Positions 1 to 61,342 are shown, counted from the stretch's first letter. The stretch: DNA of 61,342 nucleotides from Syntrophobacterales bacterium (GCA_023512475.1 JAILZL010000016.1:1-61342), one strand, 5' to 3'. The notes: generated from the sequence alone by a model not told the origin. Made by a program: numbers and translations.

Positions 1-49
1 CCCCCGAAGCCTCCCCCAACCCCGGAAAGGGGCCCGGCCCCCCGCTCCC

Positions 50-2369
<2,320 letters not shown>

Positions 2370-2424
2370 GTCGCCTGTCCTTTTGAAAAGCGCTCAGATG
2401 TCAGCATTCAGCCAATTGAAAACC

Positions 2425-2700
2425 TTAGAGCTGGCGCTGCTCACCATCATTTTTGACTATGGTGGGTCTTCCCATTTCTATGGGTAAATACTGGTCAATT
2501 ATTTTTTCTAATTTTTCTAATAATATCTTTTCTCAAATGCCGGCAAAACTTTGAAATAAAAGATAAATTTTTAACTATCTCATCATGACGAGCTTTGCTA
2601 AATTCATGATACTTTCTAACCTGAGCTTCTGTAATTAAATTTTTTTCTCCGTATTTTCTGGATATAGATTATATTTCTTATTTTGCAGACTACATGCTAA
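2425..2700 (-). pseudogene. AT-rich broken gene fragment between hslV and hslU
   Basis: The 2400-2790 stretch is strongly AT-rich, in sharp contrast to its surroundings. On the minus strand, protein-like sequence runs through three frames. First comes ACSLQNKKYNLYPENTEKK, ending at a TAA beside an A tract (near 2640). Next, in another frame, comes LITEAQVRKYHEFSKARHD followed by EIVKNLSFISKFCRHL. Last, in a third frame, come EKILLEKLEKIIDQYLPIEM and GRPTIVKND, ending at the TAA at 2425. A good AGGAGGAGA site precedes an ATG at 2695 that is immediately followed by TAG. I read this as one foreign gene broken by two frameshifts. The family is not recognised; the charged helical composition could suit a mobile-element or plasmid protein. 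Confidence 0.45.
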
Positions 2701-2793
2701 TCTCCTCCTTATTTTAACAGTGAAATTAGAGGCCAAAATTATTATCTTTGTCTCTAAACTAATGCAGGATGTCCAGTGCACACATTAGAATTA

Positions 2794-3339
2794 TTACAAC
2801 TCCTCAATAACAATTTCTTGGTTGGTATAGACACACAGCGACCCGGCGATCTGCAGGGCCTCCCGGCAGATCTCCGCCGGCGGGAGGTCCGTGTGGGCCA
2901 TAAGGGCCCGGGCCGCGGCCAGGGCATAGGGCGCGCCGGAGCCGATGGCCATCACCCCCTCGTCGGGCTCGATGACGTCCCCGGTGCCGGTGACCAGGAA
3001 AGTCCCGTGGGCATCCACCGCCAGCAGCAGGGCCTCCAGGCGGCGCAGGATCTTGTCGGTGCGCCAGTCCTTGGCCAGCTCCACCACCGCCCGGGTGAGG
3101 TTCCCCTGGTGGGCCTCGAGTTTCCCCTCCAGGCGCTCAAAGAGGGTGAGGGCGTCCGCCGCAGCCCCGGCAAAGCCCACGATGACCTTGCCGTGATAAA
3201 GACGCCGGACTTTTCGGGCCCGGTGCTTCATCACCATGTCCCCCAGGCTCACCTGGCCGTCTCCGGCCACCGCCACTTTCCCGTCCCGGCGCACCATGAG
3301 CACCGTGGTGCCCCGCCATGTGTCCGAGTGGTGCTTCAT
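2794..3339 (-). CDS. hslV: ATP-dependent protease proteolytic subunit HslV (ClpQ)
   Basis: Threonine peptidase of the HslUV protease, a double-hexamer core related to the proteasome beta subunit. The catalytic threonine is Thr11 in [13 protein letters not shown], so a ten-residue propeptide would have to be removed, as in ClpQ of Bacillus. Conserved [43 protein letters not shown] and VYTNQ segments follow in order. It ends in IVIEEL, as is usual for the family. The gene lies 119 nt downstream of xerC on the same strand, like codV-clpQ-clpY in Bacillus. Confidence 0.97.
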
Positions 3340-3458
3340 GTTGGCTCTCTAGATCGGGGAAAGGCTCAAGCTACCGGACCTTGCCCCCTCTATCCCGCCC
3401 CACCCCGGTCCTGTCCGGGGGCGGGGAAGAGGGCCGCACCGGTGGCCCCCCTCCCGTC

Positions 3459-4376
3459 TCATTCCTTCCGCCCGCCCCGGGGATGCGTGCGGTCGTATTC
3501 CGCCATCAGGTGGTCCAGGTCCAGGTGCAGGTAGCGCTGGGTGCTGGAGATGCTGGCGTGCCCCAAAAGCTCCTGCACCGCCCGCAGGTCCGCGCCCCCC
3601 TCCAGAAGGTGGGTGGCGAAGCTGTGTCGCAGGGCATGGGGATTGAGGCCCCCGGGAAGGCCCCGGAGTCGGGCCCGGGCCGCCACGATGCGGGCCACCC
3701 CCCGGGCGCTCAACGGTCCCCCTCGCCGGTTGAGGAAGAGGGCCGCGGTGGCCGTGCCCCGGCGGGCCAACCACGCCTCCCGGGCCCGCAGGTAGGCGGC
3801 CAGGGCCTGCCGGGCCGGCCGCCCCATAAAGGCCAGCCGTTCCTTGCCGCCCTTGCCCATCACCTTCAGCACCCCCCGGTCCAGGTCCACATCCCCCAGG
3901 GTCAGCCCCGCCAGCTCGGACAGACGCAGCCCCCCGCCATAAAAGACATCCAGGATGGCCTGATCCCGCACCTGGGTGAAGTCGCCAGCCTCTGATGGCC
4001 GACCCAGCAGCTGCACCACCTCGTCCACCGTCAGGAAGCGGGGCAGGGGCTTGTCCAGCTTCGGGGTGGGGGCCAGGGCGGCGGGGTTGGTCTCCAGGCG
4101 CCCCTGCCGCTGGAGAAAGGCGAAAAAGGTCCTCAAACTCGCGAGCTTGCGGGCCAGGGTGGTTTTCCGCCGCCCCCGGGCCACCTGGGCCAGATACGGC
4201 CTCAGCTGCCGGTAGGTGGCCAGCTCCAGGGGCTGACCCGGATGCTGCTCCTCCCAGAAAGCCAGAAAGGCCCGGAGGTCCGCGGCGTAGTTGCGCACCG
4301 TATGGAGGGACAGTTGCCGCTCCACCCGCAGATAGGTGAGGAAATCCTCCAGGGCCTGCCAGAGGGCCATCCCCAT
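3459..4376 (-). CDS. xerC: Tyrosine recombinase XerC
   Basis: Site-specific recombinase expected to act with XerD at dif to resolve chromosome dimers. It has an N-terminal SAM-like DNA-binding domain (LEDFLTYLRVERQLSLHTV to about residue 95) and a C-terminal catalytic domain with the family residues: Arg in GGGLRLSELAGL, Lys in GKGGKER, His-x-x-Arg in HALRHSFATHLL, His in LGHASISSTQ and the nucleophile Tyr in RYLHLD. The open frame continues upstream to 4847, but that extension is low-complexity and runs through a repeat element, so I start at the ATG at 4376 or at the second ATG at 4370, which is better spaced from GGAAAGG. Length is about 305 residues, normal for XerC. Confidence 0.93.
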   Translation of the reverse strand: MGMALWQALEDFLTYLRVERQLSLHTVRNYAADLRAFLAFWEEQHPGQPLELATYRQLRPYLAQVARGRRKTTLARKLASLRTFFAFLQRQGRLETNPAALAPTPKLDKPLPRFLTVDEVVQLLGRPSEAGDFTQVRDQAILDVFYGGGLRLSELAGLTLGDVDLDRGVLKVMGKGGKERLAFMGRPARQALAAYLRAREAWLARRGTATAALFLNRRGGPLSARGVARIVAARARLRGLPGGLNPHALRHSFATHLLEGGADLRAVQELLGHASISSTQRYLHLDLDHLMAEYDRTHPRGGRKE

Positions 4377-4465
4377 CCCTTTCCGCCCCAAGCCGGCAGG
4401 TATCAGGCTAAGACGTCCTTGGCAGATCTCCCGCCGGGGTGCCTTGCCGCCAAGAATAAAATTAT

Positions 4466-4494
4466 TATTTATCACGGGGCCGGGAAAAAGCCAA
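4466..4494 (-). promoter_or_regulatory. Probable sigma-70 promoter for xerC-hslV
   Basis: On the minus strand TTGGCT (4489-4494) and TAAATA (4466-4471) are separated by 17 nt, in the only AT-rich patch upstream of xerC. Transcription would start about 85 nt before the xerC ATG. Confidence 0.4.
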
Positions 4495-4666
4495 GACAAC
4501 CCCGGGATGGAAGGCCCCAGGGCCCCTGCCCGCCGACCCGGGGGATCAGGGCGGCGTGCCCCGTTTACCGGTCCCGGGGCTGCGATCTGTGAGGGGATCA
4601 GCCTGGGGTTAGGTCTGGAGACGGGGGTGCCTGCCCTCTTTCGCCCCCGGGGCCGCGGCCCAGGGG

Positions 4667-4839
4667 CTTGAGCAGGTTGTCGGAAACGGTTATTTGGGAG
4701 AGGAGGCCAAGGCTCACAGACCGCTGCCCTCTCCCCGATCCCTCCCCCAACCCCATATCTGGGATGTGGCTCCGGCACACGGTCACAATCGGCCAGCCCC
4801 TCCCCCCTGAGGAAGGGGTGTTTTTCCACCACCTGCTGG
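4667..4839. repeat. Intergenic element with inverted-repeat ends, copy A
   Basis: A 173-nt element with left end CTTGAGCAGGTTGTCGGAAA and right end TTTTTCCACCACCTGCTGG, which are imperfect inverted repeats of each other. Its interior aligns with copies at 12827-12999 (opposite orientation, also 173 nt) and 29382-29525. Shared blocks include CTCACAGAC, CCCTCCCCCAACCCC, ATCTGGGAT, AATCGGCCAGCC and GGGGTGTTTTT. It lies 16 nt beyond the stop codon of the sensor kinase at 4856. It has no coding capacity, so it is MITE- or REP-like. Confidence 0.7.
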
Positions 4840-4855
4840 CCCCTCACGGCCGGAC

Positions 4856-7684
4856 TCAGTACAGGCGGCGGCGCAGGGCGGCGGACACCTGCTGGGAGAG
4901 GGTCTCCAGGGGGTAGGGTTTGGGCAGGAAGCTCACCCCGGCCGGCAGGCGGAGATTTTCCTCTTCACTGTAGCCGCTGCACATGAGCACCGGGATGCTG
5001 GGATTGAGGGCCCGGAGCCGCTCCAGGGTCTGGTGGCCGTCCATGCCCGGCATGATCATGTCCAGCAGCACCAGATCGATCTGGGCCCCCTTCTCCCGGA
5101 CCAGGGCGACGGCGGTCTCGCCGTCCGGCGCCTCCAACACCTGATAGCCCAGTTTCTGCAGCAGCTTGGCCGCCACTTTGCGCAGCAGGGGTTCGTCATC
5201 CACCACCAGGATGGTGCCCCGTCCGGTGACGATTTCCATTTCCGGGGTGGGCAGGACCTGGGGCTGGGCGGCGCTGGCGGGCAGGAGGATCTCAAAGACC
5301 GAGCCTTCCCCCAGGGTGCTGTGCACCCGGATCGCCCCCCGATGGTTCTTGATGATGTGGTGGGCGGAGGCCAGCCCCAGGCCGCTGCCCTGGCCGGGCT
5401 CCTTGGTGGTGAAGAACGGCTCGAAGAGATGCTCCATGGTGGCCCGGTCCATGCCGATGCCCGTGTCCTCGACCCGCAGGACCATGTAGATGCCGGGTTG
5501 GGGGGAGAAATGCGGGTCCTCCCAGCCTGTGAGCTCTTCCACCCCGGTGCGCAGGGTGATGGTGCCCCCCTGGGGCATGGCCTGCCAGGCATTGATGAGC
5601 AGATTCATGATCACCTGCTGCAGCTGACCGGGGTCGGCTTCCACCGCCGGCAGGTGGGGCGCCAGGTCCTTGATGACGGTGAGCTCCCGGCGGGTGCGGG
5701 CAAACATGTCGGCGGTGAACTCCACCAGGTTGTTCAGGTCCAGGGGCTTGAATTCATCGCCGCCTCCCCGGCGGAAGGACAGGAGCTTCCGGGTGATCTC
5801 CCGGCCGGCCTTGACCTGCCACTCGATCTCCTTGAGGTCGGCATAAAAGGGGTGATCCGGGGTGATCTTGGACAACATCAGGGTGGTGAGGCCGATGATG
5901 ATCATCAGCAGGTTGTTGAAGTTGTGGGCCAGCCCGCCGGCCAGGGTGGCCACGATCTCCTGCTTCTGGGCCACCTCCAGTTGCCGCTGCAGGCTGATCT
6001 CCTCCGAGATGTTGCTGCTTAAGGCCACCGAGCCGGCCACCCGGCCGTGTTCGTCATAAAGCTTGCGGATGGACAGCTGGGCCGGGACCCGCTGGCCGTT
6101 GCGGTGGAGAAACTCCACCTGCCGGTTGAGGACCTCCCCCTTTTCCCTCAGCTCCGTCAATACCCCCTGCAATTCGCTTTCGTGGGCATAGAAGATGGAA
6201 AAATGGCGGTCCAGAAGCTCTTCGGGGGAATAGCCGAATTCCACCGCCACCTGGGGGTTGACATGGGTGAAGAGGCCCTGGGCGTTGACCACCGTCATGC
6301 CCAAGGGCGCGGCGTCGATGATCTGGTTGAGGAAATGGGTCGTGTGGGCCAGGTCCCGCTGCATCTGCTGGAAGGCGGTGATATCCCGGGCCACCAGCAC
6401 GGCGCCGGCGAATTTGCCCTGGGCGTCCTGGAGCAGGGTCACGGTGGCCAGAAAGGTCCGGCCGTGATGTTGCCAGTAGAACTCATGGGGCCCCTGGGCG
6501 GAGGCTTCCGGACGGGGAGGGAACAGGGGACAAAAAGGGGCCTCCTCCAGATCGCCCATGACTTCCGGGAAGGGGCGGCCCACCACCTCCTCGGGGGACA
6601 CCCCCAGATGCCGGGCCGCCGCCTGATTGATCCGGGTGAGCCGGTGCTCACCGTCCATCACCAGGATGAGGTCGGGGATGCTGTTGAAGGTGTTCTCCCA
6701 GACCACCCGGGAGACGGTGTTCTCCTGGAGGCCCGCCACCATGCGGTTGAGGGTGTGCCCCAGGTGGGCCAGCTCATCGTTGCCCCGGAGCTCCACCCGA
6801 TGATCCAGGTCGCCCCGGTTGAAGGCCTCGGCCGCCTCCGTGAGGCGGGTAAGACCGGCGGTGAGCCGGCGAGCCAACATCAGGGCGGCGGTCATGGCCG
6901 CCAGCGCCAGCCCCCCCAGTATCAGCCCCAGGGGCAGTTTCAGCCGGCGGAGGCGGGAGACAAAGACCTCCTGGCTCCGCTGCAGCGCCGTCCTCACTCC
7001 CTCCCAGGCCAGCTCCACCAGCTGCTGGCCGGCCTGGCCAGAAGACACCGCCACCAGCGCCCACGGCGGCACCCCGGGGTGGAAAGGAAAAACCGGGACA
7101 GCCACTGCCAGGCGGTGGACCGGTCCGGAGGGCAACGGGAGTCCCCCGCCCATCCCTTCCGGTGCCCAGGCCCCCTCCAGGGCCGGTTGCCCCAGGATCT
7201 CCCAGTCCCCCCGGGGCAGCACCGCTTCCAGAGAGGCCCCCTCCAGCCCCGCCCGGGAATGAAAAAGGATGCGGCGACTTTGGGTGTCCACCAGGAAGAT
7301 CTCCCCCGCCAGGTCCACCGGCGGCAGGAGCTGATGCCGGAGGGCCGGATCCTGAACCAAAGCCGGCCATTTTTCGGGGGGATGAGGGGCGAGGAAGGCC
7401 CGGAGATGCTCCGCCGCGTGCCGGACCCAGGCCCGGAGCTGGTCCTCCAGCAGCTGCTGCACCTGGCTGTGCACCTTCTGCCCCACCTCCACCTGGATGT
7501 GGTGCAGCGCCGGGGCGAGCTCCCGGTCCAGGCTGTGGGAGAAAAACCAGAGGGTCAGGATGACGCTGAGGGAAGGCAGGAGGCCCGCCAGCAGACCCAA
7601 AAGCAGGATGCGGCACCGGAAGGTGGTCCCGCCCTGGGAGGTCTTCAGGTGAGGCTGGGCGCCTCCTGCCGGTCCCCGGTTCAT
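4856..7684 (-). CDS. Hybrid sensor histidine kinase with two PAS domains and C-terminal receiver
   Basis: Membrane sensor kinase of 942 residues. In order: TM1 (about 22-45), a periplasmic sensor region of about 200 residues, TM2 (about 245-268), HAMP (about 270-325), PAS1 (about 331-438), PAS2 (about 445-561), a dimerisation helix with LAHNFNNLL (phospho-His near 580), an HATPase domain with N box NLLINAWQAM and G box GQGSGLGLA, and a receiver (about 824-940) with acceptor Asp in VLLDMIMPGMDG near 874. HNFNN replaces the more common HDFNN. The frame could begin at GTG 7711, but that has no visible binding site; ATG 7684 follows ACAGGAAC. No dedicated response regulator is adjacent, so target and signal are unknown. 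Confidence 0.9.
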   Translation of the reverse strand: MNRGPAGGAQPHLKTSQGGTTFRCRILLLGLLAGLLPSLSVILTLWFFSHSLDRELAPALHHIQVEVGQKVHSQVQQLLEDQLRAWVRHAAEHLRAFLAPHPPEKWPALVQDPALRHQLLPPVDLAGEIFLVDTQSRRILFHSRAGLEGASLEAVLPRGDWEILGQPALEGAWAPEGMGGGLPLPSGPVHRLAVAVPVFPFHPGVPPWALVAVSSGQAGQQLVELAWEGVRTALQRSQEVFVSRLRRLKLPLGLILGGLALAAMTAALMLARRLTAGLTRLTEAAEAFNRGDLDHRVELRGNDELAHLGHTLNRMVAGLQENTVSRVVWENTFNSIPDLILVMDGEHRLTRINQAAARHLGVSPEEVVGRPFPEVMGDLEEAPFCPLFPPRPEASAQGPHEFYWQHHGRTFLATVTLLQDAQGKFAGAVLVARDITAFQQMQRDLAHTTHFLNQIIDAAPLGMTVVNAQGLFTHVNPQVAVEFGYSPEELLDRHFSIFYAHESELQGVLTELREKGEVLNRQVEFLHRNGQRVPAQLSIRKLYDEHGRVAGSVALSSNISEEISLQRQLEVAQKQEIVATLAGGLAHNFNNLLMIIIGLTTLMLSKITPDHPFYADLKEIEWQVKAGREITRKLLSFRRGGGDEFKPLDLNNLVEFTADMFARTRRELTVIKDLAPHLPAVEADPGQLQQVIMNLLINAWQAMPQGGTITLRTGVEELTGWEDPHFSPQPGIYMVLRVEDTGIGMDRATMEHLFEPFFTTKEPGQGSGLGLASAHHIIKNHRGAIRVHSTLGEGSVFEILLPASAAQPQVLPTPEMEIVTGRGTILVVDDEPLLRKVAAKLLQKLGYQVLEAPDGETAVALVREKGAQIDLVLLDMIMPGMDGHQTLERLRALNPSIPVLMCSGYSEEENLRLPAGVSFLPKPYPLETLSQQVSAALRRRLY

Positions 7685-8179
7685 GTTCCTGTCCACGGAA
7701 GTGCCGGTCACGTGTGAAATGAGGCGTACCGCGGCAAGAGCGCCGCCGGATCACCCGTCGTCCCTGACCCGGCCCTGAGGCCGGCGGGCCGGAGCACCTG
7801 CCGGGCCGGCGGCCGCAGCGCTTACTCCCGCCGGCGCCCCTCCGGTGTCTCAGCCAAAGAAGGACCAGGGGGTTGCCTTCCGCCCCCAGCCCCATCGGCA
7901 GCCACCGGCCCGTTTCTTCTTTACTCTCGGCTGCAACCCCGGGAAACTTTATAAAAATCCGGCAGAAATGAGAGAAGCCTTAAAGATTGTTAAAATTTTT
8001 GCCCTGGCAGGTCGGGCGGAAAGCGGGGCCGGGGAGGGGCGGCATCGGGGGAGGCCCCGGTGCCGGGGCGGCCGGGGAGGAGTCGGAGGCTCTGCCCCTC
8101 GCTGCGGGCCGTCGGCCTCAGGGACGCGGGAGCGGGGGAGGGGCCGGAAAACCGGAGGCCCTCCCCCGGGGTGGGCCGG
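7685..8179. other. Gene-free spacer upstream of the sensor kinase
   Basis: No credible gene in 495 nt. An AT-rich patch at 7945-8010 contains TATAAA on the minus strand (7948-7953) that could serve as a -10 for the kinase, but the matching -35 is poor (TTCTCT). The remainder is GC-rich low-complexity sequence. Confidence 0.5.
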
Positions 8180-8461
8180 CTAATACGTAAAGACGCGCAG
8201 GCGGGTGGGGGAGGTGAGGTAGGTGTCCAGCTCAGCCTGCAGCTTCTGGCGTTCCGGGCTTTTCAGCCACTTTTCCCAGTCCTCCAGGGATTCCCAGGAA
8301 CTGATCACCAGGTAGTAATTGGGATCGTCCACCGCATGCAGGGTCTCCCCGGAGATGTAGCCCGGCTGTTGCATGGCCAGAACCCGCATCTGCCGGAGCA
8401 GCCGCACGATTTCCTTGACATGTTTCCCTTTGATCTCCCGTTCCAGCAGGACCTTGACCAT
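8180..8461 (-). CDS. Antibiotic-biosynthesis-monooxygenase (ABM) fold protein
   Basis: Small cytoplasmic protein of 93 residues with the ferredoxin-like ABM layout: MVKVLLEREIKGKHVKEIVR, then a helix, then MQQPGYISGETLHAVDDPNY, YLVISSWESLEDWEKWLKS and a C-terminal RLRVFTY strand. This HgEE-like pattern is shared by heme-degrading enzymes, quinol monooxygenases and many proteins of unknown substrate, so the exact reaction cannot be told. The start at 8461 follows GAGGAGG; the longer open frame to 8581 is GC-rich and lacks a binding site. It is transcribed away from dgt. Confidence 0.8.
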   Translation of the reverse strand: MVKVLLEREIKGKHVKEIVRLLRQMRVLAMQQPGYISGETLHAVDDPNYYLVISSWESLEDWEKWLKSPERQKLQAELDTYLTSPTRLRVFTY

Positions 8462-8632
8462 AAAACCTCCTCGGGCCGCGACCCCGGGGATGCCCCCGCC
8501 CGGAGCCGAAAGTGAGAGTTGGCGGTGACGCAGGCGCCGGCCGGGAGGCATCGGGCGGCCACGCCTGCCTTCCGGGATCATTCTACCCTATTTTCCCCTG
8601 GAAATGACCCCCTTTCTCGGGCCCCGCCGGCC

Positions 8633-8661
8633 TTGAGGGGGAAGGCAGGCTGTGATATGAT
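8633..8661 (+). promoter_or_regulatory. Sigma-70-type promoter for dgt
   Basis: TTGAGG (8633-8638) and TATGAT (8656-8661) with a 17-nt spacer. The -10 covers the ATG codons at 8657 and 8660, which argues against those as starts and favours the ATG at 8747. Confidence 0.6.
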
Positions 8662-8746
8662 GCCTGCAGGAGACTCGGGCAGACAGGCAGCCGGGGAGAC
8701 GCTTTCCCGCCCGTCCGGCCGGGTTCTCTTGGGGGATGACGGTGCC

Positions 8747-9928
8747 ATGGTGAACCTGGGGGAATTGCGGCGGCAGCTCAACCGCGAGGAGGAGGCCTGG
8801 CTCTCCCCCCACGCCACCCGAAGCTCCCAGGCCCGGCGGCGGCGCTTCGAGGAGCGCATCTCCCGGGGCCACCGCCTGGACTTCGCGGTGGACGCCGACC
8901 GCATCCTCCACTCCCGGGCCTACACCCGCTACATCGACAAGACCCAGGTCTTCTACCTGGTGGAAAACGAGCACATCAGCCACCGGGTCCTGCACGTCCA
9001 GCTCCTCTCCAAGATCGCCCGCACCATCGGCCGTTACCTGCGCCTCAATGAAGATCTCCTGGAGGCCATCTCCCTGGGGCACGACATCGGCCACCCCCCT
9101 TTCGGCCATGACGGCGAGCGCATCCTCTCCGAGCTCTGTGAGGCCCATGGCATCGGGCCTTTCCTGCACAGTATCCAGGGAGTGCGCTTTCTGGACCGGG
9201 TGGAAAAGAGCGGCCGGGGGCTCAACTTAAGCCTGCAGGTGTTGGACGGCATCCTCTGCCACGACGGCGAAAGCCACCTGGAGCGCCTGGCGCCGGTCCG
9301 GGACAAGAACTTTGACGACCTGGAGCGGGAGATCCGCCTCAAGTTGGCCCATCCCGAGACCGATCTCCGACCCATGACCCTGGAAGCGTGCGTGGTGCGG
9401 CTGGCGGACACCATCAGCTATATCGGCCGGGACCTGGAGGACGCCATCATCCTCCACCTGGTGCGCCGGGAGGACCTGCCGCCGCTGGTGGTGGAGCGTC
9501 TGGGGGCCACCAACGGCAGCATCGTCTACGCCCTGGTCACCGATCTCATCGCCCACAGCTATGAGAAAAATTATGTGGGCTACAGTCCCGAGGTGGGGGA
9601 GGCCCTGAAGACGCTCAAGGCCTTCAATTATGAGCGCATCTACAACAATCCCCTCATCAAGCAGGAGACCGGCAAGATCCGGGACCTGTGCGCGGCTCTT
9701 TTCGCCCGTTTCCTTCAGGATGTGCGGGACCAGCGGCGGCAGTCCCCCATCTGGCGGGATTTCCTGGACGGCATGGGGCCGGAATACCTCCGCGAGAGCG
9801 AACCCGCCGAAGTGGTGCGGGATTTCATCGCCTCCATGACCGATGCCAACTTCCTGCGGCAGTGCCAGGAGCTCTTCTTCCCCAAGACCCTGCCTCTGCG
9901 CTTCGCCGGAGGTGGCCCATGCGGGTGA
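8747..9928 (+). CDS. dgt: dGTP triphosphohydrolase-like HD-domain protein
   Basis: HD-family dNTPase of 393 residues, expected to hydrolyse dGTP or other dNTPs to the deoxynucleoside and triphosphate. The N-terminal RRRRFEERISRGHRLDFAVD and RILHSRAYTRYIDKTQVF segments are typical of the dGTPase-like family. The metal site is formed by His in ISHRVLH (about residue 78), HD in LGHDIGHPPFGHDGE (about 110) and Asp in VVRLADTISYIGRDLED. The frame is open to 8519, but the promoter at 8633-8661 places the start at ATG 8747. Its stop overlaps the next gene by 10 nt, suggesting coupled translation. Confidence 0.9.
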   Translation: MVNLGELRRQLNREEEAWLSPHATRSSQARRRRFEERISRGHRLDFAVDADRILHSRAYTRYIDKTQVFYLVENEHISHRVLHVQLLSKIARTIGRYLRLNEDLLEAISLGHDIGHPPFGHDGERILSELCEAHGIGPFLHSIQGVRFLDRVEKSGRGLNLSLQVLDGILCHDGESHLERLAPVRDKNFDDLEREIRLKLAHPETDLRPMTLEACVVRLADTISYIGRDLEDAIILHLVRREDLPPLVVERLGATNGSIVYALVTDLIAHSYEKNYVGYSPEVGEALKTLKAFNYERIYNNPLIKQETGKIRDLCAALFARFLQDVRDQRRQSPIWRDFLDGMGPEYLRESEPAEVVRDFIASMTDANFLRQCQELFFPKTLPLRFAGGGPCG

Positions 9929-10680
9929 TGACCTTCAACCTGCGCTTCGCCAACCCGGCCGACGGCCCCAACCGATGGGAATATCGCAAGGAGCTGGTGG
10001 TGGAGGTCATCCTGGCCCACGGGCCAGACCTCCTGGCCACCCAGGAGGGCACCGTGCCCCAGCTGGACTATCTGGCGGCCCACCTGCCGGGGTATCTGCC
10101 CCTCATCGCCCACCGGGAGGTGGACGTCACCTGCCAGTATCCCACCATCTTCTACCGCAGCGCCGCGGTCATCGCCCAGGAGAGCGATGAATTCTGGCTC
10201 TCCCTGACCCCCCGCATCCACCGCAGCCTCAGCTGGGACAGCGCCTTCCCCCGGATGGTCACCTTCGGCCTCTTTCGGGAGCGGGGGCGGGAGCTGGAGT
10301 TCCTGTTTCTGGACACCCATCTGGACCACATCTCCCCAGAGGCCCGCCTCATGGGCTCCCGCATGATCCGGGAGCATTTTTTCCCTCTGGGACGCCCCCT
10401 CATCCTGGCCGGGGATTTCAACGAGCCGCCGGACGCCCCGGTGTACCGGGAATTGACCGGACCCGGCAGCCCCCTGGTGGATTCCTGGCGGGTGCTCCAT
10501 GCCCCGGGGGATGACCCCACCACCCAGCATCAGTTTGACGGCCAACCCCGGGGCAGCCGTATCGACTGGATCCTGGTAAGCCCCCCTTTCCAGGTGACGG
10601 GGGTCTGGATTCTGCATGATCACCAGGACGGGCGTTACCCCTCGGACCATTTCCCCTATCTCATCGAGGTGACCTACTGA
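9919..10680 (+). CDS. Endonuclease/exonuclease/phosphatase (EEP) family hydrolase
   Basis: A 253-residue protein of the DNase I/EEP superfamily. It opens with MRVMTFNLRFANP (metal-binding Asn in TFNLR), then LLATQEGT (metal-binding Glu), FLDTHLDH, LAGDFNEPPDAP (about residue 167), RIDWILVS and YPSDHFPYLIEV (catalytic His near 241). This is the pattern of small Mg-dependent phosphodiesterases and phosphatases; the substrate (nucleic acid, sugar-phosphate or lipid) cannot be decided. There is no signal peptide, so it is probably cytoplasmic. It overlaps dgt by 10 nt and is followed after one base by the L,D-transpeptidase gene. Confidence 0.88.
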   Translation: MRVMTFNLRFANPADGPNRWEYRKELVVEVILAHGPDLLATQEGTVPQLDYLAAHLPGYLPLIAHREVDVTCQYPTIFYRSAAVIAQESDEFWLSLTPRIHRSLSWDSAFPRMVTFGLFRERGRELEFLFLDTHLDHISPEARLMGSRMIREHFFPLGRPLILAGDFNEPPDAPVYRELTGPGSPLVDSWRVLHAPGDDPTTQHQFDGQPRGSRIDWILVSPPFQVTGVWILHDHQDGRYPSDHFPYLIEVTY

Positions 10681-10681
10681 C

Positions 10682-11662
10682 ATGCGGCCCCACATCCCCC
10701 CCCTGTGCGCCCTCGTGCTGCTGACCCTTGTGAGCCCGCTGGCGGCCGGCCCCCCTCCCCTGCCCTTGTATGCCGCCCTGGGAGGCGGGGTGGAGGAGGT
10801 GGTGGTGGAGCGGAGCATCCACCTGAGCCACCTGGCCTTGCGCAAGGGAGTCCGCTGGCAGGTGCTGGCCCGACACAACGGCCTTTCCGAACCCTACCGG
10901 CTGAAAAAGGGCATGACCCTGACCGTGAACAACACCCACATCATCCCCACGGAGCTCAGCCAGGGGCTTCTCATCAACCTGCCGGAGCTGATGCTCTATC
11001 ATTTTGCAGAGGGCGTCTATCAGCGGCGCTACGCCCTGGCGGTGGGACGCCGGAGCTGGCCCACCCCCACCGGGGAGTACCGCATCGTCAACAAGGCCCG
11101 GAACCCCACCTGGATCGTGCCCGCCTCCATCCGGGAGGAAATGGCCGACAGCGGCCGGGAGGTGTTGGAGCGGGTGCCTCCGGGTCCCAACAACCCCCTG
11201 GGGGAATACTGGCTGGGGACCTCCGCCCCCGGGGTGGGCATCCACGCCACCAACCGCCCCTGGTCCATCGGCACCTCCGCCTCCCACGGCTGCATCCGCA
11301 TGCTCCCCGAGGAGATCGCCCAGCTCTTCCCCCAGGTGGAGGTGGGCACCCCGGTGAAGATCATCTACCGGCCCATCAAGCTGGCCCTGGTGGCGGGCCG
11401 GGTCTATCTGGAGGTGCATCCCGACATTTACGGCCGGGAGAAAAGGCCCCTGGAGACGGTGAAACATCTGGCCGCCGCCCATAACCTGACAGCCCAGATC
11501 GACTGGGACAAGGCGGCCCAGGTGGTGAAAGCCCGGGAGGGCATCGCCACGGATGTCTCCCTGAGCCCGGCGCCGGGAGCCGACCGCGCCACGGCGGAAG
11601 CCCCTCCCCCCCGGGAAATGGGCCTTTGGCCTTTACAGCGCCAAGACCGGAAGGTAGAATGA
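10682..11662 (+). CDS. L,D-transpeptidase with LysM-like N-terminus
   Basis: Secreted YkuD-family enzyme of 326 residues, expected to make 3-3 cross-links in peptidoglycan or attach envelope proteins. A signal peptide (residues 1-22, ending LAAG) precedes a LysM-like segment (about 48-80, with LARHNGL and LKKGMTL). The YkuD domain starts near 95 and carries PTPTGEYRI, GIHATNRPWSIG and the catalytic SHGCIRM, with Cys204. A C-terminal region beyond the YkuD domain (about 240-326) ends in a Pro/Ala-rich tail. One base separates it from the EEP gene, so dgt, EEP and this gene form one transcription unit. Confidence 0.93.
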   Translation: MRPHIPPLCALVLLTLVSPLAAGPPPLPLYAALGGGVEEVVVERSIHLSHLALRKGVRWQVLARHNGLSEPYRLKKGMTLTVNNTHIIPTELSQGLLINLPELMLYHFAEGVYQRRYALAVGRRSWPTPTGEYRIVNKARNPTWIVPASIREEMADSGREVLERVPPGPNNPLGEYWLGTSAPGVGIHATNRPWSIGTSASHGCIRMLPEEIAQLFPQVEVGTPVKIIYRPIKLALVAGRVYLEVHPDIYGREKRPLETVKHLAAAHNLTAQIDWDKAAQVVKAREGIATDVSLSPAPGADRATAEAPPPREMGLWPLQRQDRKVE

Positions 11663-11977
11663 GGGGGCCGGCAAGGGCAGGCGGCTCGCTCTCGGTTCCT
11701 ACTCCTTTCCGAGCGCGGCCAAAGGTGGGAGCAGCCGGCTCCCTGAATCGCCCCGGCGTGGGCGCTTTCCCCTCTAAGGCCCGGGGTGGGGACAGGGGGA
11801 GGGGCGGTCAGGGACCGGGCCCCGGCCCCTGGGGGGCACCGCTTGCAACTGATATGTCTGCTGTGCCGCCTCATTGCCGGCATTGCGCTTGGCCCTCTGT
11901 CCCCCGGAGGCACGCTTGCCATGCTATCACCCTGAAGGTCAGCCGGGAGGGAATTTCTCCCCGGCGATGGGGTTGCC
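11663..11977. other. GC-rich spacer without a recognised gene
   Basis: 315 nt of GC-rich, low-complexity sequence. I see no coding pattern, no clear promoter and no terminator hairpin followed by a T run. Confidence 0.5.
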
Positions 11978-12229
11978 ATGGAACGGAAACACCCCGATCC
12001 CCAGGCGGTGCGGGAAGAAAACCGCAAGCTGCGCTATCTGAAATTTCTGGTGGACCTGGCTCTCCAGGAAATCCGGGCCGGCCGCTACACCCACGAAGAG
12101 GCCACCCGGGTGGTGGAGAATGTCCGGGCCCAGGCCCTCAAGCTTTTCCCCGGCCGAGAGACCGCCTTTGAGGTGATCTATCGTCCCCGTTTCCAGCGGG
12201 CCATCGCCGAGACCTTTTGTCTGCATTAA
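11978..12229 (+). CDS. Small helical protein of unknown function
   Basis: 83 residues, charged and predicted mostly helical: MERKHPDPQAVREENRKLRY, then KFLVDLALQEIRAGRYTHEE, then VVENVRAQALKLFPGRETAF, ending ETFCLH. No signal peptide or membrane segment. I do not recognise the family. Its amino acid composition and the close spacing (21 nt) to the next gene support it as real. The ATG lacks an ideal binding site (only GATGGGG upstream). Confidence 0.6.
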   Translation: MERKHPDPQAVREENRKLRYLKFLVDLALQEIRAGRYTHEEATRVVENVRAQALKLFPGRETAFEVIYRPRFQRAIAETFCLH

Positions 12230-12250
12230 CCAAGGAAGGATTCCTGTCCT

Positions 12251-12802
12251 ATGCCCCTAAGATATCTGTCGTGGTGCCTGATGGTGTTTTTCCTCGGCCT
12301 CCCTTTCAGCCCGGCCCTGGGCCAGTCCCCCCCGCCCCCGGCCGCCAGCCCTCCCGCGGCGCCGGCCTGCGGCCCCGATCACACCATCATCTACAAGCGG
12401 GCCGTGAGCCTGTTGGACAGCGCTGAGAAGAAGCTGAACGCCAAGTACACCGCCGAAGCCAAGGCCCTGCTCAAAGAGGCCAACGCCCTGTTCACCATCC
12501 TCACCAAGGAGTGCGGCCCCAGCCAGTCGGAGCGGCTCCTCACGGAAAAGGAGTTGCAGCAGGAGGCCATCAACAAGAAGCTTTCCGAGGATGCCCTGGC
12601 CACCTCCGAGCGGCTGCTCAAGACCGCCGCGGAGAAGGAAAAGCAGGCGGAGCAGTTGGAGCACCAGGGGAAAAACGACGCCAGCCTCGCCCTGCAGCGG
12701 CAGGCCAAGGCGGAGTATGAGCTGGCCCACCTCCAGGCCGTCAAGGCCCAGCTCTACGCTCTGCGCAATCAGCAGATGATCTTCCAGTACCTGCGGAAGT
12801 GA
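12251..12802 (+). CDS. Secreted coiled-coil protein of unknown function
   Basis: 183 residues. A signal peptide (about 1-25, LGLPFSPALGQ) is followed by a Pro/Ala-rich linker and then a long, highly charged helical region (about 50-175) rich in Lys, Glu, Ala and Leu, suggesting a coiled coil in the periplasm. One cysteine lies in PACGPDH and a second in TKECGPSQ; they might pair. An AAGGAAGGATTCC stretch upstream gives a binding site. No enzyme motif is visible and no family is recognised. It follows the 83-residue gene by 21 nt. Confidence 0.7.
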   Translation: MPLRYLSWCLMVFFLGLPFSPALGQSPPPPAASPPAAPACGPDHTIIYKRAVSLLDSAEKKLNAKYTAEAKALLKEANALFTILTKECGPSQSERLLTEKELQQEAINKKLSEDALATSERLLKTAAEKEKQAEQLEHQGKNDASLALQRQAKAEYELAHLQAVKAQLYALRNQQMIFQYLRK

Positions 12803-12826
12803 GGGGCGGCCCCGGGCCGGCAGCTC

Positions 12827-12999
12827 CCTGAGCAGGCGGTTGAAAAACACCTCTCCCCGCAATCTGGGGGGATGAGGCTGACCGATTTCACCAGCTTGCC
12901 GAAGGTAAATCCCATGTCTGGGTTTGGGGGTGCGGGGGAGGAGCAGGGTCTGTGACCCTGCCCCCTTCCCTGAACAACCTTTTTCAACCACCTGTCAGG
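12827..12999. repeat. Intergenic element with inverted-repeat ends, copy B
   Basis: The best-preserved copy of the family, 173 nt. The left end is CCTGAGCAGGCGGTTGAAAA and the right end is TTTTTCAACCACCTGTCAGG; these pair as inverted repeats over about 20 nt. Inside, AGCAGGGTC-tgt-GACCCTGC (12942-12960 region) forms an 8-bp hairpin. Orientation is opposite to copy A. It begins 25 nt after the stop codon at 12802. Confidence 0.75.
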
Positions 13000-13182
13000 C
13001 GGCTGGGGCTCTGGCTCCGGGCTCCGGGGGAAGGCACCCTTCGCCTTGCGCCGGCGGCCGCGGAGGGGCCGTCCCTGCCGGTCCAGGACTGGTACTGCGC
13101 CGGTGAGGGATCCCAACCCGAGCCCCCTCCCCGGCACCCGCCCGGGAGCCTGCGCCGCCGCCCCCCGGAGAGGGATTTTTAT

Positions 13183-13830
13183 ATGGACCTCATCATCCTC
13201 CCGGAAAAGGTGGGCCCCCTGGAAATCCTCACCTATCTGGTGGTCTGCCCTCAGACCGGCGAAGCCCTGGTGGTGGACCCGGGCGGACCGGCCCCGGGCC
13301 TGGCCGCGCACCTGCGCCGCGAGGGCTGGCGGCTCCGCTGGATCCTCAACACCCACGGCCATGCGGACCACACCGCAGGCAATGAGCATTGGGCCGCCGC
13401 CACCGGTGCCCCGGTGGTGATGCACCGCCTGGATTGGGAGTTTTTCCGGCGCCCGAAGATGCAGGAGGAGGCCCGCCGGGAAGGCTTTCCCCCCCTCACC
13501 CGGGTGGACCTGCCGGTGGAGGACGGCCACCGCCTCCCCTTAGGCCATGCAGAGGGGCTGCTGCTGCACACCCCCGGCCACACCCCGGGCTCCTTGTGCC
13601 TGTATTTCCCCGGTCACCTCTTCACCGGCGACACCCTCTTTGTGGAGGCCGCCGGCCGCACCGACCTGCCGGGGGGCTCTCTGGAGGCCCTGCTGCGCTC
13701 CCTGCAGGAAAAGATCCTCCCCCTGCCCGACGACACCCGCATCTGGCCGGGCCACGACTACGGCGGCACCTTCCCCTCCACCCTGGCGGCGGAAAAGGAA
13801 AACAACCCCTACCTCACCGACTTCTTCTAA
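13183..13830 (+). CDS. Metallo-beta-lactamase-fold hydrolase, glyoxalase II-like
   Basis: Cytoplasmic MBL-fold enzyme of 215 residues. The zinc-binding motif NTHGHADHTAGN is complete (HxHxDH), followed by further ligands in HTPGHTPGS, LFTGDTLF and PGHDYGG. This is the pattern of small glyoxalase-II-like or thiolesterase proteins found in many anaerobes; the true substrate is unknown. ATG 13183 follows GGAGAGGGATTTTTAT; the frame is open upstream but runs into repeat copy B, which argues against an earlier start. The gene stands alone between two spacers. Confidence 0.88.
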   Translation: MDLIILPEKVGPLEILTYLVVCPQTGEALVVDPGGPAPGLAAHLRREGWRLRWILNTHGHADHTAGNEHWAAATGAPVVMHRLDWEFFRRPKMQEEARREGFPPLTRVDLPVEDGHRLPLGHAEGLLLHTPGHTPGSLCLYFPGHLFTGDTLFVEAAGRTDLPGGSLEALLRSLQEKILPLPDDTRIWPGHDYGGTFPSTLAAEKENNPYLTDFF

Positions 13831-14012
13831 GCCCCCTGAGGCGCCCCGGCCGGCCCGTCTCTGGCCATGGGCGCAGTTTTAATCCCCTCCTGCCCTGAGG
13901 CCGATAAGTGAGGCAGACACCATCCCCCGGCCTGGGGGAGCAAGCCCCGGGCCGGCGTCCGGGCCCGTCCGGCCCGCGTGCCAGGTCTGGAGCAGAAGGG
14001 AGAATTCGCGCC

Positions 14013-14621
14013 GTGGCCCTGGGCCCCCTCACCCTGGACATCCTCATCGCTGAAGACGACCCCACTCTGAGGGAGGCATTGGCCGGTTTCCTCCGACGCC
14101 GCGGCCACCGGGTCACCTTGGCGCGTCACGGCGGCGAGGCCCTGGCGGCCCTGGAACATGACGACTTCTCGTTAGTGATTACCGACCTCATCATGCCGGT
14201 GGCCGACGGCCTGGAAGTCCTGCGGGCCGCCCGGCGGCGGGAGCCCCCGCCCCTGGTGCTCCTCATGACGGGCTATGCCTCCATTGACAGCGCCATCCAG
14301 GCCATCCGGGAAGGGGCCTACGATTATCTGCGTAAGCCCTTCAAATTACAGGAGATCGAGGTAGCGGTAGCCAATGCCTCCCGTCTGTTGGCCCTGTATC
14401 AGGAAAATCAGACCCTGTTGCGGCGGCTGGAGGACCTCTCGGCCCGGCTCACCGGCCTGAGCCCGGAGGGTCTCACTCAGTCCGGCGCCTCCCCGGCCTC
14501 TGCCACCCCGGAGGCCCCGGCCTCGGCGCCCCGGGACCCGGACCTGGAGCGGCTGCGCCTCCTGTACCAGGAGCGTCTCCTGTCAGAGCCGGAATATCAC
14601 ACTTTGAGACACAAAGTCTGA
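14013..14621 (+). CDS. Receiver-domain protein with SHOCT-like C-terminal tail
   Basis: A response regulator of about 202 residues. The receiver domain (about 8-125) has LIAEDDP acidic pocket, acceptor Asp near 57 in VITDLIMPVADG, MTGYAS and Lys in LRKPFKL. No DNA-binding or enzymatic output follows. After a coiled segment and an Ala/Pro-rich linker the last 25 residues (DLERLRLLYQERLLSEPEYH, then TLRHKV) resemble the short SHOCT motif. I start at GTG 14013, preceded by AAGGGAG; the open frame extends to 13908 with no binding site. Five nucleotides separate it from the HD-GYP gene, so the pair probably act together. Confidence 0.82.
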   Translation: MALGPLTLDILIAEDDPTLREALAGFLRRRGHRVTLARHGGEALAALEHDDFSLVITDLIMPVADGLEVLRAARRREPPPLVLLMTGYASIDSAIQAIREGAYDYLRKPFKLQEIEVAVANASRLLALYQENQTLLRRLEDLSARLTGLSPEGLTQSGASPASATPEAPASAPRDPDLERLRLLYQERLLSEPEYHTLRHKV

Positions 14622-14626
14622 CGCCG

Positions 14627-15424
14627 ATGGCGCGTATGCCTACCCTGATGCATAGCAAACTTCAGGCCATCATGAACGTGGGGCCCATCAAGGCGCCCTT
14701 CTCTCCGAACCTGGCCCCCGCGGCCCACCGGGAGCAGAGGGGAGAGCCCCCCCACAGCCTGGTCTCCCCCCAGGTCAGCGCCACCATTCATGCCCTCCTC
14801 AGGACCCTGGCCGCCCGGGATCCGTATACCGCCCACCATTCCATCCGGGTGACGGAGATTGCCACCTGCTTTGCCCTGCACCTGGGACTGAGCTCCCGGG
14901 AGATCGCCATCCTGCAGAATGGCGTGATTCTCCATGACATCGGCAAAATCGGCATCAGCGATGCCATCCTCCATAAGCCCGGCCTCCTCACCCCGGAGGA
15001 GCGGGCCATCATCACCACCCACCCCCTCATCGGCGAGCTCATCGTCGAGCCCCTGCAGCTTGGCCCCGGCGAGCGGGAGATCATTCTCCTCCACCATGAA
15101 CGCTGGGATGGCACCGGTTATCCCCGGGGAATCGCCGGCCCGGAGATCCCTTTTCTCTGCCGGCTCACCATGCTGGCGGATGTGTATGATGCCATGATCA
15201 GTGACCGCCCCTACCGGCCCCGTTTCCCCATGGCCCAGGCCCTGAGGGAGATCGAAAGCCAGGCCGGCCGCCACTTCGATCCTGAGCTGACCGGGAAATT
15301 TGTGGCCTTCCTGGCCTCCGCTTGGCAGAAGATCCCCGGCGGTCTGCATCTCCCCGCCCGGCCTGCCGTCCCGGCCCCGGAAGGCCGCTCCCGCACCCAG
15401 ACTTCGGTCTCACCCCCCACCTGA
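14627..15424 (+). CDS. HD-GYP domain protein (cyclic-di-GMP phosphodiesterase)
   Basis: 265 residues. The HD-GYP domain (about 45-235) holds DPYTAHHSIRV, ILHDIGKIGI (HD pair near 103), PGLLTPEE, THPLIGELI, LLHHERWDGTGYPRG (GYP near 164) and LADVYDAMISDRPYR. All key metal and GYP residues are present, so hydrolysis of c-di-GMP to pGpG or GMP is expected. The N-terminal 45 residues are low-complexity. The receiver gene just upstream would give a two-protein version of the RpfG-type REC-HD-GYP architecture. No signal peptide, so cytoplasmic. Confidence 0.92.
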   Translation: MARMPTLMHSKLQAIMNVGPIKAPFSPNLAPAAHREQRGEPPHSLVSPQVSATIHALLRTLAARDPYTAHHSIRVTEIATCFALHLGLSSREIAILQNGVILHDIGKIGISDAILHKPGLLTPEERAIITTHPLIGELIVEPLQLGPGEREIILLHHERWDGTGYPRGIAGPEIPFLCRLTMLADVYDAMISDRPYRPRFPMAQALREIESQAGRHFDPELTGKFVAFLASAWQKIPGGLHLPARPAVPAPEGRSRTQTSVSPPT

Positions 15425-17097
15425 CCCCCGGTAAAGTCTAGACTTCATGGGCGGGAGGACCGTTGCCGGAGGAGATTTCCCCCGTGGGAGCCCGGCACGA
15501 CTCCTGCAGGGCAGCATGGGCAGAGGCCGAAGGCCCCCGGATGGCAGTGGGTGCGGGGCTCTGCCCCGGAGGAGAGGGGCGCCCCGATTGCTGGCCATGG
15601 AGGAGGCGTTTGCGTTCTGCCCCGGAGGGGAGGGGAGCCCCGACATCCGGCGTCGCCCTGCCACCTGGGTCTGTCAAGTACTGCGGGAGGCCCACCGCAG
15701 CCGCCCCGGCTTTGCGCCGACTCTGGCAGGGCCCGAAGGGGTCATATCCTGCCCCGGGGCGGCCGGTGGTCCCGGAGGGGCATATGCCAGGGCACCTGCG
15801 CCTCTGGGGTTCCGGACCTGGGTCCGCGGCGTCCCGCCGGGAGGAACCCGCCCGGGCCTCGGGTGACATCAGGAATTCTTTCCGCCCCGTGGGCCAGCGC
15901 GGGCGCCTGGGTTAGCCGCAGCTGTGGGGCAAGGTCTCCTTCATCTTTGGCGGGCCGCGGCGGGACAGGGGTGGCGACCCCCGGGGGCCTCTCTTTCCCA
16001 CGGGATGGGAGGGGGCAAAGTGGGGGTGGTGGGCCGGCCCGGGGGGGCGCGTTTTCTCCCCGCCCGGCGGGGACCGCAGCGGAACAGGGGTGGCGATCAT
16101 TGGGAGGGTCGTTTCTTTCCCATGCGATGGGAGGCCGCAAAAGGAGCGCGCCGGGCCGGAGCGGTCTCGTTTCCTCCTTAGCAGGAGGCTGCGGCTGTCC
16201 GTACGCCTCAGGAGATCCGCCGGCGTTTCTCTTAGGACGGGGGAGGCCGCGGCGGGCTGGAAGAACCTGAGCACCACCGGAGCGTTGTCTTCCGCGGCGG
16301 TGGAAGGCCGCGCCCCGTAAAGGGGCCAGGGGAGAAGGCCCCCAAAACTCGCCGGGAGGGCCCGGTCAGCAGCGGCGCCGCAAGCAGGCCTGCCGGCAGA
16401 AGCAGGCCGCCCACCGGAGAATGGGGGATGGTTGTTTAAGCACCCCCGCCGTCCGGGGAGCTTCCGCCCGAGGGCACCCCGGTCTCCGGGGCGCAGCGCC
16501 GGAGCCGGATCCCACGGTCCGGCCCCGCCCGGTGGCACCTGAAGCCGGTGTTTAGGGGCGCCGGCCCCACAGGCGGCCTACCACGCCCCCTCCCGGCCGC
16601 ACCCGGACCTGAGGCTGCCTTCACCTTCCCGGGGTGATGGCTTCCCTGGGGTATTTACCTCGAAGCAAAGGCCACCGGGGGCTTTTTCCCCTCCGGGCCT
16701 CTGGCCTCCATCTGCCGGGGGTGGACAGAGCAGGCAATGGGTGCACCAGGCGGGAATGCGATGGTTACCGGGGAGCTCTGGCGGGGTATGGGGCCCGGAT
16801 CTGCCCCCATGCTGCCCTCCCTGCCCTCCGCCCGGGGTGGGTGAGGGCCTCAGCCCGGGACTGTGGCCCCCAAGCCCCTTTTCCACCCTCCCCCATCTTT
16901 ATCTCTATCCTCCCCCGGAGACAGAGGGGAGTGCAAGGGGCAGGCGCAGGAGCTCCGGCCAGCCATCCCGGCCCGCTTGGGGGTCGGACGGACCGTCTCC
17001 TTCCCTGGGGTCAGGGCTGGCTGCGACCCGGGGAGCCCGCGGCCCGACGTCGGCGGCCTGTCCGGCCGCTTTCAGGGAGGGCACAGCCCAAGCGCCC
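15425..17097. other. 1.7-kb GC-rich gene-free region
   Basis: No reading frame here has coding-like composition on either strand; the long open frames are Gly/Arg/Pro/Ala-rich artefacts of high GC. 15560-16306 contains a degenerate hairpin array (separate entry). 16440-17097 holds nothing I can name. Confidence 0.6.
15560..16306. repeat. Degenerate array of hairpins at 55-61 nt spacing
   Basis: At least five small hairpins occur at regular spacing: TCCCA/TGGGA at 15996-16010; TCCCCGC/GCGGGGA at 16057-16073; TCCCAT/ATGGGA at 16118-16132; CCTCCT/AGGAGG at 16173-16188; CTTCC/GGAAG at 16289-16306. A weak one lies near 16228. Stem sequences differ but pairing is kept. Several stems are preceded by a pyrimidine-rich CGTTT-like run and followed by GG(A)GGCCGCGG-like sequence. 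Other direct repeats keep the same period: TCTGCCCCGGAGGRGAGGGG at 15560 and 15616, and ACAGGGGTGGCGA at 15965 and 16084 (two periods). Function unknown. Confidence 0.5.
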
Positions 17098-17250
17098 TCA
17101 GACGGAGCTCAGCCGCTGGACGATGCGCTGCCGGAGGCGCCGCTGATCCCGCTGGCGCCGGAGCCGCCACACCAGCCATCCCACCAGTCCCAAAAGCAGG
17201 GAGGGGGCAATGCCGGGGGTATGTGTCAAGGGATTCCACCAGGGGGACAT
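17098..17250 (-). CDS. 50-residue single-pass membrane protein of the polysaccharide operon
   Basis: A short gene with a strong binding site, GGAGGAGGT directly before ATG 17250. The product begins MSPWWNPLTHTP, has one membrane helix (GIAPSLLLGLVGWLVWRL) and then a very basic helical tail (RRQRDQRRLRQRIVQRL). By the positive-inside rule the tail is cytoplasmic. It starts 19 nt after the stop of the M48 gene on the same strand, so it is the last gene of the operon that encodes the GT2 synthase and the TPR-barrel protein. No family is recognised; a small accessory subunit of the membrane synthase is a reasonable guess. Confidence 0.65.
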   Translation of the reverse strand: MSPWWNPLTHTPGIAPSLLLGLVGWLVWRLRRQRDQRRLRQRIVQRLSSV

Positions 17251-17269
17251 ACCTCCTCCAGGGCACGGG

Positions 17270-18580
17270 TTACAAGGGACCCGGGCGCCGATTCAGGTCC
17301 GGCGACTGCAGAAAGACCTCCGCAGCTTTGCCGGCGGTGAAGTAGGACGCCACTTTCTGCAACCGGGCCAGGCGCTCCAGAGGCGCCGGGTGGTGATCCA
17401 GGAAATACGTGCGCTCAAAAGGGTCCTGCACCACCGCGCCCAGCCGTTCCCAGACGGCCAGGCCGCGCTGAAGATTGAAACCCGCCAGATAGGCATACCA
17501 GAGCCCATAGGTGTCGGCTTCCCGCTCGTCCTCCCGGGAGAAGGCGCTCACCACGGCGTCGTCCAGCACCCCCGGCAGGCGCTCCTCCCGCCACACCGCC
17601 CGGCGGAAATTCATCAGTCCCTGGAGGGAGCGGGTGGCGAAGGCCCCGGCCAAGTGCCAGACCTGGCCGGCCAGCCCCCCCACCCGGCGATGACCCGCCC
17701 CCCGGGTCAGGTGGCCGTGCGCCTGGTGCGCCAGCTCATGGCCCACCACCACTGCCAGCTCGTCGTCATTGAGGCAGAAAGACACCAGCCGGCGGGTGAG
17801 GATGACCCGCCCCGGGGCCGCGTAGGCGTTGATGCGGTTATCCTGGGTATCCACCAGGATGGCGTAATCCGCCGGCAGGTGCTGGGGGTAGAGGGTAACC
17901 TTAAACCGCTCGCCCTGCCGCTCCACCAGGAGTTCCACCGGCCCGGTGAGGTAGCGCTCCCGGCTCTCCATGCGGATGTATTTGATCTCCAGCATCAGGG
18001 CCACCAGGACCTCCCCCGGAAGCTGAAAGACCGTCAATTGCTCCGGGGGCTTGCGGCCATACCGGGGCCGGCTGCTCACCCAGAAGGCATCCCGGACCAG
18101 GTCCCGGGCCATCCGAATCTTTTCATCCCAGTCCCGCACCCAGGGGTGGATGGGCCAGTTGTTCACCGCCACCAGCACATCCCCCTGCCGCAGTCCGGCA
18201 TCGTGGGCCGGGGAGGGCTGCCAGACGTTGTCGATCACCACCTTGCCCGATTCGGTGACCCACCAGTCAAAGCCCAAAAAAGGGTAAGTGCGCCCATGAA
18301 TCTGGGGCAGGACCGCCAGCTGCCGCAAAAACACCCGGGACACCCGCTCCAGGGCCCAGGAATTGTGCGGGTGGCGCTGCACTGCCGCCAGCTGCACCTC
18401 CTCCACTTCCTGGGCCGTGGGGGTGGGCCGGGTGACTTCGGCACAGCCGGCCAGCAGCGCCAGCCCCAGGCTCAGGGCCAGACCAACCCCCCGCCCCGCC
18501 CTCCCGGGACCGGTGCCGGGCCGGCCAGGGTCCCCCCGGCCGCCGGCCCCCAAAGCCCTGCCTTGCGGGAAGTCCGACAT
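17270..18580 (-). CDS. M48-family metalloprotease lipoprotein with PDZ-like domain
   Basis: About 436 residues. An Arg/Gly-rich N-terminus leads to a hydrophobic segment ending LALLAGCAE, a lipobox that predicts attachment to a membrane facing the periplasm. A PDZ-like segment follows (about 110-145, GKVVIDNVWQPSPAHDAGLR then QGDVLVAVNN). The peptidase domain carries zinc-binding HELAHQAHGH (about 280) and the third ligand Glu in DEREADTYG. ATG 18580 follows CAGGGTGATCTG; ATG 18598 is possible. It starts 22 nt after the TPR-barrel stop. By analogy with BepA, which polices LptD assembly, it may serve the outer-membrane barrel encoded just upstream; that is inference. Confidence 0.85.
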   Translation of the reverse strand: MSDFPQGRALGAGGRGDPGRPGTGPGRAGRGVGLALSLGLALLAGCAEVTRPTPTAQEVEEVQLAAVQRHPHNSWALERVSRVFLRQLAVLPQIHGRTYPFLGFDWWVTESGKVVIDNVWQPSPAHDAGLRQGDVLVAVNNWPIHPWVRDWDEKIRMARDLVRDAFWVSSRPRYGRKPPEQLTVFQLPGEVLVALMLEIKYIRMESRERYLTGPVELLVERQGERFKVTLYPQHLPADYAILVDTQDNRINAYAAPGRVILTRRLVSFCLNDDELAVVVGHELAHQAHGHLTRGAGHRRVGGLAGQVWHLAGAFATRSLQGLMNFRRAVWREERLPGVLDDAVVSAFSREDEREADTYGLWYAYLAGFNLQRGLAVWERLGAVVQDPFERTYFLDHHPAPLERLARLQKVASYFTAGKAAEVFLQSPDLNRRPGPL

Positions 18581-18602
18581 CAGATCACCCTGACCCATGG
18601 CT

Positions 18603-21600
18603 TCAGAACACATAGCGCAAGGACAGGCCCACGGTGAGAATGCGGTAGTTGTCCACCCATTCCCGGAAATAGAATACGTGGGGGTCGATGAAGAAATTAT
18701 GCACCGGCTCCCACTCCAGGGCCGCCAACGCTTGGAAGGCCGGACCCCACTCTCCGTGCTGCCCCACCACCTGCAAGGAACTCTGGAGGATCAGGGTGGG
18801 GAGGCGGAACACCTGCCGGCTGAAATCCACGGTCAGCCCCAAGGCATGGTAATAAGGCGGGCTGAAGTAAGCGGGGCGCTCGTCCTCATACAGGGCCAGG
18901 TAGTAATGGGGCGTCAGGCTGAGCTGCATCCGCGGCTGGGAGAGGGCCTGCCAGGTCAGGCCCTGGTAGAGGCTGAACCGCCGGTTGTCGTCGGAGAAGA
19001 AGGCTCCGGAGACGCTGCCCCGCCACTCCAGCCCGGGCCGGAACTGGTGTGACCACCCCAGATCCACCTGATGGGAGGTGATAAGCCGGGCGTCCCCCAG
19101 GTTGAGGACGCTCTGGAAAAGCCGCGGGTAGAGGTGCGGGTCCTGATCGAAGATATCCCGGCGGCTGTACCGCAGGAAAAAGTCGGTCTGGGGGGTGAGG
19201 GAGGCGTCCACCTGCAGCGACCCCATCAGCCGCTCCCGGTTGTCCTTGCGGGTGAAGGTGGCGAGACGGGTAACATCAAAGAACGCCGGGGCCGGGAAGG
19301 GCACCAGCTCCTGCCCCTCCTGCCGGATCTCCCGGTCCACCCGCTTCCAGTAACGCCGCCAGCTGAGTTCGCCGCTCAGGCGCAGGCGGTCGCTCACATG
19401 CACCGGCCCGGCCCCCAGGGAGACCTCCAGGCGGCGGAGACGGCTCTTGTCGTGGGCCTCCTGCCGGTAGACCTTGACCAGCCCCAGATCCACCGGCCCC
19501 TGCTCCTGGGAGCGGGACCGCTGGTTGTACTCCCTAAACTCCACCGCCAGGTGCACCGGCAGGGTGCGGGCGGCCCAAAAAGAGGCCGAGGCCCGGAAGA
19601 GGGTGCCATACAGGCCATTGCTGTCGTCAAAGTACAGGGTTTCCGGGTGCAGCACCGGGATCATGCCCGCCCGGGGCAGGGAGCCCTGCCATTCCCGGTC
19701 CGGCCGGGAGAACTGCCACGGCCGGAAGCCCTCCTCCGGTCGCCTCTCCCCCCGGGCGTAGGGAAAGCCCCGGGGGGCCATCTGCGGCCGCATCTGCTCC
19801 TTGACATACTCCAGCTCGTGGAGGAGCTCCACGTCCTGGGGGGCGTGCTTCAGGGCTTCGGCATAGGCCTTGTAGGCCCCGCCCCAGTTCTGGCGGGCCC
19901 GGGCGCGCCGCGCCGCCGCCACCCGGGCCTCCTGGGAGCCGGGCTGCCGCCGGAGGATCTCCTCATAGAGCTGCCCGGCCCGGCGGTCGCCCAGCCCCTC
20001 CAGCACCTGGGCCTTCTCCATGAGCAGGGCCTCGGGGGCCGCCATCCCGGCCAGATTCTCCAGGGTCCGGAGGGCGTCCTGATAGCGGCGCTCCAGGCGT
20101 TGGGCCTTGGCCACCAACAACTGACCCGGCACATAATCCGGATGCTCCGGGGGAATTTTGGCCACCGCGGCCTTCACCCCCTCATACTGCCCCCGCATGA
20201 GATACAGCCGGGCGGCGGTGAGGGGGGCCTGGCCCTCCGGATGCTCCTCCAGGCGGGCCAACACCGGCCCGAAATCCCGGGCCAGCATCTGGCATTGGGA
20301 CAACAGCTGCTCCGCCCGGGCATCCCGGGGCTTGAGGCGCAGGGCGTGGCGGCAGTAGTCCGCCGCCACCCGGGGTTCCTCCAGCTCCAGGGCCAGGGCC
20401 GCCAGCCCCAGAAGTTCTCCGGGGTTATCCGGGAATTTGTGATGCCGGTATTCCCGGAGCACATGCAGGAGGTAATCCAGCTTGCCCCCATGGCGGCCGG
20501 CGCTGCCCACAAAGTAGGCCAGGGAGGCCACATATTCCGGACTGTCCACCTTCACCCCGGGAATGCGGGCGGCCACCCGGGAGAGGTCCTCAAATCGCCC
20601 CACCTTGGGGAGAAGGTGGGCCAGGATGAGAAGAGAGGGATGATGATAACGCTGGCGGCGCAGGTTCTTCAGGCACAGGTCCACCGCCAGATCCACGGCC
20701 TCCGGGGAGGTGCTGTGGCACAGGGCCCGGGCCACCCAGGTGCGCTCTTCCAGCCCCAGGCCCGTCTCTTCCCTCTCTCCCTTCTCCCGCCAGGAGGCTT
20801 CCTGAACCTCCAGCTCTTCTTTCGCCTCCCGGGCCCGGCGGTGAGCCTCCCGGGTCCAGAGGCGGGCCTCCCGCCAGTCCGCCGGCGGCCGCACCTTCTG
20901 CGGGAACTGACTGCCGTACAGGCGCAGGGCCAGGTGCTCCGCCTGGCGCCAGTCCTTCTGCGCCAGGGCCGCTTCGATGAGGGCCGCCAGCACCGCCCGG
21001 CTCTCCGGGCCGTTTCCCGAGGCGGGCAGAGTGCGCAGCAGCTCCTGGGCTTCCTTGGGCCGCCCCACATAGGTGAGGACCCGGGCCCGGAGCAGGCGGG
21101 CGCCCAAATCCCGGGGCTCCCGGTTCCCATACTCCTCCAGGCGGGCCTGGGCACCCTCCAGATCCCCGGCCCAGAGGCACAGCCGGGCCTGCTCCAGGAG
21201 CAGCCGGGGGTCCTGGGGCCGCGGGCAGGCCTTAAGCTCCTCAGCCGCCGCCTGCCATTTTTTGGCCTCCAGAAGCAGCGCAATGCGTCTGAGCCGGGCG
21301 GCCACATCCCCCTGCCGGGCGGCCAGCTCGCCGTAAGCGGCGATGGCCTCCTCCCGGGAGTCGGGCTGAAAGGCCAGGGCCTCGGCCAGCAGCCGCAGGG
21401 CCTCCGCGTCCTGGGGATGCTTCTCCAGATAGGCCTTGAGATAATGGGCCGCCTGACCCCAGTGTTTCTGATAGAAATGGAGCTGGCCCAGAAAGAGAAG
21501 CAGGCGGGGGTACTTGGGGTGGTCCCGCTCCACCGGTTTCAGGACCTCCACCGCCTCGGCATAGCGGTGCGCGTACGAATAGGTGAGGGCCGCCTCCCAG

Positions 21601-22730
21601 CGGAGCTCCCCTGTGAGGAGCTGGCGCCGCCGGGCTTCGTCCCACATGCCCGCCGCCTTGCTGAACTGCCGGTTTTGGGCATACAGGCGGGCAAGGTTGA
21701 TGATGGTCTCCTGGTGGGTGTCGCCGGCCTCCCAGGCGCGGCGGTATTCCCGGCGGGCCCCCTCCGGGTCGCCGGTGAGGAGCAGCTCCAGGGCGTACCA
21801 GCGCCGCACCTCGGGATCCGGCTGGTCCTCCAGCAGAGGCGCCAGAACCGCCGCCGCCTCGGTGTGCTTGCCCTTCTGGGACCAGAGCCGGGCCAGCTTC
21901 AGGGCATATTCCTTCTTGCCCTGGTTTTTGCCGTAGAGCCAGAGGTAATGCTTCAGGGCCGCGTCGTCCCGGCCGGCGGCGTCCGCGACTTTGGCCGCCT
22001 CCTCCCGCCAGGCCGCCTGGTCCCGGGCCCGCTCCAGCAGCCGGTCATAAATCTCGCTGGCCGCCTGATAGTCCCGCTGCCAGTAATACAGCAAGGCCAA
22101 CTGGTGCAGCGCCTCCTGATCCTCGGGATGGGCCGCAGTGTCCTCCTCCATGAGGGCGATGGCTTCCCGGTAGCGGTGCCCGGCGGCCAGGAGATTCACC
22201 AGCTGCCGGCGCACCTCCCGATCGGGCCGGAGACGGTGGAGGCGGCGATAATAGCCGATGGCCAGCTCCCGCTCCTCCTCCCGGGCGCTGCAGAACTGGG
22301 CGGCAAACAGGAGCAGGTCCGCATCCTCGGGGTGGCCTTCCAGGTGGCGGGCCAGGTGCTCCAGGGCCTCCGGCCGCCGCTCCAGCTGATCCAGGGCCTG
22401 GGCCAGACCTTTCAGGGCGGCGGTGGCCTGGGGATACCGGGGCCACAGCTCACTGAAGAGGGCCGCGGCCCGCTCCGGCTGTCCCGCCTTGAGGTAGAGC
22501 CAGCCCAGAAAGGTGCCCACCTCGGGATGACCGGGTTGGCGCTGCCAGGATTTTTCCGCCAGCTTCAGGGCCTGGGAGAGCTCCCCCCGTTTCTCCGCCT
22601 CCTGGGCCGACCGGTAGAGCCCCACCGGCGAGCGCCAGAATTCCGGATCCCGCCGGTGGGCCAGGGTGAACACCGCGGCCAGAAACAGCAGCGGCAGCAA
22701 TGCCAGAAACCACCGGGCCTTAGATGCCAT
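18603..22730 (-). CDS. Giant TPR protein with C-terminal outer-membrane beta-barrel (exopolysaccharide export)
   Basis: 1375 residues. An N-terminal hydrophobic segment (about 5-23) serves as signal or anchor. A long array of TPR-like helical hairpins (about 35-960) has repeated patterns such as GxLYLKAGQPERAAALF, LALLYYWQRDYQAA and LLVAKAQRLERRYQDAL. From about residue 1000 the sequence switches to alternating aromatic/polar beta strands and ends in LSLRYVF, with the terminal Phe typical of outer-membrane barrels. This TPR-plus-barrel plan is that of BcsC, PgaA and PelB, which guide a polymer through periplasm and outer membrane. The start overlaps the GT2 stop by 11 nt, so translation is coupled. 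Confidence 0.87.
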   Translation of the reverse strand: MASKARWFLALLPLLFLAAVFTLAHRRDPEFWRSPVGLYRSAQEAEKRGELSQALKLAEKSWQRQPGHPEVGTFLGWLYLKAGQPERAAALFSELWPRYPQATAALKGLAQALDQLERRPEALEHLARHLEGHPEDADLLLFAAQFCSAREEERELAIGYYRRLHRLRPDREVRRQLVNLLAAGHRYREAIALMEEDTAAHPEDQEALHQLALLYYWQRDYQAASEIYDRLLERARDQAAWREEAAKVADAAGRDDAALKHYLWLYGKNQGKKEYALKLARLWSQKGKHTEAAAVLAPLLEDQPDPEVRRWYALELLLTGDPEGARREYRRAWEAGDTHQETIINLARLYAQNRQFSKAAGMWDEARRRQLLTGELRWEAALTYSYAHRYAEAVEVLKPVERDHPKYPRLLLFLGQLHFYQKHWGQAAHYLKAYLEKHPQDAEALRLLAEALAFQPDSREEAIAAYGELAARQGDVAARLRRIALLLEAKKWQAAAEELKACPRPQDPRLLLEQARLCLWAGDLEGAQARLEEYGNREPRDLGARLLRARVLTYVGRPKEAQELLRTLPASGNGPESRAVLAALIEAALAQKDWRQAEHLALRLYGSQFPQKVRPPADWREARLWTREAHRRAREAKEELEVQEASWREKGEREETGLGLEERTWVARALCHSTSPEAVDLAVDLCLKNLRRQRYHHPSLLILAHLLPKVGRFEDLSRVAARIPGVKVDSPEYVASLAYFVGSAGRHGGKLDYLLHVLREYRHHKFPDNPGELLGLAALALELEEPRVAADYCRHALRLKPRDARAEQLLSQCQMLARDFGPVLARLEEHPEGQAPLTAARLYLMRGQYEGVKAAVAKIPPEHPDYVPGQLLVAKAQRLERRYQDALRTLENLAGMAAPEALLMEKAQVLEGLGDRRAGQLYEEILRRQPGSQEARVAAARRARARQNWGGAYKAYAEALKHAPQDVELLHELEYVKEQMRPQMAPRGFPYARGERRPEEGFRPWQFSRPDREWQGSLPRAGMIPVLHPETLYFDDSNGLYGTLFRASASFWAARTLPVHLAVEFREYNQRSRSQEQGPVDLGLVKVYRQEAHDKSRLRRLEVSLGAGPVHVSDRLRLSGELSWRRYWKRVDREIRQEGQELVPFPAPAFFDVTRLATFTRKDNRERLMGSLQVDASLTPQTDFFLRYSRRDIFDQDPHLYPRLFQSVLNLGDARLITSHQVDLGWSHQFRPGLEWRGSVSGAFFSDDNRRFSLYQGLTWQALSQPRMQLSLTPHYYLALYEDERPAYFSPPYYHALGLTVDFSRQVFRLPTLILQSSLQVVGQHGEWGPAFQALAALEWEPVHNFFIDPHVFYFREWVDNYRILTVGLSLRYVF

Positions 22731-24369
22731 ACACCTGCCTCGGATCCATGGCGGGGGTGAACTGGGGCCGCCTCAGGCCCGCCAGAATCAGGTCGCCCAA
22801 GGTCCAGATGACAAAGGCCGAAAACAGGGAGTTGAAGACCACCAGATTCACCGGGGCCCAGCCGCAATGGAGCGACCACAGGGGCAGGGTCAGGTGCAGG
22901 ACCACCACCACCAGCTGCGGCAACAGGCACCACCAGGGGCGCACCTCGGCGAAGGGGGCATGATTATTGAGGCGGTACGAGGGCTTGCGCCCCGGCGGAT
23001 ACAACAGGGCGGCGCCGATGGCCGCGGCATACACCGGAAACAGGCCGCAGAGCATGCGGAACTGCTTGGCCGCCTCCTTGTGGTAAAAGAGATAGCGGAA
23101 CATGAGCAGGGTAGCCCCCAGATACGCCCCCCGCAGGGCCACATACTGCCACTCCCGGCCTTCCAGGATGGTGTAGCCCTGCCAGTAGGCCACCAGGGGA
23201 ATGACATAGAACACCGGGAACACCAGGCCGCTCACCAGATAACTCACCATGATCACCAGAAAATGGAGGCGCTGGCTCAGGGTGAGACCGGGTTTGCGCA
23301 CCGGGTTGTCCCAGAAAAACAGGCGCATGGTGTCCAGGCACCACTGGAAGCGCTGCCGGTAGACCCCGGCCAGGTCCTGGGGCGCCAGGCCCCGGGTGAG
23401 GGCGTACGGGTAATAAATCCCCTTCCAGCCCCGGCTCACCAGCTCATAGGAGGTGGTGAAATCCTCGATGAGGTTCCAGGTGGCGAACCCGCCCATCTCC
23501 AGAAGCGCCGCCCGGCGGTACATCACCCCGGAGCCGCAGGAGATGACCGCATTGGCCCGGTCGTTGGCACACTGGATGACCTCATAAAAGATCTCGTCCC
23601 GGTTGTAGAAGGGATCCCCCTCCGGCAGGTAGAAGGATTGCCGGGACTGAACGTAAGCCACCCGGGGGATCTGGAAGAAGCCCACCAGCCGGGTGACGAT
23701 GTCCGGCTGGGGCACCTGGTCGGCGTCCAGCACCAGGATGAATTCCCCGTCGCTTTGGCCGAGGCCGAAATTGAGGTTGCCGCTTTTGGCATCCCGCCGG
23801 GGCAGGCCCGCCTGGACCCGGGAATGGTAGTGAAAGCCCAGGGAGCAGGCCAGGGCCTCCACCTGGGGGGAGCCGCCGTCATCCAGCACATGCACGGTGA
23901 GGGGCTCGTAGGCGATCCGGCGCACGGCCTGCAGGGTGGTGTGAATGACGGGCAGGGGCTCGCCGCAGCAGGTGACGAAGACATCCACCCGGGGCGGAGG
24001 GGTGGGGAGGGGCAGACCCTCGGGCCGGTGAAACCTGAGGTGCCAGATATCAAAGGCCAGGCAGGCCAGAAGCAGAAAAGCCAGGGCCTCCGCCGCCAGA
24101 AAGCAGAGGTCCGGGAGGCCCCGGCCCGGCCACACCACCCAGGCCAGCCAGCCCAGATAGGTGAGGCCCAGGGCCAGGGTCAACAAAGAGGCGTCCTGGG
24201 CCGCCAGCCGCCGGGGCCGGTCCTCCAGGTCCCGATAGCGGCGGTAGGGCAGGCGCCCGCGGCGGTCGGCCCACCAGACCCGGAGCGTGTGCGCCCCAAA
24301 CCCCGGCCTCTCCCGGGTCGGGGCCGGGGGCGGCGGGCCTCCGGATGACACATCGGGGGACATCGGCAT
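22720..24369 (-). CDS. Cellulose-synthase-like processive glycosyltransferase (GT2), no PilZ domain
   Basis: Inner-membrane polymerase of 549 residues. Two membrane helices (about 40-95) precede a GT-A domain with VHVLDDGGS (about 163), LVLDADQ (about 213), LIEDF (about 303) and the acceptor-site motif, here QRFQW (about 341). The family consensus is QxxRW, so Arg is replaced by Gln. Five to six helices follow, and the protein ends without a PilZ domain, unlike BcsA. It probably polymerises a sugar from a UDP-donor and extrudes the chain. ATG 24369 follows GGGAAGGAA. It is the first of four tightly spaced genes (GT2, TPR-barrel, M48, 50-residue protein). Confidence 0.88.
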   Translation of the reverse strand: MPMSPDVSSGGPPPPAPTRERPGFGAHTLRVWWADRRGRLPYRRYRDLEDRPRRLAAQDASLLTLALGLTYLGWLAWVVWPGRGLPDLCFLAAEALAFLLLACLAFDIWHLRFHRPEGLPLPTPPPRVDVFVTCCGEPLPVIHTTLQAVRRIAYEPLTVHVLDDGGSPQVEALACSLGFHYHSRVQAGLPRRDAKSGNLNFGLGQSDGEFILVLDADQVPQPDIVTRLVGFFQIPRVAYVQSRQSFYLPEGDPFYNRDEIFYEVIQCANDRANAVISCGSGVMYRRAALLEMGGFATWNLIEDFTTSYELVSRGWKGIYYPYALTRGLAPQDLAGVYRQRFQWCLDTMRLFFWDNPVRKPGLTLSQRLHFLVIMVSYLVSGLVFPVFYVIPLVAYWQGYTILEGREWQYVALRGAYLGATLLMFRYLFYHKEAAKQFRMLCGLFPVYAAAIGAALLYPPGRKPSYRLNNHAPFAEVRPWWCLLPQLVVVVLHLTLPLWSLHCGWAPVNLVVFNSLFSAFVIWTLGDLILAGLRRPQFTPAMDPRQVYGI

Positions 24370-24442
24370 TTCCTTCCCTGGAAATCAGGCTCTCCCTGAG
24401 CCCTGCTCTCAGAATATCCCCTAGCACATCAGGCCATTTTCC

Positions 24443-24465
24443 GGATAATCTGGCCAGGTTTATCC
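24443..24465. promoter_or_regulatory. Interrupted palindrome in the GT2 leader (possible operator)
   Basis: GGATAA-t-CTGGCCAG-gt-TTATCC is a near-symmetric 23-bp dyad centred on CTGG/CCAG, lying between the putative promoter and the GT2 start. It overlaps a second imperfect dyad, GGCCA (24432) and TGGCC (24451). The centre is too tight for a good RNA hairpin, so a DNA-binding site is more likely. Confidence 0.35.
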
Positions 24466-24481
24466 TGAGATGCCTTTTTTT

Positions 24482-24510
24482 TCCATTGCAGGAAAAAAAT
24501 ATTTTGTCAA
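24482..24510 (-). promoter_or_regulatory. Possible promoter of the GT2 operon
   Basis: A perfect TTGACA on the minus strand (24505-24510) in an AT-rich patch. At 17 nt the -10 is poor (AATGGA), but it is preceded by TGC, an extended -10 arrangement. Confidence 0.4.
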
Positions 24511-24615
24511 GAAAAAATTTCCTTTTCCCCGGAACACTTGTCACGCCATGGACGGAAAGAAGATGCCACGGCCCGGCGCGCGGGTGCTTCTCAGGAAAAG
24601 GGCGGGAAGGTTTTT

Positions 24616-25605
24616 TTACCCTTCGAGGCCGTGATACCGGCGGTACCAGGCAATAAAGCGGGGAATGCCCTCTTCAATGGGGGTGCGGGGATAAAAACCC
24701 AGCTTGCTTTGGGCCAGGGAGATGTCGGCAAAGGTGGCGGGCACATCCCCCGGCTGCAGGGGCAGCAGCTCCTGCCGGGCGGTGACTCCCAGGTGCTCCT
24801 CCAGGAGGCGGATCACTTTGGTGAGGGGCTCCGCCCGGTGGTTGCCGAGGTTGAAGATCTCATAAGGCGCCAGCCCCTCGGTGAGGAGCGCCGCCACAAT
24901 GCCCGCCACCGCGTCCTCGATGTAGGTGAAATCCCGTTCCATGCGGCCGTAATTGAAGACCTTGATGGGCTGCCCCGCCAGCATGGCGGCGGTGAACAGC
25001 CACATGGCCATGTCCGGTCGGCCCCAGGGCCCGTACACCGTAAAGAGGCGCAGCCCCACGGTGGGGAGGCCGTAGAGGTGGGTGTAGGCGTGGGCCATGA
25101 GCTCGTTGGCCCGTTTGGTGGCGGCGTACAGGCTGATGGGGGTGTCCACCCGCTGGCTTTCGGCAAAGGGGAGTTCGGCGAGCCCGCCATAGACGCTGGA
25201 GCTGGAGGCGTAGACAAAGCGCTCCACCTCGTGGCGCCGGGCCAGCTCGATGAGGTTGAGGAAGCCCTCCAGGTTCGCCTCCTGGTAGGCAAAGGGGTTG
25301 AGGAGGGAATAGCGCACCCCGGCCTGGGCCGCCAGGTGGCAGATCTTCCGGGGCCGGTACTCCCGGAAGAGGGCTTCCAGGCCCCCCCGGTCCACCAGGT
25401 CCAGCTCCAGGGAGACAAAGCCGGGATGGCGCCTCAGTTCCCGATCCCGGTCCCGTTTCAGGGCGGGGGAGTAGTAGTCGTTGTAATTGTCCAGCCCCAC
25501 CACAGTGGCCCCCCGGGCCAGCAGGGCCTGGCTCACATGAAAGCCGATGAACCCGGCGCTGCCGGTCACCAGGAAGGTCAGTCCGGTAAGGTCCTTGTCC
25601 CCCAT
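24616..25605 (-). CDS. NAD-dependent nucleotide-sugar epimerase (UDP-glucuronate 4-epimerase-like)
   Basis: Extended short-chain dehydrogenase/reductase of 329 residues. The Rossmann motif is TGSAGFIG (about 14-21), followed by GLDNYNDYY, HLAAQAGVRYS, the catalytic SSSSVYG and YAATK (Tyr near 162). The YNDYY and HLAAQAGVRYSL segments are characteristic of UDP-glucuronate 4-epimerases (CapI/GAE type), which make UDP-galacturonate, more than of GalE. It lies 246 nt upstream of the GT2 operon on the same strand, so it may supply the sugar donor for that polymer. The AT-rich spacer with its own promoter-like site suggests at least partly separate expression. Confidence 0.88.
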   Translation of the reverse strand: MGDKDLTGLTFLVTGSAGFIGFHVSQALLARGATVVGLDNYNDYYSPALKRDRDRELRRHPGFVSLELDLVDRGGLEALFREYRPRKICHLAAQAGVRYSLLNPFAYQEANLEGFLNLIELARRHEVERFVYASSSSVYGGLAELPFAESQRVDTPISLYAATKRANELMAHAYTHLYGLPTVGLRLFTVYGPWGRPDMAMWLFTAAMLAGQPIKVFNYGRMERDFTYIEDAVAGIVAALLTEGLAPYEIFNLGNHRAEPLTKVIRLLEEHLGVTARQELLPLQPGDVPATFADISLAQSKLGFYPRTPIEEGIPRFIAWYRRYHGLEG

Positions 25606-25693
25606 GCGTTCACCCCCGCCGGATTATACCACGAGACGGTGGAAACAGTATGCCAGAAGGCGCAAACCAAAACCCGCGGCCCCGGCTCCTTCT

Positions 25694-25790
25694 CCCGGAG
25701 CAGGTTGTGAAAAAAGATGATTCGGGGGAAGGGGCCAGGGGTCAGAGAGCCCTGCCCCTCCCCCGAACCCCCTCCCCAACCCCCCCGGGC
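25694..25790. repeat. Intergenic element, half copy D
   Basis: One end, CCCGGAGCAGGTTGTGAAAA, and the adjoining interior (ATTCGGGGGAAGGGGCCAGG, then GTCAGAGAGCCCTGCCCC, then CCTCCCCAACCCCC) match copies A-C. The other half is missing or unrecognisable. It lies just beyond the dnaE stop. Confidence 0.6.
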
Positions 25791-25825
25791 AGGGAGGGGC
25801 AGGAGGCGGTATTCCCCGCCCCCGC

Positions 25826-28800
25826 CTACAGGCTCAGGGCCGGATAGCCCAGGAGGCGGTTGACCTCCTGGGCCAGGGCCTCCGAGGGGGTCAGGCCCAG
25901 CTCCTCCGGGAGGTGCAGCACCGCCTCCTCCCCGGGATGGAGGAAGTGCAGGATGGCCGGCACCGGCCCCGGATGGCGCAGGAAGACGTCCTTCAAGGCC
26001 AGCAGCTGCTCCCGGGTCAGGCTGTCCGCCTGCAGGCGCACCTCCAGGCGCTCCGGCCAGCGGGGCAGGGCCTGCCCCAGGGGGGCGATCTCCGTGGCCC
26101 GGATCTTGGGCCCCTGCTCCTCCTGGATGAGGGAGCCCTTCACCCACAAGGGCAGGCCGGGCTTGGTGAGCCAGGAGTTGGCCTCCTCCAGGACATCCTT
26201 GAAGACCAGCACCTCCACGGAGCCCACCAGGTCCTCCACGGTGAGGATGGCCAGGCGGCCCCCCTTTTTGCCCGTCTTCTCCTTCAGGGCGCTCACCACC
26301 ACCCCCAGGGCCACCTCCTCGCCGTCGGGCAGGTCCGCCAGGTCCGCGGTGGTCACCTTGACCCAGGCCTTGAGGAGGTGCCGGCAGGAATCCAGCGGGT
26401 GCCCGGAGAGATACACCCCCAGGGCCTCCTTTTCCCGGGTGAGCTTCTCAGCATCCGGCCACTCCGGCACCTCCGGCAGCCAGTCGTCGCTAGCGCTCTC
26501 CTCCGGCCCCCCGAAGATGGTCATCTGGCGGGTGGCGGCCTGGCGCTTCAGACTCTGGGCCCGCTCCAGGGCCACGTCCAGGGCCGCCAAGAGGCGGGCC
26601 CGGTGGGGGTGCAGACTGTCCAGGGCCCCCGCCTGGATGAGGGCCTCCAGGACCCGCCGGTTCACCTTGGTGAGATTAAGGCGGCTCAGCAGGTCCATGA
26701 GCCCGGTGAAGGGCCGCTCCCGCCGGACCTCCAGGATCTCCTGGATGGCCCCCAGACCGACGTTTTTCACCCCGGCCAGACCGTAACGCACCTGGCCGTC
26801 CTCCACGGTGAAGTCCCGGTCGCTCAGGTTGATGTCCGGGGGCAGCAGCCGGATGCCCTGGTCCCGGGCCTCCAGGATGTGCCTGGCCAGCGCGGTGGTG
26901 TTGTTGATCTCGCTGTTGAGCAGGGCCGCCAGGAACTCCAGGGGGTAGTGGGCCTTGAGATAGGCCGTCTGATAGGCGATGAGGGCATAAGCGGCGGAGT
27001 GGGATTTGTTGAAGCCGTAGCCGGCGAACTTCTCGATGAGGTCAAAGAGGGTCTCGGCCGTCTCCCGGGCCACCCCCCGGGCCAGGGCGCCGTCCACGAA
27101 CCGCTGGCGCTGGGCCGCCATGACCTCGGGGATCTTCTTCCCCATGGCCCGGCGCAGGATGTCCGCCTCCGCCAGGGAAAAGCCGGAGACCGCGGCGGCG
27201 ATCTGCATCACCTGCTCCTGATACAGGATGACCCCGTAGGTTTCCTTGAGGATGGGCTCCAGCTCCGGCAGCAGATAGGTCACCGGCTCCTCCCCGTGTT
27301 TGCGCTGCACGTAATCCAGGTGCATGCCGCTTTCCATGGGCCCGGGGCGATATAAGGCCACCAGGGCCACGATGTCTTCGAAGGTGGAGGGCTTGAGGCG
27401 CATCATCAGCTGGCGCATGCCCGAGGATTCCAGCTGGAAGACCCCGGCGGTATTACCGGCCTGGAGCAGGGCGTAGGTCTGCGGGTCGTCCAGGGGGATG
27501 GCGTGGATGTCAAAGTCCGGCCGGTGGTGCCGCCTAATGAGGCGCACCGCGTTGTCAATGACGGTCAGGGTGCGCAGGCCCAGAAAATCGAACTTCACCA
27601 GGCCCACCTTCTCCACGCCCTTCATGTCAAACTGGGTCACCAGTTCGCCCTTGGTGCCTCTGTAGAGGGGGAGGTAGTCCACCAGGGGCCGGTCCCCGAT
27701 GACCAGCCCGGCGGCGTGGGTGGAGGCGTGGCGGGGCAGGCCCTCCAGGGTGCGGGCGATGTCCAGGATCTCCCGCACCGTGGGGTCCGAGTCCCGCAGC
27801 TCCCGGAGCCGGGGCTCCCGCTCCAGGGCCTGATCCAGGGTGATGCCCAGCTGTTCCGGCACCAGCTTGGCGATTTTGTCCACCTCGGCGTAGGGCACCT
27901 CCAGGGCCCGGCCCACATCCCGGATGACCTGGCGGGTCTTCATGCTGCCGAAGGTGGTGATCTGGGCTACATTTTCAAAGCCGTAGGTTTTGGCCACATA
28001 GGTCAGCACCTCGCCCCGGCGCTCAAAACAGAAGTCCAGGTCGATGTCCGGGGGGCTCTGGCGCTCGGGATTGAGGAAGCGCTCGAAGAACAGCCCGTGG
28101 GCCAGGGGGTCCAGATCGGTGATCTTCAGGGCCCAGGCCACCAGGCTGCCGGCGGCGGAGCCCCGCCCGGGCCCCACCGGGATGTGCCGGCGCCGGGCAT
28201 AGGCCACGATGTCCGCCACCACCAGGAAGTAGGCGGCAAAGCCCATCTTTTCCAGCACATCCAGCTCATACGCCAGGCGCTGCCCATACTCCTCCACCGG
28301 CCGGGCGGGCGGGGCCTGGGCCAGGCGTTCCTCCAGCCCCCGGTGGGCCAGCTCCCGGAGCACTTCCCCCGGATCCCGCTCCCGGGCGGCGGGGTAGGTG
28401 GGGAAATGCAGGGCCCCCAGCTCCAGCTCCACCTCGCACTGAGCGGCGATCTCCAGGGTGCGGGCCAGCACCGCGGGGGGAAACTCCCGGGCCATCTCCT
28501 CCGGGCTCTTGAAATAGAGCTGGTCGGTGGCAAAGGCCATGCGGCCGGTGGTGTGCACCGTCTTGCCGGTCTGGATGCACAACAGCACATCGTGGGCTCG
28601 GGCGTCCTCGGGCCTCAGATAGTGGCAGTCGTTGGTGGCCACCACCGGCAGCCCCCACCGGGGCCCCAGCTCCAGGAGAAGGTCGTTCACCCGGCGCTGT
28701 TCCGGGAGGTCGTTGGCCTGGACCTCCAGGTAGAAGCGCCCGCCGGAAAAGATGTCGGCATATTCCCGGGCCGCGGCTTCGGCCCCCGCCAGGTCCCCGG

Positions 28801-29248
28801 CCAGCAGCAGCCGGGGCACCTCCCCGTGCAGACAGGAGGACAGGGCGATGAGCCCGCCGTTCAGTCCGGCCAGAAGCTCCTTGTCCACCCGGGGTTTGTA
28901 GTAGAAGCCCTCCAGGTGGGCCCGGGTGACCAGCTGCACCAGGTTCCGATACCCGGTCCGGTCCGCCGCCAGCAGCACCAGGTGGTGGTAATCCCCCTTG
29001 ACCCCCGCCTTCTTGTCATGCCGGCTGCCCGGGGTGACATAGATTTCACACCCGAGAAGGGGTTTCAGGCCGGCTTTTTTCGCCTTGAGATAGAAGTCCA
29101 GGACTCCGAAGAGGGTGCCGTGATCGGTGATGGCCACCGCCGGCATGTCGAAGTCCCGGGCCCGGGCCATGAGGTCGTCCAGGCGGATGGCGCCGTCCAG
29201 CAGGCTGTAGGCGGTATGCACATGCAGGTGCACAAAAGGGGCGCTCAT
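25826..29248 (-). CDS. dnaE: DNA polymerase III alpha subunit
   Basis: Catalytic subunit of the replicative polymerase, 1140 residues, the usual DnaE length. The N-terminal PHP domain begins HVHTAYSLLDGAI (about 9-20). The polymerase core holds GRGSAAGSLVAW (about 363), the catalytic acidic pair in PPDIDLDF (about 400) and GYGFNKSHSAAYA. Helix-hairpin-helix and OB-fold segments follow in the last 350 residues (OB near 960-1040, with LTVEDLVGSVEVLVFKDV). No frameshift or missing catalytic residue is seen. ATG 29248 follows AGGAGTCCT. It is not co-transcribed with the epimerase in any obvious way, since 220 nt with a repeat element lie between them. Confidence 0.97.
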   Translation of the reverse strand: MSAPFVHLHVHTAYSLLDGAIRLDDLMARARDFDMPAVAITDHGTLFGVLDFYLKAKKAGLKPLLGCEIYVTPGSRHDKKAGVKGDYHHLVLLAADRTGYRNLVQLVTRAHLEGFYYKPRVDKELLAGLNGGLIALSSCLHGEVPRLLLAGDLAGAEAAAREYADIFSGGRFYLEVQANDLPEQRRVNDLLLELGPRWGLPVVATNDCHYLRPEDARAHDVLLCIQTGKTVHTTGRMAFATDQLYFKSPEEMAREFPPAVLARTLEIAAQCEVELELGALHFPTYPAARERDPGEVLRELAHRGLEERLAQAPPARPVEEYGQRLAYELDVLEKMGFAAYFLVVADIVAYARRRHIPVGPGRGSAAGSLVAWALKITDLDPLAHGLFFERFLNPERQSPPDIDLDFCFERRGEVLTYVAKTYGFENVAQITTFGSMKTRQVIRDVGRALEVPYAEVDKIAKLVPEQLGITLDQALEREPRLRELRDSDPTVREILDIARTLEGLPRHASTHAAGLVIGDRPLVDYLPLYRGTKGELVTQFDMKGVEKVGLVKFDFLGLRTLTVIDNAVRLIRRHHRPDFDIHAIPLDDPQTYALLQAGNTAGVFQLESSGMRQLMMRLKPSTFEDIVALVALYRPGPMESGMHLDYVQRKHGEEPVTYLLPELEPILKETYGVILYQEQVMQIAAAVSGFSLAEADILRRAMGKKIPEVMAAQRQRFVDGALARGVARETAETLFDLIEKFAGYGFNKSHSAAYALIAYQTAYLKAHYPLEFLAALLNSEINNTTALARHILEARDQGIRLLPPDINLSDRDFTVEDGQVRYGLAGVKNVGLGAIQEILEVRRERPFTGLMDLLSRLNLTKVNRRVLEALIQAGALDSLHPHRARLLAALDVALERAQSLKRQAATRQMTIFGGPEESASDDWLPEVPEWPDAEKLTREKEALGVYLSGHPLDSCRHLLKAWVKVTTADLADLPDGEEVALGVVVSALKEKTGKKGGRLAILTVEDLVGSVEVLVFKDVLEEANSWLTKPGLPLWVKGSLIQEEQGPKIRATEIAPLGQALPRWPERLEVRLQADSLTREQLLALKDVFLRHPGPVPAILHFLHPGEEAVLHLPEELGLTPSEALAQEVNRLLGYPALSL

Positions 29249-29381
29249 AGGACTCCTGCTCGCACGAAGTCAGGCAAAACCGGGGTGTCGGGGGGCCAAG
29301 CTTTCTTCCGTCGCGGCGGTGGCGCATCTTCCCGGCGGGACGGGCCGGGCCGCGAGTTGGCTGGGTCTTCCACCACGGACT

Positions 29382-29525
29382 CTAACAGTCTGTGGAAAGA
29401 CACCCCTTCCGGGCCGTTGTTGCCGGATTGGCCAAGCCAAATCCCGTTTCCGGAGTTGGGGGAGGGGGCAGGTCTGTGACCCCGGGCCCTTTTCCCCGAA
29501 TAACCTTTTTCACCAACCTGTCAGG
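29382..29525. repeat. Intergenic element with inverted-repeat ends, copy C
   Basis: 144 nt, in the orientation of copy B. The left end is diverged (TAACAGTCTGTGGAAAGACA) and the right end is well kept (TTTTTCACCAACCTGTCAGG). The interior shares ACACCCCTTCC, GGATTGGCC, AAATCCC and GGGGGCAGGTCTGTGACCCC. About 29 nt of the interior are missing compared with copies A and B. Confidence 0.65.
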
Positions 29526-29580
29526 TTATCATACCCCCAACCGGGCGCCGGGGCAAGGCGCCTCCCCGGCCGGGGGCCCC

Positions 29581-29610
29581 TTGACACAGGCGTGCTGTTC
29601 CCCCTATGAT
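29581..29610 (+). promoter_or_regulatory. Sigma-70-type promoter for cpoB
   Basis: TTGACA (29581-29586) and TATGAT (29605-29610) with an 18-nt spacer, about 170 nt before the cpoB start. Confidence 0.6.
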
Positions 29611-29786
29611 GAGGTATTTTTGAGGCGGAAGAAGGTTTTCCGGAGGCGGGCCGGGGTCTGACCCCCCACGCCCCCTCCCCTCGTCATTCCCGGACCGGGG
29701 TCCTCAAAGAGGTGGGGGCGGGGACCAGGGATTCCCCGGCCCCCCGATTTCGCCGTCCCCCCGGGGCGGCCTGCAGGAGGGAAGCA

Positions 29787-30515
29787 ATGGCAGGGCGAGC
29801 CTCAACCGTGAGCGTGGTGGTATGCATCTCCTTGGCGGCAGTGGCGGCGTGTGACCCTTACATGTTGCCGGGTCGGACCCGGCCCGCCCCAGCCCCCGTC
29901 GCCGAGGCTCCTCCGGCCGCGCCGCCCGCCGCCGTACCGGGAGAGGAGGCCCGGCCCCCGGATCTGGCGGAGCAGGTCAAGGCCCTGGAAGCCCGCCTCC
30001 AGAATCTGGAGACGCAGCTCAAGGTCCTCCAGGAAGGCCGCTATCCCCCGGGCACCGCCCCGGGAACCCGCCCCGGTGCCAAAACACCCCTCGCCGCCGC
30101 CACCCCGCCATCCCCCCCGCCCCCCGGCGCGGCCAAACCCGGGGTGGAGGATAAGACCTTCGGGGAGGGCATGCGGCTGTATCAGGCCAAGAAGTATGCC
30201 GCGGCCCGGGAGAAGTTCCACGCCTACCTGCGCAGCCAGCCCCAGGGGTCCCGGGCGGCGGAAGCCCGCTTCTACCTGGCCGACAGCTTCTATCAGGAGA
30301 AAAAATACCGGGAGGCCGGGGTGGAATTCAACAAGGTTCTCACCCAGCATCCCCGCAGCCCCCTGGCCCCGGCGGCCATGTTGCGCCAGGCCCTGTGCTA
30401 TCACCACCAGAATCAGAAAGCCAATTATCAGTCCACTCTGAAAAAACTGGTACAGAAATACCCCCAGAGTCCGGAGGGCAAGGAGGCCCAGAAGTGGCTG
30501 AAGGAGGGCCGCTGA
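29787..30515 (+). CDS. cpoB: Tol-Pal accessory protein CpoB/YbgF
   Basis: Periplasmic lipoprotein-like protein of 242 residues. The N-terminal hydrophobic stretch ends VAACDP, a plausible lipobox. A Pro/Ala-rich linker is followed by a short coiled coil (LAEQVKALEARLQNLETQLK) as in YbgF trimerisation domains, then a second Pro-rich linker and three TPR-like repeats in the C-terminal half (FGEGMRLYQAKKYAAAREKF; RFYLADSFYQEKKYREAGVE; AMLRQALCYHHQNQKANYQS). CpoB links the Tol-Pal system to septal peptidoglycan synthesis. ATG 29787 follows AGGAGGGAAGC. No tol or pal gene is in the window. It is followed by ppiD. Confidence 0.85.
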   Translation: MAGRASTVSVVVCISLAAVAACDPYMLPGRTRPAPAPVAEAPPAAPPAAVPGEEARPPDLAEQVKALEARLQNLETQLKVLQEGRYPPGTAPGTRPGAKTPLAAATPPSPPPPGAAKPGVEDKTFGEGMRLYQAKKYAAAREKFHAYLRSQPQGSRAAEARFYLADSFYQEKKYREAGVEFNKVLTQHPRSPLAPAAMLRQALCYHHQNQKANYQSTLKKLVQKYPQSPEGKEAQKWLKEGR

Positions 30516-30636
30516 GACCGGGGGCGGGGCAGAGGCAGGCGGCCGGGAGCGCTCCGGCCTTATCTGGCTTTGCCCCTCCCGGCCGCCCGGCTTCCCGGGA
30601 TTTCGCCCCGCTGACTCCGTCCCCCTAGGTGCCGAG

Positions 30637-32520
30637 ATGCTGAAATTCCTGCGTCAATATTCCCGCTCCTGGGTCATTGCGGTGGCCATCGGGGCCATCG
30701 TGGTGGTCTTCATCTTCTGGGGCATCGGCGGCCTCCGCTCCCCCCGCTTCGAGGAGGCGGCCACGGTGAACGGCGTCCCCATCCTCATGAGCCGCTTCCT
30801 GCAGCAATACAACCAGCTCCTCCGGCAATATCAGGAGATGGGGCGGGGCGAGCTCAGGGAGGAGGATCTGAAAGCCCTGGGACTCAAGGACCGGGCCCTG
30901 GAGATCCTCATCCAGGAGGAGCTCCTGCGGCAGGGGGCCCGGCACCTGGGCATCACCGTCACCGATGAGGAGCTCCGGGGGCATATCCAGAATCTGGAGG
31001 TGTTCCACGAAGACGGCCGCTTCAGCCAGCGCCGGTATCTGGCGGCTCTGTCCCGGGCCCGGATCAGCCCGGCGGATTTTGAAGAGCAGGAGCGGCTGCG
31101 CCTCCTGAGCCAGCGGCTCATTCAGGTCATCACCGCCTTTGCCAAGGTCTCGGACGGGGAGCTGCAGGAAATCCTGCGCCTGGCCAAGGAAGAAGTGGAG
31201 GTGCGCTACCTGGCCCTCACCCCCGAGCGCTTCCTGGCCCAGCAGAAGCCCTCCGAGGAGGAGATCGCCGCCTACTACCGCGATCACGCCCAGGAGTTCC
31301 GGACCCCGGAGCGGGTCAAGGTCCGCTACGTCGTCTTCGACCCGGAGGCCTACCTCCCCCAGGCCACCATCTCCGACCGGGAGGTGGCCGATTATCTGGC
31401 GGAGCACGCCGCGGAGTTCAGCCGGCCCCGGGTGCTGAAGGTGCGGGAGATCTTTCTCGCCGCGGCCGGCCCGCCGGAGAAGCGCCGCCAAGTGGAGCAG
31501 AAGGCCCAGGGCCTGGTGCGCCAGGCCCAGGCCGGGGCCGACTTCGCCGCCCTGGCCCGGAGCCACTCCGAGGACGCCGCCGCCCGGGCCACGGGCGGGG
31601 AGCTGGCCCCGGTCACCCGGGGGGAGCGGGATCCCGCCTGGGAAAAGGTGGCCTTCGCCCTGGCCCCGGGGCAGGTTGCCCTGGCCCAGACCGCCAAAGG
31701 CTTTCATGTCCTCAAGCTGGAAGAGGTCCTGGAGACGGAAAGGCTCCCCGAGGCCCAGGCCCGGGAACAGGCCGCCAGCCGGATACGCCGGGAGAAAAGC
31801 CGGAGTCTGGCCCAGGAGGCGGCCCGCCAGGCCCGCCTGGATCTCTTGGCAGGGGATTTCGCCGAGATAGCCCGCAAGCTGACACTCAGCCTCCGGGAAA
31901 CGCCCCTCTTCGCCCTGGGCGATGCCCTCCCGGGAGAGGAGTTGACCCGGGTCTTCAAGGAAACGGCCCTGGCCCTGAAGCCCCAGGAGGTGAGCCGGGT
32001 GGTGGAGACGCCCCGGGGCTTTGTGATCATGCAGGCGGTGGAAAGACGCCCGGCGGCCATCCCGCCCCTGGAGGAGGTGCGGGAGCAGGTGCGCCAGGCC
32101 GTGGCCCGGCAGAAGGCCAAGGCCCAGGCCGAAAAGGAGGCGGAACAGCTCCTGGCCCGGCTGCGTCAGGGGGAGCCCTTGGCCAAGGTGGCGGCTCAGG
32201 CCGGGGTGCCCCTCCAGGAGAGCGGCCCCTTCACCCGGGCCCAGGGCTTTCTGAAGCAGCCCCTGGCGGAAGGCCTCACCACCGCCGCCTTCCTGCTCTC
32301 CGAGAAAAACCCGTACCCCGACAAGCCCTTCTTTTTCCGGGACGCCTTTTATGTCCTGGCCTTCAAGGCCCGGCGTCTGCCCCCGGCGGAGGAGCTGAAA
32401 AAGGAGGAGGACAAACTGCGGGAACAGCTCCTGGAGACCAAACGCCAGGTGCTCTTCGACGCCTGGCTCACCCAGGAGCGCCGCCGGGCCGTCATCAAGG
32501 TGCGGGAGCTCCCCGTCTGA
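30637..32520 (+). CDS. ppiD: Periplasmic peptidyl-prolyl isomerase/chaperone PpiD-type
   Basis: Inner-membrane-anchored folding factor of 627 residues. One N-terminal helix (about 12-33, IAVAIGAIVVVFIFWGIGG) is followed by a SurA/PpiD chaperone region (about 40-260), a parvulin domain (about 268-366, VREIFLAAAGPPEKRRQVEQ through GELAPVTRGERDPAWEKVAF to FHVLKLEEV) and further chaperone helices. The length matches PpiD. It stands at the exit of the Sec translocon in known bacteria. Transcribed after cpoB with a 121-nt gap. Confidence 0.92.
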   Translation: MLKFLRQYSRSWVIAVAIGAIVVVFIFWGIGGLRSPRFEEAATVNGVPILMSRFLQQYNQLLRQYQEMGRGELREEDLKALGLKDRALEILIQEELLRQGARHLGITVTDEELRGHIQNLEVFHEDGRFSQRRYLAALSRARISPADFEEQERLRLLSQRLIQVITAFAKVSDGELQEILRLAKEEVEVRYLALTPERFLAQQKPSEEEIAAYYRDHAQEFRTPERVKVRYVVFDPEAYLPQATISDREVADYLAEHAAEFSRPRVLKVREIFLAAAGPPEKRRQVEQKAQGLVRQAQAGADFAALARSHSEDAAARATGGELAPVTRGERDPAWEKVAFALAPGQVALAQTAKGFHVLKLEEVLETERLPEAQAREQAASRIRREKSRSLAQEAARQARLDLLAGDFAEIARKLTLSLRETPLFALGDALPGEELTRVFKETALALKPQEVSRVVETPRGFVIMQAVERRPAAIPPLEEVREQVRQAVARQKAKAQAEKEAEQLLARLRQGEPLAKVAAQAGVPLQESGPFTRAQGFLKQPLAEGLTTAAFLLSEKNPYPDKPFFFRDAFYVLAFKARRLPPAEELKKEEDKLREQLLETKRQVLFDAWLTQERRRAVIKVRELPV

Positions 32521-32667
32521 AGGAGCCGGCGCCCCGGGACCTTGCGGTCTTCGCCGCTTCGGGGGCCGTTTGCCGGTGAGCTGACGGCCTGCCCGGCGCC
32601 GGACCCCGCCCGTCCCCCGGGGGGCGGGAAAAGGGCGCCTTCCGGGGCGTCCCGGGCAGGACTGACC

Positions 32668-34548
32668 ATGTCGACCTCGCATCTCTCCCCCCTGCCGGAG
32701 CTGCGGCCGGAGACCGTCCGCCGGGCCACCCACCGGGCCCTGGAGGCGAGGGCGCGCCTGGTGAGCGAGTATCCGGAGTGGGAGCACTGGCGGCGGCAGG
32801 TCCGGGAGCTCAAGGCCCGGGCGCTGGCCCTGTGGGAGGACAATCTGGCCCGCCTGCGCCGGGCGGTGACGGCCTGGGGCGGGGAGGTGCTGTGGGCCCG
32901 GGATGCGGCCCAGGCCCGGGTTCAGATCCTGGCCCTGACCCGACGGCACGGCGTGCGCCAGGTGGTGAAATCCAAGTCCATGACCACCGAGGAGCTGGGA
33001 CTGACCCCGGCCCTTGTGGCCGCCGGCCTGGAGGTCACCGAAACCGACCTGGGGGAGTTTATCGTGCAGCTGGCCGGCCACCCCCCGGCTCACCTCACGG
33101 CGCCGGCCCTGCACCTGAACCGCCTGGACATTGCCCGCCTCTTCGCCCGGCACCTGGGCTACGCCCTGCCTGCGGCGCCGGCGGAGCTGTGCGCCGCGGC
33201 CGCCCGCCACCTGGCACCCCGCTTCGGGGCGGCCCGGATGGGGATCACCGGGGTGAACGCCGCCACCCCCGACGGCACCCTGGTCTTCCTGGAAAACGAA
33301 GGCAATCTGCGGCGCACCGCCTGCATCCCGCCGGTGCACGTGGCGGTCATGGGCATAGAGAAACTCCTCCCCGGGCTGACAGACCTGGAAGTGCTGCTGC
33401 GGCTTCTGCCGGCCAGCGCCACCGGCCAGCGCCTCACCGCCCTGGTGCACCTGAAGCGGGGCCTGACCACCGGACCCTCTGGCACCCAGGCCTTCTATCT
33501 CCTGCTGCTGGACAACGGCCGCCGCCGCCTGGGGGAGCACCCGGAGCTGCGGGAGGCCCTCTTCTGCCTGCGCTGCGGCGCCTGCCTCAATATCTGCCCG
33601 GTCTTCCAGGCCGGGGGGGCGCATCTCTACGGCCGGGTCTATCCCGGGGCCATCGGCATCCTGCTGGCCCCCTTTCTCCCGCCGGAGGGGGATCTGCCTG
33701 ACTTGTGCACCCAGTGCGGGGCCTGCGGCGACATCTGTCCCGCGGCCATTCCCCTGCCGGAGCTCATTCTGAACTTACGCCGGAGCAGCCGCCGGTTCCG
33801 CCGCTTGCGCCGGTTGGCCGGGGCCCTCAGCCACCTGCTTTGCCATCCGGGGGTGTATCGGCGGGGGGAGAGGCTCTGGCGCCGGCTGGGACGCTTCCTC
33901 CCCTCCCCCGCCCCGCCGCCGGCGCCGGAGAGTTTCCGGGCCCTTTGGCGTCAGGCCCGGGAGCCATCCCCCCCTGGGGGGCCCTTCAGGACGCCGCCCC
34001 GCATCCCGGCCCCCGGAGCATCCGCCCCCCACCGGCCGCCTCCGCCCCCGGCCCCGGCCCGGTTCGCCGAGGCGGGCTGCGGCTATGTCAGCCTTCGGGG
34101 CCCGGAGGCCCTGGCGGCATACCTGCGGGAACGCCGGCAAGGCCCTCTCTTTGTGGAGGATCACCCGTGGCTGGCGCCGGTGGTGCGGGAACTTGAGGCC
34201 CTGGGGGTGCCCGCCCGGCTGGCGGCCGGGACGTGGGCCCCGGAGGCGGACACTGTGGTCACCGTGGGGCTGGCGGCGGTGCCCGAAACCGGCAGCGTGC
34301 TGGTGGCGCCGCCCTCCGAACCCGCCCTGTGGCTGCCTTTCCAGGCCTGTCGCCAGGTGGTGGTGGTGCCCCAACAGGAGAGCGACCTCAGCCTGGCCCG
34401 CTCCCTGGCCCTGGCCGCCGCCCGGCCTGAGCCCTGGGTGAGCTGGCTCACCGGTCCCACCCGCACTGCGGACATCGAAAAAGTCCTGGTGCTGGGAGCC
34501 CAGGGCCCGGCGGCCCTGGACGTGGTGGCCTATGACCCCGGCCTGTGA
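32668..34548 (+). CDS. LutB-type iron-sulfur protein fused to a LutC-like LUD domain
   Basis: 626 residues, longer than LutB (about 475). The N-terminal LUD domain (about 75-295) includes VVKSKSMTTEELGLTPAL, GITGVNAATPDGTLVFLENE and CIPPVHVAVMGIEKLLP. Two ferredoxin-like clusters follow: CLRCGACLNICPVF (about 300) and CTQCGACGDICP (about 346). After a Pro/Ala-rich linker (about 415-465) comes a second, shorter LUD-like domain (about 470-624) with TVVTVGLAAVPETGSVLV, SWLTGPTRTADIEKVLVLG and QGPAALDVV, the LutC pattern. Function is expected in oxidation of L-lactate with electron transfer through the clusters. No lutA/glycolate-oxidase-type partner is adjacent. ATG 32668 follows GGGCAGGACTG. 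Confidence 0.85.
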   Translation: MSTSHLSPLPELRPETVRRATHRALEARARLVSEYPEWEHWRRQVRELKARALALWEDNLARLRRAVTAWGGEVLWARDAAQARVQILALTRRHGVRQVVKSKSMTTEELGLTPALVAAGLEVTETDLGEFIVQLAGHPPAHLTAPALHLNRLDIARLFARHLGYALPAAPAELCAAAARHLAPRFGAARMGITGVNAATPDGTLVFLENEGNLRRTACIPPVHVAVMGIEKLLPGLTDLEVLLRLLPASATGQRLTALVHLKRGLTTGPSGTQAFYLLLLDNGRRRLGEHPELREALFCLRCGACLNICPVFQAGGAHLYGRVYPGAIGILLAPFLPPEGDLPDLCTQCGACGDICPAAIPLPELILNLRRSSRRFRRLRRLAGALSHLLCHPGVYRRGERLWRRLGRFLPSPAPPPAPESFRALWRQAREPSPPGGPFRTPPRIPAPGASAPHRPPPPPAPARFAEAGCGYVSLRGPEALAAYLRERRQGPLFVEDHPWLAPVVRELEALGVPARLAAGTWAPEADTVVTVGLAAVPETGSVLVAPPSEPALWLPFQACRQVVVVPQQESDLSLARSLALAAARPEPWVSWLTGPTRTADIEKVLVLGAQGPAALDVVAYDPGL

Positions 34549-35007
34549 GACTGGGCCTCGTTTTACGACTAGGGGGAAAGGAGGCGGGGGCGCGGGGCCC
34601 CAGCCTACCCTCCATTCCTTCAGTTAGGCCCTTTTCCCGGGGGAGGTGCATGCGATTAACGACAAGCAGGATAACATACCGGATAAACCGGAACGGGAGT
34701 GAGCGTTAAGGCGGTCTCTTCGTCTTGAGCATTCTGGGAGATATTGAACCATCAATATTGATGCAGTATTAAATCATTTTTCTGAGCTCATGATGGATTA
34801 ATTGCGGCCCTGAAACATCAAGTTCTAAAAAGGCTATATCTGGAGATTATTAAAAATATAACAAATAATCAATAAACAAATTACCTCCTTGTTGCCTTCA
34901 GGGGCAATCCCCCTTAGTGGGGGAAGCGAAAATAATCTGCGGGAAGATCATCCTTCCTGCAACATTACCTTGTGCCGCACTCCCTTGGCCTTGGCGTGGT
35001 AACTGCC
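34549..35007. other. Spacer with AT-rich island (34650-34960)
   Basis: About 310 nt are AT-rich in contrast to both flanks. On the minus strand a short protein-like stretch, PDIAFLELDVSGPQLIHHEL, is bounded by stop codons and continues after a TAA as INIDGSISPRMLKTKR. This may be the remnant of a foreign gene. A small hairpin, TCCCCC-ttagt-GGGGGA, lies at about 34908-34924. No intact gene is seen. Confidence 0.4.
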
Positions 35008-36195
35008 ATGGAACCTGTGCCCCACTCCGAACTGGAGCACCGCCGGGAGGCCTTCCAGGGCCTTCTGAAAGAGGCGGGCGTCTCCCTGGCCCTCATCCGC
35101 CAGCCGGCGGACCTCTATTACTACACCGCCACCATCGTGGAGGGCTTTCTGGCGGTGCCCGTGTCCGGGGAACCCCGGCTGCTGGTGCGCCGGCCCCAGG
35201 ATCACCCCCGCCGGGGGGAACTGCCCTGGCCGGTGATCTTCTACCGCAGCCTGCCGGAGCTCCCCCGCCTGCTCACCGACCTCCTGACGCCGCCGGTGGT
35301 CCTGGGTCTGGAGCTGGACGTCCTGCCGGCCGCGCTCTTTCTCCATCTCACCCGGAAGCTTTTCCCTCAGGTCCCCGTGGAGGATGTCTCCCCCCTCATC
35401 CGCCGGCAGCGCATGGTGAAGTCCGCCTATGAGCTGGCCCGGATCCGGGAGGCCGCCGCCATGCTGGCTCAGGTGCATGCCGGGGTGCCGGAGCTCCTCG
35501 TCCCGGGCCGCACCGAGCTGGAGCTCTCCGCCCTGCTGGAATACCGCCTGCGCTCCCTGGGCCATCAGGGGCTGGTGCGCTTCCGGCGCTGGGACCTGGA
35601 GGTCTTCTTCGGCCATGTGCTCTCCGGCGAGGCCGGTCTGGCCGCGGCCTATACCGATACGCCCTCCGGCGGCCTGGGCTTCAGTGCCGCCTTCCCCCAG
35701 GGCCCCTCCCTGAAACCCCTGGCCCCTCAGGAGCCCATCAGCGTGGATTTGGCCGCCTGCGTGGGGGGCTATATCGCCGACATGACCCGCCTGTATGCCA
35801 TCGGCGGCCTGCCGGACGCGGCCTGGCGGGCCTTTGAGGTGGTGGAGGAGCTCTATGCCGTCTTTGAGGCCGAAGCCCGCCCGGGAGTGCTCCCCGGGGA
35901 CCTCTTTGCCCGCCTGTGGCAGGTGGTCCAGGACCGGGGCCTGAAGGACTGCTTCATGGGCCGGGGGCCGGACCGGGTGAGCTTCCTGGCCCATGGGGTG
36001 GGCCTGGAGCTGGATGAGCTCCCCCTCATCACCGCCCGCTCGCCCTACGCCCTGGAAGCCGACATGGTCCTGGCCTTTGAGCCCAAGTTTTTCCTGCCGG
36101 GCATCGGCATGGTGGGCCAGGAGGACACCTGCCGTCTCACCGCCGCCGGAGTGGAATGGCTGACCCAGGCCCCCCGGGGGGTCGTGGTGGTGTAG
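35008..36195 (+). CDS. M24-family metallopeptidase (Xaa-Pro aminopeptidase-like)
   Basis: Cytoplasmic enzyme of 395 residues with the creatinase N-terminal domain (about 10-125) and a pita-bread catalytic domain. All five metal ligands can be assigned: Asp in SVDLAACVGG (about 246), Asp in YIADMTRLY (about 257), His in AHGVGLELDE (about 328), Glu in LAFEPKFF (about 357) and Glu in GQEDTCRL (about 371). The pattern is that of Xaa-Pro peptidases. Two further ATG-like starts upstream are in the AT-rich island; ATG 35008 gives the normal N-terminus. It ends 113 nt before tatC. Confidence 0.92.
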   Translation: MEPVPHSELEHRREAFQGLLKEAGVSLALIRQPADLYYYTATIVEGFLAVPVSGEPRLLVRRPQDHPRRGELPWPVIFYRSLPELPRLLTDLLTPPVVLGLELDVLPAALFLHLTRKLFPQVPVEDVSPLIRRQRMVKSAYELARIREAAAMLAQVHAGVPELLVPGRTELELSALLEYRLRSLGHQGLVRFRRWDLEVFFGHVLSGEAGLAAAYTDTPSGGLGFSAAFPQGPSLKPLAPQEPISVDLAACVGGYIADMTRLYAIGGLPDAAWRAFEVVEELYAVFEAEARPGVLPGDLFARLWQVVQDRGLKDCFMGRGPDRVSFLAHGVGLELDELPLITARSPYALEADMVLAFEPKFFLPGIGMVGQEDTCRLTAAGVEWLTQAPRGVVVV

Positions 36196-36308
36196 CGCCG
36201 GCACATTGCCCCGCGGGCGACATTGGATTACAATGTGGGCAAGCCTCCCTCCGGACCGGGACCCCTGCCCGGGCCCTGGTCCGGGGGCCGGCACAAGGTG
36301 GCGGCGTC

Positions 36309-37148
36309 ATGGCGGAGATGTCCTTTTTCGAGCACCTCAACGACCTGCGCAAGCGGCTCATCATCTCCTTTGTGGCGCTGTTTCTCGCCATGGGGCTCTC
36401 CTGGCCCTTGGCCCCCACGGTGCAGCGCTTCATCCAGCGGCCCCTGCTGGAGCCCTCCCTCACCCAGAAATTGCAGTACCAGGTCTCCATCTGGATGGGC
36501 CGGAACTTCCCCGGACTGGCGGCCAAACTGGGGCTCAAGCCCGAGCCGCCCCAGGTGGTGCCCCACAAACTGAACTACATGGCGCCCCTGGAGCCCTTCT
36601 TTGTGCAGATGAAGATCTCCCTCATCACCGGCCTGGCCCTGGCCTTCCCGGTGATTCTATACCAGCTGTGGCTCTTTCTGGCACCGGCCCTCTATCCCTG
36701 GGAAAAGCGCTACGTCTATTTCTTTGTGCCTTTCGGCACCCTGGCCTTTGTGCTCGGGGGCGTGTTCTTCCTGTATCTGGTGTGGCCCCTGATCATCTCC
36801 TTCTCCCTGGCCTACGAGAGTGAACTGCTCTTTTCCATGCTCAACCTGACCCAGTACGTCAATTTCTGCCTGCGGCTGCTGGTGCTTTTCGGGGTGATCT
36901 TCGAGCTGCCCCTGGTGTTTCTCATCCTGGGCCGGGCCGGTCTGGTCACCCGGGAGATGCTGGTCGGACAGCGCCGCCTGGCCATCCTGCTCAGCGCGGT
37001 CATCGCCGCCTTTCATGCCGACGTGGTCACCATGACGGTGGTGGCCATCCCCATCTACACCATGTACGAGGTGTCCATTCTGCTTCTCCGTCTGGTGGGG
37101 GAAGGGCGGCCCCAGGAGGCCCGCCTGCCGGCCCGGCCCGCCGGCTGA
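36309..37148 (+). CDS. tatC: Twin-arginine translocase subunit TatC
   Basis: Six-helix inner-membrane receptor for twin-arginine signal peptides, 279 residues. The N-terminal signature FFEHLNDLRKRL is intact, and helices follow at about 17-37, 105-130, 140-165, 185-205, 220-240 and 243-262. The segment between helices 1 and 2 is about 30 residues longer than in E. coli TatC, a variation common outside enterobacteria. The conserved ALYPWEKRYVYFF loop is present. No tatA or tatB is in the window, so those must be encoded elsewhere. ATG 36309 is chosen because it places the signature at the N-terminus. Confidence 0.95.
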   Translation: MAEMSFFEHLNDLRKRLIISFVALFLAMGLSWPLAPTVQRFIQRPLLEPSLTQKLQYQVSIWMGRNFPGLAAKLGLKPEPPQVVPHKLNYMAPLEPFFVQMKISLITGLALAFPVILYQLWLFLAPALYPWEKRYVYFFVPFGTLAFVLGGVFFLYLVWPLIISFSLAYESELLFSMLNLTQYVNFCLRLLVLFGVIFELPLVFLILGRAGLVTREMLVGQRRLAILLSAVIAAFHADVVTMTVVAIPIYTMYEVSILLLRLVGEGRPQEARLPARPAG

Positions 37149-37171
37149 GGCCCCCTCAACGGCCGCGACGG

Positions 37172-37199
37172 TTGACAGCCCGGAGGATTGATTTATAGT
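37172..37199 (+). promoter_or_regulatory. Sigma-70 promoter for the plsB-like gene
   Basis: TTGACA (37172-37177) and TATAGT (37194-37199) with a 16-nt spacer, among the best promoter matches in the window. It leaves a leader of about 145 nt before ATG 37352. Confidence 0.65.
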
Positions 37200-37351
37200 T
37201 GAGACTGTTTTCCGGAATCCACGGGAGCAGGGTCCGGGGAGAATCCCCCGGTCCCGCCTCCCCCACCCGGTCTTCCCGCCCGGCCTCCGGGCGGAGGGGA
37301 AATATTCCGTCGGTTAATTCGTCGGCCCTCATCGGCCCCGCCGAGATACTG

Positions 37352-40054
37352 ATGATGCACGCGCCACCTTCCGATCCCTCGCCGCCTTCCCCTGCGCCGG
37401 TGGAAGCCAAACCCCGGGGCTGGGCCGGGCGCCTGGTGCAGCGCCTCACCGCCTGGGTCGCCGGGCAGGAGTACCATTACGCCGGCTATCTCCCCAGCCG
37501 CCCCGGCTGGCTCCTGCGCTTCACCCTGGACCCCTTTTTCGCCCGGGTGAGCATCAATCCCCGTTATCAGGAGCGTCTCCAGGCCCTGGCCCGGGACGGC
37601 GTCGTGGTCTATGCCCTGAAGTATCGCAGCCACCTGGATTTTCTCTTTTTCCACCGGCGTTACCACCAGTTGGGCCTGCCCGCCCCTGAGGTGGCCTTCG
37701 ACCTCAACCTGTGGATGTGGCAGCCCTTCTCCCACCTGATCCAGATCATCTCCGCCGCCCTCAATTACTTCACCCGCAAACGGGCCTGGCCCCGCCCCTT
37801 CCAGGACGGCTATTTCCGCACCATCCTGGCCCAGCGCCGCGCCTCCCTCCTTTTCCTGGTGGATTCCGTGGGCTTCCGGCAACGCTTCCTCAAGCCCCGG
37901 GAGGACCCGCTGCGGCACCTGCTGGAGTTGCAGGCGGAGCTGGAGTTCCCCATCTTCGTGGTGCCCCAGGTGGTGATGCTGAGCCGGGACCCGGCCCGGG
38001 AGGAGAAGAGCCTGCTGGACCTGTTCTTCGGTGACCGGGAGAACCCCGGCCGCCTCCGCAAGCTGGCCCTGTGCTTTGTCAAAGCCAAAAAGGCCGTGGT
38101 GGAGATGGGGGACCCCATCAACCTTCAGGAGGTCCTGGCCGCCAACCCCGGGGAGGCCCAGCTCAGCCAGGTGGCCCAGGAACTGCGCCGGGAACTCATC
38201 GCCCGCATCGACCTCAAAAAACGGGTGGTCATGGGGCCGGTGATCAAATCCCGGGAGGAATTCCTGGAGCTCACCCTCACCGACCCCGGCCTCACCCAGT
38301 TCATGGAGCACCTGGCGGAGACGGAGAAAAAGAAGCTCTCCAAGGTGAAAAAGACGGCCCAGGACTATTTCTGGGAGATCTCCTCCGACAACAACGCCCT
38401 GCTCATGGGCCTGATGGACCGGGCCGTCACCTGGCTCACCCAGAACCTTTTCACCGGGGTGGTCTTCGACGAGGAGGGCTTCGAGGCGGTGCGCCGGGCC
38501 CGGGAGCAGGGCAATCTGGTCTTTGTGCCCTGCCACAAGAGCCATCTGGACTACCTGCTCCTCAACCACCAGATCTACCACCACCATGTGGCGCCGCCCC
38601 GCATCGCCGCGGGCAAGAACCTGGCCTTCTGGCCCATGTCCTGGATCTTCCGCAACGCCGGGGCCTTCTTCATCCGGCGCCGCTTCCACGGGGCCAAGCT
38701 CTATGCCGAGGTCCTCTACACCTACCTCAAGACCCTGGTGAAGACCGGCCACAACCTGGAGTTCTTCATTGAAGGGGGACGCTCCCGCACCGGCAAACTG
38801 GTCCTCCCCAAGATGGGGCTGATGAACATGGTGATCCGCGCCTTCCGGGAGGGGGCGGCCCCGGATCTCATCCTGGTCCCCACCTTCATCGGCTATGACC
38901 AGGTCCTGGAGGAGAAGGCCTACCTGCAGGAGCTGGAAGGCAAGGCCAAGGAGGCGGAGTCGGTGGGGCAGCTGGTGAAGGCCCGCAAATTCCTCAAGCG
39001 CCGCTACGGCCGGGCCTACATCCAGTTCAGCGCCCCCATCTCCCTCAAAGCCTACCTGGCGCAGCATCCGGACCTGGACCTGGGCCAGCCGGAAAATCTG
39101 CGCCACCTGAGCCTGGAGCTCTCCTTCCGCATCGTCCAGGCCATCAACCAGGTGTCCGTGGTCACCCCCTTCTCCCTGGTCTGCGCCGCCCTCCTCACCT
39201 ACCCCCGCAAAGGGGTCTACCGCCGGGAGCTCCACCGCATCATCCAGACCCTGCACAACTACCTGGCGGCCCAGGGGGTGCGCCGGGCCGACTCCCTGGA
39301 CAACCTGCCCCAGGCCGTGGAGGAGACCCTGGCCCTGTGCGAATCCCGGAAACTCATCACCCGCATCGAGCAGGAAGAGGGCCTGGCCGACGAGCTGGGG
39401 CTGGGAGGCTACAGCATTGACGAAACCAAGCGGCCCCTGCTGGAATACTACAAAAACAACATCATCCACTTCTTCCTGCCCGCGTCCATGGCCGCCCTCT
39501 CCATCCTGTCCGGCCAGGGGGTGGACTTCGAGCGCCGGCAGGTGGAGGAGGATCTGCGCTTCCTCCAGGACCTGTTCAAGTATGAATTCGTATATGATGA
39601 GCTGGACCCGACCCGGCAGGTGAACGAGGTCCTGGAGTACTTCACCGCCCGGGAGGTGGTGGTGCCCCTGGACGCCGCCGGGGAGCGCTACGCCCTGTCC
39701 GCCGCCGGCCTGCGGGAGCTGGCTTACTTCGCCAATCTCCTCTACAACTACCTGGAGTCCTATTGGATCGTTTTCCGCTCCATCAAATACCTGCAAAAGA
39801 AGCCCCGGAGCGAAAAGGAGTTCCTGAAGCGCATCTTCAGTATCGGCCAGAAGCTCTACAAGCTGGGGGAAGTGGAGCGGTCCGAGGCCCTCTCGGAGCC
39901 CAACTTCCAAAACGCCCTCAAGCTCTTCGGCGAAAAGGGCATCGTCACCAAGAAGCGCCCGGAAGGCAAAGGGGCCGCCACCTTCAGCCCCCCCAGCGAC
40001 GAGGACGCCAAGGACTTCTACGGCCGGCAGCTGGCCCGGTTCTTCCGGCGGTAA
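37352..40054 (+). CDS. plsB: PlsB-type glycerol-3-phosphate acyltransferase with duplicated acyltransferase region
   Basis: 900 residues. The C-terminal half contains a complete LPLAT acyltransferase core: CHKSHLDYLL (His-x4-Asp near 394), FIEGGRSRTGK (near 472) and LVPTFIGYDQVLE, as in PlsB, which acylates position 1 of glycerol-3-phosphate at the inner membrane. The N-terminal half repeats the same fold in degenerate form: KYRSHLDFLFFHRRYHQLG (near 89), LNLWMWQPFSHLI and FIFVVPQVVMLSRDP. There the catalytic His is Tyr and no GGRSR motif follows. A long C-terminal region as in E. coli PlsB completes the protein. DHAPAT-like activity is possible but less likely. Confidence 0.82.
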   Translation: MMHAPPSDPSPPSPAPVEAKPRGWAGRLVQRLTAWVAGQEYHYAGYLPSRPGWLLRFTLDPFFARVSINPRYQERLQALARDGVVVYALKYRSHLDFLFFHRRYHQLGLPAPEVAFDLNLWMWQPFSHLIQIISAALNYFTRKRAWPRPFQDGYFRTILAQRRASLLFLVDSVGFRQRFLKPREDPLRHLLELQAELEFPIFVVPQVVMLSRDPAREEKSLLDLFFGDRENPGRLRKLALCFVKAKKAVVEMGDPINLQEVLAANPGEAQLSQVAQELRRELIARIDLKKRVVMGPVIKSREEFLELTLTDPGLTQFMEHLAETEKKKLSKVKKTAQDYFWEISSDNNALLMGLMDRAVTWLTQNLFTGVVFDEEGFEAVRRAREQGNLVFVPCHKSHLDYLLLNHQIYHHHVAPPRIAAGKNLAFWPMSWIFRNAGAFFIRRRFHGAKLYAEVLYTYLKTLVKTGHNLEFFIEGGRSRTGKLVLPKMGLMNMVIRAFREGAAPDLILVPTFIGYDQVLEEKAYLQELEGKAKEAESVGQLVKARKFLKRRYGRAYIQFSAPISLKAYLAQHPDLDLGQPENLRHLSLELSFRIVQAINQVSVVTPFSLVCAALLTYPRKGVYRRELHRIIQTLHNYLAAQGVRRADSLDNLPQAVEETLALCESRKLITRIEQEEGLADELGLGGYSIDETKRPLLEYYKNNIIHFFLPASMAALSILSGQGVDFERRQVEEDLRFLQDLFKYEFVYDELDPTRQVNEVLEYFTAREVVVPLDAAGERYALSAAGLRELAYFANLLYNYLESYWIVFRSIKYLQKKPRSEKEFLKRIFSIGQKLYKLGEVERSEALSEPNFQNALKLFGEKGIVTKKRPEGKGAATFSPPSDEDAKDFYGRQLARFFRR

Positions 40055-40207
40055 GGGGCGGCCGGGCCCAGGTTCTTCGGGGGGGAGAAAAAAGGTGGCT
40101 CTTTTTGCCGGAGCCCGGAATTCAGCGGGGGGCCGCCGGGCACCCGCGGGGTTCCCAGGCCTTTCGAGGCCAGCTCCGGCAACAGCTTTTCCGGCAGATC
40201 ATTAAAT

Positions 40208-40471
40208 ATGGCAGGAATGATATTATTATGTGTCCTTTCCCTATCCGCACCGGCATTGGCCTGGGAGGGCTATGATTGGGAACGCAACGCTTTTGTCGGG
40301 ATTGAGAAGGGAAACCTGGTCCGGCCGGGGGAGGTGATAGAGTATTTTGATTACGACGAGGGCAGGTATTATCAGGGAGTGGTGGAGTCCATAGAGAGAT
40401 ATGGCCATTCAGTGGAATTGGAGGTTTATGATTGTGACAGGGGTGAAACCCGCACCTTTGACATGGATTAG
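40208..40471 (+). CDS. Small secreted protein of unknown function (possibly DUF5334-like)
   Basis: 87 residues. A signal peptide (MAGMILLCVLSLSAPALA) precedes a compact acidic domain: WEGYDWERNAFVGIEKGNLV, PGEVIEYFDYDEGRYYQG and VELEVYDCDRGETRTFDMD. The GYD...IEKGNLVR...IEYYDY pattern reminds me of DUF5334 proteins, from memory only. Base composition is clearly lower in GC than the flanking genes, suggesting recent acquisition. It faces the end of hypD from the other strand. Confidence 0.65.
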   Translation: MAGMILLCVLSLSAPALAWEGYDWERNAFVGIEKGNLVRPGEVIEYFDYDEGRYYQGVVESIERYGHSVELEVYDCDRGETRTFDMD

Positions 40472-40645
40472 CTGCGTGTGAATCATCCCTGCCCCGAAAC
40501 GGATAATGAATTCAGCTCCGCTTCCCACCAACCCGGGCCAGGACGACCCTTTTCTCCCCAAAACCCAAAGTCCCCTTTCCGCCCTCCGGCAGGCCCTCTG
40601 ACCATCCGCCGTTTCCCGGGGATCCCGGCGATGCCCCCCTTAAAC

Positions 40646-41737
40646 TTACGCCCTCTCGTATCTGAAGGCCGCGGCGCAGGCCCCTTCCCCGGAGACCATG
40701 CAGGGCCCCTGGGGCCGGGACGGGGTGCAGGCTGCGCCGAAGAGGGGGCACTCCGGGGGCGCCAGGACCCCCCTCAGCACCTCGCCGCAACGGCAGGCCC
40801 GGGGCGGCGCGGGCGGCACCCCGGCCAGGGTGTCGGCAAAGCGCCGTCGGGCGTCCCAGCCGGCATAGGCCTCGGTCAGGGCGACGCCGCTTCGGGGGAT
40901 GAGGCCCAGCCCCCGCCAGGCGGCGTCGGCCGGGGCAAAGACTTCGGCCAGCAGGGCCGCTGCCTGGGGGTTGGCCTCCCGCCGCACCGCCCGGGGATAG
41001 GCGTTGGCCACCTCCGCCCGCCCCTCCTGATGCTGCCGGAGCAGCGCCTCCACCCCCAGGAGGAGGTCCACGGGTTCGAAGCCGGTGACCACGCAGGGCA
41101 GGCCAAATTCCCGGGGGAGAAAATCAAAGGCCCCGGCCCCGATGATGGTGGCCACATGCCCGGGGAGAAGCAGGCCCTGCACCCGGACCTCACCCGAGGC
41201 CAAAAGCGCCCGCAGGGCCGGGGGCATGGTCTTGTGGACGCAGAACACCGAGAAATTATCCACCCGCCCGGCCGCGGCGCTTTTCAGGGCCAGGGCGGTG
41301 GCCGGCATGGTGGTCTCAAAGCCGACGGCGAAAAAGACCACCTGGCGGTCCGGGCGGCGGCGGGCCAGGTCCACCGCATCCAGAGGCGAATACACCACCT
41401 GCACCGCCGCGCCCCGGGCCCGCTCCTCCTCCAGGGAGGTGGTGCTCCCGGGCACCCGCACCATGTCCCCGAAGGTGGCCAGGACGACCTCCGGGAGGCT
41501 CCCCAAGGCGAGGAAGGCGTCGATATCCGCCTGCGCGGTGACGCACACCGGACAGCCGGGCCCGGAGACCAGGCGCACCCCCGGGGGGAGCAGCGCCTTG
41601 AGCCCGAAGCGGGCCACCGCCATGGTGTGGGTGCCGCAGACCTCCATGAGAGTCACCGGCCCGGAGGCCAGCGGCCGCAGGCGCCGGGCCAGCTCCGCCA
41701 CCAGGGCCCGGTCCCGGAAGTCCTCACGGGGTGACAT
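40646..41737 (-). CDS. hypD: Hydrogenase maturation factor HypD
   Basis: Iron-sulfur scaffold on which, with HypC, the Fe(CN)2CO group of [NiFe] hydrogenase is built. 363 residues, normal for the family. Signatures: MEVCGTHT (about 32), SGPGCPVCVTAQADID (about 60), FFAVGFETTMPA, LPGHVATIIG, and the C-terminal cysteine cluster CRCGEVLRG, PLFGAACTP, GPCMVSGEGACAAAFRY, which binds the 4Fe-4S cluster. It overlaps hypC by 14 nt. Confidence 0.96.
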   Translation of the reverse strand: MSPREDFRDRALVAELARRLRPLASGPVTLMEVCGTHTMAVARFGLKALLPPGVRLVSGPGCPVCVTAQADIDAFLALGSLPEVVLATFGDMVRVPGSTTSLEEERARGAAVQVVYSPLDAVDLARRRPDRQVVFFAVGFETTMPATALALKSAAAGRVDNFSVFCVHKTMPPALRALLASGEVRVQGLLLPGHVATIIGAGAFDFLPREFGLPCVVTGFEPVDLLLGVEALLRQHQEGRAEVANAYPRAVRREANPQAAALLAEVFAPADAAWRGLGLIPRSGVALTEAYAGWDARRRFADTLAGVPPAPPRACRCGEVLRGVLAPPECPLFGAACTPSRPQGPCMVSGEGACAAAFRYERA

Positions 41738-41945
41738 CGGCCAACTGCCTCAGGAGGTCCAGGGTTTCCCGGGCCGCCTCGGCATCCACCGTGGCGATGG
41801 CCAATCCGGCGTGCACCAGGATAAAGTCCCCCACTTTGGCCTCCGGGAGGAGGTCCAGCCGGGCCTGGCGGCGCACGCCGTCCACCTCCGCCACCGCCAC
41901 CGGCCCCTCAATGGCCACGATCTGCATGGGAATCGCCAAGCACAT
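41724..41945 (-). CDS. hypC: Hydrogenase assembly chaperone HypC
   Basis: 73 residues starting MCLAIPMQI, with Cys2 essential for handling the Fe(CN)2CO group. The OB-like fold pattern VAEVDGVRRQARLDLL and VGDFILVHAGLAIATVD is complete. It lies between hypF and hypD in a minus-strand operon, 79 nt after the hypF stop, and its 3' end overlaps the hypD start. Confidence 0.95.
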   Translation of the reverse strand: MCLAIPMQIVAIEGPVAVAEVDGVRRQARLDLLPEAKVGDFILVHAGLAIATVDAEAARETLDLLRQLADVTP

Positions 41946-42024
41946 AATCGGTCCACGTTTCCTTATATCCCCGGGCCCCGAGTCTCCTCGGGCTCTGAGC
42001 TCCCGGGGTGCCTGCCTGAGGAGG

Positions 42025-44331
42025 TCATTCCCCCTTCAGCCGCGCCGCAGCCACCGCCACCTGTCCCAGGGAGATGCAGGCGTCGTTGGGCGGGGTCAGG
42101 TGGTGGGTGAGCACCTCAAATCCCGCGGCGGCCAACCGCGCTGACAGGCTCTGCACCACCAAGGCGTTTTGGAACACCCCGCCGGAGAGGGCCACCCGGC
42201 TGAGGCCGGTCCGCTCCCGGGCATGGAGGAGCGCCTCAGCCAGCCCCGCACTGAAGGATGCCAGAAACCGGCCGGCCACCCGGGCCGGGACGGTGCCCGC
42301 CAGGGCATCCTCCACCGCCGCCCGAAACAGGGCCGGGCCGTCCAGCAGCAGCTTCCCGCCGCCCGCCGCCACCGGAAAGGGATACACGGGGTCCTCTCCC
42401 GGGGCGGCGGCCATCTCCAGGGCAATGGCCGGCTGGCCTTCGTACGTGCGCACCCGGCAGATGCCCAGCGCCGCGGCCGCAGCATCAAACAACCGCCCGG
42501 CGCTGGAGGTGAGGGGCGACTGCCAGCCGGCGGCCAGTTGCCGCTCCAGCAGCCGGCGTTCCAGGGCTTCGAAGCTCAGCCCCAAGGCCGCCAGCCGCTC
42601 CTGGAAGCCCTCCCCGTAGGCCGCCCACAGGTAGGCTGCGGCCATGCGGGCGGGCCGGCGGATGGCCGCCTCCCCCCCGGGGAGCCGCACCCAGGCCAGA
42701 TGCCCCAGGCGGGTGAAGGAGGCGAGGTCGGCCACCAGGAGCTCTCCGCCCCAGACGGTGCCGTCCGGGCCGAAGCCGGTGCCGTCTAACGCCAGACCCA
42801 GGGCCGGGCCGGTGACGCCGTTTTCCGCCAGGCAGGCGGCGAGATGCGCGTGGTGATGCTGCACCCCTATCAGGCGCACCCCGCTGAGCTCCCGGGCGTA
42901 GCGGCTGCTGAGATAATCGGGATGCAGATCATGGGCCGCCACCATGGGCCGACGGCGGCTGAGGGCCGCCAGGTGGCGCACCGCCCGGCGGAAATAGTCG
43001 TAGGTCTCCGGGCTGTCCAGATCCCCGAGATGCTGGCTCAGGAGGGCCTTGTCGCCCCAGGCCAGGCAGAAGGTGCTCTTCTGTTCGGCCCCCACCCCGA
43101 GAATCTCCTGGGGGGCGGCCACCGGCAAGGCCAGCGGCTGAGGCACATACCCCCGGGCCCGGCGGATGGGGATCATGCCCCCGGGGATGACCCGCACCAC
43201 CGAGTCGTCGCAGGGCACCTCGATCTCCCGGTCGTGGCACAGAAAGGCATCGGCCAGGGACGCCAGCTTCATCCGGGCCGCGGCGTTGTCGGCCACCAGG
43301 GGCTCCTCGCTCAGGTTGCCGCTGGTCATCACCAACGCCGGCGGGGCCGCCTGCAGGAGCAGCAGGTGCAGGGGCGTATAGGGGAGGAGCAGGCCCACTA
43401 GGCGATGGCCCGGGGCCACCTCGGGAGCCAGATCGGCATCCTCCCGGGCCGGCACGAGCACGATGGGACGGGCCGGGGAGAGGAGCAGCGCCACGGCCTG
43501 GTCGTCCAGGTACGCCACCCGCCGGGCCTCCGCCAGGTCCCGCACCATGACCGCGAAGGGCTTGTCCCGGCGGCCCTTGCGCGCCCGCAGGAGCCGCACC
43601 GCCTCCCGGTTGCGGGCGTCACAGGCCAGGTGGAAGCCCCCCAGCCCCTTGACGGCGACGATGCGGCCGGTCTTCAGGAGGGCCGCCGCCACTTCCACAG
43701 CGTCCCCCGGGAGTTCCCGCCCCCCCTGCTCCACCCAGGCCCGGGGGCCGCAGACCGGGCAGGCGGTGGGCTCGGCGTGGAAGCGCCGGTCCCCGGGGTC
43801 CTCGTACTCCCGGCGACAGTCCGGACACATGGCGAAGGCGGCCATGGTGGTCCGGTCCCGGTCATAAGGCACCTGCCGGATAATGGTGAAGCGGGGGCCG
43901 CAATGGGTGCAGTTGGTGAAAGGATAACGGAAGCGCCGGTTCGTCGGGTCCAGGACCTCCCGGGCGCACTCCCGGCACAGGCCCGCATCCGGAGGGATCA
44001 CGGGTTCGGTGTCGCCCGCCCCGTGGCTTTCCCGGATGACAAAGGCGCCATCCCACTCCAGGGGCAGCTCGGTGAGGCGCACCTCGTCCAACCGGGCCAG
44101 GGGGGGAAGTTCCGCCCGCAGCCGGGCCATGAAGCCCGCCACGGCCGCCGGCTCGCCCTCCACCTCCAGCTCCACCCCCTGGGAGGTGTTACGCACCCAG
44201 CCCGTCAGACGCTCCTCCCGGGCCAGCCGGTAGACAAAGGGACGGAAGCCCACCCCCTGCACCAGCCCGCGCACCTCCAGGCGCCGGCGCACCCGGGGGA
44301 CGCTCGCCTGAGGTGCGGGATTCCCTGTCAT
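42025..44331 (-). CDS. hypF: Carbamoyltransferase HypF
   Basis: Makes the cyanide-ligand precursor for [NiFe] hydrogenase by transferring carbamoyl to HypE. 768 residues. In order: acylphosphatase domain (about 12-105, VRGLVQGVGFRPFVYRL), zinc fingers (CRECAREVL, CTHCGPRF, CPDCRREY, CPVCGPRA), YrdC domain (about 215-395, KGLGGFHLACDA) and Kae1-like C-terminal domain with VQHHHAHLAACLAENG (about 490), ALDGTGFGPDG and ALSGGVFQN. ATG 44331 follows AGAAGGG; the open frame to 44466 is not needed. No hypE, hypA or hypB is in the window. Confidence 0.96.
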   Translation of the reverse strand: MTGNPAPQASVPRVRRRLEVRGLVQGVGFRPFVYRLAREERLTGWVRNTSQGVELEVEGEPAAVAGFMARLRAELPPLARLDEVRLTELPLEWDGAFVIRESHGAGDTEPVIPPDAGLCRECAREVLDPTNRRFRYPFTNCTHCGPRFTIIRQVPYDRDRTTMAAFAMCPDCRREYEDPGDRRFHAEPTACPVCGPRAWVEQGGRELPGDAVEVAAALLKTGRIVAVKGLGGFHLACDARNREAVRLLRARKGRRDKPFAVMVRDLAEARRVAYLDDQAVALLLSPARPIVLVPAREDADLAPEVAPGHRLVGLLLPYTPLHLLLLQAAPPALVMTSGNLSEEPLVADNAAARMKLASLADAFLCHDREIEVPCDDSVVRVIPGGMIPIRRARGYVPQPLALPVAAPQEILGVGAEQKSTFCLAWGDKALLSQHLGDLDSPETYDYFRRAVRHLAALSRRRPMVAAHDLHPDYLSSRYARELSGVRLIGVQHHHAHLAACLAENGVTGPALGLALDGTGFGPDGTVWGGELLVADLASFTRLGHLAWVRLPGGEAAIRRPARMAAAYLWAAYGEGFQERLAALGLSFEALERRLLERQLAAGWQSPLTSSAGRLFDAAAAALGICRVRTYEGQPAIALEMAAAPGEDPVYPFPVAAGGGKLLLDGPALFRAAVEDALAGTVPARVAGRFLASFSAGLAEALLHARERTGLSRVALSGGVFQNALVVQSLSARLAAAGFEVLTHHLTPPNDACISLGQVAVAAARLKGE

Positions 44332-44478
44332 CGCCGTGCCCTTCTCTGGTAAGATATCTGCCACCCGGAGTCTTTCCGCCGGAGGCCGGGCAGATGGGTG
44401 CGCCCCGGCAGAATCCTGTCGGAGGGGCGGGACGGAAAGCGGCCCCCGTCCCGGCACCGGTTGCATTCATTATACAGA

Positions 44479-44507
44479 TTATTGGCCGTCTGTGCTGTGG
44501 ATATAAA
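44479..44507 (+). promoter_or_regulatory. Possible promoter for the photolyase gene
   Basis: TATAAA at 44502-44507 with a weak -35 (TTATTG, 44479-44484) at 17 nt, in the AT-rich divergent region between hypF and the photolyase. Confidence 0.35.
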
Positions 44508-44538
44508 AAATTTTGTGCAGGAAGCCGAGGAGTCGCCC

Positions 44539-45894
44539 ATGTCCGCCCGCGTCCATCCCCGCCGGGTCCGGCGTCTGAAAGGGGGGCCCGAAGGTCCGGG
44601 GCCGGTGGTCTATTGGCTCAGCCGGGACCAGCGGGCCCGGGACAACTGGGCCCTGCTTTTTGCCCAGGACCTGGCCCTTGAGGCCGCCCGCCCGCTGGTG
44701 GCGGTCTTCTGCCTGGTGCCTGCCTTCCTGGGGGCCACCCGGCGTCAGTATGCCTTCATGCTCCGGGGGCTTGCCCAGACCGCGGCCGAGCTGGCCCGGC
44801 ACCGCATCCCCCTGCTGCTGGCGGAGGGCCGCCCGGAGGAGGAGATACCCCGGGTTCTCGCCCGTCTCCGGGCCCGGGCCCTGGTCACCGATTTCGACCC
44901 CTTGCGCATCAAGCGGGAGTGGAAAGCGGGAGTGCTGGCCCGGGTCCCTCTCCCGGTGTATGAGGTGGATGCCCACAACCTCATCCCCTGCTGGCTGGCC
45001 TCCCCCCACCAGGAGTGGGCCGCCTATTCCTTCCGGCCCAAGGTGCGCCGGGCCCTGCCGGAATTCCTCACCGATTTCCCGGACCTTGAGCCTCATCCCC
45101 ACCCTTTCGGGGAGGTTCCGCCCTGGCCGCCGGTGGAGGACGTGCTCGCCCGCCTGCCCGTGGATCCCGGCGTCGAGGAAGTCCCGCATCCCCAGCCCGG
45201 AGAGGTCGCAGCCCATAAGGCCCTGGCGGACTTCATCGCCCGGCGGCTGGCCGCCTACCCCCAGGACCGCAATGACCCTTCCCGCCAAGGGCAGTCGGGG
45301 CTGTCGCCGTATCTGCACTTCGGCCAGCTGGCGCCCCAGCGGGCGGCCTGGGAGGTCTATCACGCCGAGGCGCCGCCGGAGGCCAAGGAGACCTTCCTGG
45401 AAGAACTCATCGTGCGTCGGGAATTGTCGGACAATTTCTGCTACTACCAGCCCCGCTACGATCAGGTGGCCGGCTTCCCGGCCTGGGCCAGAAAGACCCT
45501 GGACGACCATCGCCGGGACCCCCGGGAGTACCTGTATTCCCGGGAGAAGCTGGAGGCGGCCTGCACCCATGACGACCTGTGGAACGCCGCCCAGCGGGAG
45601 ATGGTGCTGACCGGCAAGATGCACGGGTATCTGCGGATGTATTGGGCCAAGAAGATCCTGGAGTGGAGCCCGGACCCGGAGACGGCCCTGGAAACGGCCA
45701 TTTATCTCAATGACCGCTACGAGCTGGACGGCCGGGACCCCAACGGCTATGTGGGCATCGCCTGGAGTATCGGCGGCGTTCACGACCGGGCTTTCGCCGA
45801 GCGCCCCGTCTTCGGCAAGATCCGCTACATGAGCCGGCAGAGCCTGGCCCGCAAGTTGGATCTGCGGGACTATCTCCTCAGGTTTGCCCCCTGA
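44539..45894 (+). CDS. Class II deoxyribodipyrimidine photolyase
   Basis: Light-driven repair enzyme for cyclobutane pyrimidine dimers, 451 residues. Class II features are clear: VVYWLSRDQRARDNWALLFA at the N-terminus, DFDPLRIKREW, YEVDAHNLIPCWLAS, AAYSFRPKVRR, then in the FAD-binding half GQSGLSPYLHFGQLAPQRAA, ELIVRRELSDNFCYY, ACTHDDLWNAAQREMVLTGK and MHGYLRMYWAKKILEW, ending with IAWSIGGVHDRAFAERPVFG. ATG 44539 follows GAGGAG. A photolyase implies at least occasional light exposure. It is divergent from hypF with no functional link. Confidence 0.95.
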   Translation: MSARVHPRRVRRLKGGPEGPGPVVYWLSRDQRARDNWALLFAQDLALEAARPLVAVFCLVPAFLGATRRQYAFMLRGLAQTAAELARHRIPLLLAEGRPEEEIPRVLARLRARALVTDFDPLRIKREWKAGVLARVPLPVYEVDAHNLIPCWLASPHQEWAAYSFRPKVRRALPEFLTDFPDLEPHPHPFGEVPPWPPVEDVLARLPVDPGVEEVPHPQPGEVAAHKALADFIARRLAAYPQDRNDPSRQGQSGLSPYLHFGQLAPQRAAWEVYHAEAPPEAKETFLEELIVRRELSDNFCYYQPRYDQVAGFPAWARKTLDDHRRDPREYLYSREKLEAACTHDDLWNAAQREMVLTGKMHGYLRMYWAKKILEWSPDPETALETAIYLNDRYELDGRDPNGYVGIAWSIGGVHDRAFAERPVFGKIRYMSRQSLARKLDLRDYLLRFAP

Positions 45895-45996
45895 CCGGAA
45901 CCAGCCGCGCCGCCGGCTCCGGCCACGGGCGGGGCCGCCAGGCGGGGGACCCGGAAGGGGAAGGCCGGCCGCGGCGCCGGCCCCCCTCCCATGACT

Positions 45997-46611
45997 TCAG
46001 GCCTTGGGCGGCCGCATCTGGGCGATGTCCAGGGCGTGCCGGGCGATGGTGCGGGCCCGGTCCAGGACGGCCAGGAAGATGGGCGCCGCCTGGGGCAGAC
46101 ACAGGCCCTCCACCAGCCGGGCTTCATGCTCGGTGGCGAAATCGTTGCAGTGCTGGGAGAGCTGATGGCTCTCTTCCACCACGTAGCGCTTCAGGACCTC
46201 GTTGCCGGTCTTGAGGGTGTCCAGAAGTGAGCGCAGAATGCCCGCCAGACGGTCGAAAATCTGATTGGTCTGGGCCACCCCCTTGTCGGAAAAGAGGATG
46301 CCCTCGGAGATCTTCTTGTGCAGGGGCCCGGTGAGGCCGGCCAGGTTGTCGGCAATGATCTGCACGTGCGCCAGCACGCTCTGGCACTGGATAATCCGGG
46401 TCCGCTCCTCGGGGGAGGTGCCGGGCCCGGCCGCGGCCAGGCTCTGGAGGGCGCGGTTGATCTCCGCGCCGGCCTTTTCCGCCAGGACCTTGAGGGATTC
46501 CAGATCGGGGCGGCTGTGCCGGTTGAAGGCGTTCCGGGCGGCGCCCACCATGCCCTCCAGATGGCAGAAGATGGGGCCGTAGAGATCGCGGCCTGCGGTC
46601 TTTTCCACCAT
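45997..46611 (-). CDS. PhoU-like helical protein
   Basis: 204 residues, all-helical and soluble. Patterns such as LVEGLCLPQAAPIFLAVLDR, ARTIARHALDIAQMR and ESLKVLAEKAGAEINRALQS resemble PhoU-domain proteins that accompany Na/Pi or Pst transport, but the canonical metal-binding E/D repeats are not obvious, so the assignment is tentative. ATG 46611 follows GGAAAGGAGACGGGTT, a strong binding site; the open frame to 46770 is not needed. No phosphate transporter is near, and both neighbours are separated by more than 100 nt. Confidence 0.55.
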   Translation of the reverse strand: MVEKTAGRDLYGPIFCHLEGMVGAARNAFNRHSRPDLESLKVLAEKAGAEINRALQSLAAAGPGTSPEERTRIIQCQSVLAHVQIIADNLAGLTGPLHKKISEGILFSDKGVAQTNQIFDRLAGILRSLLDTLKTGNEVLKRYVVEESHQLSQHCNDFATEHEARLVEGLCLPQAAPIFLAVLDRARTIARHALDIAQMRPPKA

Positions 46612-46916
46612 AACCCGTCTCCTTTCCGCAACTGTCTGTGACCGAGGCTGTCCGTTGTGTCCGAAGGGCCAGGGGCCGTGGCCCCTTCCCCCCTGCCCCG
46701 CCCCACCAGGGTCTTCATGCAGGGGAGGCCGCCAAGCCCGCCCTATACCCCCGGGGCGGATAAAGTGCAAGGGGAGGGCCTACAGCCCCGAATCCTTCGG
46801 TCCTTCCCTCATAAAACTTCCGCCTCACGGGCACTTTATTTAAAAATGTGACCGGCCCCGCCTCGATGCAAGGAGGCGAGGCTCTTCGGCGGCCTCCCAT
46901 CCGAAATTTTCTGTGG
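46612..46916. other. Gene-free spacer
   Basis: 305 nt. It contains a hairpin, AGGGGCC-gt-GGCCCCT (about 46669-46684), and an AT-rich patch near 46830-46850 (TTTAAATAAAG on the minus strand) that could hold a promoter for the PhoU-like gene. No gene seen. Confidence 0.45.
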
Positions 46917-47795
46917 TTAAAATTTCACCCGCTGGAAACGCTCCGTCCGCACCTTTTCCTTGGGACCCGGCGGGCTCTCCCGGGTAAGGGCCCTGACCCG
47001 GGCCAGGCGCTCGCCGGTGGGGGGATGGGTGCGGAAGATGCCGCCGCCGCCCCCGGACATCTTCCCCAGCACCGCTGCCAGGGCCCCGGGCTGATAACCG
47101 GTGCGGCTCAGCATGGACACCGCCTCCCGGTCCGCCGCCTCCTCGGCCTGGCGGCTGTAGCCTGTCACCACCAAAGTGCGGAAAACATCCTCCACTGCGC
47201 CTTTAAAGAGGTTGAGCACCGCCCCGGCCACCCCGCCGCCATATTGCCGGGCCGCCTCGGTGCCCGCCGTGGTCAGCACCTCGCTCCACCGGGCCTGGCT
47301 GATGGAGTTGAGGCCGTCCTTATGGGCCACGTGGGCCACTTCATGGGCCAGCACCGCGGCCAGCTCATCCTCGCTGCCGCACATCCGGATGAGCCCCCGG
47401 GTCACCAGGATGAGGCCGCCGGGGCAGGCAAAGGCGTTGGGCTCCAGGGTGTCCAGGACGGCGAAGTGGTAGCCCCGGAAGGGGTTGGGCCGGGAGGATT
47501 TGCGGGCCACCGCCAGCCCCACCTGGTTGACATACAGGGTGGCCTCGGGGTTCCGATACAGGGGGTAGCGGGCCAAAAGCCGGGCCGCCACCGCCCGCCC
47601 CAGATAATACTCCTCGGCCTCGCTCAACGGCCGGGCGGCCTGCACCGCTTTGGTGCCGGTTTTGGTCACCACCTCCGCCGCCTTCTGGGCCTGGGACGGC
47701 AGGGGCGGGGTGGGAAGGGGCAGGGAGGGGATATTGAAGCCCGCCACCAGGGGCAGGCCCACCATCAGGATCAGGAAATGGGCCAGCCGGCGCAT
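46917..47795 (-). CDS. Secreted M48-family metalloprotease
   Basis: 292 residues with an N-terminal signal peptide (about 1-19, LILMVGLPLVAG). The peptidase domain has AFACPGGLILVTRGLI, zinc-binding AHEVAHVAHKDGL and the third ligand Glu in RQAEEAADREAVSML, followed by HPPTGERLARV near the end. It is a periplasmic M48C-type (LoiP/YcaL/BepA-like) protease without TPRs. The start codon overlaps the stop of the upstream SH3-domain gene by one base (ATGA), so the two are translated together. It is a different subtype from the M48-PDZ lipoprotein at 17270-18580. Confidence 0.92.
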   Translation of the reverse strand: MRRLAHFLILMVGLPLVAGFNIPSLPLPTPPLPSQAQKAAEVVTKTGTKAVQAARPLSEAEEYYLGRAVAARLLARYPLYRNPEATLYVNQVGLAVARKSSRPNPFRGYHFAVLDTLEPNAFACPGGLILVTRGLIRMCGSEDELAAVLAHEVAHVAHKDGLNSISQARWSEVLTTAGTEAARQYGGGVAGAVLNLFKGAVEDVFRTLVVTGYSRQAEEAADREAVSMLSRTGYQPGALAAVLGKMSGGGGGIFRTHPPTGERLARVRALTRESPPGPKEKVRTERFQRVKF

Positions 47796-48301
47796 CAGTT
47801 CAGCCCTCCTTCCTGTAAAAAGGCCTGCAGTCGGGCCGGATCCACCTGGAGGCGCTCCACTTCATCCACCTGGGCGTAATTGAGGCCCGGATTCTTCTGT
47901 CGGAAGCCGGCTTCCACCTCCGGGGTGAAGCCCTTGCCCGCCAAGGCCACCTCGTCGTGGGTGGTCTGGCGCACCGGGCCGCCGCTCAGGAGCGCCGGCA
48001 GACCGCTCACGGGCGGGCCGCCTCCGGCCACCGCCGCCTTGTGCAGCCAGCCCCGCTTCCCCTGATAGTCCACCTGCACCCAATCGCCCTCCCGGCTGAT
48101 GAGGCTCACCTGAGCGCCCTGGGGCACCGGCGCCACCGGCGGGCTGGTGAAGCCGGGTTGGGAATAGAGCTGCTGATTGCTCAGAGAAACGGTGAGGTTC
48201 TGGGGCCAGACCCCGGAGGGGAAGGCCACCAGAAGCGCCACCCCCAGGAGCGCCGCCCCCAGCCAGCGCCTCTGTATCCGCATCCGTGTACGCATGCCCA
48301 C
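47795..48301 (-). CDS. Secreted SH3-like domain protein paired with an M48 protease
   Basis: 168 residues. A basic N-terminus and hydrophobic signal (RRWLGAALLGVALLVAFPSG) are followed by a bacterial SH3 domain (about 35-90: LYSQPGFTSPPVAPVPQGAQ and LISREGDWVQVDYQGKRGWL). The C-terminal half (about 100-168) is predicted helical and contains EVALAGKGFTPEVEAGFR and VERLQVDPARLQAFLQ, which I do not recognise. The coupling to the M48 gene suggests a helper that binds cell wall or the protease. The start could be 48301 or one of the next ATGs (48295, 48283 region). Confidence 0.8.
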   Translation of the reverse strand: MGMRTRMRIQRRWLGAALLGVALLVAFPSGVWPQNLTVSLSNQQLYSQPGFTSPPVAPVPQGAQVSLISREGDWVQVDYQGKRGWLHKAAVAGGGPPVSGLPALLSGGPVRQTTHDEVALAGKGFTPEVEAGFRQKNPGLNYAQVDEVERLQVDPARLQAFLQEGGLN

Positions 48302-48357
48302 CTCCTTCGGCCCGCATCCGGCCGGCCACCCGGACGCGGCCGTCCTGCGGACGTTTC

Positions 48358-48384
48358 TGACGTCATGACCCCGGGGACGTCCCC
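48358..48384. promoter_or_regulatory. Two perfect palindromes upstream of the SH3/M48 pair
   Basis: TGACGTCA (48358-48365) and GGGGACGTCCCC (48373-48384) lie 57-83 nt before the SH3-protein start, both centred on ACGT. They could be operator sites; the GC-rich background makes chance possible. Confidence 0.25.
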
Positions 48385-48478
48385 GCGCAGCTCTCCCGGG
48401 GAACCGCCGACCTGCCCTCTCTTTTCCCCCAGCCTGCCAAAAGGGAGCCGAAAAAGCAAGGGTCCGGGTGGGTGAGGC

Positions 48479-50620
48479 CTATTTTCCCTCCGGCCGGAAG
48501 ACGCCGTCCCACTCCGGTGGCGGGGGATGGGCGGCGAGGCGCCGGCAGCGTTCCTCCAGGGCCGCGGCCGGATTCCCCTCGGGAAGCAGGGCCTGGGAAC
48601 GGGCAAAGTGCTCCCGGGCCGCCCCAAACCGCCCCCGCCGGTAGGCGGCCAGGCCCCGGAGATAGGCTTCCCGGGCGGCTGCGGCCTGGGGGGTCAGTTC
48701 CCCGGCGGCCGCCAGCACCTGGAAGATCCGCACCGGCGTCTCCCGGCCTTTCACCCTCACCTTATCCACTTCCATCAGCTCCAGGGCCCCGCCGCAGGCG
48801 GCGGCGGTGTCCTCACTCACCAGGATGGCGGTGCCGTAATATTTGTTCAGGCCTTCCAGGCGGGAGGCCAGGTTCACCGCGTCCCCCACTGCGGTGTAGT
48901 CGAAGCGGCGGTGCGACCCCAGGTTGCCCACCACCGCCTCCCCGGTGTGGATGCCGATGCGCATGCGCAGGGCCGGCAGACCCTTGGCGGCCAGCCCGGC
49001 GTTGACCTCCCCCAGGGCCGCCACCTGGCGCAGGGCGGCCCGACAGGCCCGCACCGCCTGATCCGGCTGCTCCAGGGGCGCCCCCCACATGGCCATGATG
49101 GCATCCCCCTCAAATTTGTCCACCACCCCCTCCTCCGCCAGGATGAGGTCCGTCATGCGAGACAGATAGTCATTGAGCAGGGCCACCACCTCTTCCGGGG
49201 GAAGCTTCTCCGACAGACCGGTGAAGCCCGCCAGATCGGAGAAGAACAGGGTCACCCGCCGGCGCTCGCCCCCCAGTTTCAGGCGTTCCGGGTGCTCCAG
49301 CAGGTGGCGGATGACCGCCTCGGACAGGTAATGGGAGAACATCCGGCGGATGGCCTGCTTCTGGCGGCCTTCGGTGATGTAGCTGTAGACCGCGGCGGCG
49401 GCGAAGGCGAGCCCGGCGGCCAGCCCCGGGAGCACCGGATCAATCCACAGGTCGGCCCGGAAGCCCGCGGCGCTGCCCCCCAGCACCGCGGCCGCCAGCA
49501 TCAGAACGGCGGCCACACTGACCCACAGCCGGAGGGAGCAGAGCACCGCCGCCGCGGCGGCCCAGGCCGACAGGAGCGTCCAGGCCCCCAGAAGCACCGG
49601 AGACAGCGGCCGCAGGAAATCGCCCCTCAGGAGGTTGTCCAGCAGGGTGGCGTGCAGCTCCACCCCGGGATAAACGGCACTCACCGGGCTGGCCTTCAGG
49701 TCCAGCAGACCCGGCGCCGTGAGGCCCACCAGGACCCACTTGCCGGCCACCCTCGCCGGAGGGATGAGGGGCTCCTGACCCTGGCGCACCCGGACACCGG
49801 AGCTGATCACCTCCGCGGCGCTCAGGCGGGGAAAGGTGCGGGCCGGCCCCCGGAACTTCAGGAGCAACCTGCCCTGCCCATCCACAGGCACCCGGAGGTT
49901 GCCCTGCACCAGCCCTCCGGTCTCATACCGCCAGGGTCCGGGAGCCGTGAGGCGGCTGAAGGCGCCAAAGCCGAGGATCGGCACCCAGTGATCCTGAAAG
50001 CGGCCCACCAGGGGCAGCCGCCGGTAGATGCCGTCCGGGTCGGGGCCGGATTCCACGTTGCCCACCCCGGTGGCGGCCTCCAGGAGCGGCCCCAGGGGGG
50101 GAAGGACCGCCCGGTAGGCCGGCCCCGGCGGCCCGGTCCCGGAGAACTGTAGCGCCCCCTTGCGGAGCACCTCCGGGGTGAGGGGATGGAGGGGCTTGTC
50201 CTCCCGGGTGAGGAAGCAGGCCAGGAAGGTGGGCCCCTCCTGCAGGGCCCGGGCGAACTCCCGGTCGTCCTGGGAACCGTACACCGACTCCTCGGTGAAC
50301 AGGATGTCAAAGATCACCGCCCGGGCTCCGCCCCGCCGGCAGAAATCCACCAGCGGCGCATACACCTGCCGGGGCCAGGGCCAGGAGAGACCCCGGGCGG
50401 CCAGATGCTCGATATCCGGCTGGTCGATGGTGATGAGCACCACCTCCGGATGAGGCGGCGCCAGGGGCAGAAGGCGGAAAAACTGGTCCAGGGTCTTCAG
50501 GCGATAGGGCTCCAGCACCCCCAGCCCGGCCAGGGCAAACACCGCCAGGGAGGCCAGGACCCCCAGCCCCGCCGCCACCTGGGCCTTGCGGGCCCTGATC
50601 CACGGCTGACCCACCGCCAC
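48479..50620 (-). CDS. CHASE2-domain adenylate/guanylate cyclase
   Basis: Membrane class III nucleotide cyclase of 713 residues. TM1 (about 17-36) precedes an extracytoplasmic CHASE2 sensor (about 40-340, with VVLITIDQPDIEHL, WPWPRQVYAPLVDFCRRGG and AVIFDILFTE). Three helices (about 345-420) lead to the catalytic domain (about 460-640): metal-binding Asp in FFSDLAGFTGL and Asp in DKFEGDAIMAMWG, then YTAVGDAVNLASRLEGLN. The tail has a TPR-like helical pair. All catalytic residues are present, so cAMP or cGMP production is expected; substrate specificity is not settled. GTG 50620 follows AAGGAG. Confidence 0.92.
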   Translation of the reverse strand: MAVGQPWIRARKAQVAAGLGVLASLAVFALAGLGVLEPYRLKTLDQFFRLLPLAPPHPEVVLITIDQPDIEHLAARGLSWPWPRQVYAPLVDFCRRGGARAVIFDILFTEESVYGSQDDREFARALQEGPTFLACFLTREDKPLHPLTPEVLRKGALQFSGTGPPGPAYRAVLPPLGPLLEAATGVGNVESGPDPDGIYRRLPLVGRFQDHWVPILGFGAFSRLTAPGPWRYETGGLVQGNLRVPVDGQGRLLLKFRGPARTFPRLSAAEVISSGVRVRQGQEPLIPPARVAGKWVLVGLTAPGLLDLKASPVSAVYPGVELHATLLDNLLRGDFLRPLSPVLLGAWTLLSAWAAAAAVLCSLRLWVSVAAVLMLAAAVLGGSAAGFRADLWIDPVLPGLAAGLAFAAAAVYSYITEGRQKQAIRRMFSHYLSEAVIRHLLEHPERLKLGGERRRVTLFFSDLAGFTGLSEKLPPEEVVALLNDYLSRMTDLILAEEGVVDKFEGDAIMAMWGAPLEQPDQAVRACRAALRQVAALGEVNAGLAAKGLPALRMRIGIHTGEAVVGNLGSHRRFDYTAVGDAVNLASRLEGLNKYYGTAILVSEDTAAACGGALELMEVDKVRVKGRETPVRIFQVLAAAGELTPQAAAAREAYLRGLAAYRRGRFGAAREHFARSQALLPEGNPAAALEERCRRLAAHPPPPEWDGVFRPEGK

Positions 50621-50888
50621 CCGGACTCCTTGACTGTCGTTCAGCGGAACGGGGGAAATCCCGCTCCCCCCTCACACTCTCCGCCCCACTCCTTTCACGG
50701 GGTTGAGGGAGAGAGCTTGGGGGAGGGGCAGATATCCACGCCGCCTGCCCCTTGGCCCCACCGGCATTATAGCAGGCTGCGGGACCCGCGGGCGTGGAAA
50801 GAAAAACGCCCCGGCATTGCGGGGCGGAATACGGGGCGTGAAGGGAGGGGCGGCCCCACGGCACCGGGCCGCCCCAAAGCGAGGCAGG

Positions 50889-51050
50889 TCAGTCCATTTC
50901 CTGCATCTTCTTGTTGCAGCACTCCGGCACCGGCGCGTCGGCGGGTGCGGACTTGAAGGTGTTGCACTGAATGCAGACGTAGGTCTTGTTTTCCTGCTGG
51001 GCCTCCGGTTTGTGGGTGCCGGTGGAACAACCGCACGAACAACCGCTCAT
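50889..51050 (-). CDS. 53-residue cysteine-rich protein
   Basis: A short gene with GGAGGATATTC before ATG 51050. The product begins MSGCSCGCSTGTHKPE, continues YVCIQCNTF and ends PECCNKKMQEMD. Seven cysteines (4, 6, 8, 26, 29, 44, 45) form a CxCxC head and a CxxC...CC zinc-ribbon- or rubredoxin-like core. Metal binding is likely, its role unknown. It starts 33 nt after the stop of the 119-residue cysteine-containing gene, so the two form an operon. Confidence 0.75.
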   Translation of the reverse strand: MSGCSCGCSTGTHKPEAQQENKTYVCIQCNTFKSAPADAPVPECCNKKMQEMD

Positions 51051-51083
51051 GAATATCCTCCTGAGATGGATTGGGTTTTTAAT

Positions 51084-51443
51084 TCACTCCGCGCCGGCGG
51101 GCACGGGCCGCTCGTAGTGTTCCTCTACGATCCAGCCCTTCTCCACCAGGGCGGCCAAAGGGGGCGGGTCGTAGCCGGCGTAATAATCCCGATTCCCCCG
51201 GGTATCCACCATGTGCACCTCCACCACAGTGTCATCCTTCCTGACCCGGTAGCCCCAGGCGTAGTTGTCGGTGGAGGAGGGGCAGGTGGCCTTGCCTTCA
51301 AAGACCAGGGTGTTTCTGTCCGCCTTGACCTTGGAGAAGGTGAAGCAGCAGTCCTGGCCACCCCCGCCGCAGCCGCACTTACCCCGACGGAAGGCGAAGC
51401 CGTCCACCTCATACCCGCCGGGAATCTTGCTGATCAGCGCCAT
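51084..51443 (-). CDS. Cysteine-containing protein of unknown function
   Basis: 119 residues. After MALISKIPGGYEVDGFAF comes a cysteine-rich segment, KCGCGGGGQDCC, then a beta-rich domain (RNTLVFEGKATCPSSTDNYA; GYRVRKDDTVVEVHMVD) and a C-terminal YYAGYDPPPLAALVEKGWIV. No signal peptide, so cytoplasmic. The cysteines could hold a metal or iron-sulfur centre. The family is not recognised. ATG 51443 follows AAAGGGGGATGC, and a good promoter lies just upstream. The following gene encodes another cysteine-rich protein. Confidence 0.7.
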   Translation of the reverse strand: MALISKIPGGYEVDGFAFRRGKCGCGGGGQDCCFTFSKVKADRNTLVFEGKATCPSSTDNYAWGYRVRKDDTVVEVHMVDTRGNRDYYAGYDPPPLAALVEKGWIVEEHYERPVPAGAE

Positions 51444-51471
51444 GCATCCCCCTTTGAGCCTTTATCACCAA

Positions 51472-51499
51472 ATACTAATTATCAATCTTTCTTTGTCAA
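51472..51499 (-). promoter_or_regulatory. Sigma-70 promoter for the cysteine-rich gene pair
   Basis: On the minus strand TTGACA (51494-51499) and TAGTAT (51472-51477) with a 16-nt spacer, about 30 nt before ATG 51443. A CCCCGGGG/CCCCGGGG inverted repeat lies just upstream (about 51501-51526). Confidence 0.6.
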
Positions 51500-51601
51500 G
51501 CCCCGGGGCGGATTTTTTCCCCGGGGCCGCCGACTGGACTGCCCTAGTGGGTTTATCAATTCGGTGGTTCCGGAAAAGACGGAAAAAGGCCGCAAATTCA
51601 T

Positions 51602-51630
51602 TTGACGGGACCCAAAGTCCGAATTATCTT
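51602..51630 (+). promoter_or_regulatory. Possible promoter for the RND transporter
   Basis: TTGACG (51602-51607) and TATCTT (51625-51630) with a 17-nt spacer; the spacer contains GGAC-ccaaa-GTCC. It is divergent from the promoter at 51472-51499. Confidence 0.4.
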
Positions 51631-51772
51631 TATGTGATAAATTATGGACAGGGGGTGGCCGGGTGTCGGCCTCCCTCGCAGTTCCCGGGAGGTGCCGGCG
51701 GCACCGCTCTTTGGCGCGCCTGCCTTGAGGGGGTGAGCCCATGGAGATCGTACCTCGGGATGGGAAACTACG

Positions 51773-54532
51773 GTGGCCAAGTTCACTTCGCCCGCCCCTG
51801 ACGGCCTCTGGACGACGCTCATCAAGCGTCTGGCCTGGCCCATCATCATCCTCAGCCTGGTCCTCACCGGGTTGTCGGTCTATTATTCCCTGACCCATCT
51901 GCGCTTTTCCCTCAGCCGCACCGAGCTGGTGGCCAGCGACCTGCACCTCATCCGCCTCACCCAGGAGCTGGAGCGGGAGTTCGGGGAGCGGGACCAGTTC
52001 GTGGTGGTGGTGGACAACCGGGACAAGGGCCGGTCCATCGCCTTTGCCGAGGCCCTGGCGGAGCAGTTGCGCCGCCATCGGGACCGCTTCCCGGAGCTCT
52101 TCTACCGGGTGGATCCCGAGCCCTTCCGGAAATGGGCCCTGCAATATCTGAAACTCCGGGACCTGGAGGAGCTGCGGGCCAAGCTCACCGAGCACCGCCA
52201 CATCCTGGAGGCCATTGCCGCCGAACCCACCCTGGTCCGGTTTTTCCAGGTGGTGAACCAGGAGATCACCCGGGCCATGATCAGCGAGGTCTTCACCTCC
52301 TTCCTGGAGGACAAGGAGGAGGAGCCCATCCCGGATCTGACCCTGTTCAACGCCACCCTGCGGGAGCTGGAGCGCAGCCTCACCGGCCAGGGGACCTACC
52401 GCTCCCCCTTGAAGACCCTGCTCCCGGGAGACCTGGGCGACCTCAGCCAGGAAGGCTACTTTTTCACCGATAACGACAGGTACCTCCTCTTCCTGGTGAC
52501 CACCCGGCAGGACGGCTTCACCAACACCAATGACGACCTGGCGCTCCTGCGGGCCGAGGTGGCGGCGGTGCAGGCCCGGTTCCCCGACCTCGTGGTGGGG
52601 GTCACCGGCCCTGCGGCCCTGTCCGCGGATGAAATGGCCGGGGCCTTCGCCGACATCAACCTGGCTTCCTGGCTGTCCTTCTTCCTCCAGGTGGCCGTCA
52701 TGGTGGTCTTCTTCCGCAGCCTCAAACGCCCCCTGGTGCAGGGCGTGGTTTTGGCCGTCGGCATTGCCTGGACCATGGGGGTGGCCACCCTGGTGGTGGG
52801 CCGCCTCAACATCCTGTCCATCGTCTTTGCGCCCCTGATGCTGGGGATCTGTGTGGATTTCGGCATCCACTGGTACTCCCGTCTGGAGGAGGAACAGGGG
52901 AGCCTGCCCCACTGCCACGACCAGATCTTCGAGCGGACCATCCGGGGCGCCGGCCCGGGGAATTTTTACGCCGCCCTGGCGGCCCTGGTCTCCATTCTGC
53001 CCCTGGCCTTCACCGGCTTTCAGGGCCTGGAGGAGCTGGGCATCATCGTCTCCCTGGGCATCCTCGCCTATCTCCCGGCCATCTTTGTGCTGCTGCCCGC
53101 CCTGGCTTACGTCACTGAGGGCTGCCGGCACCGTCAGGACCGGAGCGCCCCCCCTCCCCCCGCGGCCCCGGAGCCCTTCTTCTCCCTGAACTGGGCCCGG
53201 CCGGAGGTGGTGGTGGCCCTGGGCGTGCTCGTCACCGTGCTGGGGACCATCGGCCTGTGGCATGTCCCCTTTGATCTCAACCCCTTGCGCCTGCAGAATC
53301 AGCGCACCGAATCGGTGGTCTGGGAGCTGAAGATCCTGCAGGAGTCCCGTTACTCCAGCTCCTATGGCACCATGGTGACCACGGATCTGGCGGAGCTGCC
53401 CCGCAAGGTGGCGGAGCTGAAGACCAAGCCCACCGTATCCCACGTGGAGTCCATCCTCTCCTTCCTCCCCGAGGACCCGGAGAGCAAACTCCCCCTCATT
53501 GCCGACCTGGCCCCCCTCCTCACCCAGGTCCGGTTTGCGCCGCCGCCGGCCAGCGAAGTGGAGGTGGACCTGGCGGAACTGGGCGCAATCCTGGGCCGCA
53601 TCCGCTTCAAACTGAGCCAGGCCAAGGAAAGCGACTGGAAACCGGGGGCCAAGCCCGCGCAGGAGCAACTGGACGAAGCCAACCTGCTCCTGGCCCGGCT
53701 GGTCCCCCTCCTCCAGGGGGGTGGTCCGGAACTCGCCCCCCGCGCCCGGGAGTTCCAGCGCCATCTCTTCGCGGACTTTCGGGACAAGTGGGACCTGCTG
53801 GTGAGCAACCTGAACTCCGGCACCCCCGCCCTCACCGATCTGCCCCAGGCGGTGAGGCAGCGCTTCGTCAGCCCCCGGGACCACTACCTGATCCGCATCT
53901 TTCCGTCCATTGACATCTGGGACCCGGAACCCCTGGGCCGCTTCGTGGCCGACCTCCAGAGCGTGGACCCCAATGTGGTGGGCGACCCGGTGCTGCTGTA
54001 TGTGTTCAATTTCGCCTTCAAGAATGCCTGCCTGTGGGCCGCGGGGGTGGCCCTGCTGGCCATCTTTCTCCTGCTCTGGTTTCTGCTCCGGAGTCTCAGC
54101 TTTGCCTTGCTGGCCCTCATCCCCCTTATTGTGGGGACGGCCCTCACCCTCTGCCTCATGTGGCTTTTGGGCTTAACCTTCAATCAGGCCAACGTCCTCT
54201 TCCTGCCTTTGATTCTGGGGGAGGGCATTGAATACGGCATCATTATCCTGGTGCGCTGGAAACTGGAGGCCACCGCCCGGGCCATCACCCTGCCCCGCAG
54301 CACCGCCAAGGGTGTGGCCCTGGCCTCCCTGACCACCGCCTTCGGCTTCGGCAGCATGATGATCTCCGGGCATCAGGGCACCTTCAGCCTGGGGCTCCTC
54401 TCCACCGTGGGCAGCCTCAGCGTGCTGGCGGCGGCCCTCACGGTCCTGCCCGCCTTCCTGCGCCTGATGGAACGGCTGCTGCTGCCGACCCCGGTTTCCT
54501 GCCCCCGGCCTGTGGCCTCCATGGATGAGTGA
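51773..54532 (+). CDS. RND/MMPL-family transporter, HpnN-like
   Basis: Inner-membrane transporter of 919 residues with the MMPL layout: TM1 (about 20-42), a large periplasmic domain (about 45-270), a helix bundle (about 288-445 with GICVDFGIHWYSRLEEE), a second TM and periplasmic domain (about 470-740) and a second helix bundle (about 745-905 with LGEGIEYGIIILVRWKLEA and TTAFGFGSMMISGHQG). The paired GIxxDFGIH and GEGIEYGI motifs and the following MlaC-like gene match HpnN, which moves hopanoids to the outer membrane in Rhodopseudomonas. Start is GTG 51773; no in-frame ATG is nearby. No hopanoid cyclase gene is in the window, so another lipid is possible. Confidence 0.85.
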   Translation: MAKFTSPAPDGLWTTLIKRLAWPIIILSLVLTGLSVYYSLTHLRFSLSRTELVASDLHLIRLTQELEREFGERDQFVVVVDNRDKGRSIAFAEALAEQLRRHRDRFPELFYRVDPEPFRKWALQYLKLRDLEELRAKLTEHRHILEAIAAEPTLVRFFQVVNQEITRAMISEVFTSFLEDKEEEPIPDLTLFNATLRELERSLTGQGTYRSPLKTLLPGDLGDLSQEGYFFTDNDRYLLFLVTTRQDGFTNTNDDLALLRAEVAAVQARFPDLVVGVTGPAALSADEMAGAFADINLASWLSFFLQVAVMVVFFRSLKRPLVQGVVLAVGIAWTMGVATLVVGRLNILSIVFAPLMLGICVDFGIHWYSRLEEEQGSLPHCHDQIFERTIRGAGPGNFYAALAALVSILPLAFTGFQGLEELGIIVSLGILAYLPAIFVLLPALAYVTEGCRHRQDRSAPPPPAAPEPFFSLNWARPEVVVALGVLVTVLGTIGLWHVPFDLNPLRLQNQRTESVVWELKILQESRYSSSYGTMVTTDLAELPRKVAELKTKPTVSHVESILSFLPEDPESKLPLIADLAPLLTQVRFAPPPASEVEVDLAELGAILGRIRFKLSQAKESDWKPGAKPAQEQLDEANLLLARLVPLLQGGGPELAPRAREFQRHLFADFRDKWDLLVSNLNSGTPALTDLPQAVRQRFVSPRDHYLIRIFPSIDIWDPEPLGRFVADLQSVDPNVVGDPVLLYVFNFAFKNACLWAAGVALLAIFLLLWFLLRSLSFALLALIPLIVGTALTLCLMWLLGLTFNQANVLFLPLILGEGIEYGIIILVRWKLEATARAITLPRSTAKGVALASLTTAFGFGSMMISGHQGTFSLGLLSTVGSLSVLAAALTVLPAFLRLMERLLLPTPVSCPRPVASMDE

Positions 54533-54697
54533 TATGACCGGAGTTTATAGTGCGGAGAAGGGGCCGGGGCTCGCGTGCCCCTGTCCACTTCTTCCCAGCC
54601 CTCTCCCCCCACCCCTTATTGGGGCACGGGAGATTGAGGGCAAGCCGGAGGCCAGCGCCTCCCGGCTTCGCACCCATACCCAGATCAGGAGAGTGAA

Positions 54698-55288
54698 ATG
54701 AACCTGCTGTCCCGGGGAAGACCCTTTCTGTTGGCCCTGCTTTTTCTGGCCCTAGCCCTGCCGGCCACAGCCGGCCCGCCCACCGACTACGTCCGGGGCA
54801 TTCTGGAGGAAGTCATCCGCATTCAGAACGACCCGGCCATGGAAAAGACCCGTCCCGAAGCCATCCGCCGCATCATCCAGAAAAACTTTGACTTTCCCCG
54901 CATGGCCCAGGATTCCCTGGGGCCGGTATACGCCCGGTTGAGCCCCGGCCAGCGGCAGGAGTTCGAGCGCCTCTTCGCTGCCCTGTTCCAGGATTCCTAC
55001 ACCCGTCTGGTCCTCAATTTCCTGAAGCGGGAAACCGTCACCTACCATCGGGAGACCCAGGAGGGCCCCCGGGCCAAGGTCTATACCACCCTGGTGCGCA
55101 CCAACGAGACCATCCCGGTGGACTACCTCATGCACACCCGCAGCAACAACTACCTCCTCTACGATGTCATTGTGGACGGGGTGAGCATCCTGGAGAACTA
55201 CAAGCGCCAGTTTGCCCAGGTGATCAGCACCAAGTCCTTCGATTTCCTCCTGGAGCGGATGCGCACCCAGTACAAGGCCATCCGTTGA
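54698..55288 (+). CDS. MlaC/HpnM-like periplasmic lipid-binding protein
   Basis: 196 residues with a signal peptide (about 1-25, LFLALALPATAG) and the MlaC (Ttg2D) domain: IRRIIQKNFDFPRMAQDSLG, FERLFAALFQDSYTRLVLNF, VYTTLVRTNETIPVDYLMH and YDVIVDGVSILENYKRQFAQ. MlaC carries lipids across the periplasm; its relative HpnM is encoded beside HpnN. The gene follows the transporter by 165 nt and is closed by a strong terminator, so the two are a likely lipid-transport pair. ATG 54698 follows AGGAGAGTGAA. Confidence 0.92.
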   Translation: MNLLSRGRPFLLALLFLALALPATAGPPTDYVRGILEEVIRIQNDPAMEKTRPEAIRRIIQKNFDFPRMAQDSLGPVYARLSPGQRQEFERLFAALFQDSYTRLVLNFLKRETVTYHRETQEGPRAKVYTTLVRTNETIPVDYLMHTRSNNYLLYDVIVDGVSILENYKRQFAQVISTKSFDFLLERMRTQYKAIR

Positions 55289-55310
55289 CAGCCCTCTCCC
55301 CCGTCTCCCT

Positions 55311-55350
55311 CCCGGGCCCGGAGAGCCTCTCCGGGTCCGGGTTTTTTTTT
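55311..55350 (+). terminator. Rho-independent terminator after the MlaC-like gene
   Basis: A hairpin of about 14 bp (CCCGGGCCCGGAGA pairing with TCTCCGGGTCCGGG, loop GCC) is followed directly by nine T residues at 55342-55350. Confidence 0.9.
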
Positions 55351-55449
55351 CTCCTCCTTGCCTGGAGGCGGCGCAATGGTTATCTGCTAAGGCAAAAGGC
55401 GCGCCCCGGGAGGACCGGAGGCTGCGGACAACCGTCAGGGAGGAAGGAC

Positions 55450-55737
55450 ATGCTGGTCATCTGCACCGATTCGGACCGCCGGGAACTGATGGAGGTGCTC
55501 ACCGCCGAAGGGGTGACCCATGAGGTCTCCACCCGGGCCAGCACCCGGGAGCTGGGCACCGGGAGTTACGAGCTCTACACCGTCCGGGCCAACCTGCCGG
55601 AAGTGAAGGTGCCCCCGGAATACACCCAGGGGGAGGCCTTCAATCTCCGGGCCTGGCGGCTGCCGTCCGGACGGCTCATCATCACCGATATGGAAGGGAA
55701 CCTGGAGCAGATCACCATCCCGCCGCCGGGCAAATAA
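55450..55737 (+). CDS. Small soluble protein of unknown function
   Basis: 95 residues: MLVICTDSDRRELMEVLTAE, GSYELYTVRANLPEVKVPPE, FNLRAWRLPSGRLIITDMEG and a Pro-rich end. It looks like a compact alpha/beta domain, with no signal, metal or catalytic motif. Not recognised. ATG 55450 follows GGGAGGAAGGAC, a strong binding site, and the open frame upstream overlaps the terminator and cannot be coding. It stands alone on the plus strand between the lipid-transport pair and a convergent gene. Confidence 0.65.
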   Translation: MLVICTDSDRRELMEVLTAEGVTHEVSTRASTRELGTGSYELYTVRANLPEVKVPPEYTQGEAFNLRAWRLPSGRLIITDMEGNLEQITIPPPGK

Positions 55738-55876
55738 ACTAAGGGGCGCGGAGAGATTACCGAAGGAGGGCCGGAGGTCAGGGTCTTCTCCCCGACCCCA
55801 TATCCGGGTGCAGGGAGGGAGATGGGGGAGAGCGGGAGAGCCGGCCTTCCCGGAAAACTCCCGGCGCCACCCGGGC

Positions 55877-56614
55877 TCAGGTCAGCGGCTGGCCGGCCAG
55901 AATCTTGGCGGGGTTATCCAGCACCAGGGCCTGGGCCTGGGATTCCCCCAGCCAGCGGCGCAGTCTGGCCACGGCAGGAGAGATCCGGGGGGGACGGCGG
56001 CGGGAGTCGTGGGCATCGCTGGCCACCACCGTCACCAGCCCCGCTTTGAGAAGCTTCCTGGTGAAGCGGGAGACCCTCCAGCCAAAGTCGCCGGTGATGC
56101 TCCCGGCGGTGATCTGGGCCAGACATCCCAGTTTCACCAGCCCCGCGAGGCGCTCCGGCCTGTCCCGGAACAGAGGATGGCGCTCCGGGTGGGTGAGGAT
56201 GGGGGTCAACCCCCGGGAGATAAGCCGGAAGCAGATGTCTTCAGTGGCTGGCGGGATGGCGGTCTCCGGCATCTCCAGGAAGAGGTAGCGGCCTTTGCCG
56301 TTCACGGTGAGAAGCCGCCCCTCCTCCAGGAGCTCCAGCATCTCCGGACACAAGGGGGCTTCACAGCCCACCGCCACCTCCAGGGAAATGTCTGCCTCCT
56401 TCAGGCGGCGGCGCAACTCCTCCGCCGCGGCCAGGATGCGGTCGGCGTCGTTGAGGCGGCTCATCTCCACCACCCGCCGGGCAAAGAGATGCGGGGTGGC
56501 GGTCACCGTGGTGATGCCGTCCGCCACCGCCAGCCGGGCCATCTGGAGGGCGGCCTCCCAGCTCCGGGGGCCGTCGTCCAGACCGGGGAGGATGTGCACG
56601 TGCAGGTCAATCAC
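55877..56614 (-). CDS. PHP-type tyrosine phosphatase (CpsB/YwqE family)
   Basis: 245 residues with the PHP-domain metal motifs in order: DLHVHILPGLDDGP (about 3-16), TATPHLF (about 45), VAVGCEAPL, LTHPERHPLF and VVASDAHDS. This is the manganese-dependent CpsB/Wzb-like phosphatase that dephosphorylates tyrosine kinases controlling capsule or exopolysaccharide. No tyrosine kinase lies nearby. I start at GTG 56614 (an earlier CTG at 56626 is possible); the longer open frame overlaps the methyltransferase and is not coding. It begins 65 nt after that gene's stop. Confidence 0.85.
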   Translation of the reverse strand: MIDLHVHILPGLDDGPRSWEAALQMARLAVADGITTVTATPHLFARRVVEMSRLNDADRILAAAEELRRRLKEADISLEVAVGCEAPLCPEMLELLEEGRLLTVNGKGRYLFLEMPETAIPPATEDICFRLISRGLTPILTHPERHPLFRDRPERLAGLVKLGCLAQITAGSITGDFGWRVSRFTRKLLKAGLVTVVASDAHDSRRRPPRISPAVARLRRWLGESQAQALVLDNPAKILAGQPLT

Positions 56615-56678
56615 GGCGACTCTCAGGGGCGCTCTCCTGCACCGCCTTCTGAAGCTCCCTCTCCGTGGGCCGCCGGGG

Positions 56679-57293
56679 CTAGGCCACCTTGATCGCGAAG
56701 GCCAGGCCGTCCCGCTCCGGGGAATGCTGGGGGAGAAGACAGAGCAGGGGCACGCTGCGCCACTGGGGCGACAGGAAGAGCTCCCGGTTGAAATCCGCCG
56801 CCGCAGCGAACCCCACATTGTCCGCCACCAAAAGCCCCCCGGGGCGGAGCAGGCGGTGGCAGTGGGGCAGGGCCGGGAGATAGCCCTCCTTGTCGATATC
56901 CAGGAAGATGAAGTCAAAGGGGCCGCCGAGTTCCGGGAGCACCCTCAGGGCGTCCCCGGTGCGCACCTCCACCCGGTCCGCCACCCCGGCCCGGATCAGG
57001 TTGGCCTCCGCCCGGGCGGCCATGACGGGGTCCCGCTCCAAAGTGAGGAGGCGGCCGCCGGTGAGGGCCAGGGCCCGGCCCAGGTAGATGGCGGAGTAGC
57101 CGGTGGCGGTCCCCAGCTCCAGCACCTGCTTAGCCCCCATGGCCACCACCAACAGGGCCAGCAGCTCCGCCACCACCGGCCCCACGATGGGAATGCGCTC
57201 AAAGACGGCTTCCTCCTCCAGTCCCTTCAGAAATTGGTCCCGGGGGGGCACGAAGCGACGGAAATACCCTTCCAGATCGGGGAGCATGCTCAT
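56679..57293 (-). CDS. O-methyltransferase, family 3 (CCoAOMT/COMT-like)
   Basis: 204 residues, SAM-dependent. An N-terminal helix region (FLKGLEEEAVFERIPIVGPV) leads to the SAM-binding motif VLELGTATGYSAIYLGRAL (about 57), acidic ribose-binding Glu in LLTLERDP (about 85), metal-binding Asp in FIFLDIDKEGY (about 128) and VADNVGF (about 155). The pattern is that of divalent-cation-dependent O-methyltransferases; substrate unknown. ATG 57293 follows TCTTCCTATGAGC weakly. It is divergent from the PEP-synthase-like gene. Confidence 0.9.
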   Translation of the reverse strand: MSMLPDLEGYFRRFVPPRDQFLKGLEEEAVFERIPIVGPVVAELLALLVVAMGAKQVLELGTATGYSAIYLGRALALTGGRLLTLERDPVMAARAEANLIRAGVADRVEVRTGDALRVLPELGGPFDFIFLDIDKEGYLPALPHCHRLLRPGGLLVADNVGFAAAADFNRELFLSPQWRSVPLLCLLPQHSPERDGLAFAIKVA

Positions 57294-57337
57294 AGGAAGA
57301 CACCTGGGCAGATAATGGGGCGGGGGACATCCGGCGA

Positions 57338-57366
57338 TTGAGGCCGGCCCCGGAATAGCTTACAAT
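57338..57366 (+). promoter_or_regulatory. Sigma-70 promoter for the PEP-synthase-like gene
   Basis: TTGAGG (57338-57343) and TACAAT (57361-57366) with a 17-nt spacer, about 40 nt before GTG 57404. Confidence 0.6.
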
Positions 57367-57403
57367 AACATGTATCAGGCGTGAGGGTGAAAGAAAAGCA
57401 GCC

Positions 57404-59908
57404 GTGGCCGTCCTGGGCAAACTGAAAGCATGGCTGACCCGCAGGCGGCAGGCCGCCGGGGCCGGGCCTCAGCTGACCCTGTGGGAGCGCTATCAGCATT
57501 ACAAGCGCCTTCTGGCCGCCAACGGCGCCATCCTGGCCATTCTGGCCGACCTGCAGGCCAAGCAGGCCGAAGACTATGTCTTTGACATGGCCTATGTGCG
57601 CAACGCGGTGGCCCGCCTCAACCGGGAGGTGGAAATCCTGGTGGAGGCCCTCATCGCCCTGTCCGGCGGGCGCTATCAGGGCCTGAGGGAGGCCCGGGAG
57701 CGGGTGGCCGCCAGGCTCCTGGAGGAGCTGGCCCCCCCGGAGATCCGCCCCGGGCCGCTGGCCCTGCCGTTAAGCAAGCTGACCGGGGGCCATTTCTTCG
57801 GCGGCAAGGCGGAAAAACTGGGGGAGCTGAAGCGCCTGGGGTTTCCCGTGCCCCGGGGCTTTGCGGTGAGCGCCTACGCCCAGAAGCTCTTCTTCCAGAA
57901 GTGCGGTCTGGAGGACTTCATTCAGGAGACCATCCAGCAGGCCGATATCCGCAACCTGGCCAGCCTGGAGCGGGCCGGGGAGACCATCCGGGAACGCCTC
58001 CTGGCCACGCCGCTGCCCGCGCTCCTGTCCCAGGCCCTGAGCGCCCAGATGCGCCGCCTGGACGTGCCCCGGGTGGCGGTGCGCAGCTCCGCCCTGCAGG
58101 AGGACGGCTTCCACAGCTTCGCCGGCCAGTTCGAGACCCTCCTCAATGTGCCTGCAGAGGAGCTGGAGGAGCGCTACAAGGAGGTGCTGGCCAGCCAGTT
58201 CACCCCCCGGGTGTTGTATTACTGCCATGCCCGGGGCTTCACCTACCAGGATTTGGCCATGGGGGTGCTGGTGATGGAGATGGTGCCGGCCCAGGCCGCC
58301 GGGGTGCTCTACACCGCCGACCCCAAAACCGGAGAGACCGCCACCCTGATCAACGCCGTCTTCGGCTTGGGCACCGCGGCGGTGGGCGGCCATGCCGAAC
58401 CGGATGTCTACCGGGTGGAGCAGGGGCGCCTGGTCTCGGTGCGGGTGGGCCGGAAAGCCAGAGCCCACCGGGCCCGGCCGGACGGGGGCGTGGCGGAGGA
58501 GGACGTGGCGGAGACGGACCGGCCCTGCCTCACGGAGGCCCAGATCCTGGAGCTGGCGGCCCTGGGGGAGCGGATTGCCGCCCATTTCGGGGTCCCCCAG
58601 GATGTGGAGTGGGCCCTGGAGGACACGGGCCGCTTCCTGGTCCTCCAGGCGAGGCCGCTCCGGATCAGCCGGCCCTCCAAGGGGGCTTATCTGCCGCCCC
58701 GTCTCAAGGAGGCCCCCCTGTTGGCGGAAGCCGGCGTCATTGCCTCCCGGGGGGCGGCGGCCGGGCCGGTCTTCCGGCTGGAGGGCCGGGAAGTGGCCGC
58801 CGTCCCCGAGGGCGCGGTGCTGGTGGTGCGCCGGGCCCTGCCGGAATACGGACTGGCGGTGGGGCGGGTGGCCGCCGTGGTCTCCGAAGGGGGCAGCGCC
58901 ACCAGCCATCTGGCCACGGTGCTCAGGGAGGCCGGGGTGCCCGCCCTCTTCGGGGTGCGGGAGGCCTGGGAGCGCCTGCAGCCCGGGGAAGTGGTGACGG
59001 TGGACGCCTACTACGGCAATATCTACGCCGGCCGCCGGGAGGAGCTCCTGAAAGCGCCCCCTCCCGATCCCATCCTGCACCAGAGCCGGGCCCGCCAGGC
59101 CCTGGAGCGGGTCCTGAAGCACATCACCCCCCTCCATCTCCTGGACCCCCGGGATGAGGGCTTCCGGCCCCGCAATTGCCGCACCTACCACGATATCACC
59201 CGCTTTGCCCACGAAAAGGCCATGGCGGAGCTCTTCCAGGTCTCCCGCCACGGCTCCCGGGAGTTTGCCCGCCGGCTGAAATCCACCCTGCCCCTGGAGA
59301 TCTATGTGGTGGATGTGGGCGGGGGTCTGAAGTCCGAAGCCCGGGAGGCCCCGGAGGTCACTCCCGAGGACATCACCTCCCGGCCCATGCAGGCCTATTG
59401 GCGGGGCATGGCGGCCATCGGCTGGCAGGGGCCCCGGCCCCTGGACCTGGCCGGCTTCATGAGCGTGGTCATGGGCGCCGCCTCGGACACCCAGGCCATG
59501 GACCGCCTCCAGGAGGACAACTACGCCATCCTGGCGGCGGACTACCTCAATTTCTCCAGCCGCCTGGGGTATCACTTCACCACCGTGGACGCCTACTTCG
59601 GCGAGCCGGAGCAGAGCTACATCACCCTGGTGTTTTACGGCGGCGGGGCGGATCTGAGCCGCCGGGTGCGCCGGGCCCGGTTTGTGGCCCGGGTGCTCAC
59701 CCACCTGGACTTCCGGGTGGAGGTGAAGGGCGATTCCCTCACCGCCCGCCTGGACGGGGTGGATCTCCCGGTGCTGGAGGAGCGGCTGGAGATCCTAGGC
59801 CGCCTCATCATGGCCAGCAAACAGCTGGACGTGACCATGGCGGAGGACAGTCTGGTGGAGCAGTATTTTGAGGAGTTCATCTCCTCCGGATACCGCCTGG
59901 CGCGCTGA
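57404..59908 (+). CDS. PEP-synthase/PPDK-like protein with unfamiliar C-terminal domain
   Basis: 834 residues. An N-terminal helical region (about 1-125) is followed by the ATP-grasp-like PPDK N-domain (about 130-425: LTGGHFFGGKAEKLGELKRL, RVAVRSSALQEDGFHSFAGQ, GLGTAAVGGHAEPDVYRV, DVEWALEDTGRFLVLQARPL) and a phosphohistidine swivel domain with SEGGSATSHLATVLREAGVP (His near 500). The usual PEP/pyruvate-binding TIM barrel with its CGQ motif is absent. Instead residues about 560-834 (TYHDITRFAHEKAMAELFQV; YVVDVGGGLKSE; QAYWRGMAAIGW; SVVMGAASDTQAMDRLQEDN; TLVFYGGGADLSRRVRRARF) form a domain I do not recognise. Phosphotransfer from ATP to the His is likely, its acceptor unknown. Confidence 0.82.
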   Translation: MAVLGKLKAWLTRRRQAAGAGPQLTLWERYQHYKRLLAANGAILAILADLQAKQAEDYVFDMAYVRNAVARLNREVEILVEALIALSGGRYQGLREARERVAARLLEELAPPEIRPGPLALPLSKLTGGHFFGGKAEKLGELKRLGFPVPRGFAVSAYAQKLFFQKCGLEDFIQETIQQADIRNLASLERAGETIRERLLATPLPALLSQALSAQMRRLDVPRVAVRSSALQEDGFHSFAGQFETLLNVPAEELEERYKEVLASQFTPRVLYYCHARGFTYQDLAMGVLVMEMVPAQAAGVLYTADPKTGETATLINAVFGLGTAAVGGHAEPDVYRVEQGRLVSVRVGRKARAHRARPDGGVAEEDVAETDRPCLTEAQILELAALGERIAAHFGVPQDVEWALEDTGRFLVLQARPLRISRPSKGAYLPPRLKEAPLLAEAGVIASRGAAAGPVFRLEGREVAAVPEGAVLVVRRALPEYGLAVGRVAAVVSEGGSATSHLATVLREAGVPALFGVREAWERLQPGEVVTVDAYYGNIYAGRREELLKAPPPDPILHQSRARQALERVLKHITPLHLLDPRDEGFRPRNCRTYHDITRFAHEKAMAELFQVSRHGSREFARRLKSTLPLEIYVVDVGGGLKSEAREAPEVTPEDITSRPMQAYWRGMAAIGWQGPRPLDLAGFMSVVMGAASDTQAMDRLQEDNYAILAADYLNFSSRLGYHFTTVDAYFGEPEQSYITLVFYGGGADLSRRVRRARFVARVLTHLDFRVEVKGDSLTARLDGVDLPVLEERLEILGRLIMASKQLDVTMAEDSLVEQYFEEFISSGYRLAR

Positions 59909-60020
59909 GCCGGCGCCCGCCGACCTCCCGTCTTGATTAACCCCCTGGCCCCGGAACGCCAGGGCTACAAGGTTCTTCGGCCGGCAGGAACCTGGGCCGG
60001 CCTGCAAAAGAGAGGTGAGC

Positions 60021-60086
60021 ATGGACTGGCTGTGGCTGATTCTCCTGGCGGCAGCAATCCTGCTGGTGGCCCGGGGTGGCTGCTGA
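60021..60086 (+). CDS. 21-residue membrane peptide
   Basis: An ATG at 60021 preceded by AGAGAGGTGAGC opens a 21-codon frame: MDWLWLILLAAAILLVARGG then Cys. Two residues precede a nearly pure hydrophobic helix, with Arg-Gly-Gly-Cys at the end. If real, it is a single-pass micropeptide with cytoplasmic C-terminus. It follows the PEP-synthase-like gene by 112 nt. No known family; the short length allows chance, so confidence is low. Confidence 0.4.
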   Translation: MDWLWLILLAAAILLVARGGC

Positions 60087-60118
60087 GGCAGGTGATCCCC
60101 CGGCTTCGGGAAAGCCGG

Positions 60119-60150
60119 AAAAAAAGCAGGGCGGCCTGAGGGCCGCCCTG
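60119..60150 (-). terminator. Bidirectional-shaped terminator, functional for the TSUP gene
   Basis: CAGGGCGGCC-tgag-GGCCGCCCTG (60127-60150) is a perfect 10-bp stem. On the minus strand it is followed by a run of seven T residues (complement of 60119-60125), so it ends transcription of the exporter at 60209. On the plus strand no T run follows. Confidence 0.85.
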
Positions 60151-60208
60151 TGACGTATGGCCTGAGGGGCTGCCGGCCCCACGGGTCCGGAGCCCCGGTG
60201 AGTCAGGC

Positions 60209-61228
60209 TCAGTGGCCCAGACCCAGTTTTTCCGCCTGTTCCTTTTTAAAGCCGATCCACAGCCGGATGATGATGACCACGCACATCCCCAGGGCGGCGC
60301 ACATCACCACCCAGGCGGCGGCATAGGAGAAGTTGAACTGTTTCAAGGCCACGGAGACGCCCGCCAGGATGATCATGATGGCGAAGAGCAGCCGGATGCC
60401 GTAGCCCCGGACATATTTCACCGCGGTGACGCCGATCTGTGCGCCCACCGAGGCCCCCACCAGCATGTAGATGGCGGCCACGATGTCCACCGCGCCCTTG
60501 AGGCCGTAGGTGAGGCAGCCGTAGGCCCCGGCGAAGAGCACGGAAAAGAGGTCAGTGCCCACCGCGATGGCCGTGGGACAGCCGATGAGATAGATGAGGG
60601 CCGGCATGCGGATGAAGCCGCCGCCCACCCCCAAAAAGCCGGAGAGATAGCCGGTGAAGAAGAAGACCCCCATCACCGTCCAGAAGGAGATGGTGATGCC
60701 GGAGGTGGGGAAATGCATCATGGGGGGCAGGTTCCAGGCCTTCCGGGGGGGCAGGGTGCCTGCGGCCCGGGCCGCCGCTTTGGCCGCCGCGGCCGCGGCC
60801 CGCTGCTCCTTGGTGGCATAATCATAGATCATATAGATGCCCAGGCCGAAGAGCAGGAACATGTATACATAGCGCACCACCGGTCCGGCCAGCCCCACCC
60901 GGGTGAGGAACATGACGCTCTGGGCCCCGGCCTCCACCCCGATGACCGAGCCGATGATGGACCAGACGCCCAGCTTGATGTCCACGTTGCCCATCTTGCG
61001 GTGCTTGGCGGTGGCCACGATGGATTTGCCGAAGATGTGGGCCAGGTCGGTGCCGATGGCGTAGGCCATGGGGAAGCCGAAGATGTTCAGGGCCGGGGTC
61101 ACCACCCAGGCGCCCCCCACCCCGAAGAAGCCGCCCAGGACCCCCACGGAAAAGCCGATGGCGATGAGGATGAGGGCGTTGAAGTCCCGCTCGGCGATCG
61201 GCAGATACACATTGAAGATATCCAGCAT
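60209..61228 (-). CDS. TSUP-family exporter (TauE/SafE)
   Basis: Inner-membrane transporter of 339 residues with two repeats of four helices. The repeat motif is visible in both halves: GVLGGFFGVGGAWVVTPALN (about 30-49) and GYLSGFLGVGGGFIRMPALI, each followed by AIGTDLAH or AVGTDLFS. An Ala-rich cytoplasmic loop (about 140-160) joins them. TSUP proteins export sulfite, sulfoacetate or other small organosulfur anions; in a probable sulfur-metabolising anaerobe sulfite is a natural guess, not shown here. ATG 61228 follows GGAGGAGAGG. Confidence 0.92.
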   Translation of the reverse strand: MLDIFNVYLPIAERDFNALILIAIGFSVGVLGGFFGVGGAWVVTPALNIFGFPMAYAIGTDLAHIFGKSIVATAKHRKMGNVDIKLGVWSIIGSVIGVEAGAQSVMFLTRVGLAGPVVRYVYMFLLFGLGIYMIYDYATKEQRAAAAAAKAAARAAGTLPPRKAWNLPPMMHFPTSGITISFWTVMGVFFFTGYLSGFLGVGGGFIRMPALIYLIGCPTAIAVGTDLFSVLFAGAYGCLTYGLKGAVDIVAAIYMLVGASVGAQIGVTAVKYVRGYGIRLLFAIMIILAGVSVALKQFNFSYAAAWVVMCAALGMCVVIIIRLWIGFKKEQAEKLGLGH

Positions 61229-61245
61229 TTACCCTCTCCTCCCCC

Positions 61246-61338
61246 TTATTCGTGGTGCTCGATCTTGCTGACTTCCATCCCGATGGCCTTGAGGATCAGG
61301 TCGGTGATAAAGGCGATGAGGGCCCCCACGATCCCCAT
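61246..61338 (-). CDS. Small hydrophobic protein upstream of TSUP, possibly truncated by the window edge
   Basis: Reading the minus strand from the window end gives MGIVGALIAFITDLILKAIG then MEVSKIEHHE and a TAA at 61246-61248. With ATG 61338 it would be 30 residues with one membrane helix. The frame remains open to the edge (61342), so it may be the C-terminus of a longer protein. It ends 17 nt before the exporter start and is probably in the same operon. Confidence 0.45.
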   Translation of the reverse strand: MGIVGALIAFITDLILKAIGMEVSKIEHHE

Positions 61339-61342
61339 GACC

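Follow-up and report, generated by a model that had tools for sequence, protein, structure and literature searches.

A candidate BcsB-less, PilZ-less exporter of a cellulose-like glucan with a linked PDZ-M48 lipoprotein in one bacterial order

Bacteria are generally considered to need BcsB for making cellulose, and binding of c-di-GMP to PilZ is regarded as the switch that controls the process. Structures of the synthase BcsA show the UDP end of the sugar donor being handled by the arginine of the QxxRW motif and by a gating loop. A natural system without BcsB or PilZ would reveal a minimal synthase-exporter unit and a different mode of control. In a survey of synthase-dependent operons, cellulose loci were defined by bcsA, bcsB, bcsZ, and bcsC, one apparent loss of bcsB was ascribed to gene fusion, and the word peptidase is absent (PMC7112194). 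Searches of the open-access literature returned nothing relevant on BcsB-less systems or on a QxxQW motif, which is weak evidence of absence.

The window analyzed here is a 61,342-nucleotide stretch (GCA_023512475.1 JAILZL010000016.1:1-61342) of a 2.78-Mb, 73-contig genome, filed as a Syntrophobacterales bacterium and apparently belonging in or near the order Desulfobaccales. On its minus strand, four genes encode a 549-residue GT2 polysaccharide synthase (22720 to 24369), a 1,375-residue TPR and barrel outer membrane exporter (18603 to 22730), an M48 metalloprotease lipoprotein with a PDZ insert (17270 to 18613; 447 residues counted from the first ATG), and a 50-residue single-pass membrane protein with a basic tail (17098 to 17250). 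A preliminary description of this DNA had proposed a possible new polysaccharide secretion operon made of these four closely packed genes, and the ORF coordinates agree with both the packing and the spacings it gave. The GT2 and TPR genes overlap by 11 nt, and 19 nt separate the M48 gene from the 50-residue ORF. The M48 start lies either 11 nt within the TPR gene or at a downstream ATG at 18580, in which case the described 22-nt gap holds.

The best curated relative of the GT2 protein was the cellulose synthase model CelA, at 194.5 bits far below that model's cutoff of 699 (NCBIfam/Pfam), and the PgaC model scored lower (55.6 bits versus a cutoff of 422). Profile searches with Pfam and NCBIfam matched no PilZ domain in the protein, consistent with its first description as cellulose synthase-like and devoid of PilZ; two stand-alone PilZ proteins are encoded elsewhere in the host genome. 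The host enzyme carries QRFQW rather than QxxRW, and KPSYRLNN where the FxVTxK gating loop is expected. Alignment placed QR(x)QW in all operon GT2s and in sister GT2s from outside the order, as opposed to QxxRW in classic enzymes. Operon GT2s retain the DD, DAD, and ED carboxylates and read QR(F/Y)QW, with KPxYRxNN or close variants at the BcsA FxVTPK position. Because the QxxRW arginine and the gating loop of BcsA contact the UDP end, donor handling or gating is likely altered in these enzymes, and the QxxQW motif together with the lost loop could signify a different donor or linkage. In the GT2 tree, operon and sister enzymes were united (support of 100/99), GH26-associated GT2s fell next to this group, and classic BcsA was far off. 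Loci L063 to L067, which encode related GT2s, were rejected as examples of the same system: their neighbors are GH26 genes, without a TPR-barrel or M48 gene. One of them, L065, has a BcsS-like barrel beside the GT2 where scanned.

In the exporter, a TPR array spans about residues 35 to 980 and a C-terminal 16-strand barrel about residues 1026 to 1375, ending in LRYVF. Profile searches (Pfam/NCBIfam) recovered the TPR array and a weak PgaA_barrel match. The predicted fold of residues 820 to 1375 (20 sequences, mean pLDDT of 78) consists of TPR helices plus 16 strands, in keeping with the earlier view of a TPR protein ending in an outer membrane barrel. PgaA (4y25; Z of 22.4, 3.3 Å over 273), BcsC (6tzk; Z of 21.7), and PelB (9h80; Z of 21.4) outranked other barrels as structural matches. 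Every complete copy of the exporter ends in phenylalanine, and the residue before it is mostly aromatic or basic (RYVF, RYAF, RWRF).

These fold classes and the overall logic of the locus match known synthase-dependent systems. The PNAG system (PgaA-PgaB-PgaC-PgaD) shares a TPR-barrel, with PgaA as the best fold match, a single GT2, and a small membrane protein, of which the 50-residue protein is reminiscent (PgaD). Unlike PNAG, the operon and its scanned neighbors contain no ORF for a PgaB-type deacetylase, the GT2 is much nearer CelA than PgaC, and the small membrane protein is not conserved. In the Pel system, too, a long TPR arm and a 16-strand barrel form one protein; the Pel GT4 enzyme (PelF) and PelA, PelC, PelD, PelE, and PelG were not seen in the operon. 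Resemblance to Bcs extends to a CelA-like GT2, a BcsC-like exporter with TPRs and a 16-strand barrel, and a GH8 gene in the genome. In contrast to Bcs, BcsB is absent across the order, the GT2 has neither PilZ nor an FxVTxK gate and carries QxxQW, GH8 is unlinked, an M48-PDZ lipoprotein is part of the operon, and both GT2s and GH8s fall into separate clades.

The initial observation that BcsB was missing at the locus extended to the whole order: with positive controls, an HMM search for BcsB found it in 0 of 29 order genomes and in 0 of 5 genomes with sister loci. A strongly diverged BcsB beneath HMM detection is possible. It is also the premise of one alternative, an ordinary bcs cellulose system in which divergence has made BcsB and PilZ unrecognizable, and the GT2, BcsC-like barrel, and GH8 are indeed all bcs-type parts. 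We judge this decidedly unlikely, given the BcsB searches, the lack of any large periplasmic ORF between the GT2 and TPR genes, and the GT2 itself, which has changed catalytic motifs and belongs to a clade of its own.

A glycoside hydrolase had been reported as absent, which is correct for the locus and incorrect for the genome. A BcsZ-type GH8 gene, unlinked to the operon, was present at one locus each in 28 of 29 order genomes (in the host at C58:44803-45576) compared with 15 of the 285 genomes sampled elsewhere in the phylum, although shared descent within one order inflates such co-occurrence counts. Around the unlinked GH8 genes, no other gene was common to both families of the order. Stronger arguments than these counts come from sister operons and the GH8 tree. 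The nearest GT2s outside the order, at L099 and L100 in Nitrospirota and L062 in family f53 (Desulfobacterota; TPR region pieced together over several frames), precede a TPR gene, behind which lies GH8, with PF01270 matches at E values of 2e-46 and 4e-30. These operons resemble the one studied here in their sister GT2 (QxxQW), adjoining TPR-barrel, and absence of BcsB, and differ in having GH8 as the third gene and no M48-PDZ. The unlinked GH8s of the order, with catalytic Glu and Asp conserved, grouped with sister-operon GH8s at moderate support (85/90), and classic bcs-operon BcsZ proteins of the phylum were apart (97/96). A Gemmatimonadota contig (L101) carries GT2-TPR and then ends. In genome G025 (L068), the GT2 is more distant and is accompanied by TPR-barrel pieces, a PilZ protein encoded separately, and the start of a GH8 gene.

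The original proposal is supported as to a synthase-dependent export operon, the absence of PilZ and BcsB, and the linkage of an M48-PDZ gene, which extends through the order. It is somewhat probable that the operon represents a BcsB-less, PilZ-less exporter of what the GT2, barrel, and GH8 suggest is a cellulose-like beta-glucan, to which this order has added a BepA-like PDZ protease. The word "cellulose-like" denotes a family-level assignment, since substrates of GH8 families also include chitosan, xylan, and mixed-linkage glucan.

An NAD-dependent sugar epimerase/dehydratase gene lies upstream of the operon (24616 to 25605, minus strand) and had been taken as a hint of a uronic-acid polymer. 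It was adjacent and codirectional in 13 of 24 relatives, and in a GT2 with QxxQW and no FxVTxK gate the donor site may differ; the polymer could then be a uronic-acid or amino-sugar chain, with the epimerase supplying the donor and GH8 serving another pathway. However, the epimerase gene did not adjoin the operon in the other 11 relatives, including all of genus g10, and because its adjacency is limited in this way the uronic-acid hint is unsupported and the enzyme is probably outside the core system. The GT2's best sequence relatives are cellulose synthases, and GH8 is found in sister operons and in all but one order genome, which makes a uronic-acid or amino-sugar product unlikely compared with a beta-glucan.

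Conservation of the gene set was assessed in 20-kb neighborhoods. The order GT2-TPR-M48 was kept in 21 of 21 relative loci whose contig extends beyond the TPR gene, spanning two families, a recurrence that argues against chance linkage. In most loci the GT2 and TPR genes overlap or almost touch, and the spacing from TPR to M48 is short or overlapping. Of the 22 genomes of the host family, all but G004 gave a GT2 hit (21 of 22), and the GT2 also occurs in the order's second family; the lack in G004 is read as an assembly gap, since its contig with the M48 gene is 5.6 kb long and the gene lies close to the edge. Scanning 84,980 species added two genomes with the triad, and none of 76 scan loci or the phylum samples contained it outside the order. 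The conserved core is therefore the GT2, the TPR/16-strand-barrel protein, and the M48-PDZ lipoprotein. Of the four genes proposed as an operon, these three are conserved together; the 50-residue protein is limited to genera g1, g3, and g9.

Genes around the triad are less constant. An HD-GYP gene (HHERWDGTGYPRG; 14627 to 15424, plus strand), convergent with the operon and paired with a response regulator gene (13908 to 14621, plus strand) that is also a variable neighbor, was adjacent in 10 of 18 loci able to show it; its product is a possible regulator outside the core. With the epimerase beside 13 of 24 operons, HD-GYP beside 10 of 18, and M48 beside 21 of 21, the triad stays together as its surroundings change. 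This bears on whether the M48 gene is a mere syntenic neighbor retained by shared descent, as might be supposed from the fact that every intact triad lies within one order. The epimerase, HD-GYP, response regulator, MBL, and dnaE genes were lost or relocated in the same genomes, but M48 was never lost, and this contrast, with the close spacing to the TPR gene, makes passive retention very improbable.

The M48 domain is well supported (PF01435, 73.6 bits over a cutoff of 20.3), with a lipobox cysteine at residue 57, HEXXH at residues 292 to 296, and EREAD at residues 363 to 367. In alignments the lipobox Cys, HEXXH, EREAD, and an HP motif were invariant. The residue after the lipobox Cys is Ala, and Cys-Ala is the outer membrane lipoprotein type. 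Pfam PDZ matches were partial and below cutoff, but a model of the mature protein (mean pLDDT of 72.9) places a PDZ insert at mature residues 54 to 192; mature residues 54 to 190 align with the HtrA2 PDZ (Z of 9.6, rmsd of 1.3 over 69 residues), and the insert also matches DegS, CtpB, and other PDZs (Z of about 9, rmsd of 1.3 to 2.1). With HEXXH and the invariant Cys, this agrees with the lipoprotein protease and PDZ-like segment initially described. BepA (6ait) matched the M48 part only (Z of 17.2), and the BepA profile scored 37 bits versus a cutoff of 570. Like BepA (YfgC) and LoiP, the protein has the M48 fold, HEXXH, the conserved HP motif, and an envelope location; unlike them, it is a lipoprotein with a PDZ insert and no TPR domain, and its gene is beside one exporter rather than alone. 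The distribution of this M48 protein follows that of the operon: at an E value of 1e-20 or below, matches came only from same-order genomes and from two relatives elsewhere (G283 and G173); these two were rejected as the same system, being lipoproteins without PDZ and with no GT2/TPR-barrel alongside. Genomes with sister operons encode generic M48 proteins only, at about 30% identity.

PDZ domains of the DegS type bind the C termini of unassembled porins. BepA-like enzymes have several clients, and M48 proteases in general can have others. BepA promotes or degrades LptD depending on its assembly state (PMC8423444). Open-access literature yielded no description of a protease linked to synthase-dependent exporters and nothing relevant on BepA with BcsC or M48 genes in exopolysaccharide operons, again weak evidence of absence. 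The simplest reading is that the M48-PDZ protein is probably a BepA-like quality control protease guarding exporter assembly, and the idea of a protease dedicated to the exporter is favored by linkage, namely its tight, order-wide association with the GT2 and barrel genes. The fold by itself shows only a protease and a PDZ, which leaves room for a different client (a matrix protein that is secreted, for example) or for clipping of the exporter or GT2 to turn on secretion. We find these options fairly unlikely, since unbroken linkage to the TPR-barrel gene and the Cys-Ala lipobox point to an adjacent envelope client, and the aromatic exporter C termini are consistent with the ligands that DegS-like PDZs prefer.

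In the favored scheme of beta-glucan export under protease surveillance, the GT2 would polymerize the chain and thread it across the inner membrane without BcsB or gating by PilZ and c-di-GMP. The long TPR arm would lead the chain through the periplasm to the exporter's own 16-strand barrel, and the unlinked GH8 endoglucanase would, like BcsZ, trim chains that are misdirected or too long. The outer membrane-anchored, BepA-fold M48 protein with its HtrA/DegS-like PDZ, having joined the operon in this order, would most likely detect unassembled exporter, perhaps via an exposed C-terminal strand (RYVF), and aid its maturation or degrade it. We hold more tentatively that the QxxQW enzymes, with no gate, PilZ, or BcsB, form a distinct processive GT2 class whose glucan is secreted by a TPR-barrel and GH8 only, and that the PDZ-M48 evolved in this order as a dedicated protease that senses the C-terminal strand of the barrel and accordingly licenses or destroys the exporter. 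Two features are new here: a QxxQW clade that lacks BcsB and PilZ and goes with GH8, and a PDZ-M48 protease added throughout the order. The operon offers a genetic handle on the assembly of very large TPR-barrel exporters, with a BepA-type protease, normally a generalist, bound by gene order to one candidate client.

The 50-residue membrane protein had been presented as a new part of the system. No counterpart was detected behind M48 in genera g2, g4, g5, g7, or g8 or in family f2, and its restricted distribution led us to reject it as a core subunit; it is a late accessory of one subclade. That it is a genuine coding gene is borne out by purifying selection within its genus (dN/dS of 0.29 to 0.40). 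Short transmembrane ORFs with a similar RRxRIxRRL tail follow M48 in genera g3 and g9, which are the window's neighbors in the GT2 tree (87/83).

A response regulator and an HD-GYP protein of the c-di-GMP phosphodiesterase type (13908-15424) are encoded convergently with the operon, and this pair, retained next to the operon in about half of the loci, is a possible regulator of it. In two genomes (loci L058 and L061), the GT2 homologue carries an in-frame stop codon near its start, in the N-terminal part, reflecting either gene decay or a start further downstream.

Other M48 peptidases were also found. A second one in the window itself (46989-47459, minus strand), about 33% identical over the catalytic part, lies in an unrelated context. 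Another Desulfobacterota genome encodes an M48 lipoprotein with the lipobox CATVTGP and no PDZ domain (L070:8739-9761), which may represent the ancestral form of the protease in the operon; directly downstream of its gene lies an ORF resembling an MsbA-type ABC transporter.

The host genome encodes a second GT2, 28% identical and with an ordinary QxxRW motif (G000:C12:23563-24312), near an epimerase-like gene. A second type of GT2 with QxxQW, of about 550 to 720 residues and followed by a GH26 hydrolase, occurs in loci L063 to L067 (for example, L065:6911-10884); two genomes from the order to which the window belongs also have it. These GT2/GH26 loci look like a further, uncharacterized polysaccharide system. 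PEP-CTERM-like ORFs lie close to the GT2/GH26 genes of this type, and a scan of L065 showed an adjoining BcsS-like barrel gene.
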